From assembly GCA_903932685.1 (NCBI GenBank), contig CAIZGX010000026.1:1-36719 (forward strand): a DNA stretch of 36,719 bases. The letters are read 5' to 3'. The notes beneath the pieces are model-generated. The model was given only the letters and a program-made list of their open reading frames with translations, did not search any database and was not told where the DNA came from. The stretch is from an uncultured Bacteroidota bacterium. GTDB lineage: Bacteria > Bacteroidota > Bacteroidia > Flavobacteriales_D > Sanyastnellaceae. Shown here piece by piece: positions 1-36,719 of this stretch. Within the stretch, counting starts at the first letter, position 1. Every line of letters starts with the position of its first letter. The position numbers were made by a program, and so were the translations under genes.

Positions 1-64
1 CACAATCTATAAGGGCATAATCCTTCCAGCGTGAAGGGGTATCGAGTTGAACCGTTAATGTCAT
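1..64 (-). CDS. Partial CDS, N-terminus of a probable SAM-dependent (RlmI-like) methyltransferase
   Basis: An open frame reads leftward from an ATG at 64 to the window edge and encodes 21 residues (MTLTVQLDTPSRWKDYALID...). The segment W-K-D-Y-x-L-I-D resembles the opening of the class I SAM-dependent rRNA methyltransferases that Bacteroidota often carry. The identification rests on that short motif and on memory of the family, so it is tentative. A TACCTTTG element on the minus strand (69-76) matches the Bacteroidota -7 box, but it sits only 4 nt before the ATG, so the transcript would be almost leaderless. The gene is divergent from the DUF2520 gene. Confidence 0.45.
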   Translation of the reverse strand, partial: MTLTVQLDTPSRWKDYALIDC

Positions 65-104
65 GAAACAAAGGTACGCTTCTTCGCTTTATCTTCGCAG
101 AGAT

Positions 105-842
105 ATGCGCATAGCTCTAGTTGGAAATGGAAATTTAGCGTGGCATTTAAATGCTGCACTTCGCGAAATTAATTCGCGAATAGACCTTCATGTAGTTCGC
201 GAGCTTCCTGTTTCGAGTCCTTGGAAAACGACCACGAATATGAGCGATATTAACGACAGTTTCCACTTGGTTTTGTTGGCTGTTCCAGACTCTCAGATAG
301 CTGAGGTGGCGGCTCAGCTTCCTGAAAAAATTATAGCGGTTCATTTCTCCGGAGGCACCTCGTTGCTCTCGTTGCCTCAGAAAAACAGAGCCGTTTGCTG
401 GCCTTGTCAGACCTTGAAGAAAGGCACGTCTATGAAGTACAACAACATTCCTTTGTTGTATGAATTTTCAAATCCGGAAACGGAGACCATTGTCAAAGCG
501 TTTCTTGAGCCTGCCATTGGCAAGTGGATTTCCGCCAACGGTGAACAAAGACAACTCGCGCACATCTCAGCGGTCTTCTCTAACAACTTCACCAATCACC
601 TTCAACATATATCTCAATCGTTGTTGAAGGAAGCACAACTTCCATCCGATTTATTTTACACTATGTTGAAGGCGCACGTTGAATTGTTGGAAACGAAATC
701 GCCGGAGACTATTCAAACAGGACCTGCGCAGCGCGGCGATGTTGGAACCATTGAAGCACAAAAACAATTGCTGAATAATCATTTTGAATGGAAAGAGATT
801 TACGCTCTCATTTCCCAAAACATTCTTGAAAAATACCAATGA
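105..842 (+). CDS. Rossmann-like, DUF2520 domain protein
   Basis: A 245-residue protein with an N-terminal Rossmann fold: residues 1-11 read MRIALVGNGNL, with a GxGxxA-like dinucleotide-binding loop. The C-terminal half is the all-helical DUF2520 domain (roughly residues 115-245), related in fold to 6-phosphogluconate dehydrogenase-like proteins. A reduction role with NAD(P) is inferred from the fold; no substrate is known. The frame stays open back to an ATG at 63, but the 14 extra residues precede the beta strand that normally opens this fold, so I place the start at 105. Its TGA overlaps the ATG of the next gene (ATGA), which fits translational coupling. In Bacteroidota this gene is typically next to a KdsC-like phosphatase gene, as here. 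Confidence 0.82.
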   Translation: MRIALVGNGNLAWHLNAALREINSRIDLHVVRELPVSSPWKTTTNMSDINDSFHLVLLAVPDSQIAEVAAQLPEKIIAVHFSGGTSLLSLPQKNRAVCWPCQTLKKGTSMKYNNIPLLYEFSNPETETIVKAFLEPAIGKWISANGEQRQLAHISAVFSNNFTNHLQHISQSLLKEAQLPSDLFYTMLKAHVELLETKSPETIQTGPAQRGDVGTIEAQKQLLNNHFEWKEIYALISQNILEKYQ

Positions 843-1357
843 ATTACAAAGAAAAATTAGCCAAAACGAAGATCTTTATTTTCGACGTAGATGGCGTGTT
901 TACAGACAACATTGTTTGGTTGTTTCCAGACGGAGAGCAGATGCGCACAGCGAATGTTCGGGACGGATACGCTGTTCAGTTAGCCGTAAAAAACGGATTC
1001 CGCATAGCAGTTATTAGCGGAGGAAAATCTGAAGCTGTTCGCAATCGCTTTGAAAAACTAGGCGTTCACGAAGTTCACTTGGGTTCTTCAAATAAACGTG
1101 AAGTGTATTTAGATTTAAAATCGAAATGGCGTTTCCATGATGATGAAGTTTGTTACATGGGTGATGACATTCCAGACATTCCGTTGTTGAAGATTGTTGG
1201 ATTGGCGTGCTGTCCGGCCGATGCAGCTCCTGAAGTAAAGGAAGTCTCGCATTACATTTCTAACAAAAACGGCGGACATGGATGTGTTCGCGATGTGATG
1301 GAGCAAGCCTTGAAGCTTCACGGACATTGGATGAATGAAGAATCTGTAATTTGGTAA
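839..1357 (+). CDS. kdsC: KdsC-type HAD phosphatase (3-deoxy-D-manno-octulosonate-8-phosphate phosphatase family)
   Basis: This 172-residue HAD phosphatase has no cap domain, as is typical of the C0 (KdsC) class that works as a tetramer. Motif I is FDVDGVFTDN, with nucleophile D16 and acid/base D18. Motif II lies in the VISGGKS segment, and motif IV is GDDIPDIPLL with Mg-binding D109 and D110. KdsC releases phosphate from Kdo-8-phosphate during lipopolysaccharide core synthesis. The family also contains phosphatases for other 9-carbon sugar phosphates, so the exact substrate is an inference. Length matches the family (170-190 residues). It overlaps the upstream DUF2520 gene by 4 nt and is followed after 2 nt by the M1 peptidase. 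Confidence 0.82.
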   Translation: MNYKEKLAKTKIFIFDVDGVFTDNIVWLFPDGEQMRTANVRDGYAVQLAVKNGFRIAVISGGKSEAVRNRFEKLGVHEVHLGSSNKREVYLDLKSKWRFHDDEVCYMGDDIPDIPLLKIVGLACCPADAAPEVKEVSHYISNKNGGHGCVRDVMEQALKLHGHWMNEESVIW

Positions 1358-1359
1358 TC

Positions 1360-3171
1360 ATGATAAAAAGAAATTTATTACTTCTAGCATTTTTGGTTTT
1401 AGGTGGAAATGTATTCGGGCAGTATTGGCAACAACAGGCCGATTACGCCATTGATATTTCATTGAACACCACGAACGATTCATTCGTTGGAAAGGAAACG
1501 ATTCAATACACGAACAACAGTAACGATGAGTTAACGCAGTTGTTCTTCCATTTATACAACAATGCCTTTCAACCGGGAAGCGACATGGATGTTCGCTCTA
1601 CGGATTTACCAGATCCCGACCGACGTGTGGGCGATCGCATTTCGAAATTAACAAAAGAACAAGAAGGCCATTTGCATATTGGCAAACTCTTGGTGAATGG
1701 TGAACTCGTTTCATTCATTGAGAACGAAACCATTTTGGAAGTTCAACTTTCGAAAGGAATACCTGCGCATTCTGTTGCTAAAATTGAATTGGAATTCAAC
1801 GGTCAGGTGCCTTTGCAAATTCGCAGAAGTGGAAAAGACAATGCAGAAGGCATTGAGTATAGCATGAGTCAATGGTATCCTAAATTAAGCGAATATGACG
1901 AAGACGGCTGGCATCCGAATCCATATATCGCTCGCGAATTCTACGGCATTTGGGGAAATTTCAATGTGAACATTACCCTGCCCGCGAATTACGTGGTTGC
2001 CGCAGGAGGCGTTTTGTTGAATGAGGAAGAGTCTTTTAAGCGTGTTCAAAAAGCAGGTAAGAATTTAATTACCTGGAAGTACGAAGCGAAAAACGTTCAC
2101 GATTTCGTGTGGACCGCCGACCCCGATTACGTCCGCACAGAGGCCCAGCTGCCCGGCGGTCCAAAAATTTATTTCTACCACCAACCTGAAGAAAAATACA
2201 ACGAAGCCTGGGAACGTCTTCCTGAATTCACCGCGAAAGCGTTTGATCTATTAAGTAAGAATTTCGGGAAATACGCTTACCCCGTTTACAACGTTATTCA
2301 AGGCGGCGACGGCGGAATGGAGTATCCAATGGCAACGTTAATCACTGGAAGACGTTCACTTCCGAGCCTTGTGGGAGTAACTGTTCACGAAGGAGCACAC
2401 TCGTGGTACCAATGCATGCTCGCAACCGATGAAAGTCAGTATTGCTGGATGGACGAAGGATTCACCAGTTTCGCATCGACAGTGGTTATGAATTCCCTTT
2501 TCCCAGCGCAAGCAGATGCATACCACAGAGAATCGATTGATGGATATTTGGAATTGGTAAAAGTCGGCATTGAAGAACCGTTGACCACTCACGCCGATCA
2601 TTTCGAAACGAATTACGCATACGGCGTTGCGGCATACAGCAAAGGTGAAACGTATTTAAGTCAATTGGAATACATCATGGGCTCTGAGCTCTTCAACCAA
2701 ACTATGCAAACGTATTTCAACGAATGGTCGTTCAAACACCCTACTCCTGCTGATATTTTGCGCGTCGCTGAAAAAGAAAGCGGATTGGTTCTCGATTGGT
2801 TCAATGAGTATTTCGTTGGAACAACGAAAACGTTAGACTATGCTGTAGATACTGTTTTTGCTAGTAAAGGAGAAACTGAAATTGTGCTTGAGCGCAAAGG
2901 CTTATTCCCGATGCCTTGTGAAGTGACTGTGACATTTGACAATGGAAAAGAATGCGTGTATTACATTCCATTGGAACTCATGCGCGGAGAAAAATTCAGA
3001 GGTGACATGCCCGAGAATTGGAACCTTCAGACAGACTGGCATTGGGTTGATAAGACCTATTCCCTCAAATTTAAAAATCAAAATATGAAAGTTGTGAAGG
3101 TGACCCTTGACGCGAAAAATCAAACCATAGACACTGACAAGTCCAACAACTCTTATTCCATAACCCAATAA
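1360..3171 (+). CDS. Exported M1 family zinc metallopeptidase
   Basis: A 603-residue gluzincin aminopeptidase-like protein. An N-terminal signal peptide (about residues 1-20, ending ..NVFGQ) directs it out of the cytoplasm. The zinc site is complete: HEGAH at residues 343-347 followed, after exactly 18 residues, by E366 in WMDEGF, which is the HExxHx18E signature of family M1. The exopeptidase-type GxMEN-like loop appears as GGMEY at 318-322. The N-terminal 300 residues form the beta-sandwich expected for the family. Peptide substrates are not predictable. A TTG at 1351 would add three residues; the ATG at 1360 is preferred because it starts directly at the signal peptide. The gene lies 2 nt after kdsC and 3 nt before the bioY-like gene. 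Confidence 0.9.
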   Translation: MIKRNLLLLAFLVLGGNVFGQYWQQQADYAIDISLNTTNDSFVGKETIQYTNNSNDELTQLFFHLYNNAFQPGSDMDVRSTDLPDPDRRVGDRISKLTKEQEGHLHIGKLLVNGELVSFIENETILEVQLSKGIPAHSVAKIELEFNGQVPLQIRRSGKDNAEGIEYSMSQWYPKLSEYDEDGWHPNPYIAREFYGIWGNFNVNITLPANYVVAAGGVLLNEEESFKRVQKAGKNLITWKYEAKNVHDFVWTADPDYVRTEAQLPGGPKIYFYHQPEEKYNEAWERLPEFTAKAFDLLSKNFGKYAYPVYNVIQGGDGGMEYPMATLITGRRSLPSLVGVTVHEGAHSWYQCMLATDESQYCWMDEGFTSFASTVVMNSLFPAQADAYHRESIDGYLELVKVGIEEPLTTHADHFETNYAYGVAAYSKGETYLSQLEYIMGSELFNQTMQTYFNEWSFKHPTPADILRVAEKESGLVLDWFNEYFVGTTKTLDYAVDTVFASKGETEIVLERKGLFPMPCEVTVTFDNGKECVYYIPLELMRGEKFRGDMPENWNLQTDWHWVDKTYSLKFKNQNMKVVKVTLDAKNQTIDTDKSNNSYSITQ

Positions 3172-3174
3172 GCC

Positions 3175-3747
3175 GTGTTTAAAAACTACTTCGCATTTAC
3201 AAAAAGCCCCGCGCTGAACCTCATTATTGGATTGCTCATTTCTCTTGGATTGCTCATTGGCCTCGGCCCATTGTTGGTTTCGCACGGAAAAGAATTGCCC
3301 TTTTCAGTCTTAAGTTTAGTGGTGTTGTTCAACGCTATTTGGTGGGGTTGGCAGATTGGATTTCTTTCGGCATTGTTGTACATTTTTTTTGGAATTGCAG
3401 GACTTCATATTTTCCCGAATTACGAATTCGGAATAAAGCACGTCTTCACCATTACGAATTGTGGTTACTACTTCGGGTTCTTAGCTGCAGCATTGCTTGC
3501 AGGATATTTCGCCGAAATTCCTCGCAAGAAAAAAATGTTAAATACACTCGCTGTTTGGTTCCTTGGACACGCGCTCATCTTGCTTCTTGGCGGATTGTAT
3601 ATCTACCGCATTAATCCTGAACGCGCCTGGGCCTTTGTTCAATTAGATCTTTCGGCTTATGCTGTGAAAGCCACAGCAGGACTCATAATTACCGTTGCCT
3701 TCTTGCGTTTCGTTGAAGGACGCGAGAACTTTTACAAAGTATCTTAA
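3175..3747 (+). CDS. bioY: BioY-like biotin uptake membrane protein
   Basis: A 190-residue integral membrane protein with about six hydrophobic segments. The order LYIFFGIAGLHIF, then GYYFGFLAAALLAGYFAE, then a C-terminal LSAYAVKATAGL segment follows the BioY family pattern (LYLLLGxxGLPVF, GYLLGFxxAAxxxGxLAE, DLLKA). BioY is the substrate-binding S component of biotin ECF transporters, which can use shared energizing subunits or work alone. No ATPase or T component lies nearby, so it would rely on subunits elsewhere. The start is a GTG placed 3 nt after the peptidase stop; a short hydrophilic segment precedes the first membrane helix. It ends 3 nt before the PaaG-like gene. The pattern is weaker than in close homologues, so another small ECF S component remains possible. 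Confidence 0.68.
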   Translation: MFKNYFAFTKSPALNLIIGLLISLGLLIGLGPLLVSHGKELPFSVLSLVVLFNAIWWGWQIGFLSALLYIFFGIAGLHIFPNYEFGIKHVFTITNCGYYFGFLAAALLAGYFAEIPRKKKMLNTLAVWFLGHALILLLGGLYIYRINPERAWAFVQLDLSAYAVKATAGLIITVAFLRFVEGRENFYKVS

Positions 3748-3750
3748 ACT

Positions 3751-4527
3751 ATGAAATTCATTCAACTCAGTTACAACGAAGGCATTGCCACCATTGCCCT
3801 AGATCGTCAAGAAAAATTCAACAGCTTCGTCATGGAAATGTCCGTTGAATTGCAAGGAGCATTGACCGAAATTAAAAACCGAACAGACGTTCGGTGCGTG
3901 GTGTTAACTGGAAATGGAAAAGCATTTTGTGCTGGACAAGATCTTGGAGAAGCCATTGCGACTGACGGACCTGGATTGGAAAGTATTTTGAAAGACGGAT
4001 ACAATCCAATCATTCGCATGATGCGTGAATTGCCGATTCCAATTGTTGGAGCCATTAATGGTGTGGCGGCTGGAGCAGGCGCGAACATTGCGTTGGCTTG
4101 CGACTTGGTTGTTGCTTCGGAAAATGCGAGCTTCTTGCAAGCGTTCACCAAGATTGGATTAATTCCAGACAGCGGAGGAACGTATTTCCTTCCACGCATT
4201 ATTGGTACACAGCGTGCCATGGCGCAAATGCTTTTGGCCGATAAGGTTACCGCTGCTGAAGCCAAAGCCATCGGATTGATCTACGATGTATATCCAACGG
4301 AAGAGTTTCAAACGAAAGTTACCGAACTCGCCAACCGCTTGGCTGCAATGCCTACCAAGGCCTTGGCCTTCACCAAGCAAGCCATTTATTCGGGTTGGAA
4401 TAACACGCTCGAGCAACAGCTCGAATTAGAATTAGACCTTCAGAAAAGAGCTGGACAAACTGCTGACCACAAGGAAGGTGTTGCTGCTTTCTTGGAAAAG
4501 AGAATGCCTACATTTACGGGTAACTAA
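3751..4527 (+). CDS. paaG: PaaG-like enoyl-CoA hydratase/isomerase
   Basis: This 258-residue crotonase-fold protein aligns nearly end to end with PaaG, 2-(1,2-epoxy-1,2-dihydrophenyl)acetyl-CoA isomerase of phenylacetate breakdown. Shared segments include FCAGQDL (residues 59-65), forming part of the CoA and oxyanion site, NGVAAGAGANIALACDL, with the catalytic aspartate at 118, and the end KRMPTFTGN. The crotonase glutamate used by hydratases is not at its usual place, which agrees with an isomerase. It isomerises ring-epoxide CoA to the oxepin form in the cytoplasm. No other paa gene is in the window, so either the rest of the pathway is elsewhere or it handles another enoyl-CoA. It lies between bioY and the DUF551 gene in the same transcription unit. 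Confidence 0.8.
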   Translation: MKFIQLSYNEGIATIALDRQEKFNSFVMEMSVELQGALTEIKNRTDVRCVVLTGNGKAFCAGQDLGEAIATDGPGLESILKDGYNPIIRMMRELPIPIVGAINGVAAGAGANIALACDLVVASENASFLQAFTKIGLIPDSGGTYFLPRIIGTQRAMAQMLLADKVTAAEAKAIGLIYDVYPTEEFQTKVTELANRLAAMPTKALAFTKQAIYSGWNNTLEQQLELELDLQKRAGQTADHKEGVAAFLEKRMPTFTGN

Positions 4528-4538
4528 TTCATTCAGAA

Positions 4539-4811
4539 ATGTCGACTTGGATTTCAGTATCTGATCAATTGCCTCAAGATGGACAACGCGTATTGGCGTT
4601 CGTTCCGGGCAACACCGTTTTCCTTCCTGGAAAAACAGGTGAAACTGAATTGCGCGAGGTTATTGTTCTTCATTTCCAAAAAGATTTTTACTTGCACGAT
4701 AAAGAGAAGGCTGAAAAACACGGTGTTCACTTTTGGAAAGGAGAAGGAAATTCAAATCAATTTTTTCAATCGGTATCGCACTGGATGCCCATGCCTTCGA
4801 TAGCTAAATGA
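4539..4811 (+). CDS. Small DUF551 domain protein
   Basis: This 90-residue soluble protein begins WISVSDQLPQDGQRVLAFV and ends SHWMPMP, the two conserved ends of DUF551 (W-I-S-V..LP..G..VL and THWMPLP). The function of DUF551 is unknown; copies are frequent in phages and mobile regions, but here the gene is embedded in a chromosomal transcription unit. It is 11 nt after the PaaG-like gene and its TGA overlaps the ATG of the first flippase, so it leads directly into the polysaccharide genes. The complete start and end motifs indicate that it is intact. Confidence 0.75.
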   Translation: MSTWISVSDQLPQDGQRVLAFVPGNTVFLPGKTGETELREVIVLHFQKDFYLHDKEKAEKHGVHFWKGEGNSNQFFQSVSHWMPMPSIAK

Positions 4812-6037
4812 AAGAGCTGATTGAAAAACTGCATTTGAAAAATGTGCTGAAACTCTCGGCAGCTACTGCAGTTGGACAATTGATTACCTATGGAACTGCG
4901 CCTATTCTTTCACGGATGTACAATGCAGAAGACTTCGCATGGTTCGCATTGTTTTACGCATGGATTATTCCTTTCGCTGTATTGGCCACTTTGAGAGTTG
5001 AGTACAGCATTCCGAACGCTGAAACAGAAATGATGGCGCGCGAACGCGCGAAGTTGGCCATAAACAATGCTTGGAGATTGGCTTCAGGAATTGCACTTTT
5101 ATTCAGCGTACTTTATTTTTTCGGATTCCATATTTCTGCATTTGAAGCTTTCCTTCCCATTGGAATTTTCACTATTGCTGCGATTCAAACGTATAGTTTT
5201 CTTTCCACCCGATTAAACCGCTATCGCACCAATGCGCTCTATCGCGTGGTGAATAGTTTATTCATCAATGGAATTTCCATTGCACTTGGCTATTTCCTTT
5301 TCGACTATCTCGGCCTTGTAATCGGATTCATCCTTGGTCAAGTAATATCCATGTGGGTGCTATTCAACGGCACACGTCAAGATGAACTTACTGAAGAACC
5401 CGTTAAAGACATTTCCCTTAAGTCTTTCAGGCAATACATCTTCTTCAACACACCGCAAGGCATTATTGAAACCTTGCAATTGAGCGGAACCGTATGGATG
5501 TTGAATGTCTGCTTCGGCGATTCAGCAACGGGTTTGTATTTCATGTGTTGGAAGATTATTCAAGCTCCTGTGAATCTGATTAGCAACACGGTTTTTCTAA
5601 CGCACTACAACAAAGCTTCAGAATTAAAAAAGAATGGCGAATCTTATCGTCCGCTTATTTTAAGCACATCGAAAGCACTCATGATGTTCAGCGGAATTGG
5701 TGCAGTTTTAATCGTTGCGCTTGCTCCTACCCTTTTCGCTTTTGTGCTCGGAGAAGAGTGGAGAGCTTCAGGCGAAATGGCGCGTTGGTTAGCTCCCTTC
5801 TTCGTTTTGAATTTCTCCGTTTCTCCTTTTTCATTCACAGCCATTTTAGAAAACGCTCAGAACAAAGCACTTGGATTAAACATCATTGATGTGATTCTAA
5901 AACTCGGCGCACTTTACGTCGGATTCCTCATGAACAGCGTCATGTGGGCTATTGGCTTGTATTCATTGGTAAGCAGCATCATGTATCTGATCACTTTCGT
6001 TTGGTATTTGCGTTTGGCTAAAAACGGAAGCAAATGA
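4808..6037 (+). CDS. Wzx-type polysaccharide flippase, first copy
   Basis: A 409-residue membrane protein with about 12 hydrophobic segments, of the MOP exporter superfamily (polysaccharide transport clan). The N-terminal pattern, a first helix with VGQLITYGTAPILSR followed by Y-x-x-x-x-F-A-x-F-A, is the Wzx/RfbX signature. It would move undecaprenyl-linked oligosaccharide across the inner membrane. It overlaps the next gene by ATGA, and that gene is a clear paralogue (compare LRVEYSIPNAETEMMA with LRFELAIALPKSSEEA). The context of acyltransferase and glycosyltransferases supports a surface-glycan role. A polymerase gene is not recognisable in the cluster. Confidence 0.85.
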   Translation: MKELIEKLHLKNVLKLSAATAVGQLITYGTAPILSRMYNAEDFAWFALFYAWIIPFAVLATLRVEYSIPNAETEMMARERAKLAINNAWRLASGIALLFSVLYFFGFHISAFEAFLPIGIFTIAAIQTYSFLSTRLNRYRTNALYRVVNSLFINGISIALGYFLFDYLGLVIGFILGQVISMWVLFNGTRQDELTEEPVKDISLKSFRQYIFFNTPQGIIETLQLSGTVWMLNVCFGDSATGLYFMCWKIIQAPVNLISNTVFLTHYNKASELKKNGESYRPLILSTSKALMMFSGIGAVLIVALAPTLFAFVLGEEWRASGEMARWLAPFFVLNFSVSPFSFTAILENAQNKALGLNIIDVILKLGALYVGFLMNSVMWAIGLYSLVSSIMYLITFVWYLRLAKNGSK

Positions 6038-7305
6038 AGAAGTTGTTTCAATCTTCGTTTGTGCGAAACACCGCCATTCTTTTAGTTGGAACAGGATCGG
6101 CGCAAGCCATTCAAATCCTTGGCGCATTCGCATTGGCTCGCATTTATGACCCGACGGAATTCGCTGTCTTCTCTTTTTTCACAGCTTGCACTTCCATCAT
6201 ACTCTCTTTTTCTTCTTTGCGATTTGAACTAGCCATTGCTCTTCCTAAATCCTCAGAAGAAGCTGAACAATTGGTAGCACTTTCATTGCGCACCCTGTTG
6301 CGCGTTTTAGGATTGGTTGTTTTGGGTATTGTGCTCATTTTTTCCGGACAAGAAATTTTCAATTATTCCGTGCCAACCGCAATTCTTTTGGTTCCTGTGT
6401 TTACCTTCTTTGCTGGCTTCACGCAGATATTAAACTATTGGTCAACGCGCAATGGAACCTTCCTTCGCAATGCCCTTTCGAAAATCAGCGTTGCTGCTGT
6501 AACTGTTGGAACAAGCTTATTGTGGGGAATGCTTATTGAAGATCCAATTGGCTTGATTTACGGAGCTATACTTGGACAAATCATTGGTTGGATAATTATT
6601 GGTTCGAACTATTCGAAACTAGCCATTCAAGCTTGGAAGAAATTAACCAATCACGATGCGAAAGTACTTTGGAAATCATATAGCAAATTTCCAACTTACA
6701 ATGCGCCAAACGCCTTGGTAGATAACCTTCAGCAATATGGTATTGTGTTTTTATTGGGAACGTTTTTCGCGAGCGAAATAAGTTCTTACTACTTTCAATC
6801 GCTTCGCATTCTGGCAGCTCCGCTGGCCCTTATTGGCGCGAGTATTTACCAAGTGTTTTATCCGAAAGCAGCGCAAGCTTTTCACGACACCAAAAACATT
6901 CGCGGCTATGTCTTGAAGATTTACGGAGTGCTATTCGCAATTGGATTCCCCATTTTCGCCGTACTCTTTCTTTTTACGGAAAACATTTTCGTTTTCCTTT
7001 TGGGCGAGACCTGGCGCATGACCGCAGTGTATGCGCACATACTCATTCCTTTCATCTTCGCAAATTTCCTCATCTCGCCGGTAAGCGCAGTAACAGCGGT
7101 GGTGCACAAGCAGCATCAGTCTTTTGCGTTTTCTTTGGTCGGACTTTCACTTAAAATAATAAGCATTGTTGTGGGTGGAATAATGCACGATCCGATTCTC
7201 GGATTTACCCTTTTCAGTTTATCTGGCGTGGGTATCATGCTTAGCGGAATGTTCTGGTATTGGTACATCGCAAAAGAACGCGAAACTTTGGAGCATTTGG
7301 GCTAA
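6034..7305 (+). CDS. Wzx-type polysaccharide flippase, second copy
   Basis: A 423-residue polytopic membrane protein of the same Wzx-like family as its upstream neighbour. N-terminal features are GSAQAIQILGAFALAR and Y-D-P-x-E-F-A-V-F. About 12 membrane segments are spread through the whole length, with the amphipathic middle expected of MOP flippases. It starts inside the stop of the first flippase (ATGA) and ends 8 nt before the acyltransferase. Two adjacent similar flippases suggest a duplication with separate substrates, or two subclusters that were joined. Which glycan each handles cannot be read from the sequence. Confidence 0.85.
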   Translation: MKKLFQSSFVRNTAILLVGTGSAQAIQILGAFALARIYDPTEFAVFSFFTACTSIILSFSSLRFELAIALPKSSEEAEQLVALSLRTLLRVLGLVVLGIVLIFSGQEIFNYSVPTAILLVPVFTFFAGFTQILNYWSTRNGTFLRNALSKISVAAVTVGTSLLWGMLIEDPIGLIYGAILGQIIGWIIIGSNYSKLAIQAWKKLTNHDAKVLWKSYSKFPTYNAPNALVDNLQQYGIVFLLGTFFASEISSYYFQSLRILAAPLALIGASIYQVFYPKAAQAFHDTKNIRGYVLKIYGVLFAIGFPIFAVLFLFTENIFVFLLGETWRMTAVYAHILIPFIFANFLISPVSAVTAVVHKQHQSFAFSLVGLSLKIISIVVGGIMHDPILGFTLFSLSGVGIMLSGMFWYWYIAKERETLEHLG

Positions 7306-7313
7306 ATTTGAAC

Positions 7314-7880
7314 ATGCTCAAACGCAGAATTCTTTTTTACTTATCGAAGTGGATTAAGCCCGTTATGATAGGACGTTACAAACGTTCAGACGGAACTGTT
7401 CTCCCACTTACACGCATTTGCAGTTCTACTTTTTTACAAGGTGAAAATAATTTCCATGTGGAAGACAACGTTTACATTGGCCACGCGAATTTCATAGATG
7501 CTTCAAACGGATTAACGATTGAAGAAGGTTGTCAGGTCACCAATTTCGTGAGTATCATTACGCATTCCAGTCACGACGCTATTCGTTTATACGGAAAAAA
7601 ATATACTTCGACTCCAAAGAAACTGGCCTACAACGAAGGTCAAGTGAAAATTGGAAAGTATTCGTTCATAGGACCACATGCGGTTATTATGCCGGGAACA
7701 ACACTTGGCAAAGGAACTCTCGTTTCGGCGTACAGTTTTGTAAAAGGTTCATTCCCCGATTACGCGATTATTTCAGGAAACCCGGCTGTTATTGTTGGCG
7801 ACACACGCGACCGCGACAGCAAATGGCTATCAGACCACGCAGACCTTAAAGCCAATTACCAATCTTGGAACGAAGGGTAA
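7314..7880 (+). CDS. Hexapeptide-repeat (left-handed beta-helix) acyltransferase
   Basis: A 188-residue acyltransferase of the XAT/maa/WbbJ type. Isoleucine-rich hexads run from about residue 50 to 155 (for example VYIGHANF, LTIEEGCQVTNF, VKIGKYSFIGPHAVIMPGTTLG), ending in SGNPAVIVG, the usual close of the beta-helix. The likely catalytic histidine is in THSSHD (about residue 85), preceding the characteristic loop. Such enzymes O-acetylate sugars using acetyl-CoA in the cytoplasm. The frame is open back to 7260 inside the flippase gene; the ATG at 7314 is chosen because it follows the flippase stop by 8 nt. It is followed after 1 nt by a glycosyltransferase, so glycan decoration is the probable role. 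Confidence 0.85.
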   Translation: MLKRRILFYLSKWIKPVMIGRYKRSDGTVLPLTRICSSTFLQGENNFHVEDNVYIGHANFIDASNGLTIEEGCQVTNFVSIITHSSHDAIRLYGKKYTSTPKKLAYNEGQVKIGKYSFIGPHAVIMPGTTLGKGTLVSAYSFVKGSFPDYAIISGNPAVIVGDTRDRDSKWLSDHADLKANYQSWNEG

Positions 7881-7881
7881 A

Positions 7882-8892
7882 ATGAAGAATAAGAAATTGC
7901 TTATCATAGGTAGTGCTTCCATTCACACTGAAAACTTTTTTCAATTGATGAAAGAAGATTTCAAAGAAGTGAAACTCATCACCGATGTGAACTTCAGTCT
8001 TTCGAGTTTCTCTGCACAATTGAACACGCCTCGAAAAATTCGAAGCATCGCAAAGCAATTCAATCCAGATATCGTTCACATTCATCAAGTCAACAGCGTT
8101 GCCTATTACGCTCTGAAAGCAGTTTTACCCTTGGGAATTCCAACGGTCCTTACAGCCTGGGGCAGCGACATTTATTTAACTCCGCATCGGAATTTCTTGT
8201 TGAAGTATTTGGTGCGTTGGAATCTGAAACACGCGCACTATTTTACCGCCGACTCAAATGATTTAGCGCAAGCCATGCAAGCGCTTATTCCGGAAAAGAA
8301 AATTGATATTCTTGTTGCGAATTTTGGAATTAACCTTCAGCCTATTCATGCTGAAAAAGAAAAAGTCTTTTACTCGAATCGACTTCATAAAAAATTATAT
8401 CGTGTAGACTTCATCCTGCGCGCATTTTCGCAATTCAAAAGCAAACCGAATCGTGAAGAATGGAAATTGATTGTGGGTGCAGTTGGTGAAGAAACTGATC
8501 AATTAAAAGCGCTAGCCGCTGAATTGAACATTCTTTCGAGCACTGAATTCGTTGGATGGTTGCAGCCAGAAGACAATGCGCGCAATTACGCCAAAGCCAC
8601 TTATTACATCTCCATTCCGGAAAGCGATGCAACCTCGATAAGCGTATTGGAAGCCATGGCTAGCGGATGCATTCCCATTCTCTCAAACTTACCTTCAAGC
8701 GTTGAATGGGTTTCGCACGGAACTACAGGATTTATTGTGAAAGACGTTCACAGCGATTTTATTTCGGAAGCTTTCGAAATGAACTTATCGAATGCCTCTG
8801 AATTGAATAAGAAACGTATTGAACGCGACGGCACCAAATATGCGAATCGCAAGAAATTCATTTCACTTTACGAAAAACTCTTGTCGAAATGA
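7882..8892 (+). CDS. GT4 family glycosyltransferase
   Basis: This 336-residue protein has the GT-B fold. The N-terminal Rossmann domain contains the D-I-V-H-I-H-Q segment and TAWGSDIYL, both common in GT4 enzymes. The C-terminal domain contains the nucleotide-sugar site PESDATSISVLEAMASGCIP, with the E-x7-E motif (E at PES and E at LEA). The enzyme would transfer a sugar from a nucleotide donor to a lipid-linked glycan with retention of configuration; donor and acceptor are unknown. The frame extends 30 codons upstream into the acyltransferase gene, but the ATG at 7882, 1 nt after that gene's stop, starts at the first beta strand. Its own stop overlaps the next GT4 gene by ATGA. Confidence 0.88.
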   Translation: MKNKKLLIIGSASIHTENFFQLMKEDFKEVKLITDVNFSLSSFSAQLNTPRKIRSIAKQFNPDIVHIHQVNSVAYYALKAVLPLGIPTVLTAWGSDIYLTPHRNFLLKYLVRWNLKHAHYFTADSNDLAQAMQALIPEKKIDILVANFGINLQPIHAEKEKVFYSNRLHKKLYRVDFILRAFSQFKSKPNREEWKLIVGAVGEETDQLKALAAELNILSSTEFVGWLQPEDNARNYAKATYYISIPESDATSISVLEAMASGCIPILSNLPSSVEWVSHGTTGFIVKDVHSDFISEAFEMNLSNASELNKKRIERDGTKYANRKKFISLYEKLLSK

Positions 8893-9980
8893 AAATCAAA
8901 GTCGCTCATTTCACCACACTGCATCCGCCTTTCGACAGTCGCATTTTCATGAAGGAATGTGTAAGCCTTGCGAAAGCAGGTTACGAAGTTTCACTTGTTG
9001 TTCCTCACTCGGAATCGCTCGTGCGCGAGGGCGTTCAGGTGGTTGCTCTGCCGACAACAACAAGTCGACTTAAAAAATTATTCATCACGGCGTGGCAAGG
9101 ATTTTTCGCTGTAATGAAATTAAACGTGAAGATTATTCATATCCACGATCCTGAACTTATTCGCTTCGCACCGCTGTTTTGGTTATTCGGAAAGAAAGTA
9201 ATTTTCGATTCGCACGAGCATGTGAGCAAGCAAATTGAAAGCAAGCCTCTAGGCCCGTTGTTCGTTCGAAAAATCGCAGGATTCGTGTATTCGTGCATTG
9301 AGCAGTTCTATCTTTTGTTTTGCGCTCGAGTTATCTCCGTTACTCCAGAAATTGCGCAAGCACTTTCCAAAACGAAATCGGCTGTTGTTCGAAACTATCC
9401 GATACTCTCTCTTCCACAAATAAAAATTTCAGAACAAAAAGGAGAGGTCACTCGATTCATCTATTGCGGTGGCCTTACAGAAATTCGAGGCATTTACGAA
9501 TGCGTTGAAGCCCTTGCTGAAGTAGACAACGCAACGCTTACACTCGTGGGTGCGTGGGACTTTGAAGCATACAGACAAAAATGTATTTCCTCGAAAGGAT
9601 GGGGAAAAGTAAATGAAGTTGGATTTGTTCCCGCTTCAGAAGTTTACCAATACTACGCGAATTCACACGTTGGATTGGCCATTCTTTATCCTGAAAAAAA
9701 TTACCTCGAATCGCTTCCCATTAAAGCGTTCGAATACTTGGCTTGCGGACTTCCGGTAATCATGTCGAACTTCCCGTATTGGAAAAAAACGTTTGTTGAA
9801 GGATGTTACTTCGTCACCCCTTCCAACAAACAAGAATTGATTTCAGCCATGAAGCAATTGCAAAGTGAATCCCTTCGTCTTGAATCTGGAAAAAGAGGAA
9901 ATGTTTGGGTGAAAGAAAATTGCAGTTGGGAAAACGAAGCGCGCACTCTTGTTCAACTTTACAGCGAAATTTCAAAATGA
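8889..9980 (+). CDS. GT4 family glycosyltransferase, second
   Basis: A 363-residue GT-B enzyme. The opening KVAHFTTLHPPFDSRIFMKE is a well-known start of GT4 enzymes that take nucleotide sugars into surface glycans. IIHIHDPEL and FDSHEHV occur in the N-terminal domain, and ESLPIKAFEYLACGLPVIMS carries the E-x7-E nucleotide-binding motif in the C-terminal domain. It is clearly different in sequence from the upstream GT4, so it probably makes a different linkage. It starts within the upstream stop (ATGA at 8889) and its own TGA overlaps the ATG of the GT2 gene, so three glycosyltransferases are translationally coupled. Confidence 0.88.
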   Translation: MKIKVAHFTTLHPPFDSRIFMKECVSLAKAGYEVSLVVPHSESLVREGVQVVALPTTTSRLKKLFITAWQGFFAVMKLNVKIIHIHDPELIRFAPLFWLFGKKVIFDSHEHVSKQIESKPLGPLFVRKIAGFVYSCIEQFYLLFCARVISVTPEIAQALSKTKSAVVRNYPILSLPQIKISEQKGEVTRFIYCGGLTEIRGIYECVEALAEVDNATLTLVGAWDFEAYRQKCISSKGWGKVNEVGFVPASEVYQYYANSHVGLAILYPEKNYLESLPIKAFEYLACGLPVIMSNFPYWKKTFVEGCYFVTPSNKQELISAMKQLQSESLRLESGKRGNVWVKENCSWENEARTLVQLYSEISK

Positions 9981-10990
9981 ATTACCCTTCTGTAGGCATC
10001 GCTATTCCTTGCTTTCAAGAAGCATTACACATTGAAGAGTGTGTACTTTCCTGTTTGAATCAAACATACTCGGGAATCATTCGTGTATACGTTGCCGATG
10101 GCGGAAGTACCGACGGCACGCCTGAAAAGCTTCAGCAGCTTGCCCTTCAACATGAAAATGAAATTGTTGTTTTGAAGAACGAACGTCGAGTTACTCCGGT
10201 AGCACTGAACATGGGATTGCAAGCGAGTAACGAAGATTTCAAAATGATTCTCGGTGCGCACGCCACTCTTCCGAATGACTACATTGAAAAATGCATGCAG
10301 ACGTTCATTAAAAATCCGGAAGCGGATTGTGTGGGTGGAATAATTATAAACGAATATCAAGACGCGACTTCTCAAGCCATTGGATGCGCCATGTCGTCTT
10401 CGTTTGGCGTGGGTAATGCACATTTCAGAACGGGAAATAAGAACGGATTCGTAGACACCGTTGCCTTCGGCATGTATCGAAAAGAAGTGTTTGAAAAAAT
10501 CGGCTATTTCAGAGAGGAGCTTGTTCGGAATCAAGACGACGAATTCAACTTCCGCATGGAAAAGAATGGGATGAAGTGTTATTTAAACACCGATTTGCAT
10601 TCGAAATACTACGTTCGCGGAACACTGAATAAACTCATGAAACAGTATTATCAATACGGGTATTGGAAGGTGTACGTGAATATTCTTCATGGACAAATTA
10701 CAACGGTGCGACAACTGGTTCCGTTTGCTTTTGTTTGTCACCTTATTCTTTTCTTTTTCACCAATATTTTTTTTCCGAAGTATGACGTTTATTTAGGAAT
10801 TCCCATTTTAGCCTATTTCATTCTTGTTCTCATTTTCACAGGACGAACAAAAAGCAAAGAGCCCCGCGTGACCTTGTTAAGCTTTTTCATTTTACATTTA
10901 GGTTATGGATGGGGCTATTTGCGCGGTGTCATTGAGATGAAGATTTTCGGTAAGCGCCCTACACTTCAAAACGCACAACACAACAGGTAG
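9977..10990 (+). CDS. GT2 family glycosyltransferase with C-terminal membrane helices (ExoA-like)
   Basis: A 337-residue inverting GT-A glycosyltransferase. The N-terminal domain has VGIAIPCFQEALHIEE and VADGGSTDGT, the nucleotide-binding region. RNQDDEFNFRM near residue 180 resembles the catalytic ED-containing region of succinoglycan-type ExoA enzymes. Two to three hydrophobic segments between about residues 240 and 310 would anchor it at the inner membrane. The frame is open 24 codons further upstream inside the GT4 gene; the ATG at 9977 forms an ATGA overlap and starts directly at the fold. It is followed after 3 nt by the beta-mannosidase gene and closes the biosynthetic part of the cluster. 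Confidence 0.87.
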   Translation: MNYPSVGIAIPCFQEALHIEECVLSCLNQTYSGIIRVYVADGGSTDGTPEKLQQLALQHENEIVVLKNERRVTPVALNMGLQASNEDFKMILGAHATLPNDYIEKCMQTFIKNPEADCVGGIIINEYQDATSQAIGCAMSSSFGVGNAHFRTGNKNGFVDTVAFGMYRKEVFEKIGYFREELVRNQDDEFNFRMEKNGMKCYLNTDLHSKYYVRGTLNKLMKQYYQYGYWKVYVNILHGQITTVRQLVPFAFVCHLILFFFTNIFFPKYDVYLGIPILAYFILVLIFTGRTKSKEPRVTLLSFFILHLGYGWGYLRGVIEMKIFGKRPTLQNAQHNR

Positions 10991-10993
10991 AAT

Positions 10994-13255
10994 ATGCGAT
11001 CAGCACTTTTTATTTTATTCGCTTTGTTCATGAACACTCTTTCAGCGCAGTCATTAAGCGTGAAGCAGAATTTAACTTCTCCCTTCATGACATGGGTTTT
11101 CAATGAAGAAGGAAAAACAGAAATCATGTCGTGCACTGTTCCCGGGAATGTCCATCGTGATTTAGTCTTGAATAAAAAGATTGCAGATCCGCTTGTTGGA
11201 ACGAACGAAACCACTGTTCAATGGGTATCTGAAAAAAGTTGGGAATACACGTTGAACGATTTCGTTTGTGAGCCGAACATGCTTCTTCAAGATAAAATTG
11301 AATTGCGTTTAAATGGAATAGACACTTACGCAAAAATTTTCCTCAACAATACTTTCCTGGGTGAAACGACCAACGCGTTCGTGCAATTCGATTTCAATGT
11401 GAAAGGAATTCTTCTTCCGAAAGGAAATAAGCTTCGCATTGTTTTTTCTCCGGCTGAAGCCTACGCGAAACAAAAATTAGCGGAACGCATTCTTCCCCTT
11501 CCAGGCGACAGCATTCGCGCAGTTTGCAGAAAGCCCCAGTATCACTTCGGTTGGGATTGGGGTCCGAAGCTTGTGACGTGTGGTATTACTAAAAACATTG
11601 AACTCGTTGGACACACTGACTTGTTGTTCGAAACGTTTGGTGTGGAAACCCTTTCATTGAATGAAGGAAAAGCGCAAATGCGAGCGCATGTGCATTATCG
11701 CGCCGACAAGGAAGAAAAAATTGCTGTAGCATTTAATTTCGGCGGACAACTATTCAAGGAAGAATTTGTTTCTCGCGTGGGAGAACATGACTTTATTTTT
11801 CCATTCGAATTGAATGAACCCAAGCTGTGGTGGCCGAATGAAGCTGGAACTCCGTTTATGTATTTGGTGCAATGCACACTACAAACAGCAGGTGGCAAAG
11901 CAAATACGCGTGTGATTAAAACGGGGGTTCGTACTATAGAGTTGGTGAACAAACCCGATGAATTCGGAGAGAGTTTTTACTTCAAGGTAAACGGGAAAAG
12001 CATTTTCATGAAGGGCGCGAATTACATTCCGTTGCGCATGCTTCCTGCCGTTAACAGTGAATCGGAATACCGAATTCTATTGGAGCAATGCAAGGGCGCG
12101 CACTTCAATATGTTGCGCGTTTGGGGTGGTGGAATTTACGAAAGCGACATGTTCTATTCGTTGTGCAACGAAATGGGAATTCTCATTTGGCAAGACTTCA
12201 TGTTTGCGTGCAGCATGTATCCGGGCGATGCGAAATTTTTAGAAAGCGTTCAAAAAGAAGCCGAACAAAACGTTCGCAGAATTTCTTACCACCCATGCAT
12301 GGCCCTTTGGTGCGGTAACAACGAGAATGCCGAAGCGTGGTCGAATTGGGGTTGGAAGACGGGTCTTTCAACGTCTTCTGTTTCTGCGATTGACAGCGAG
12401 TACAATCAATTGTTCAATCAGCTTTTACCTGGAATTGTCGGACACTTTTCGAACCTCCCCTATTGGCCATCTTCGCCACAGTTCGGGAGAGGAAACAAGG
12501 AATCGTTGAATGTTGGTGATTCCCATTACTGGGGACTTTGGCACGACGCGCAGCCGTTTTCAGTTTTGGAAACGAAGGTTCCTCGATTCATGAGTGAGTT
12601 CGGCATGCAAAGTTTTCCGAGTGAAGATGTGTTGAAATTGATGTCGCCTCTCGCGCCTTACGACATGAATTCCGAAGGAATAAAATTGCATCAGAAAAAC
12701 GCACGTGGATTTTCGCTCATGAAACAGTACACAGAACTCTGGTATCCTGAAGCCAGCAAGCTTCCAACCCAAGAATACGCGAAGCTTACCCAAGAAATGC
12801 AAGCCGAAGGCATGTGTCGCGCCATTGAAGTTCAGCGCAGCAGTCCGCGTTGTGGAGGGACCTTGTACTGGCAGTTGAATGACGTGTGGCCATCGTTTTC
12901 CTGGAGCAGTATTGATGTGTTGGGAAAGGAAAAAATCTTCCATCAAAAATTAAAAGAGAGTTACGCTCCGCAATTACTGACATACAAAATTGAGAACGAT
13001 TCGCTCTTCGTTGTTTGGGTCGACGATCAATTCAGCCAGCCTTATGAAGTGAAAGTATTCGGGGATATAAATCAGCTTCAAAAGAAACGTCCCAGGGGCG
13101 TTGGCTTCAGTAATTACACCATTAAGGTGAATGGAAGTATTTCACAAAGTGAAGGTATTTCACTTCGAGAATTAAAAGGAAAGTATGAGCGAATGTTGTT
13201 GCTTAATGCAGAGTATAAGGATATTCTTTTAGAAAGAAGGTTTACGATTCGCTAG
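10994..13255 (+). CDS. Exported beta-mannosidase, glycoside hydrolase family 2
   Basis: A 753-residue GH2 enzyme with a signal peptide (residues 1-18, ending ..TLSAQ). The sugar-binding domain contains VPGNVHRDLV, the TIM-barrel start has GVRTIELV and KGANYIP, and the barrel contains MLRVWGGGIYE, WQDFMFACSMYP and CGNNENAEAW. The acid/base is E444 in GNNEN, and the nucleophile is E535 in SEFGMQSFP, both diagnostic for beta-mannosidases. It would release mannose from the non-reducing end of beta-mannosides outside the cytoplasm. The C-terminal part after the barrel is about 100 residues, somewhat shorter than in many homologues of 800 or more. It is 3 nt after the GT2 gene; a role in trimming a mannose-containing glycan is inferred from that position. 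Confidence 0.9.
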   Translation: MRSALFILFALFMNTLSAQSLSVKQNLTSPFMTWVFNEEGKTEIMSCTVPGNVHRDLVLNKKIADPLVGTNETTVQWVSEKSWEYTLNDFVCEPNMLLQDKIELRLNGIDTYAKIFLNNTFLGETTNAFVQFDFNVKGILLPKGNKLRIVFSPAEAYAKQKLAERILPLPGDSIRAVCRKPQYHFGWDWGPKLVTCGITKNIELVGHTDLLFETFGVETLSLNEGKAQMRAHVHYRADKEEKIAVAFNFGGQLFKEEFVSRVGEHDFIFPFELNEPKLWWPNEAGTPFMYLVQCTLQTAGGKANTRVIKTGVRTIELVNKPDEFGESFYFKVNGKSIFMKGANYIPLRMLPAVNSESEYRILLEQCKGAHFNMLRVWGGGIYESDMFYSLCNEMGILIWQDFMFACSMYPGDAKFLESVQKEAEQNVRRISYHPCMALWCGNNENAEAWSNWGWKTGLSTSSVSAIDSEYNQLFNQLLPGIVGHFSNLPYWPSSPQFGRGNKESLNVGDSHYWGLWHDAQPFSVLETKVPRFMSEFGMQSFPSEDVLKLMSPLAPYDMNSEGIKLHQKNARGFSLMKQYTELWYPEASKLPTQEYAKLTQEMQAEGMCRAIEVQRSSPRCGGTLYWQLNDVWPSFSWSSIDVLGKEKIFHQKLKESYAPQLLTYKIENDSLFVVWVDDQFSQPYEVKVFGDINQLQKKRPRGVGFSNYTIKVNGSISQSEGISLRELKGKYERMLLLNAEYKDILLERRFTIR

Positions 13256-13402
13256 AATGCCGATAACGAATGTCCGAAGGACTAATGTTGGCATTGCCAA
13301 CGAATGTCTTTGACGAATGCCTATGGCGAATGTCCGAAGGACTAATGTTGGCATTGCCAACGAATGTCTTTGACGAATGCCTATGGCGAATGTCCGAAGG
13401 AC
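13256..13402 (+). repeat. CGAATG-linked micro-palindrome array after the beta-mannosidase gene, with a 60-bp tandem duplication
   Basis: Directly after the stop codon, a hexamer CGAATG (variant CTAATG) alternates with short palindromes. In order from 13267 the palindromes are TCCGAAGGA (13273), TTGGCATTGCCAA (13288), TCTTTGA (13307) and CCTATGG (13320); the same four then recur at 13333, 13348, 13367 and 13380, and TCCGAAGGA appears a third time at 13393. The unit is exactly 60 bp, and copies 13267-13320 and 13327-13380 are identical. The arms are 2-6 bp with 1-3 nt centres. No long reading frame is present. It could be a mobile minisatellite or a 3' untranslated structure. Confidence 0.9.
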
Positions 13403-13483
13403 TTTAATTAATCTTGCGAAGCATCGTCGAAGACTGTCGTTCGTAGAACATTCGTCGAAGACATTCTCTCCTTAAAAAGGAGA
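13403..13483 (-). repeat. CGAATG-linked micro-palindrome array after dnaB, opposite orientation
   Basis: Read on the minus strand, from the end of dnaB, the same architecture appears: GAATG, TCTTCGA, CGAATG, TTCTACGAA, CGACAG, TCTTCGA, CGATGC, then an AT-rich stretch. The linkers decay with distance from dnaB. The 17-nt hairpin TCTCC-N7-GGAGA at 13467-13483 contains the dnaB stop codon in its loop. The array thus meets the one coming from the beta-mannosidase gene head to head at about 13402. It could also act as the terminator region for the two converging genes; there is no classical GC stem with a T tract here. Confidence 0.75.
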
Positions 13484-15067
13484 TTCTTCCCCGCCTGTGA
13501 ACGTAAAGTCCTCATCATCGCCAAAGTCATCATTCATCTTCGAAGCAACGGTAATGGTAGTTGCTCCGCTATCTAGGAACGCGTTGTTGGCAGGAACCGT
13601 TCTGGCTTCCGTTGAACCTCCGTTAAAATCGTTATTGAAGTTATAGCCGTCGACATCGGCGAATTTCGCGAGGTTCGCAATAAAGCGAAGGCGAATATTA
13701 TCGAGTCCTCCGTTACGGTGTTTCGCAATAATTAATTCAGCCAGACCTTGAGAAGGTGTGCGTTCGTTGTCGTTGAATTCGGTAAGTCCGTAATATTCTG
13801 GACGGTAGATAAACCCTACTATATCGGCATCTTGCTCAATCGCTCCAGATTCACGTAAGTCGGAAAGCATAGGGCGTTTGTCTCCGCCACGTGTTTCAAC
13901 AGAACGAGAGAGCTGTGAAAGCGCGATAACGGGCACATCGAGTTCTTTCGCAATTTGTTTAATGGAACGGGAAATAGCTGAGATTTCTTGTTCACGGTTT
14001 CCGCCTTTGCCTTCGCCAGCGGTCATGAGTTGCAAGTAGTCAATGATGATCAGTTCTATTCCGTGGTTCGATTTTAGTCGTCGACATTTCGCGCGCAATT
14101 CGAAAACCGAAAGTGCGGGAGTATCATCTATGAATATGGGAGCTTCAGACAAGTTCACGACTTGATGATGCAGTTGCGTCAATTCATAATCTTTCAGCTG
14201 TCCTTTTCGAAGTTTCTCAGAATTGATTTCCGTTTCGCTCGCAATCAAACGTTGAACCAATTGAACGCCTGACATCTCGAGTGAGAAGACCGCTACAGGG
14301 CGTTTGAAATCTACTGCAACGTTTCTTGCCATCGACAGAACGAACGCTGTTTTTCCCATACCCGGACGAGCGGCGATAACAATCATGTCCGACTTCTGCC
14401 ATCCGCCAGTAAGTTTATCAACTGCATTGAATCCGGTTGGTGTTCCGCTAATTCCATCTTTGTTTTTTCTAGCTAATTCAATCGCTTCCATGGCCGACTT
14501 CACGAGTGTGCTCATTTTGTCGGAAGACTTACGAATGTTCCCTTCGGCAACTTCGAAGATGTTGCTTTCTGCTTTGTCTAATAAATCGAAGGTATCAGTG
14601 GTTTCATCGTAGGCTGCTTTAATAATTTCATTCGACACGCGTATTAATTCGCGTTGAATGAATTTTTGCGAAACGATACGTGCGTGAGTTTCAATGTTGG
14701 CGGTAGAGGCAACGCGATTGGTTAACTGTGAAATGTAAAGCGGTCCACCCACAAAGTCGAGTTTACCTGCTTTACGAAGGGCTTGGGTAACCGTAAGAAT
14801 GTCAACTGCTTGTCCAGCCCCGAATAACTCGCGAATAGCTTCGAATATATCTCCGTTTGCCTCTTTGTAAAACGAATCGGGTTTCAGGATATCGATAACC
14901 GCGTTCAGCGATTTCCCTTCGAGTAGCATGGCGCCAAGAACCGCCTCTTCCAAATCAACGGCTTGTGGTGGAAGTTTCCCCATTTCATTCGCTGGCATGA
15001 AGTCGCGAATAGAGGAAACTCTGTCTTTGCGTGGGTTTTTCGGTTTGTAGTTATTATCGGTTGCCAT
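13472..15067 (-). CDS. dnaB: Replicative DNA helicase DnaB
   Basis: A 531-residue hexameric helicase that unwinds the lagging strand template at the replication fork. The N-terminal domain begins around residue 30 (GKLPPQAVDLEEAVLGAMLL), which interacts with primase. The RecA-like C-terminal domain has Walker A ARPGMGKTAF, the Walker B region IELIIIDYLQLM, and the SRSVETRGGDKRPMLSDLRESGAIEQDAD region typical of DnaB. No intein interrupts the ATPase motifs. The frame is open 110 codons further upstream, but that extension runs through repeats and has no family similarity, so the ATG at 15067 is chosen. The C-terminus carries an acidic tail (DDFGDDEDF) common in Bacteroidota. It stands alone and leftward, convergent with the beta-mannosidase gene. 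Confidence 0.95.
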   Translation of the reverse strand: MATDNNYKPKNPRKDRVSSIRDFMPANEMGKLPPQAVDLEEAVLGAMLLEGKSLNAVIDILKPDSFYKEANGDIFEAIRELFGAGQAVDILTVTQALRKAGKLDFVGGPLYISQLTNRVASTANIETHARIVSQKFIQRELIRVSNEIIKAAYDETTDTFDLLDKAESNIFEVAEGNIRKSSDKMSTLVKSAMEAIELARKNKDGISGTPTGFNAVDKLTGGWQKSDMIVIAARPGMGKTAFVLSMARNVAVDFKRPVAVFSLEMSGVQLVQRLIASETEINSEKLRKGQLKDYELTQLHHQVVNLSEAPIFIDDTPALSVFELRAKCRRLKSNHGIELIIIDYLQLMTAGEGKGGNREQEISAISRSIKQIAKELDVPVIALSQLSRSVETRGGDKRPMLSDLRESGAIEQDADIVGFIYRPEYYGLTEFNDNERTPSQGLAELIIAKHRNGGLDNIRLRFIANLAKFADVDGYNFNNDFNGGSTEARTVPANNAFLDSGATTITVASKMNDDFGDDEDFTFTGGEESPF

Positions 15068-15091
15068 AGGTTCTCGGTTCTTGAAGGACCT

Positions 15092-15099
15092 CAAAAATA
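15092..15099 (-). promoter_or_regulatory. dnaB: Candidate -7 element of the dnaB promoter
   Basis: The minus strand reads TATTTTTG here, an exact match to the Bacteroidota -7 consensus TAnnTTTG, about 25 nt before the dnaB ATG. The nearest upstream TTTG (15124-15127) lies 24 nt away, longer than the usual 19-21 nt, so only the -7 half is well supported. Confidence 0.35.
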
Positions 15100-15166
15100 G
15101 TTCAGAGTATTTGAATGTGGCAGCAAAAGTTTTACAACTTGAGCTTTTGATAGTATGTGAATAACT

Positions 15167-15328
15167 TGGAACTGCGTTGTTGGAACTTCGTTGTTCCTGC
15201 TGCGTAATTGGAAAATCGAAGATTTTATTCCTACTTCGTAATGGGAACTGTGTTGTTCCTGCTGCGCAATTCATCCGAAGGATTGATCTGAAAGATTGAT
15301 TGCAAATCAATATATGCGAAGGATATAT
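15167..15328. repeat. Second type of micro-palindrome array, upstream of dnaB
   Basis: On the minus strand, 16-nt hairpins of the form GGAAC-N6-GTTCC alternate with 12-nt linkers resembling AATTACGCAGCA. Copies lie at 15182-15197 and 15244-15259, with a degenerate one at about 15168 and a longer variant around the perfect palindrome AAAATCGAAGATTTT (15212-15226). Next to this block are four hairpins set 0-2 nt apart: ATCCGAAGGAT (15273-15283), ATCTGAAAGAT (15286-15296), TGATTGCAAATCA (15297-15309) and a 19-nt one centred on GAA (15310-15328, one mismatch). The design, short arms with a 3-nt centre often GAA, is the same as in the CGAATG arrays, but the linker differs. Confidence 0.75.
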
Positions 15329-15517
15329 CTGAATTTTTATTTCATAGCTCTTGAATCTCCTTCTGGACGCGGATTCTCGGTAGAAGAATAGGCGCATATC
15401 TGCGCATAAGCATTTTCGAAGCCTATTGCCTATTCAAATACTTTTGATTCACTCGAGATAGAACTAATCACTAAAATAAATTCCAATACACATGTATCTA
15501 TATTTAGAAACTTTTAT

Positions 15518-15525
15518 TACATTTG
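15518..15525 (+). promoter_or_regulatory. -7 promoter element of the toxin-antitoxin operon
   Basis: TACATTTG matches TAnnTTTG exactly and ends 24 nt before the toxin ATG, a normal leader length. No good TTTG is found 19-21 nt upstream, so the -33 box is degenerate or the operon uses other contacts. Confidence 0.5.
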
Positions 15526-15549
15526 TCAAACCTTCCATTTATCTAGTCG

Positions 15550-15882
15550 ATGAGATATTTTGACACTATATTCTTGGAAGAAGCGCATGATTTCATTGGA
15601 AAACAAAATCCCAAAACCCAGATAAAGATTTTGTATAACATAGACCGTGCAGCGCAATGCAATGACGCTACTCTATTTAAAAAACTAAGTTCTGACATCT
15701 GGGAATTCAGAACGTTACATGCTGGAATTCAAATTCGATTACTGGCCTTTTGGGATAACAGCAAAAAGAACAAAACGCTCGTCGTAGCCACCCATGGCTT
15801 TGTTAAAAAAGTTGACAAAGTCCCAAACAGAGAAATAGAAAGAGCAATTAGTGCAAGGAGAGAATATTTTCTAAATCAATAA
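15550..15882 (+). CDS. HigB/Gp49-like RelE-superfamily toxin
   Basis: This 110-residue basic protein has the Gp49/HigB pattern: FLEEAHDFI at the N-terminus, DIWEFRTLHAGIQIRLLAFW in the middle (the LWELR....RILF core of the family) and VVATHGFVKKVDKVPNREIERA, the F-x-K-K-x-x-K-x-P-x-x-E-I signature, near the end. Such toxins cleave mRNA on the ribosome. It precedes the antitoxin gene, which is the order typical of higBA, with a gap of 10 nt. It is close to full family length and shows no damage. The position between a repeat-rich region and paired dyads suggests that the pair arrived as a small cassette. Confidence 0.85.
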   Translation: MRYFDTIFLEEAHDFIGKQNPKTQIKILYNIDRAAQCNDATLFKKLSSDIWEFRTLHAGIQIRLLAFWDNSKKNKTLVVATHGFVKKVDKVPNREIERAISARREYFLNQ

Positions 15883-15892
15883 AAGAGTTCAA

Positions 15893-16216
15893 ATGCCTAC
15901 TAAAAAAACAAAATCATACACCCTCGACGAAATGAAAGACAAATTCATTGGCAAGAAGGGAAGTCCGGTAAGAGAGAAATATGAATACGAGCTGCGTATG
16001 GACTTATTGGGACAAATGATCAAAACCACTCGAAAAGAACGGAATCTGACGCAAGAACAATTGGGACAATTGCTTGGTGTTCAGAAAGCGCAAATCTCTA
16101 AACTCGAAAACAGCGCTAACAGCGCGAGTATCGACACCATTCTAAAAGTGTTTCAAGCACTCAAAGCCGAAATCAGTTTTCAGGTTAAACTAGAAAACAA
16201 TTTTGTGAAAATTTAA
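15893..16216 (+). CDS. HigA-like XRE-family antitoxin
   Basis: A 107-residue DNA-binding protein. A Lys-rich N-terminus is followed by an XRE helix-turn-helix at about residues 51-73 (NLTQEQLGQLLGVQKAQISK) and then the usual continuation SASIDTILKVFQAL. The order toxin-antitoxin and the 10-nt spacing identify it as the antitoxin and autorepressor of the operon. Antitoxins of this type bind palindromes near their own promoter; the strongest dyads in the vicinity are downstream of this gene (16228-16319), not upstream, which is unusual. Confidence 0.85.
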   Translation: MPTKKTKSYTLDEMKDKFIGKKGSPVREKYEYELRMDLLGQMIKTTRKERNLTQEQLGQLLGVQKAQISKLENSANSASIDTILKVFQALKAEISFQVKLENNFVKI

Positions 16217-16227
16217 TTTTTACTGCA

Positions 16228-16348
16228 AGTTGGTTAGTAATACTAACCAACTGAAAGCTTATTCCTTCAATTAATTAAATCGAAAAAACCAAGTAACTGG
16301 TTAGTGCCACTACCCAGTTGAAATTGGGGATTACTTGATGAAGGAATA
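16228..16348. repeat. Two related 25-bp dyads inside a nested inverted-repeat region
   Basis: The first dyad (16228-16252) is perfect, with arms AGTTGGTTAGT and ACTAACCAACT around a 3-nt centre. The second (16295-16319) is a diverged copy, with AACTGGTTAGT facing ACTACCCAGTT. The second sits within longer inverted repeats: CAAGTAA (16290-16296) pairs with TTACTTG (16331-16337), and TATTCCTTCA (16260-16269) pairs perfectly with TGAAGGAATA (16339-16348). No T tract follows, so a simple terminator is unlikely for the right part. The region fills the gap between the antitoxin and osmC genes. Confidence 0.8.
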
Positions 16349-16419
16349 GCCTTAATCTTAACTAAAAAGAACATATTCTTCTTAATATTACCGAGAGAAC
16401 TAACTTTCCACAAAAAATC

Positions 16420-16884
16420 ATGAGCCGCCAACACGCCTTCACAGCAAACATAGAATGGACTGGAAACCTGGGAACAGGAACTTCAGCTTATACTGAATAC
16501 TCACGTAATCACACGTTGTCTGCTGAAGGGAAGTCGCCCCTCGCCTGTTCTTCTGCGCCGGAGTTTCGCGGCGATGCTGCCTTGTATAATCCGGAAGACA
16601 TGTTGTTGTATTCCGTGTCTTCTTGTCACATGCTGTGGTTCTTGCATTGCTGCGCAGATGCTGGAGTGATTGTAACCGCATACACAGACAAACCCCAAGG
16701 CACGTTGGTTATTGATTCAAACGGAATTGGAAAGTTCACAGAAATAACACTGCATCCAGTTGCCACTTTTCAAAATCCGGAAGATGAAAATCAACTTGCG
16801 GCCCTGCATGAAAAAGCACACAAACATTGCTTCATTGCGAATAGTTTGAATTGTCCGGTGCATGTTAGCGGTTTAGTAAATTGA
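16420..16884 (+). CDS. OsmC family peroxide reductase-like protein
   Basis: A 154-residue OsmC/Ohr superfamily protein. The peroxidatic cysteine is probably C69 in SVSSCHMLWFLH, and the partner is C137 in AHKHCFIANSLN, the two positions used by the family to reduce organic hydroperoxides with thiols. The PEFRGDAALYNPEDML segment supplies the conserved Arg and Glu region. Extra cysteines at 76-77 and 145 are unusual but do not disrupt the motifs. An approximate -7 element (TAACTTTC, 16401-16408) lies 11 nt before the ATG. Its stop codon is followed after 26 nt by the ATG of the first Reg_prop gene. Confidence 0.85.
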   Translation: MSRQHAFTANIEWTGNLGTGTSAYTEYSRNHTLSAEGKSPLACSSAPEFRGDAALYNPEDMLLYSVSSCHMLWFLHCCADAGVIVTAYTDKPQGTLVIDSNGIGKFTEITLHPVATFQNPEDENQLAALHEKAHKHCFIANSLNCPVHVSGLVN

Positions 16885-16910
16885 ACAATCGTATATCGAA
16901 ATCATTCAGC

Positions 16911-17963
16911 ATGAAATTAAAATTTCCGTTTCTCTACTCATGCCTAATCATTGCTCTTTCCACTTTCGGACAAACGACTGATTGGAAAAAGAATTCATTT
17001 CTTCCTGAAAAGCACATGGTCACTGGAGATACGGTAAAAGCTCTTTCGAAGAATATCATGCATGTATTTCAAGATAAAAAAGGAAACCATTGGTTCGGAA
17101 GTTGGCTATCAGGAGTGTATCGTTATGATGGAAAAAACTTGATTCATTTCACCACTGAGCATGGGCTTGCAAGTAATCGAATTGACGAGATAAAAGAAGA
17201 TGAATTCGGGAATATCTACTTTAACAGTTGCCATTCAACTTCAGCGATAACTAAATTCAATGGCCTAGCATTAACGATCTTGACGCCAATTGCTGGTCTA
17301 GAATGGAAAACACAGCCGAATGATATATGGTTTATAGGGTCATACGACTCTGAAAAAGTCTATCGATTCGACGGCACAATTCTTTATGAATTAGACATTC
17401 CAAAACCACCTGACTTTTCCAACCACTTCGAAATTTACAGCATATATAAAGACCACAAAGACAACATTTGGTTCGGCACGAATCCACTTGGAGTTTGTCG
17501 ATTCAATGGGACATCATTCGACTGGATCACGGAAGAAGACGTAACCGAATTTCGAAATGAAGGAGCAAACGGTGTGCGTTCTATCGTGCAAGATGTCAAT
17601 GGTGATTTTTGGTTCAACACAGAATTTCGCTACAGCATTTATGACAGCGCTACAATTAACAGCAATACGTTTTATACCAGAAAGAAAAGCATTGGAGGTT
17701 TAGATGGAAAGGAGGACAGTGATTTAGACGAGTATCTATCCATCACCAAAGACAATTCAAATAATCTTTGGATGGCGACATACAAGGATGGTGTTTGGAA
17801 ATACGACGAAAAAAACATTACGCATTATTCCATTCAAGAAAACGAAAAGGAAATTCTATTGTTTTCTATCTACAAAGACTACCAAGGAATTATATGGCTT
17901 GGCACGCACGAAAATGGCGTTTGGAAATTAGAAGGTAATGTTTTCAAAAGGATACTCGAATAA
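16911..17963 (+). CDS. Secreted two-component-regulator propeller (Reg_prop) protein, first copy
   Basis: This 350-residue protein has a signal peptide (residues 1-20, ending ..STFGQ) and then repeated Reg_prop blades. Examples are VFQDKKGNHWFGSWLSGVYRYDG, IYKDHKDNIWFGTNPLGVCRFNG and IYKDYQGIIWLGTHENGVWKLEG, with the D-x-x-G-x-x-W-x-G-T core. In large hybrid two-component sensors such blades form the periplasmic input domain; here no membrane helix, kinase or DNA-binding domain follows, so the propeller stands alone. The frame begins at a TTG (16881) overlapping the osmC stop, but the ATG at 16911 opens the signal peptide. The second copy starts 8 nt downstream. Function unknown. Confidence 0.8.
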   Translation: MKLKFPFLYSCLIIALSTFGQTTDWKKNSFLPEKHMVTGDTVKALSKNIMHVFQDKKGNHWFGSWLSGVYRYDGKNLIHFTTEHGLASNRIDEIKEDEFGNIYFNSCHSTSAITKFNGLALTILTPIAGLEWKTQPNDIWFIGSYDSEKVYRFDGTILYELDIPKPPDFSNHFEIYSIYKDHKDNIWFGTNPLGVCRFNGTSFDWITEEDVTEFRNEGANGVRSIVQDVNGDFWFNTEFRYSIYDSATINSNTFYTRKKSIGGLDGKEDSDLDEYLSITKDNSNNLWMATYKDGVWKYDEKNITHYSIQENEKEILLFSIYKDYQGIIWLGTHENGVWKLEGNVFKRILE

Positions 17964-17971
17964 TATCGAAC

Positions 17972-19045
17972 ATGAAAATATCACCTCTCTTATTTCTCTT
18001 CGTTGCTCTTTTTGTAAGCCTAGGTTTCGGACAAAAAACTGAGGCTAATTATGGACGAACGTTGCCTGAAAACCTTTTTAAAAATGGAAGAAATGAGCAA
18101 AAGCTTCCAAAACAAATAAGAAGTGTTTTTCAAGACAAAAGCGGAAACTATTGGTTCGGAACGAATGGAGCAGGCATCTACTGTTATGACTCAAAAACCT
18201 TGAGACAATATACCGTTGATGATGGATTGGCGGACAACCAGTGCTTAAGCATTCAAGAAGATCGTTTAGGGAATATTTGGGTTGAATCAGGAAACTTCAG
18301 CATTAGCAAATTCGATGGCGCCAAATTCAGCACAATAGTAAAAAAAGAAAATTCAAGCTTTAACATAGATAGCATTTGGAAATCACAAATCGATGAACTT
18401 TGGTTTTACGGGGGTAACGGCGTGTTTAGGAGCAATGGTACTGCCATGGAATATTCTCCATTCGAAACAACAGGTTTATCCAATAATGCAAACGCACCGT
18501 TTTCGCTCAGTAGTAGCAGTGTCTATAGCCTTTTAAAAGACAAAAAAGACCAGGTTTGGTTTGGAACCCAAGCCGAAGGTGTTTGCATGTTTGATGGGAA
18601 AAAACTGTCTTGGTTTAAGGAAAAAGGACTTGCAGGTCCGGCAGTGCTCGCCATCTTTGAAGACAGCAAGGGCAACATGTGGTTTGGAAATAACGGGGCT
18701 GGTGTTTTCCTATTTGACGGTTCTAAAATCAAAAACATTACGCAAGAAGCCGCAGTTCTAGGCACCAAAAAAAACGCACTTGATATTACAGAGCGCAAAT
18801 CGTTGACACGTGTTTATTCCATCAATGAAGACCTGTTTGGCAATATTTGGATTGGAACCGTCGACACAGGAGTGTGGAAATATGACGGTAGCAGTTTCAC
18901 CAATTACACAACACAAGATGGACTTACAAGCAATGCCATTAATACAATTTACAGAGATCGAGCAGGTGAACTTTGGTTCGGAACCGACAGCCATGGCATT
19001 TGCAAATTCAACGGAAACTCATTTTATGAGTTCGTCATGCAATAA
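17972..19045 (+). CDS. Secreted two-component-regulator propeller (Reg_prop) protein, second copy
   Basis: A 357-residue tandem paralogue of the preceding protein, with its own signal peptide (residues 1-20, ending ..LGFGQ). Blades are better preserved here: VFQDKSGNYWFGTNGAGIYCYD, LLKDKKDQVWFGTQAEGVCMFDG, IFEDSKGNMWFGNNGAGVFLFDG, INEDLFGNIWIGTVDTGVWKYDG and IYRDRAGELWFGTDSHGICKFNG. Linkers carry the Y-T-x-x-D-G-L-x-x-N-x-I motif that separates Reg_prop blades. It ends without any signalling domain. About 250 nt without a gene follow, holding only an imperfect stem-loop (19169-19195). Both copies probably act at the cell surface or in the periplasm as binding or scaffold proteins; this is inference. 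Confidence 0.8.
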   Translation: MKISPLLFLFVALFVSLGFGQKTEANYGRTLPENLFKNGRNEQKLPKQIRSVFQDKSGNYWFGTNGAGIYCYDSKTLRQYTVDDGLADNQCLSIQEDRLGNIWVESGNFSISKFDGAKFSTIVKKENSSFNIDSIWKSQIDELWFYGGNGVFRSNGTAMEYSPFETTGLSNNANAPFSLSSSSVYSLLKDKKDQVWFGTQAEGVCMFDGKKLSWFKEKGLAGPAVLAIFEDSKGNMWFGNNGAGVFLFDGSKIKNITQEAAVLGTKKNALDITERKSLTRVYSINEDLFGNIWIGTVDTGVWKYDGSSFTNYTTQDGLTSNAINTIYRDRAGELWFGTDSHGICKFNGNSFYEFVMQ

Positions 19046-19297
19046 ATCTTTCTAACCTCAAATTCATAAATACTAATTGAAACTGAACATGAATATCCTC
19101 AGGGACACTATGGATTAGCCAGAATGTATCTTCTAATTGATTAATATGACTAAGCCCTAAAAAAAAACGCACTAATTGCTAAAAAATATTGGTGCAAAAT
19201 AAGATTACTTCATTTTAAATAGTTTAAATTGTCCTGTAATCATTGCTTGACATCAATGAACTTTTGGGCAAACCTAAAAAAAAGAAAAAAAATCCCG

Positions 19298-19756
19298 ATG
19301 AAAAAACTTCAATTCACTGTCCACATCAACGCGCCTGCAAGTAAGGTTTATGACAACATGTTGGGCATTAGCAACAAATTATCTTACGAGCAATGGACAG
19401 CGAAGTTCAATCCAACCTCTACCTATGAAGGCAGTTGGGAAAAGGGAAGCAAGATGTTGTTTGTTGGAACCGATGATAAAGGAAAGAAAGCAGGAATGGT
19501 ATCGGAGATCTTCGATGTAATTCCGAATCAGTTTGTATCCATTCGTCATTATGGATTGGTTCAAAATAACATTGAAATTACATCAGGTCCTCAAGTTGAA
19601 AAATGGGCGAACGGTTTTGAGAATTACACATTTGAAGAAATTGATGGCGCTACTTCAGTAACTGTTGACCTCGACACTGCTGATGAATTCACGGATTACA
19701 TGAGCGAAGCATTTCCTAATGCGTTGAAAGCATTGAAAGTATTTTGTGAAGCGTAA
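19298..19756 (+). CDS. SRPBCC (START-like) domain protein
   Basis: A 152-residue helix-grip protein. The opening KLQFTVHINAPASKVYDNMLG is the classic first strand and helix of the SRPBCC/AHSA1 family, and KWANGFENYTFEEIDGATSVTVDLD lies in the later beta strands. These proteins enclose a hydrophobic ligand cavity; the ligand is unknown. The frame is open 23 codons upstream, but the ATG at 19298 lies immediately before the conserved fold and behind an A-rich tract (19276-19292) that could serve as an A-rich leader, common in Bacteroidota where Shine-Dalgarno sites are weak. It is followed after 28 nt by a membrane-protein gene. Confidence 0.85.
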   Translation: MKKLQFTVHINAPASKVYDNMLGISNKLSYEQWTAKFNPTSTYEGSWEKGSKMLFVGTDDKGKKAGMVSEIFDVIPNQFVSIRHYGLVQNNIEITSGPQVEKWANGFENYTFEEIDGATSVTVDLDTADEFTDYMSEAFPNALKALKVFCEA

Positions 19757-19784
19757 ACGCTCAGGATTGAACTACTTTTAGCAA

Positions 19785-20342
19785 ATGCTGAAACTACCAA
19801 AAAACCTAAAGTTCATTGCAGTAACCGCTTGGATACTTTTCTCCAGAAGCTACGACGCGTATTGCACGCATACGCTTACGCCAGATCTTTCGAAAGAGGC
19901 GAACCCGTTAGTAACAGTAGCGGGCGTTTCTTCGTGGTCCGTATTGCTCATTATACTCGGCTGTCTAACAGCCTACGCTCTATTCGCTTTTTATATCCGG
20001 ACATACAAACCCACTAATCTCCTTCCTAAAGAAAAAGGATATTCATTCAATCACTTTGTGGCGTTCTTATTCTTAGGATACAAAGACCAATGGTTCGCAA
20101 CGCTCTACAAACTTCCTTCATCGATAAAACGATTCAACAATTACATGGGGGAAGTGCTTACCAAATGCCTCGCTTACGCCGGAGCGGTTTCAACACTTAT
20201 GTGGGTACTCATTCACAACTCAGAATATTACAGATCGATTCACAGCGCACCAATTATTTACTCCATTCTAACAGGAGGATGCTTCGCGATAATTTATGTA
20301 TGGAATAGGTCGGAGTATCAACAATACTTGATTCAAGATTGA
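19785..20342 (+). CDS. Small membrane protein, DUF5658-like pattern
   Basis: This 185-residue protein has four to five hydrophobic segments (about residues 8-20, 46-70, 88-100, 128-145 and 155-175). Residues 23-42 contain the pattern D-A-Y-x-T-H-x-L-x-x-D-L-x-x-E-A-N-P-L, which resembles the DUF5658 signature (D-x-x-x-T......E-x-N-P). The function is unknown. It is the last gene before the bidirectional terminator at 20356-20384. It lies close behind the SRPBCC gene and could share its transcript. Confidence 0.6.
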   Translation: MLKLPKNLKFIAVTAWILFSRSYDAYCTHTLTPDLSKEANPLVTVAGVSSWSVLLIILGCLTAYALFAFYIRTYKPTNLLPKEKGYSFNHFVAFLFLGYKDQWFATLYKLPSSIKRFNNYMGEVLTKCLAYAGAVSTLMWVLIHNSEYYRSIHSAPIIYSILTGGCFAIIYVWNRSEYQQYLIQD

Positions 20343-20355
20343 AAACAATGACCAC

Positions 20356-20384
20356 AAAAAAAGCCCTCTCTCGAGGGCTTTTTT
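20356..20384. terminator. Bidirectional rho-independent terminator
   Basis: A perfect GCCCTC / GAGGGC stem with loop TCTC is flanked by seven A residues on the left and six T residues on the right. It therefore serves both the rightward membrane-protein gene and the leftward metK, whose stop is next to it. It is the only textbook intrinsic terminator that I see in the window. Confidence 0.92.
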
Positions 20385-20385
20385 A

Positions 20386-21648
20386 TTACTTAATCCCAAA
20401 TATCTTCTTGAAATTCTTCGAAGTCTCTGCCGTTTCTTCCCAAGGGAATAAATTCACCTTCATGGTTTTTGGCTTCTGACCGTTTGGCATTTTGAAGGTC
20501 TTCGTCACTGTCTTAGGCGTGCGACCCATGTGACCGAAACTCGCTGTTTCCTTGTACATAGGTGTGCGCAAGTTGAAACGCGTTTCAATCTCGTATGGAG
20601 TCATTCCTACATTCTTCGAAATTAGACCTGCGATTTGACCGTCGTTCATAGCTACGCGCGATGTACCGTAAGTATTCACATAGAATCCTACCGGCTTCGC
20701 AACTCCAATGGCATATGCCACTTGAACCAACACTTCGTCGCAAACACCCGCTGCAACCAAGTTCTTCGCAATGTGACGCATAGCATAAGCTGCGCTGCGG
20801 TCTACTTTACTTGGATCTTTTCCGCTGAATGCTCCACCACCGTGTGCACCTTTTCCACCGTATGTATCCACAATAATCTTTCTTCCAGTTAATCCAGTGT
20901 CGCCGTGAGGACCACCGATTACAAACTTACCCGTTGGATTCACGTGCAAGGCATACTTCCCATCAAACAACTTCTGAATGCGCTTCGGTTGCTTCTTCAT
21001 AACACGAGGAATTAAAATTGTGCGAACATCTTCCTTAATCTTCGCCAACATCTTCGCTTCCTTATCGAAGTCGTCGTGTTGTGTGCTCACCACAATCGCA
21101 GAAATACCCATTGGTTTGTGATCGTCTGAATACTCAACGGTTACTTGGCTCTTTGCATCTGGACGCAAATATTTCATTTGCTTTCCTTCTCTGCGAATGG
21201 CAGACAACTCGCGCAACAACGAATGTGCTAACTCCAAAGGAAGCGGCATGTAATTGTCGGTCTCGTTCGTTGCATATCCGAACATCATTCCTTGGTCACC
21301 GGCACCTTGATCTTTCTTGTTCTTCTTGTCTACGCCTTGATTAATATCGGCAGACTGCTCGTGAATGGCAGATAAAATTCCGCAGCTCTTCGCTTCGAAC
21401 ATATACTCACTCTTCGTGTATCCAATTTCTGCAATTGTATCCCGAATAATATCTTGTAGATCTACATAAGCCGTCGACTTCACTTCTCCTGCAACAACCA
21501 CTTGTCCTGTTGTTACTAGAGTTTCACATGCCACCTTCGACTCGGGGTCTTGTGCTAAAAACGCATCAATCAATGCATCAGAAATTTGATCGGCTACTTT
21601 ATCTGGGTGCCCTTCAGACACAGACTCTGATGTAAAAAAATATGACAT
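20386..21648 (-). CDS. metK: S-adenosylmethionine synthetase
   Basis: A 420-residue MetK, which joins methionine and ATP to make SAM plus pyrophosphate and phosphate. Signature segments are all present: [19 protein letters not shown] (residues 7-25, with the ATP-binding His and Asp), [12 protein letters not shown] (about 116-127) and [19 protein letters not shown] (about 270-288). Length is slightly above the roughly 384 residues of the E. coli enzyme, as is typical of Bacteroidota. It lies 21 nt downstream of a conserved gene of unknown function and is terminated at 20356-20384. No SAM riboswitch was recognised in front of it. Confidence 0.96.
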
Positions 21649-21669
21649 ATCTACTTATTTATTTTTCTA

Positions 21670-23154
21670 TTAATTTGAATTCAACGACTCACTCCATTTG
21701 GTTCTTACCGGAGGTGTAAAATCTTTATTAGGCACTTGTTCAGGATCGTATCCGAACAATTTATTTTCTTTAATGAGGGTATCAACATAAGTCGGTACCA
21801 TATCTTCCCAACCGACGTGCCCATTGTGAATTAGGTCTAACGCATCGCGAGAATAGATCGAGAGAACATCCGGATTGTATTCTGCAATGTCAACAATACG
21901 CTTATTGTCTACCATATAGCGGAAGAGTGGCTGCAAGCGTGGATGAACAGGACAGTTCTCCGTGGTATACAAGGTGCTTGTGGCTTCGTCGAACCACGGA
22001 TACAAGTATATCTTTAAATCTCTGCTGAAGAGAATTCCAAACGCTGCTAAAATCCCTCCGTTCAAATTGCGGTAATACTTCTCGTCGAACAATTCCACCA
22101 ACATATTTGTACCCATGATAATACCCATACGTTCGTTGGTGTATTTCGTGAAGTACTCTGCCAACTTGTAATATTTCGAATAGTTGGAAACCAATACCGT
22201 TTGTCCAAGTGAACACAAAATTTCAGCGCGATCTAAAAAGTCTTGCTCATCAATTTCTCCATCTGAACGCAAATTGTTCAAAGTAATTTCAAATAGCACC
22301 TGAACTTTTTCTGGATCTACTTTGCGATCGGCTTCGAACATTTTCAAACCCTTCGCAATCATATCTATATTCACTTTCGTTACCGGTCTGAATGAACCGC
22401 GCAGTGCCAAAATGTGCTTCTTGTATAGAACATCGGCGGCTTGTAAATTCTCACCATCTGGAGAGAAGATAACGGCTTCTGTCATTCCGTTCTTCACCAA
22501 TTGCAACGACATTAATCGGTTGTCCACATCTTCAAAATCGGGACCCGAAAATTGAATCGTATCTATTTCAACCTGATCGCGATTCAAATTATCATACAAC
22601 GAAAGCAACAATTCCTTCGGCTGTTTGAATGTATAAAAAGATCCATAAAGTAAATTCACTCCAAGCGTTCCTACGGTTGCTTGTTGAAGAAGAACATCGC
22701 TTTCATGCAAACGCGCATGAATAATAACAACATTCGGCTCTTTATCAGGGGCGGTTTGAAACTTCACTCCCATCCACCCGTGACCCTGAATGGTCTTCTG
22801 AAAATTAACGGTTGCGAATGTATTGGCGTAGCTGAAAAATTCTTTGGTGGAATGATCTTCGCGATCTAAGCGCTCTTCAATCAAACTGTACTCGTGATTG
22901 AGCATATTGTCTACGCGTGCTTTACACACATATCTCCCCTTCTCTTCCTTCCCGTATATCGCATCGCTGAAATCTTTGTCATAGGCGCTCATGGCCTTCG
23001 CAATGGTGCCACTTGCTCCTCCCGCTCGAAAGAAATGACGAACGACTTCTTGGCCAGCGCCAATCTCAGCAAAGGTTCCGTAGATATCCTTGTTGAGATT
23101 AATTCTCAACGCTTTCTGTGCAGGCGATAAAACAACGCGATCCAGTTCCAACAT
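21670..23154 (-). CDS. Conserved protein of unknown function upstream of metK
   Basis: A 494-residue cytoplasmic-looking protein without signal peptide or membrane segments. The sequence is strikingly well ordered, with segments such as INLNKDIYGTFAEIGAGQE (18-36), SDAIYGKEEKGRYVC, GHGWMGVKFQ and LRGSFRPVTKVN (about 254-265). I recognise it as a widespread bacterial family, also found in proteobacteria, but cannot assign a function. I see no complete known catalytic motif (Walker A, HxGH, GxGxxG with a clear fold). A minus-strand TAATTTTG (23168-23175), 13 nt before the ATG, matches the -7 box. It ends 21 nt before metK, so the two are probably cotranscribed. Confidence 0.75.
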   Translation of the reverse strand: MLELDRVVLSPAQKALRINLNKDIYGTFAEIGAGQEVVRHFFRAGGASGTIAKAMSAYDKDFSDAIYGKEEKGRYVCKARVDNMLNHEYSLIEERLDREDHSTKEFFSYANTFATVNFQKTIQGHGWMGVKFQTAPDKEPNVVIIHARLHESDVLLQQATVGTLGVNLLYGSFYTFKQPKELLLSLYDNLNRDQVEIDTIQFSGPDFEDVDNRLMSLQLVKNGMTEAVIFSPDGENLQAADVLYKKHILALRGSFRPVTKVNIDMIAKGLKMFEADRKVDPEKVQVLFEITLNNLRSDGEIDEQDFLDRAEILCSLGQTVLVSNYSKYYKLAEYFTKYTNERMGIIMGTNMLVELFDEKYYRNLNGGILAAFGILFSRDLKIYLYPWFDEATSTLYTTENCPVHPRLQPLFRYMVDNKRIVDIAEYNPDVLSIYSRDALDLIHNGHVGWEDMVPTYVDTLIKENKLFGYDPEQVPNKDFTPPVRTKWSESLNSN

Positions 23155-23223
23155 CCTAAATTTTATTCAAAATTAAACCACCTTTGACGAAATGTCTTAA
23201 GAAATATACAAAATCTTTCGCAC

Positions 23224-23733
23224 TCATTCAGAGCGCATGGCCTTCTCCAAAGCCTCCATGGCAACAAGGGTTGCGGGACATCTGTGAAGGTTTGCAGTGT
23301 ACACTTCGGTCTGATCAAAAAAATCTTTGCGGTACATGTGCGGAAAGGTTGCGCAATCGTGTGGACGCAATTCATAGACACCGCACAATCCTTTATCCAT
23401 ATCGAAGAACTGACAAGGCTGGGTTGTATTTACAATGTCGCCTGTTGCCTCATCTATGAACAACCACTTATCGAAGAACTCTTGGTAGGTCATGCCTAAA
23501 TGCTCTGCTAGTCTCTTCACCTCTGTCTTCTTCCAAGTTGGAGTCATGGTTCTACAGCAGTTGCCACAAGACGTGCAATCGATTTTACTCCACGCTTCTT
23601 TCTGAGCAGCAACAATGAATGGCTTGGCAGACTTCGGTTGGTTCTTCGAAAGTTTTTTGAGAAATGTAGTAAGTACTTTCTTCTTGCGGTAAGCCCGCAA
23701 TCTGTATTTGGTGGAAAAGGCTGATTCTGACAT
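23224..23733 (-). CDS. YkgJ family cysteine-cluster protein
   Basis: A 169-residue protein with the family's zinc- or iron-type cysteine arrangement: DCTSCGNCC (C-x2-C-x2-CC), followed later by QPCQFFDMDKGLCGVYELRPHDCATFP (C...C...RP..C). The family is often annotated as Fe-S or Zn oxidoreductase-like, and the role is not established. The basic N-terminus (YRLRAYRKKKVL) is typical. The frame stays open 11 codons further upstream, but those overlap the poly-T end of the SRP RNA, so the ATG at 23733 is chosen. A 69-nt gap separates it from the unknown gene upstream of metK. Confidence 0.82.
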   Translation of the reverse strand: MSESAFSTKYRLRAYRKKKVLTTFLKKLSKNQPKSAKPFIVAAQKEAWSKIDCTSCGNCCRTMTPTWKKTEVKRLAEHLGMTYQEFFDKWLFIDEATGDIVNTTQPCQFFDMDKGLCGVYELRPHDCATFPHMYRKDFFDQTEVYTANLHRCPATLVAMEALEKAMRSE

Positions 23734-23761
23734 GGCGCCAAAAATAAGACAAAAAAAAGAA

Positions 23762-23857
23762 GGCAAGCCCCTTATATCGCACCGCTACAACTTTCTACCT
23801 TTGCTGCCTTCCGGCCCTGGAGGATTTGAAAGGAGCTGGTCGTATAAGACTTGCCTT
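23762..23857 (-). ncRNA. ffs: Signal recognition particle RNA (4.5S-like)
   Basis: On the minus strand the core CCAGGGCCGGAAGGCAGC carries the GGAA tetraloop (23809-23812) and the asymmetric internal loop of SRP RNA domain IV, where Ffh binds. The two ends pair: GGCAAG with CTTGCC, then TTATA with TATAA and ACC with GGT, giving a single long hairpin of about 95 nt, the normal size for a short bacterial SRP RNA. The 3' end runs into eight T residues (23751-23758), consistent with intrinsic termination. A complete promoter precedes it. The RNA works with Ffh and FtsY in cotranslational membrane targeting. Confidence 0.93.
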
Positions 23858-23861
23858 TGTG

Positions 23862-23893
23862 CAAATGTAAGCCGTGAATCGCTTCATTGCAAA
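23862..23893 (-). promoter_or_regulatory. ffs: Promoter of the SRP RNA gene
   Basis: On the minus strand TTTG (23890-23893) is followed by exactly 20 nt and TACATTTG (23862-23869). This matches the Bacteroidota primary-sigma consensus TTTG-N19-21-TAnnTTTG in both boxes and spacing. The first stem bases of the RNA begin about 5 nt downstream of the -7 box, as expected. Confidence 0.85.
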
Positions 23894-23902
23894 ATCATTC
23901 GT

Positions 23903-23910
23903 TACTTTTG
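23903..23910 (+). promoter_or_regulatory. -7 element for the DUF4199 gene
   Basis: TACTTTTG matches TAnnTTTG and ends 17 nt before the ATG at 23928. It lies 10 nt from the outer box of the divergent SRP RNA promoter, so two back-to-back polymerases would compete for this short space. No clear TTTG is found at -33. Confidence 0.55.
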
Positions 23911-23927
23911 CTAAAGAAAATAAATCA

Positions 23928-24476
23928 ATGTCAGAAGAAATCTCAACAAATCCGCCATCCCGAAAGGAAGTCTTTCAAATTCTTTTTAAGTTCGGAATTG
24001 GTATCGCTTTAGGCGATATGCTCTGCGATCAACTCATGGTTTGGTTCCCCTCTTTGGCATTTATTCTAGAGCTGATTGCTGTAATAATTATCGTATTCGG
24101 ATTGACACTTGGTATTAACAAGTACAAATCCTATTTCGAGGGATTCAATTACGGGAAAGCCCTTTGGTTCTGCCTGCGAATAGGAATGGTGGTAGGATTG
24201 GTTAAAATGTTCTTCAGGTTCATTCAACTGAGCTACATCGACAATTCCATGCTCATTTTTATGACGGAAGAAATTAAAAAGTCCCTCACAAATACTGAGG
24301 GCATAAGCCGAGATCAGTTAAATGAAATTTTAAACAGCGGCCTCATTGATACAATCGTTTCTCCAATTTTCATTGCAATTATCGTTTGGATCGGCACTTT
24401 TTTCCAATATCTTTTTATTGGTCTATTCATTTCCATCTTTCACAGAAAAAGCACAAATCCGTTTCAACAAGTTTAA
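23928..24476 (+). CDS. DUF4199 membrane protein
   Basis: A 182-residue membrane protein with four hydrophobic segments (about residues 14-33, 38-60, 80-105 and 148-175), the length and layout of DUF4199, a family almost confined to Bacteroidota. The motif IxKYKSYFEGFNYGKALWFCLRIG after the second helix is family-like (YR....G..YG.A...G). Function unknown. The frame is open to a GTG at 23874, but the ATG at 23928 sits behind a -7 promoter element. It is followed after 3 nt by a polyprenyl-phosphate type glycosyltransferase, a pairing I associate with DUF4199 in this phylum, so membrane glycolipid work is possible. Confidence 0.78.
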   Translation: MSEEISTNPPSRKEVFQILFKFGIGIALGDMLCDQLMVWFPSLAFILELIAVIIIVFGLTLGINKYKSYFEGFNYGKALWFCLRIGMVVGLVKMFFRFIQLSYIDNSMLIFMTEEIKKSLTNTEGISRDQLNEILNSGLIDTIVSPIFIAIIVWIGTFFQYLFIGLFISIFHRKSTNPFQQV

Positions 24477-24479
24477 CAC

Positions 24480-25430
24480 ATGAACTGCTCACTGGTTATC
24501 CCACTATTGAACGAAGCTGAATCGCTTCCTGAATTGCAGCGTTGGATCAATGATGTTATGCAGCGCGAGCAAATGTCTTACGAAGTCATCTTCGTAGACG
24601 ACGGGTCAACCGACAATTCATGGAATGTTATTCAAGAGTTGAAGCAGACCTACCCTACCGTTCGCGGCATTCGTTTTTCGCGCAACTACGGTAAGTCCGC
24701 AGCGCTGCATATGGGATTTCAAGCGGCGCAAGGAAATGTTGTATTCACGTTAGATGCGGACCTTCAAGATTCTCCAGAAGAAATTCCAGCTATGGCTCGC
24801 ATGATTTTAGATGAAGGGTACGATGTTGTTAGCGGTTGGAAGAAGGAACGCTTCGATCCAATTTCGAAAACTATTCCAACGAAATTATTCAATTGGGCAA
24901 CTCGCCGAATGACAGGTATTCACTTGAACGATTTCAATTGTGGGCTGAAGGGGTATCGCAAAGATGTCGTGAAGTGTGTGGAAGTATATGGTGAAATGCA
25001 CCGATACATTCCAGTTTTAGCGAAGCAACAAGGGTTCAAGAAAATTGGTGAAAAAGTGGTGAAGCATCAAGCTCGCAAATTCGGTTCAACGAAATTCGGA
25101 ATGGAGCGATTCATGAACGGCTTCCTAGATCTGCTCACGATTTCATTTATGTCGAAATTCGGCAAGCGTCCTATGCATTTCTTCGGGACGTTGGGAACGT
25201 TGGTGTTCATGATCGGATTCATTTCTTTCGCCTATATCGGCGGAACGAAATTGTATGCACTTTACCTTGGAGAGACTGCAAAAAACATAGCCGATCAAAG
25301 TCCGTTCTTCATTGCACTCACTTGCATGATTATTGGAACGCTTTTGTTTTTAGCCGGATTCTTGGGCGAACTTATTTCTCGGAACAGCTCTACCCGCAAC
25401 GATTACAGCGTTGCTGAAACATTGAACTAA
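24480..25430 (+). CDS. GT2 family glycosyltransferase, polyprenyl-phosphate type (DPM1/ArnC-like)
   Basis: This 316-residue enzyme begins SLVIPLLNEAESLPEL, followed by VIFVDDGSTDNSW (nucleotide site) and FTLDADLQDSPEEIP (the DxD metal-binding motif plus LQDxPE, diagnostic for polyprenyl-phosphate glycosyltransferases). LNDFNCGLKGYRKDV supports the same group. Two C-terminal helices (about 233-255 and 275-302) anchor it in the inner membrane. It would move a hexose from a nucleotide donor to undecaprenyl phosphate on the cytoplasmic face. It follows the DUF4199 gene after 3 nt and converges on yggS with a 4-nt overlap of the two coding ends. Confidence 0.88.
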   Translation: MNCSLVIPLLNEAESLPELQRWINDVMQREQMSYEVIFVDDGSTDNSWNVIQELKQTYPTVRGIRFSRNYGKSAALHMGFQAAQGNVVFTLDADLQDSPEEIPAMARMILDEGYDVVSGWKKERFDPISKTIPTKLFNWATRRMTGIHLNDFNCGLKGYRKDVVKCVEVYGEMHRYIPVLAKQQGFKKIGEKVVKHQARKFGSTKFGMERFMNGFLDLLTISFMSKFGKRPMHFFGTLGTLVFMIGFISFAYIGGTKLYALYLGETAKNIADQSPFFIALTCMIIGTLLFLAGFLGELISRNSSTRNDYSVAETLN

Positions 25431-26077
25431 CGACTTCCGAAAATTGCACTGCCAATTCGAACGAGCGTGCTTCCTTCCTCAACGGCAATTTCCCAATCGC
25501 CGCTCATGCCCATACTTATCTCATTGAAGTTTTCTCCGAAGAGTGGCTTCAATAAAGAAAAAATGCGATTCACTTCTTGAAATTCTTTTCGAATAAGCGA
25601 CTGGTCTTCTGTGAACGAAGCCATACCCATTACCCCGCGAAAGTTTACGTTCGAGTACAACTCTTTTTGCGAAGCAATTTCTAACACTTCTTCTTCCGAA
25701 AATCCGTATTTACTTTCTTCTGTTGCAACATGAAGTTGCAATAAAATTTCAATCTGCTTATTTAATTTCTTGGCTTGCTTATCTATTTCCTTTAAGGTGG
25801 AAATTGAATTCACTCCGTGAATAAGCGCAACAAACGGAGCAATGTACTTCACCTTATTCGACTGCAAATTCCCAATGAAATGCCATTCAATATCGGATGG
25901 AAGTTGCGTATGCTTGTCTACCAATTCCTGCACATAATTCTCACCGAAGATGCGCTGTCCAGCAGCATAAGCCTCTTGTAAATCCTGAACAGGTTTTGTT
26001 TTAGAAACAGCCACCAACTTCACGTGTGAAGGAAACTGATTCGTGTAGAATTTTAATTGATCTTGAATGTGGCTCAT
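25427..26077 (-). CDS. yggS: YggS/PLPBP family pyridoxal-phosphate homeostasis protein
   Basis: A 216-residue single-domain alanine-racemase fold protein. The Schiff-base lysine is K26 in LVAVSKTKP, FGENYVQELVDK follows, and the phosphate-binding loop is near the end in SMGMSGDWEIAVEEGSTLVRIGSAIFG. These proteins bind pyridoxal phosphate without a known enzymatic reaction and keep B6 and amino-acid pools balanced. The length is at the lower end for the family (about 215-235). It overlaps the DUF1015 gene by ATGA at its start and ends the serine operon, which is sensible since SerC is a PLP enzyme. Its stop overlaps the convergent glycosyltransferase. Confidence 0.92.
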   Translation of the reverse strand: MSHIQDQLKFYTNQFPSHVKLVAVSKTKPVQDLQEAYAAGQRIFGENYVQELVDKHTQLPSDIEWHFIGNLQSNKVKYIAPFVALIHGVNSISTLKEIDKQAKKLNKQIEILLQLHVATEESKYGFSEEEVLEIASQKELYSNVNFRGVMGMASFTEDQSLIRKEFQEVNRIFSLLKPLFGENFNEISMGMSGDWEIAVEEGSTLVRIGSAIFGSR

Positions 26078-27273
26078 CGCATTGGATAAATAACCAATCC
26101 GCTTCTTAGCTTCGGCAAGATGTAAGTACTCTTCGGAGGCATGGTAGATCCTTCATCTGAAATTCGCATGAGTGTTTCGGTTGAAATGGGATGAAGTAAA
26201 AATGCAAAATCTGCTTTTCCTTCATCAACCATTTTCGCTATCTCATTTGTTGGAACCAATCCGTCTGCATGCGCAATGCGCTTGTCGGTGCGTTCATCTT
26301 CAATTCCAAAAATCGGTTGTAGAATATTTTTCGAAAGCCATTCGGCATCGATGACATTTTTTTCTTTTTCGAATTGAAAGGCATACCAATTGCCGCTGGT
26401 ATAAATACCTATTCTTCCTTCGGTCAAATTCAAATCAGTCTCTTTCACTTCGCGAAGAGCACCCAATTTATTCAAGTCGGAAAGGAATACATTCAAATCG
26501 AATTCAACGACACACTTAACCAAACGGTGAAAACCTAAAATTTTCATTTGCACTTGCGAAAGCACAAGCGCCATGAAATAATGATAAACTTCTTCATTGT
26601 TTCCTTCTTCCGATTTGCGTTGCTTCAAAGCAACACTGCTCGCGCTTCTGTGATGTCCGTCTGCTATATACAATTCACTCACTCGCGACATTTCGCTTTC
26701 AACTTCCTGAATATCTTCAGGCTTGCTGATTTGCCAAACGGTGTGCTTTACTCTGTCAGTTGTTGTAAAGCAGTACAATGGATTTTCCGAACAAACGCGT
26801 TCCATTAAATTGAAACAAGTTTCTTCTTTCGACATTAGCAAAACAGGTTCTGCGTTAATGCCAGTAATCTCTAAATAATCCGTGAATCTTCCTTCACGTT
26901 GACTTATGGTATGCTCGTGAATCTTTATTTTCCCCTGTTCGTAATCTTCCACGGAAACCCCACCTAGCAAACCTTGGAAAGAATACTCAGGCGTTTCCTG
27001 ACGATAAATAAAAAACGAAGCGCTTGCTTCCGTCGAAAAAATTTCTTCACTCAAAAACTTCTCGTAATTCTTTCGAACTTCTTCGAAATAAGCGATGCGT
27101 CTTCCGCGGTAATCGCCGTCTACATCGGGGTGAATGACGTGCAGGAAAGTGTAGGGATTACCTTTCAACTTATCTATTAAATCTTCTTTTGAATAGGAAA
27201 CATAAGATCGCGAAGCAACCAAATGCACCTTATCTGCTGCGGGTAACACAGCTTTGAATGGCTTGAACTTCAT
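26074..27273 (-). CDS. DUF1015 family protein of the serine operon
   Basis: A 399-residue protein with the DUF1015 start (MKFKPFKAVLPAADKVHLVASRSYVSYSKED) and the conserved YIADGHHRSASSVAL segment (about residues 205-219) and FAFLLHPIS near the C-terminus. The family is frequently located beside serA and serC in Bacteroidota, Clostridia and others, yet its role is not established; a kinase-like role in serine metabolism has been suggested for SerK-type relatives. The frame extends 55 codons upstream into serA, but the ATG at 27273, 2 nt after the serA stop, opens the family sequence. It overlaps yggS by 4 nt. Confidence 0.88.
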   Translation of the reverse strand: MKFKPFKAVLPAADKVHLVASRSYVSYSKEDLIDKLKGNPYTFLHVIHPDVDGDYRGRRIAYFEEVRKNYEKFLSEEIFSTEASASFFIYRQETPEYSFQGLLGGVSVEDYEQGKIKIHEHTISQREGRFTDYLEITGINAEPVLLMSKEETCFNLMERVCSENPLYCFTTTDRVKHTVWQISKPEDIQEVESEMSRVSELYIADGHHRSASSVALKQRKSEEGNNEEVYHYFMALVLSQVQMKILGFHRLVKCVVEFDLNVFLSDLNKLGALREVKETDLNLTEGRIGIYTSGNWYAFQFEKEKNVIDAEWLSKNILQPIFGIEDERTDKRIAHADGLVPTNEIAKMVDEGKADFAFLLHPISTETLMRISDEGSTMPPKSTYILPKLRSGLVIYPMR

Positions 27274-27275
27274 GC

Positions 27276-28235
27276 TTAGTTCGCGTCCATAATTCGTTTT
27301 ACATTCTCTGCTATCTCCAGGCCTATGCGCTCCTGCGCTTCTGCCGTAGCAGCTCCAATGTGGGGAGTGGTAATAATTCTTGAATGCTTCAACAACGCAG
27401 CATTCGGACGTGGTTCGTTCTCGAACACATCTAAACAAGCTCCAGCAATAACGCCGTTGTCTAATGCTTCAATAAGTTCAGCCTCGTTAATTGTTCCGCC
27501 ACGACTGGTGTTGATCACCACCGCGTTTTTCCTCATTAGCGCGAACTCTGCTGAACCAATTACCGAACTTCCATTCGGTTGTTTCGGAACGTGTAACGAA
27601 ATGAAATCGCTTCTGCGAAGAACTTCTTCGAAAGAAGAAACATTCAATTTCACTTCAAACGGAGAACCGTTAATGGAAAGCGTAACTGTTTCTTCTTCCT
27701 TCGAACGATCGAAGAACAACACACGCATGCCGCATCCCAAGGCATATTCAGCCAATGACATTCCAATTCTTCCTAATCCAACAATACCCAACGTCTTTCC
27801 CTTCACCTCTTTTCCTTTCCCGTAATTCTTCTTCAACACTTCGAATGTTTCTTCTCCGTTTACTGGCATTGCGCCACCGGCTTGATAAAGAAATCTATTC
27901 GAAGCGAACATCATGGCCATCACCAATTCCGCTACGCTAACGCTGCTGCTAGCAGGCGTATTGAAAACGTCTACTCCTTTTTCACGCGCATAAACCGCGT
28001 CTATGTTATCGATACCTACTCCACCACGACCAATGAACTTCAAATTCGGACAAGCATCTATCAATTCTTTTCTTGCCGTGGTTGCGCTGCGAACCAAAAG
28101 TCCGTCTATGTTTTCATCGTGAATGAAAACAGCCAATACATCTTGACTTACTTTTTCAGTTAACACTGTGCAGCCCATGGCTTCCAAAGCAGCTTGTCCT
28201 TTTGCGTCTATTCCGTCGTTTGCTAAAATTTTCAT
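27276..28235 (-). CDS. serA: D-3-phosphoglycerate dehydrogenase, short form
   Basis: A 319-residue member of the D-2-hydroxyacid dehydrogenases. It oxidises 3-phosphoglycerate with NAD+ as the first step of serine synthesis. The NAD loop is GIVGLGRIG (about 147-155). The catalytic Arg lies in NTSRGGTINEAEL, the Glu in DVFENEP and the His in TTPHIGAATAEA. The ACT or intervening regulatory domains of long SerA proteins are missing, so there is no obvious serine feedback site. A TTG at 28256 would extend it into serC; the ATG at 28235, 1 nt after the serC stop, is chosen. Confidence 0.92.
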   Translation of the reverse strand: MKILANDGIDAKGQAALEAMGCTVLTEKVSQDVLAVFIHDENIDGLLVRSATTARKELIDACPNLKFIGRGGVGIDNIDAVYAREKGVDVFNTPASSSVSVAELVMAMMFASNRFLYQAGGAMPVNGEETFEVLKKNYGKGKEVKGKTLGIVGLGRIGMSLAEYALGCGMRVLFFDRSKEEETVTLSINGSPFEVKLNVSSFEEVLRRSDFISLHVPKQPNGSSVIGSAEFALMRKNAVVINTSRGGTINEAELIEALDNGVIAGACLDVFENEPRPNAALLKHSRIITTPHIGAATAEAQERIGLEIAENVKRIMDAN

Positions 28236-28236
28236 C

Positions 28237-29307
28237 TTATCCGTTTTTACGTTCAAATTCCTTCATGACATCTACCAAAACTTGCACGCTTTCCAATGGA
28301 AGTGCGTTGTACATGGAAGCGCGATATCCGCCTACGCTACGGTGTCCAGCTATTCCGCTAATGCCCGCTTCTTTCCACATCGCATCGAAAGTAGCCGAGT
28401 GCTCTTCGTTGTTCAAACGGAAGGTTGGGTTCATCCAAGAGCGACTGTCTGGAACGCTGTGTCCGTGGAACATACTGTTGCGATCTAATTCAGCATAAAA
28501 TAATTCTTGCTTTGCGCGGTTGTGAATTTCCATTCCTTTCAATCCACCGTTTTCCTTAATCCAACGAAGCATTAACATACTTGCGTAAACTGAAAACACT
28601 GGAGGTGTATTCGCCATGCTGTCTTTCGAAATGTGAGAAGCAAGATCTAAATAAGAAGGAAGTTTTCTTCCTGTCTTACCTAACATTTCTTTGTCTATGA
28701 TATAAAGCGTTGCTCCAGCTGGACCCATGTTCTTCTGCGCACCTGCGTATATCAGCGAGAACTCATTCGCGTTGAATTCCTTCGAGAAAATATCTGAACT
28801 CATGTCGCACACTAACGGCACGTTCACCTTCGGTGTATACTGATACTGCGTTCCGAAAATGGTATTGTTGGAAGTGTAATGGAAATAATCGTATCCATCT
28901 ACCGAAGGCAGTTCAGGAATGTGATTGTGGTTGGAAGCAGAGCTGTCTGTAACCACATCAATGTCACCAACCAACTTCGCTTCTTTAATGGCGCCACTCG
29001 CCCACACACCTGTATTTGTGTATGCAGCCTTTCCACCTTCCTTCAAAATATTCAATGGAACCATGTAGAATCCAAGCGTTGCTCCGCCCTGAAGAAAAAG
29101 AACTTCATAGCGATCTTCGAGATTCAAAATATCTTTCACCAATTGACGCGCTTCGTCCATGACACGTTCGAAGTTCTTGCTTCGGTGTGAAATTTCAATC
29201 AACGACAATCCCATGCCGTCGAATTCACGAATAGCATCTGCTGATCCTTCAATTACAGACGAGGGTAAAATGCAAGGACCTGCGCTAAAATTGTGTACTT
29301 TTTTCAT
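28237..29307 (-). CDS. serC: Phosphoserine aminotransferase
   Basis: This 356-residue class V aminotransferase uses glutamate to convert 3-phosphohydroxypyruvate to phosphoserine (second step of serine synthesis). The start VHNFSAGPCILP is diagnostic for SerC, and the PLP lysine is in YAGAQKNMGPAG (about residue 195). GGYRASMYNALP near the C-terminus contains the substrate-binding Arg. The length matches the family (about 360). The gene is first in the tight set serC-serA-DUF1015-yggS. SerB, the last step, is not in the window. Confidence 0.95.
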   Translation of the reverse strand: MKKVHNFSAGPCILPSSVIEGSADAIREFDGMGLSLIEISHRSKNFERVMDEARQLVKDILNLEDRYEVLFLQGGATLGFYMVPLNILKEGGKAAYTNTGVWASGAIKEAKLVGDIDVVTDSSASNHNHIPELPSVDGYDYFHYTSNNTIFGTQYQYTPKVNVPLVCDMSSDIFSKEFNANEFSLIYAGAQKNMGPAGATLYIIDKEMLGKTGRKLPSYLDLASHISKDSMANTPPVFSVYASMLMLRWIKENGGLKGMEIHNRAKQELFYAELDRNSMFHGHSVPDSRSWMNPTFRLNNEEHSATFDAMWKEAGISGIAGHRSVGGYRASMYNALPLESVQVLVDVMKEFERKNG

Positions 29308-29311
29308 ATTT

Positions 29312-29319
29312 CAAATGTA
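29312..29319 (-). promoter_or_regulatory. serC: Candidate -7 element before serC
   Basis: The minus strand reads TACATTTG, an exact -7 match, in the 27-nt gap before serC. It is only 4 nt from the ATG, so the transcript would be nearly leaderless. No TTTG lies at the right distance, and readthrough from the upstream gene is an alternative. Confidence 0.35.
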
Positions 29320-29334
29320 GTCTTTAAATATTTC

Positions 29335-30036
29335 TTACTGATTTTGTAATTGTGAAATTTTCTGTTGCAGTGCCTCCTTATTTCGCTCAAGAATGACCAA
29401 CTCTAATAATTCATTGATAGCGGTTAAATCGTAGACGTGATCTAGCGAAGCGCTAATGCAGTCCATTCGATTCTCTTCCAATTCAATGGTTGAGATAATC
29501 TGAACAATGTCCTTCACCAAATAGCAGTCCGATTCCAATTGCCCGCGGGCTATCATCTTGCGCTCGGTATCGAATGATTTGGAATAAAGCACAGCAACGA
29601 GCGAGTCCACCGCCGTTTCTGAAGCTGGATTTTCACACCCCTTCTTTCCGACATAAACAGAATCTTTCGAGGCAACAGGTATCACATTGTTGTTCCAAAA
29701 CTGAAAAGCTTTGGCTTGAAGTTTCAATTCGCCAGAAGGAACAAGCTCGAGTTTGTTATTCAACACAGAAACAGAGAAACTGTGTGAAAAAAGGTTCTTT
29801 GCGCTAAGAAGAAAAATCGATTCTTGGGATTGAACAACAACCTTCACGTTATGTTTTCCGACATTCAATTGAGAAACTTGAATGGAAGAAACTGGAACTG
29901 TATTGAACTGTACCTCGTCTACAAACAAGAGAAAAGAAAGACTGTCAGGAGCATTTACCAACAACTTAGCCTGAGCACCAACACTTAGCGCTTGAGACAA
30001 AACGAATGCAAGCAATATCAAGCCTCTACTCTTCAT
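29335..30036 (-). CDS. Exported DUF4476 domain protein
   Basis: A 233-residue protein with a signal peptide (residues 1-22, ending ..SVGAQA). The last 90 residues (SKSFDTERKMIARGQLESDCYLVKDI and the rest) correspond to DUF4476, with the pattern F-x-x-x-R-x-x-x-A-x-x-x-x-x-x-x-x-C-x-x-x-x-x-I. The first 120 residues form a beta-rich region without recognised motifs. DUF4476 occurs in secreted proteins of Bacteroidota and has no known function. Its start overlaps the flippase end by 11 nt, so the two are coupled, and serC starts 27 nt after its stop. Confidence 0.7.
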   Translation of the reverse strand: MKSRGLILLAFVLSQALSVGAQAKLLVNAPDSLSFLLFVDEVQFNTVPVSSIQVSQLNVGKHNVKVVVQSQESIFLLSAKNLFSHSFSVSVLNNKLELVPSGELKLQAKAFQFWNNNVIPVASKDSVYVGKKGCENPASETAVDSLVAVLYSKSFDTERKMIARGQLESDCYLVKDIVQIISTIELEENRMDCISASLDHVYDLTAINELLELVILERNKEALQQKISQLQNQ

Positions 30037-31561
30037 CGAACGCCTTATAAATTCTATTTAAAAACGGAAATTTCCGAAATCTTTCTGGGACAATAAAAAG
30101 CGGATTAACGCTTCTTGCTCCCAACCATTGCGGGCGAATGTACACCAAAATACATCCACCAACTACCACACAAAAAATTGCAAAGAGCAACAACCAAATC
30201 CCGTCAATATGCGAACGAACCGCCATGTATTTCGCAAGGTAGGCTGCGAGTAACGTCATGGCGCCAATGCGTGATCCAGGAACCAAAGCGGCAAGTTGTT
30301 CCTTCACCGAAACACCAGATATTCTATGCGCAAAGCCAATCATCATGAGGTAATGAATTCCAGTAGTTACAGCTATAGAAATCGCAACGGCTTCCACCGA
30401 ATAACGTCCAGCAACCATGACTCCAACAATCATCAATATCAAATAAATTCCTTTGATCCAACTTCCTTTATAGACTTCACCTTTTGCGCGCAGCAGTGAA
30501 TCAATTGGCCGAGTAAGTGTTCTAAAAATAACGGCTACAAACAACCACTGCAAGAGATGCGCGGCTCCCATGTAGCTGTTCCCTAAATAAATGCGAAGTA
30601 TGTCTTCACTGAAAACAAACACGAAACAAGCTAACGGAAAAATTAAAATACTAAGCACATTCGTTGCTGCCAAAACCACGCGCTTCAACCGCTCAGTCTC
30701 TTCTTGCAATTTCGACATGCCGCTGAACAGCACGCTGTCGCTTAATTTCGCCATAATGGTAATTGGAAGAGATGCCACGTACGCGCCTCGCTCATACATT
30801 CCCGCTTGATTCAATGAAACAGTATTGGGAAACAGAGCGCTGCCTTTCGAGAAGAGCGGAAGTACAGCCACGTCTACTTTCGTCGCGGCGTAATTCAATG
30901 CATTGAACAGCGAACTTCCTGCACCGTAATTCAACAATTGCAAGGTTGCTTTTTTATTCCATTTGAATTGAATGCGTGTGGGCTGAAGGATCCAACAGGC
31001 CAAAGTCATCAACGCATTCTGCGCGAACAACGCCCATACGTATGCCCAAATCTCGTAACCTCCGTAAGCTAGCCAAAGTCCCACAACTAAATTTCCTCCG
31101 ATAATACTGAGCATGCTTGCTGTGAAGAACGATTTGAACTTCATGTTCTTCATCATGAGGTTTCGAGGAACTACGCTCATTGCTGAAATGGTGAAGCTTG
31201 AACACACAACAGGAATAATCTCCTTCAAGGTATCAATTCCGTAGGCTCTGGCAATCATGGGAGAAGCCGCCACAAAGGACAAGGTGAAGATTATTCCCAA
31301 TCCCAATGATGTTGTGAAGGCCGAATTGATGTGTGATTGGTCAATGTCTTTTCGTTGAATCAACGCAGGTCCAAGGCCTATCTGTGAAAAGATTTCAGCG
31401 AATCCCATTAGACTTAAAACAATGCCCATAACCGCGAAATTCTCAGGCGCAATAAGTCGTGCAAGCAAAGCGGTATAGCCCAACTGAATCAGAATTTGCA
31501 AGACCACCGTAGCGGAATTCCATGAAAAACTTGAAACGAACTGTTTGCCTTCGGATGCCAA
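30026..31561 (-). CDS. Lipopolysaccharide/oligosaccharide flippase (WzxC-like)
   Basis: A 511-residue MOP-superfamily exporter of the WzxC/AmsL type. The N-terminal GYTALLARLIAPENFAVMGIVL and the next segment FSQIGLGPALIQRKDI are diagnostic (compare LARLLxPxDFG and GLxxALIQR). Around 12-14 hydrophobic segments are present. It belongs to a different subfamily from the two flippases at 4808-7305. The gene starts at a TTG at 31561; an in-frame stop lies only a few codons upstream and there is no ATG until the first helix. No glycosyltransferases are adjacent, so its substrate may come from another cluster. Confidence 0.85.
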   Translation of the reverse strand: MASEGKQFVSSFSWNSATVVLQILIQLGYTALLARLIAPENFAVMGIVLSLMGFAEIFSQIGLGPALIQRKDIDQSHINSAFTTSLGLGIIFTLSFVAASPMIARAYGIDTLKEIIPVVCSSFTISAMSVVPRNLMMKNMKFKSFFTASMLSIIGGNLVVGLWLAYGGYEIWAYVWALFAQNALMTLACWILQPTRIQFKWNKKATLQLLNYGAGSSLFNALNYAATKVDVAVLPLFSKGSALFPNTVSLNQAGMYERGAYVASLPITIMAKLSDSVLFSGMSKLQEETERLKRVVLAATNVLSILIFPLACFVFVFSEDILRIYLGNSYMGAAHLLQWLFVAVIFRTLTRPIDSLLRAKGEVYKGSWIKGIYLILMIVGVMVAGRYSVEAVAISIAVTTGIHYLMMIGFAHRISGVSVKEQLAALVPGSRIGAMTLLAAYLAKYMAVRSHIDGIWLLLFAIFCVVVGGCILVYIRPQWLGARSVNPLFIVPERFRKFPFLNRIYKAFDEE

Positions 31562-31640
31562 TGGTTTGAAATTAATGTACTACAAAGGTCGAATATCAAC
31601 CGTAAAATAAAATGTTGTAGAAAAGAAAAGACGAACACCT

Positions 31641-31648
31641 TACTTTTG
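31641..31648 (+). promoter_or_regulatory. -7 element for the TPR lipoprotein gene
   Basis: TACTTTTG matches TAnnTTTG and ends 18 nt before the ATG at 31667. An approximate -33 box (GTTG, 31614-31617) lies 23 nt upstream, slightly too far, so the assignment is moderate. Confidence 0.5.
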
Positions 31649-31666
31649 ATAGCTCAATTGAAAGTT

Positions 31667-32719
31667 ATGTTGAAAAAGCTCAAGACCTTTATTTCCGTTT
31701 CCGCAGTGGTGCTCGTTTTTGCGTTTGCCTCTACCCTTGAATCATGCAAAAGCTGCAATTCTAGCAAAGACCTGGGCATTGAAGAAACTTCGGATACGAC
31801 GCTTCGCGCTATTAACGCGAAGATTACGGCAGAGCCTAACAATTTTGCGCATTACTTAGAAAGAGCGCGATATTATTCTGGATTGAAAAAATACAATGAA
31901 GCCAATGCCGACATTGTGCGCGCAAAGGCCATTGATTCAACCAAAGCAGATATATACTTCACGGCAGGACAGATTCACTTCGATCAGCAGCGTGTGGTTG
32001 AGGCTTATAAAGACTATCAAAAGTGCATTGAAAAAGACCCTCAGCACAAAGAGGGTTTGCTTGAAAAAGCCGCTATGGACATTGCCTTGAACAACTATGA
32101 ATTGGCTCTGCAACAAATTAACAACGTGCTTCGTCAAGATGAGCGTGTGGCCTACGCCTATTACTTGAAAGGAAGATTGTACCGTCAGGTTCGCGACACT
32201 ACCTTGGCACTAAGCTCTTACCAAACAGCCATTGAGGTTGACCCGAGTTACTACGACGCATACGTGGAGGCGGGATTGGTATGTGCGAGTTATGGAAACC
32301 CTTTGGCAAAAGAGTATTACAATTCAGCCATTGATCTTCATCCGAACTTCGTTGAGCCGTATTACAACAAAGCTATTTTTCTTCAGGAAACTGGAGTAAA
32401 AAATCCGAGTAACTATCAAGAAGCACTCCTTTGCTACGACAAGATTATTGGCATTGATGTGAATTTCTCAGCGGCTTATTTCAACAAAGGATTCGTTTAC
32501 CTCGTTTATTTGAAAGACTACCAAAAAGGAATTGAATCGTTCAATTTAGCTCTAGAGAAAAATCCGAATTATTATCAAGCTGCCTACAACAGAGCTTTGT
32601 GCTATGAAGGCAAAGGTGATAAAACCAATGCCGAAGCCGATTTGAATCTAGCTTTGAAAATTAAGCCCGACTACACCGAAGCAGCCGTAGAATTGGGAAG
32701 ACTTCGCGGCGACGATTAA
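31667..32719 (+). CDS. TPR repeat lipoprotein
   Basis: This 350-residue protein begins with a lipoprotein signal (hydrophobic residues 9-24) and the lipobox-like LESC, so the mature protein would be anchored through a cysteine at about residue 28. From residue 45 to the end it is built of about eight TPR units, for example AHYLERARYYSGLKKYNEANAD, AYYLKGRLYRQVRDTTLALSSYQTAIEVDP and AAYNRALCYEGKGDKTNAEADLNLALKIKP. TPR arrays bind peptides or partner proteins, and the partner is unknown. A TTG frame start at 31646 is rejected because the ATG at 31667 opens the signal peptide. The stop overlaps the stop of the converging NHL gene by 4 nt. Confidence 0.88.
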   Translation: MLKKLKTFISVSAVVLVFAFASTLESCKSCNSSKDLGIEETSDTTLRAINAKITAEPNNFAHYLERARYYSGLKKYNEANADIVRAKAIDSTKADIYFTAGQIHFDQQRVVEAYKDYQKCIEKDPQHKEGLLEKAAMDIALNNYELALQQINNVLRQDERVAYAYYLKGRLYRQVRDTTLALSSYQTAIEVDPSYYDAYVEAGLVCASYGNPLAKEYYNSAIDLHPNFVEPYYNKAIFLQETGVKNPSNYQEALLCYDKIIGIDVNFSAAYFNKGFVYLVYLKDYQKGIESFNLALEKNPNYYQAAYNRALCYEGKGDKTNAEADLNLALKIKPDYTEAAVELGRLRGDD

Positions 32720-34548
32720 TTTGGTTTTACAAACGGATGAATAACGAGCTCTTGCTCGTGTTCACTTCCTGGAAGAATTTCATACGTGAACACCACGAAC
32801 ATTCTTTTCATGTAAGTCATCTTTGGCGCATCGTTCGGATGCAAGACCAACTGCAGTCCTAGTTGAATGAATCCCATCTCGGTTCTGTTCGCTGGCACTT
32901 CCAAGACTATATCAACCTTTCCATCGGTTAACACCTCAGCCGATGCGATTATTCCCGAGTTCTCGTCGGTGAATACACCGTTCTCCTCTGTGTTCAACAA
33001 AAAATATCCGGGAGCATCGATGCTCAATTTCAAAGTTGTCTTTCCGGGTTCAACAATCACAGGCTCTAATGCGACCGCCTCTCCTGCATTTGGAGATTCG
33101 CCCGAGTACAAGGCCTCTTGACTCACAACTGGATAAAAACTCTTCACTTCATTCGACACCATGCGCCATTTGCGCAGCACACCGTATCCGCCTTCACAAA
33201 CAAAGATTTCACTTCCAATTTTATTCAACGCCATTGGGCGAGTGAATTGTGCCGTGTCTGCTGCGCCGTCTTTCAAACCGATAACACCACTTCCAGCCAT
33301 ATTCTTCACACTTCCTAACCACGATATTTTATGGTTGAAGGGCTCACTGATTACTAGATCGTTGTTGTAGAAAGTGAATCCACCCGCACGATTCACGGGT
33401 GTTTCAGGAGCATAAGCCACTTGTTCTTTCTTCTTTTTGAATTTCGAAATGACCCCGTTGCTTTTCAGCATATAAAATTCTTTGTTGAAGAACTGAAGGG
33501 AAAGGGCGCTAAGCGCATTGCCATTTGCGTCCTTGTTTTCACTTCTCCAAATTAATTTCGAAGACTGGTCGGAAGTGTTCAATTCCCACACGCTGCAATC
33601 GTTTCCGGCAAGGACATAGATTTTATTTTTCACAATGAACACATCGGTTGGATAAGGAATGGCCCCTTTCCACGAAGTGGCCTTTTCGAAATTCTCAATG
33701 TTGGGTTGTTTTCCATTTCCAAGAATGGTAAGCAAAACATGTTGGTCGTTGTCGTAAATGCGCACAGCATGATTCAGCGGATCGGCAATGTATAACAGTT
33801 GCTCTGCGAAGCTGAAAGCCACGCCCATGGGCTTTTTCAGTTGTGCCACAGAAATATCTCCATCTGCAAAACCGCGCACTCCGCCAATTCTTTTTTGAAT
33901 TAATCCGTCCTCGCTTATTGTGCTTACGCGAAATAAAGCAGGCTCTGAAACCGCGAGTTCTCCGGAGAAATAGCACAAGTCGTTTGGAAGTTCAATGAGC
34001 GGATTCGCCCAATATTTCGGTTCAGGCGTAATGGTCGGTTGCCAAAGTGAGTAACTGTTTGCATCTGCTTTCACCCATTGATTAATTGAAGCGCTAATGG
34101 TTTCGCGGTTGCGCATTCCTTGAATTCCCATAACCGCCTCTTTCATGCTTTTATCGAAAACTAAAATCTGAGGAAGTCGAGCCGATTCAATCATCGGGAG
34201 GTCTACCCAATTCGGAACAATTCCAACCGGATGACTGATTCCATTTTGTTGAATGAAGTCGAAGATCTCTTGTCGGCTGTAAGCAGGTTCGCGCGCTGGA
34301 ATGAGCGTAATGAGTTGCACTTGCGGAACAGTAAGAAATTCTTCTTGCAGATCTACCATGGCTCCAACGCCTGTTATTTCTTCGGGTTGAAGACATCCGA
34401 GCACCACCAACTTATCCTTCAGCAAATCTGTGTTGAATTGGTAATCTGTGTTGAACCATACTGTTCCCGCAGGAAAAGTAAAAGCTCCTACGGAATGAGC
34501 AGACAGCACCAAAACGAAAATGAACGAGCGCAAGAAAATGTTCTTCAT
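32716..34548 (-). CDS. Exported thioredoxin-like / NHL-repeat protein (NHLRC2-like), no CXXC
   Basis: A 610-residue protein with a signal peptide (residues 1-22). Residues 27-165 resemble the thioredoxin-fold domain of NHLRC2-like proteins (start TVWFNTDYQFNTDLLKDKLVVLG), but the position of the redox CXXC reads CLQPEEI, so only one cysteine remains. NHL propeller repeats follow from about residue 225 to 470 (KKPMGVAFSFAEQLLYIADPLNHAVRIYD, RPMALNKIGSEIFVCEGGYGVLRKW). A C-terminal beta domain completes the architecture. It would work in the periplasm as a binding protein rather than a disulfide reductase, which is inference. The coding end overlaps that of the TPR gene by 4 nt. Confidence 0.78.
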   Translation of the reverse strand: MKNIFLRSFIFVLVLSAHSVGAFTFPAGTVWFNTDYQFNTDLLKDKLVVLGCLQPEEITGVGAMVDLQEEFLTVPQVQLITLIPAREPAYSRQEIFDFIQQNGISHPVGIVPNWVDLPMIESARLPQILVFDKSMKEAVMGIQGMRNRETISASINQWVKADANSYSLWQPTITPEPKYWANPLIELPNDLCYFSGELAVSEPALFRVSTISEDGLIQKRIGGVRGFADGDISVAQLKKPMGVAFSFAEQLLYIADPLNHAVRIYDNDQHVLLTILGNGKQPNIENFEKATSWKGAIPYPTDVFIVKNKIYVLAGNDCSVWELNTSDQSSKLIWRSENKDANGNALSALSLQFFNKEFYMLKSNGVISKFKKKKEQVAYAPETPVNRAGGFTFYNNDLVISEPFNHKISWLGSVKNMAGSGVIGLKDGAADTAQFTRPMALNKIGSEIFVCEGGYGVLRKWRMVSNEVKSFYPVVSQEALYSGESPNAGEAVALEPVIVEPGKTTLKLSIDAPGYFLLNTEENGVFTDENSGIIASAEVLTDGKVDIVLEVPANRTEMGFIQLGLQLVLHPNDAPKMTYMKRMFVVFTYEILPGSEHEQELVIHPFVKPN

Positions 34549-34629
34549 ACCAACAAAGTAAAGAAATTTCGAAAAGAAAGAGGTGTTTCATCATCATCTT
34601 TTCGAACTTCGCTCATTGAAAACATTCTT

Positions 34630-34995
34630 ATGGAACAAAATACCAATACCTTTTTCAAGGCAACCTTTCAATTAATGCTAACCTGTTTAGCACTCTTCAT
34701 TGGCGATTATTTGCTCGATGGATTTTCGGTAGACTCTTCTATCACTGTCATCGTAAGTGCAATTGTCATTACGCTATTGAATCGATTTTTGAAACCCATT
34801 TTGATTGCATTGACTATTCCGGCAACGCTTTTCACTATGGGGTTGTTCCTGTTGGTTATTAATGCTTCTATGCTTTTGATTGCCGGAGAGCTTGTTGACG
34901 GTTTTAAGATCGATGGTTTCTGGTCGGCGTTGTGGTTGTCGTTTGTTATTTCGTTGACGCACTTATTCTTAGGCAAAAGCACTAAAGCTCGCTAG
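34630..34995 (+). CDS. Phage-holin-4 superfamily small membrane protein (YvlD-like)
   Basis: A 121-residue membrane protein with four hydrophobic segments. Motifs of the Phage_holin_4_2/YvlD family are clear: F-x-L-M-L-T-C-L-A-L-F early on, then ITLLNRFLKPILIALTIPATLFTMGLFLLVINASMLLIAGELV, the family's N-x-x-x-K-P-x-L-x-x-x-x-x-P-x-x-x-x-T-x-G-L core. Despite the name, chromosomal members are usually not phage lysis genes. A long frame is open upstream to 34231, but it lies antisense to the NHL gene; the ATG at 34630 matches the family start. The stop codon lies in the 10-nt palindrome TCGCTAGCGA, which opens the downstream repeat array. Confidence 0.85.
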   Translation: MEQNTNTFFKATFQLMLTCLALFIGDYLLDGFSVDSSITVIVSAIVITLLNRFLKPILIALTIPATLFTMGLFLLVINASMLLIAGELVDGFKIDGFWSALWLSFVISLTHLFLGKSTKAR

Positions 34996-35105
34996 CGAAC
35001 GAATGTTGCGGAGCAACGAATGTCGATGACGAATGTTCACTAGTGAACGAATGCCCGAAGGGCGAATGCTGCGGAGCAGCGAATGTCGATGACGAATGTC
35101 TGCGA
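34989..35105 (+). repeat. CGAATG-linked micro-palindrome array after the holin-like gene
   Basis: Seven exact CGAATG hexamers (35000, 35017, 35030, 35048, 35063, 35080, 35093) separate eight palindromic units: TCGCTAGCGA (34989), TTGCGGAGCAA (35006), TCGATGA (35023), TTCACTAGTGAA (35036), CCCGAAGGG (35054), CTGCGGAGCAG (35069), TCGATGA (35086) and TCTGCGA (35099). The arms are perfect and mostly flank a 3-nt centre (GGA, GAA, GAT, TGC). The palindromes differ in sequence while the linker stays identical. The array starts at the stop codon of the holin-like gene and ends about 30 nt before the next gene. Confidence 0.95.
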
Positions 35106-35136
35106 CGAGATGAATAGAACACATTACATTTATGAT

Positions 35137-35808
35137 ATGAAAACAAATCTTTTCATTGCCCTTCTCTTTTTCTCCGCCGTTGCAATTGCGCAACCTTCCA
35201 CCAAAAAAAATCCGAACGAATTCATCCCTGCGGGATTCGTATTGGTTAGTTCTGTTGAAGGAGATTTGAACAAAGATGGAATAGCCGACAAAGTACTTCT
35301 TATTAAAGGAACCGATAAAGGTGCATATGAAAAAAACGAATTCGGCAAATTTGTCGACCGCAACAGAAGAGGGATCATTGTTCTGTTCAAGAAAGACAAT
35401 CAGTATCAAATGGTCTTGAAAAACTTAAATTGTTTTTCTTCCGAAAACGAAGACGGCGGTGTGTATTACGCTCCTGAGCTTTCTTTGGAGATCAACAAAG
35501 GAAATCTCTATGTTCACTATGCACACGGACGATATGGATATTGGAAATACACCTTCCGATACAGAAACTCCGATTTTTACTTAATTGGCTATGACTCCAG
35601 TGAAGGCGGCGAAGTTGTTGAAAAAGAAACCAGCATCAACTTTCTTTTAAAGAAGAAACAAGAAAAGGCGAACACCAATGAAAGCGCGGAAGGCGGAGAT
35701 GAAGAGTTCAAAGAGACCTGGACCAACATTACCGTATCCAAATTACTTAAGCTTCGCGACATCAAAGACTTTGAAAATTTCGAGGAAGTGGATATGTTGA
35801 AGTATTAG
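35137..35808 (+). CDS. Exported protein of unknown function
   Basis: This 223-residue protein has a signal peptide (residues 1-18, ending ..AIAQ). An EF-hand-like or FG-GAP-like loop, GDLNKDGIADKVLLIKG (about residues 41-57), suggests calcium binding or a beta-propeller blade (D-x-N-x-D-G-x-x-D pattern). The rest contains aromatic beta-rich segments (YVHYAHGRYGYWKYTFRYRN) and an acidic, lysine-rich tail. I do not recognise a family with confidence. The frame is open upstream to 35083 through the repeat array, but the ATG at 35137 starts the signal peptide. It is followed after 27 nt by the DUF2442 gene. Confidence 0.75.
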   Translation: MKTNLFIALLFFSAVAIAQPSTKKNPNEFIPAGFVLVSSVEGDLNKDGIADKVLLIKGTDKGAYEKNEFGKFVDRNRRGIIVLFKKDNQYQMVLKNLNCFSSENEDGGVYYAPELSLEINKGNLYVHYAHGRYGYWKYTFRYRNSDFYLIGYDSSEGGEVVEKETSINFLLKKKQEKANTNESAEGGDEEFKETWTNITVSKLLKLRDIKDFENFEEVDMLKY

Positions 35809-35835
35809 ATTTAACTAGATGTCAAAAAAGAATTC

Positions 35836-36063
35836 ATGCAACCTACCCACAAAATAGACTCAATAAAATTCGATCAGGACTTCATCTACCTCAACATTGA
35901 TGGAAATGAGATTAAAGTTGCATTAGATTCACTTTCATTGAAATTGAAATCTGCCGATGAATATCAGCGGATGTTCTATAAAATATCCCCTTCAGGTTAT
36001 GGCATTCATTGGCCACTAATCGATGAAGACCTGTCTATTGAAGGTATTCTGAAATTGCAGTAA
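35836..36063 (+). CDS. DUF2442 domain protein
   Basis: A 75-residue protein matching DUF2442. The pattern is I-x-F-D-Q-D-F-I-Y-L-N-I-D-G at the start, then a polar helix and a C-terminal S-P-S-G-Y-G-I-H-W-P-x-I-D-E-D-L-S-I-E-G-I-L motif, which is characteristic (G-x-x-I-H-W-P-x-L-D-E-D-L-S-V-x-G-L-L). The family often accompanies DUF4160 in toxin-antitoxin-like pairs; no DUF4160 gene is visible here, so it may be a solo copy. About 113 nt without a gene follow it. Confidence 0.85.
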   Translation: MQPTHKIDSIKFDQDFIYLNIDGNEIKVALDSLSLKLKSADEYQRMFYKISPSGYGIHWPLIDEDLSIEGILKLQ

Positions 36064-36176
36064 ATCAAATTGGCTAATCTGAGAAAGAAGCAATTTTCAA
36101 ATAAAACATTTATTTAACAGCGATTCGGAATTTTTCCCGCTTCTTTGCAAACGGAAAAAATATAGCGTTTCCTGTT

Positions 36177-36719
36177 ATGCTGAAGAAAGTCAAGATATCT
36201 GTCCTTATGGCCGTGTACAACACCGAATTCGCTTTTATTAAAAGAGCGATTGACTCTGTGTTGAATCAAGACTTTCAAGACTTCGAGTTAATCATTATCG
36301 ACGACGGCGGGACGAATGACAGTCGTGCGCAAATGCTGCAATACGCAGAACAACACGAAGACAAAATCATTTACGTCCGTCACAGCAACAGGGGTCAATC
36401 GAAATCGATTGACCGTGGGGTCTTAAATAGCATTGGCGAGTTCATTACGATATTGGATAGCGACGATGAGTACAAGCCTCATCATTTGAGTTCTTGTTTG
36501 GAGAATATGGAATCGCTTGATTTGATTGCTTCGTTCACCGAGACTAGGGTCAACGATTCAAGCGACTATTTCGTTCCGGATAAAGATGATCACACCCAGT
36601 TGGTGCATTTAGACGATTGCATTTTATTCGGAACGTTATTCGGTCGCCGCGAGGTGTTTACTTCTATTTGTTTGAAGAGTGGATATGCGGCGGACGCCGA
36701 TTTTTTCGAGCAAGCTGAA
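36177..36719 (+). CDS. Partial GT2 family glycosyltransferase, runs off the window
   Basis: An open frame of 181 codons reaches the window end without a stop. It begins MLKKVKISVLMAVYNTEF and continues with IDSVLNQDFQDFELIIIDDG (the VDDGS-type nucleotide site) and ITILDSDDEYKPHHL, the DxD metal motif. This is the N-terminal GT-A domain of a GT2 enzyme of cell-surface glycan synthesis. The acceptor-binding C-terminal part is outside the window. The gene could open another polysaccharide cluster. Confidence 0.88.
   Translation, partial: MLKKVKISVLMAVYNTEFAFIKRAIDSVLNQDFQDFELIIIDDGGTNDSRAQMLQYAEQHEDKIIYVRHSNRGQSKSIDRGVLNSIGEFITILDSDDEYKPHHLSSCLENMESLDLIASFTETRVNDSSDYFVPDKDDHTQLVHLDDCILFGTLFGRREVFTSICLKSGYAADADFFEQAE

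Follow-up and report, generated by a model that had tools for sequence, protein, structure and literature searches.

Background

Among the known repeats near to the strings described here are the REP, BIME and REPIN elements (tags GTAG or CGTC), which go with RAYT: they are short intergenic palindromes in many copies, foldable as single strands and partly clustered. Excerpts of one study state that REP families retain the palindrome sequence and the tag (PMC3733652). In our strings, on the contrary, stem and loop are free while the linker is kept, several linkers interchange, and no transposase is consistently present. The Rickettsia palindromic elements (RPE) are single longer elements, of about 100-150 bp, which place palindromic DNA in frame in protein genes, a property shared by the strings that we found in AroE, CoaE and FdhD; these differ from RPE in having 9-13 bp units in changing number, with periods of 12 or 45 bp, and the same design as the strings at gene 3' ends. 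According to excerpts of Mikhailov et al. (PMC6649704), RPE lose the identity of their arms with time, whereas pairing is kept in hairpin strings. The same excerpts report, for coding palindromes of nematomorph mitochondria, that perfect arms are kept, that palindromes are gained and lost between species and that template switching has been proposed; our strings resemble them in the kept arms and in the gain and loss between species, but the nematomorph arms, which reach 284 bp in that source, consist of conserved sequence belonging to the genes themselves, whereas we are dealing with tiny hairpins in added strings. The intergenic TAACTGA heptamer repeats (Beggiatoaceae, Cyanobacteria, some Bacteroidetes) likewise repeat a fixed short word at the borders of genes, and do so in Bacteroidetes among others; in Beggiatoaceae they stand mostly directly before start codons, and the excerpts of their description mention no variable palindromes between the words (PMC4679880). 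In CRISPR, fixed and variable parts alternate regularly as they do here, but the variable part of our strings is a self-complementary unit of 5-13 bp reused genome-wide, and dozens of arrays lie behind ordinary genes.

Such strings are not described in the open-access literature that we searched for precedents. We file them as small palindromic repeats of bacteria, in a variant which conserves the linker and the pairing instead of the palindrome sequence.

Results

The string behind the PF04020 gene

The window is the whole stretch of DNA that we analysed, 36,719 nucleotides long, from a genome (G000) which is a fragmented draft. Its features are collected in Table 1; genes were called with our own dicodon caller, without annotation. 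The palindromes of the string at 34989-35106 are, in order, TCGCTAGCGA, TTGCGGAGCAA, TCGATGA, TTCACTAGTGAA, CCCGAAGGG, CTGCGGAGCAG, TCGATGA and TCTGCGA, that is seven distinct sequences, TCGATGA being present twice, and the seven exact CGAATG linkers start at 35000, 35017, 35030, 35048, 35063, 35080 and 35093. A sequence-only reading of this DNA had described seven identical hexamers between eight small palindromes in the 3' flank of a gene. The count is exact, the array sets in at the PF04020 gene's stop codon, and the CGAATG arrays at large likewise lie 3' of genes. In the counterpart from G001 (L144), units are shifted, loops are altered and arms have changed on both sides (TTGC/GCAA vs CTGC/GCAG).

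Near 13266-13493, at a second site, a + strand string and a - strand string face each other behind convergent genes, and the CGAATG string contains a 60-bp duplication (13255-13403, 96% matches). At the gathering score, Rfam yields only a small SRP RNA in the window, the Bacteroidales type (RF04183) at 23757-23863 (-), and no match in the stretches L019, L024, L029 and L188.

Table 1. Coordinates of the string-bearing sites and neighbouring genes in the window
Feature	Position	Strand	Remarks	Basis
Hairpin string	34989..35106	+	8 palindromes and 7 CGAATG; counterpart at the matching place in G001	sequence
First palindrome, TCGCTAGCGA	34989..34998	+	holds the TAG stop of the upstream gene (34993-34995)	sequence, gene call
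Linkers 1-7 with the six palindromes between them	35000..35098	+		pattern search, sequence
Last unit, TCTGCGAC	35099..35106	+	of the TCTNCGAC kind, seen after the last parsed linker in 55/104 arrays	
Upstream gene, PF04020 (Phage_holin_4_2), 121 aa	34630..34995	+		gene call, Pfam
Downstream gene, no Pfam match	35137..35808	+	the gene caller's start, 35089, falls inside the string and is doubtful	
Second CGAATG string	13266..13402	+	starts 11 nt past the stop of gene 10994-13255	
Facing string	13411..13493	-	one palindrome encloses the stop codon (13472-13474) of a - strand gene	
Glycosyl hydrolase family 2 gene preceding the second string	10994..13255	+		gene call, Pfam

Anatomy of the strings

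Typically a string opens at a stop codon, or close to one, with NGAATG or NTAATG, after which CGAATG separates units of 5-13 nt. We parsed 535 linkers (G000, G001, G004, G006 and two MAGs), of which 409 read CGAATG, 37 AGAATG and 32 CTAATG: the linker, which had been called invariant, is so in the string at 34989-35106 (7/7) but not strictly so over these 535. The consensus shares are.89 (C),.88 (G),.97 (A),.99 (A),.97 (T) and.99 (G), the low values at positions 1 and 2 stemming mostly from AGAATG and CTAATG. As read from the sequence, the first C and the last G of the linker can pair as the outer G-C of adjoining hairpins, and the unpaired part may be GAAT alone. The last parsed linker of 104 arrays is followed by TCTNCGAC in 55, by another palindrome in 27 and by no palindrome in 22.

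No palindrome is constant, 83 of the 166 units of G000 being distinct, and the module TGCAAGCA, for one, is found 12 times, spread over 9 of the 38 arrays. The sequence-only reading had set the array apart from CRISPR and REP. We agree, since the inserts are palindromes shared among arrays and not unique foreign spacers, since what stays constant is a linker, CGAATG or a different one, and not a tagged palindrome, and since RAYT (Y1_Tnp) genes show no consistent association with the strings, two Y1 genes nevertheless having CGAATG hairpins within 1.5 kb. The outer positions of distinct inserts are complementary in 193 of 236 cases, compared to 138 ± 6 when the partners are dealt again.

Triloops make up 149 of the 170 hairpins in the 38 GAAT runs of G000. 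They are closed by C-G in 138 cases, T-A in 10 and G-C in one, whereas the background triloop hairpins outside the runs (n=1784) are closed by C-G in 355, G-C in 296, A-T in 590 and T-A in 543; the other linker families, too, show C-G most often at this place. Loops of the GNA or TNC type with C-G closure account for 88/149 in strings and 81/1784 in the background. The counts of the two loops are about equal (GNA 48, TNC 40), which means that neither strand is favoured. In DNA, mini-hairpins with a GNA loop and G-C pairs are exceptionally stable (excerpts of PMC4686876).

A purine-rich leader without hairpins, GGTAAGA/GGGGAAGA, stands between the stop codon and many CGAATG strings (L022, L012, L010). 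Many CGAATG strings then run into a second string type, AACGAAGTT-CCAAC and TACGAAGTA-GGAAT; at L020:8060-8380 and L187:12200-12400 it takes the forms TACGAAGTA-GGAAT, AAAATCTTCGATTTT-CCAAT and AACGTAGTT-CCAAC, often right behind CGAATG strings. In two stretches from other Bacteroidota (L032, L039), short direct repeats of the CGAATGG/CGAGTGG or CGAATGTTGCGATGGTA type lack such hairpins; the word may be related.

Census and spread

The sequence-only reading had made the special status of the element depend on arrays outnumbering those of shuffled intergenic sequence and on hexamers being conserved between close strains. The pattern CGAATGN{7,13}CGAATGN{7,13}CGAATG has 34 + 30 = 64 overlapping matches in the 2.37 Mb genome vs 0 for the reversed pattern taken as a control, and the hexamers are conserved between relatives, so that the element withstands that test in both respects. 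The genome holds about 40 arrays; our parser groups the fetched stretches, picked for holding arrays (the window and L010-L028, L029 being an extra piece of an array-bearing contig), into 38 arrays with 204 linkers.

Seven of the nine genomes of the genus carry this triple pattern, which is absent from G007 (95% complete) and G008 (84%). Beyond the genus, we looked at 51 more genomes from the family and the order, and 2 have 1-2 matches: G033, with two candidate matches, and G050, with one vs three in the reversed control. A scan of contigs from named genomes gave at least 114 loci; among the matches listed, five pass the palindrome filter, and three of these (L037, L040 and L087), which come from two MAGs of freshwater Flavobacteriales, are genuine strings. 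None of the 95 viral loci of IMG/VR with the spaced pattern holds hairpin strings of this kind (L298, L358, L361 and L371 pass an arm-of-2 filter, but their inserts are identical tandem copies), and we rejected carriage by phages.

We also searched without fixing the linker, for at least three different hairpins joined by one identical linker. The 351,531 bases of our own genome, nearly all in stretches selected for arrays, gave 79 runs vs 2 in one dinucleotide shuffle. Stretches from G001 and G004, mostly picked for arrays, gave 35 vs 3 and 58 vs 2. The first contigs of other genomes gave 8 vs 2 (G006), 10 vs 3 (G008), 1 vs 2 (G003), 2 vs 4 (G007) and 0 vs 1 in each of G010, G012 and G033, and the loci of other taxa from the named-genome scan 18 vs 8. 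On 20 contigs of our own genome without CGAATG matches (269,183 bases) there are 9 runs vs 0-4 in five shuffles, and a named string lies within 150 nt of 2 of their 220 gene ends. Hence the strings are clustered and not uniform. Contigs C9, C11, C21 and C72 have ends no farther than about 0.6 kb from a string, which makes it look as though strings interrupt the assembly.

Position relative to genes and exchange of linkers

In four genomes (n=94), the gene upstream of a CGAATG run is on the same strand in 67 cases and on the opposite one in 23, two runs being inside a gene and two at an edge (67/90, p 4e-6); in G000 alone, counted by arrays, it is on the same strand in 28 of 37. In 65 of 101 arrays a same-strand stop codon falls between -40 and +300 nt relative to the first linker, peaking at -4 (10), -2 (8) and +9 nt (8), which means that the first linker often incorporates the stop. 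Of the same-strand CGAATG runs with both neighbours called, 42/65 are in convergent gaps. In integrons, each accessory cassette gene is followed by an attC site and an integrase is present. The upstream genes have an ordinary chromosomal look in the 20 of 26 listed that we scanned (EngA-type GTPase, class II tRNA synthetase, RNase E/G, DHDPS and others; three without Pfam match), perhaps unlike such cassettes.

Other linkers are used with the same design in the same genomes: GAGG (CGAGGG), CA (ATCAAT), ATGA (GATGAC), GGAAT/CCAAT/CCAAC and AGG/AGA. The ratios of same to opposite strand are 12:3 for family C (with 6 more inside genes, some probably by chance), 10:6 for family B, 8:7 for the GATGAC type (D), 3:6 for CGAGGG (2 more inside) and 7:1 for AGG/AGA (10 more inside). 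That string and upstream gene share a strand is thus a clear rule in the CGAATG family and a probable one in C and AGG/AGA; it is unclear in the remaining families. Strings and linker families are regional; L029 (G000:C64:1-20000), for example, holds eleven runs of the GATGAC, ATCAAT and AGG types and no CGAATG run.

Families can be exchanged at one gene end: at L025:14825 we found CGAATG in G000, CGAGGG in G001 and ATCAAT/ATTGAT in G004. Counting the gene ends with an ortholog in the fetched stretches as same family, different family, only own, only other and none, we obtained 14, 4, 6, 2 and 87 for G001, 6, 6, 8, 6 and 72 for G004, and 3, 1, 0, 0 and 16 for G006, where the "other" linkers count as one family, both ends of a convergent gap may count twice, and some sites entered as none carry shorter or degenerate strings. 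Co-occurrence with different families in G004 has an odds ratio of 9 (p.002), which the choice of stretches can inflate.

Change between sister species

At matching gene ends of G000, G001, G004 and G006 we compared the linkers lying between the same two arm pairs, letting the linker be anything of 3-9 letters. Such a unit pair turned up in 54 of 126 anchored comparisons and in none of the other 72; 82 of 86 linkers are 6 long, and these differ at 4/492 letters (0.8%), the loops at 88/516 (17%), in a tally which counts both directions and in which arrays are shared between pairs, with upstream flanks 89.9% identical. A first, stricter parse (59 pairs, mean flank identity 90.7%) gave 10/582 for the linker, 42/1106 for the arms and 100/496 for the loops, the figure for the arms being biased low because units had been matched by their arms. 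The reversed logic noticed in the window, a fixed linker with free palindromes, is genome-wide and kept between species. To judge from these sequences, the constraint on the linker beside drifting loops is the strongest evidence for what is probably an upkeep of single copies. Kept linker and kept pairing are together the maintenance signature of the hairpin strings.

Over 59 pairwise array comparisons, 212 units were gained or lost, 97 were identical, 52 differed in the loop only, 15 in both arms (some of which may be replaced units) and 12 in one arm. The ratios of gained or lost to matched units are 86:63 in the 5' third, 65:65 in the middle third and 61:48 in the 3' third, so that there is no clear polarity of growth from the stop codon.

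Strings in frame inside genes

In AroE of G001, G004 and G005, in-frame 12-bp units of the AGA type encode DxxQ/DxxK repeats (L192:13071-13880 (-), L237-L242), and G002 and G006 have units of the CCT type, in the opposite orientation, at the same site; AroE of G000, G007 and G012 is without units, the partial matches of G003 and G008 being left out. CoaE carries in-frame units in G002, G005, G006 and G008 (L214:305-913, L249-L255) and none in G000, G001, G004 and G007; G012 has no repeat, and a partial G003 match was left out. Our own genome contributes a further case: a string of the GATGAC type that repeats every 45 bp (L265:18467-18610) lies in frame in a gene of the FdhD/NarQ family (PF02634, E 4e-60). 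The in-frame strings are thus AGG/AGA/CCT (AroE, CoaE) and one GATGAC (FdhD), not CGAATG. They point to a process at the level of DNA which is not bound to mRNA ends.

Discussion

The explanation which we put first, although tentatively and with rather less than full conviction, is that strings arise and are renewed at the DNA level, and that selection on linker and pairing retains the copies at stop codons, which may serve as a structured tail of the mRNA. Whole units are duplicated and lost; the perfect arms were probably written by foldback or template-switch copying, aided by the very stable d(C-GNA-G) type mini-loop. Copies starting on or just past a stop codon, in the direction of the gene, would be kept by selection on pairing and linker, under which loop letters would be free and arm letters would change in pairs. 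The likely use would be a structured, ribosome-free mRNA tail from stop codon to terminator, a shield against 3' exonucleases or Rho, and the unpaired linker might be read by a protein. The foldback origin and the mRNA-tail function are what we infer. Excerpts of the literature report that template switching creates and repairs perfect stems (PMC8794818), that it homogenises arms and inverts spacers in yeast genes (PMC8604942), and that quasi-palindrome mutations in a yeast assay occur only under high transcription (PMC3820800). Inversion of the loop is scarce in our data (the reverse complement in 1/62 triloop changes) and is not supported as a signature of template switching.

The DNA-level origin is favoured by the in-frame strings, the strand-symmetric loops, the ordinary RNA stability and the absence of a G-U preference, which would suit strings with or without a function. 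The folding z of the window's string is -1.66 for the sense RNA, -4.89 for the antisense RNA and -2.41 for DNA, and the means over 38 arrays are -1.19 (sense), -1.46 (antisense) and -1.79 and -1.69 (DNA); as the sense values are nothing out of the ordinary, sense-RNA stability as the selected trait was rejected as unsupported. G-U tolerance as an RNA signature was rejected as well, imperfect pairs being G-U in 5 and A-C in 6 of 1035 pairs (units with more than one mismatch dropped). Further points against our first explanation are that the orientation is unclear in some families, that the in-frame strings cannot be mRNA tails as they lie inside genes, and that only 2/220 gene ends have a string outside the clusters.

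The sequence-only reading had suggested selection on secondary structure plus a recognition hexamer. Its first half agrees with the signature of maintenance on structure and linker; the second, taken as one special hexamer, is not supported, since other linkers share the design and replace CGAATG at the same stop codon, and we found no protein or RNA partner for linker or hairpins. Replication slippage, which it had offered as another origin, can be seen in the gain and loss of whole units and in the 60-bp duplication but would not alone fix linkers while loops drift.

A possible, if somewhat doubtful, rival is a mutational parasite without host function: in this lineage, slippage and foldback copying at mini-hairpins would go on producing strings, which would survive only where harmless (gene 3' ends, tolerant protein sites), the linkers seeming fixed as units copy one another. 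It would account for in-frame strings, present in AroE, CoaE and FdhD as well as in further genes and differing between sister species, for GNA and TNC loops without strand preference (48 and 40), for the lack of both an RNA stability signal and a G-U signal, for regional clustering with internal duplications, and for hairpin modules recurring across arrays, as TGCAAGCA does. A permissive background might be added: SbcD, the hairpin nuclease, has no match over the cut-off in 18/18 genomes of the family (three weak matches; a control on 14 known genomes detected it in 13, in 8 over the cut-off). Since SbcD is unmatched in string-free genomes too, and XseA is matched in 15/18, loss of either as the cause of the strings was rejected; it would be permissive at most. 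What the parasite does not explain, by whole-unit copying, is that single linkers are fixed in matched units whose loops have drifted, and it needs an additional reason for the starts at stop codons and the sense bias. This linker constraint is why we favour a use at mRNA ends over the parasite; a string with a different linker family kept at the same stop codon is also counted for selection.

We consider it unlikely that the strings form a 3'-end code. Such an element of structure plus linker would begin at the stop codon and leave the sequence of stem and loop free; its several interchangeable linkers would act as "addresses", each with its own single-strand-binding factor, and species would exchange them in complete sets at one and the same gene end.

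A simple series of intrinsic terminators is improbable. The location past stop codons, often in convergent gaps (42/65), would suit this reading, as would the 10 nt past the TCTNCGAC unit: T makes up 46% of them, and in 29/55 a TTT lies no more than 8 nt away; but the stems and the T-runs are short, internal units precede GAAT and not T, RNA stability is ordinary, and L188 has, as read by eye, a typical stem-plus-T terminator beyond its strings.

Least probable of all is that the strings are mobile hairpins of the REP kind, with a single-strand transposase (HUH, Y1) that reads hairpin and linker and moves them: one Y1_Tnp gene exists in our own genome, with matches in G001, G004 and G006 and CGAATG hairpins at most 1.5 kb from one Y1 gene in G004 and one in G006, but G003 (96% complete, 61 pattern matches) has none, nor have G002 and G005, with fewer pattern matches, while G014, G030 and G033 have Y1_Tnp and almost no pattern or none, no palindrome with a GTAG or CGTC tag is conserved, and the changes are unit turnover at fixed sites and not new sites, so that dependence on a Y1 transposase, being inconsistent, was rejected as weak.

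Conclusion

The hairpin strings after genes look like a new style of bacterial repeat, a lineage-specific class in a group of uncultured freshwater bacteria: it is the joint of the repeat which is conserved, and the palindromes drift yet stay paired. The sister species are a natural experiment on the birth, repair and upkeep of perfect hairpins, and the in-frame strings of AroE and CoaE make DNA-level hairpin maintenance testable against protein constraint. If the role at 3' ends is true, these bacteria would have an mRNA-tail structure which is invisible to sequence-based searches, because it has no constant stem or loop sequence.
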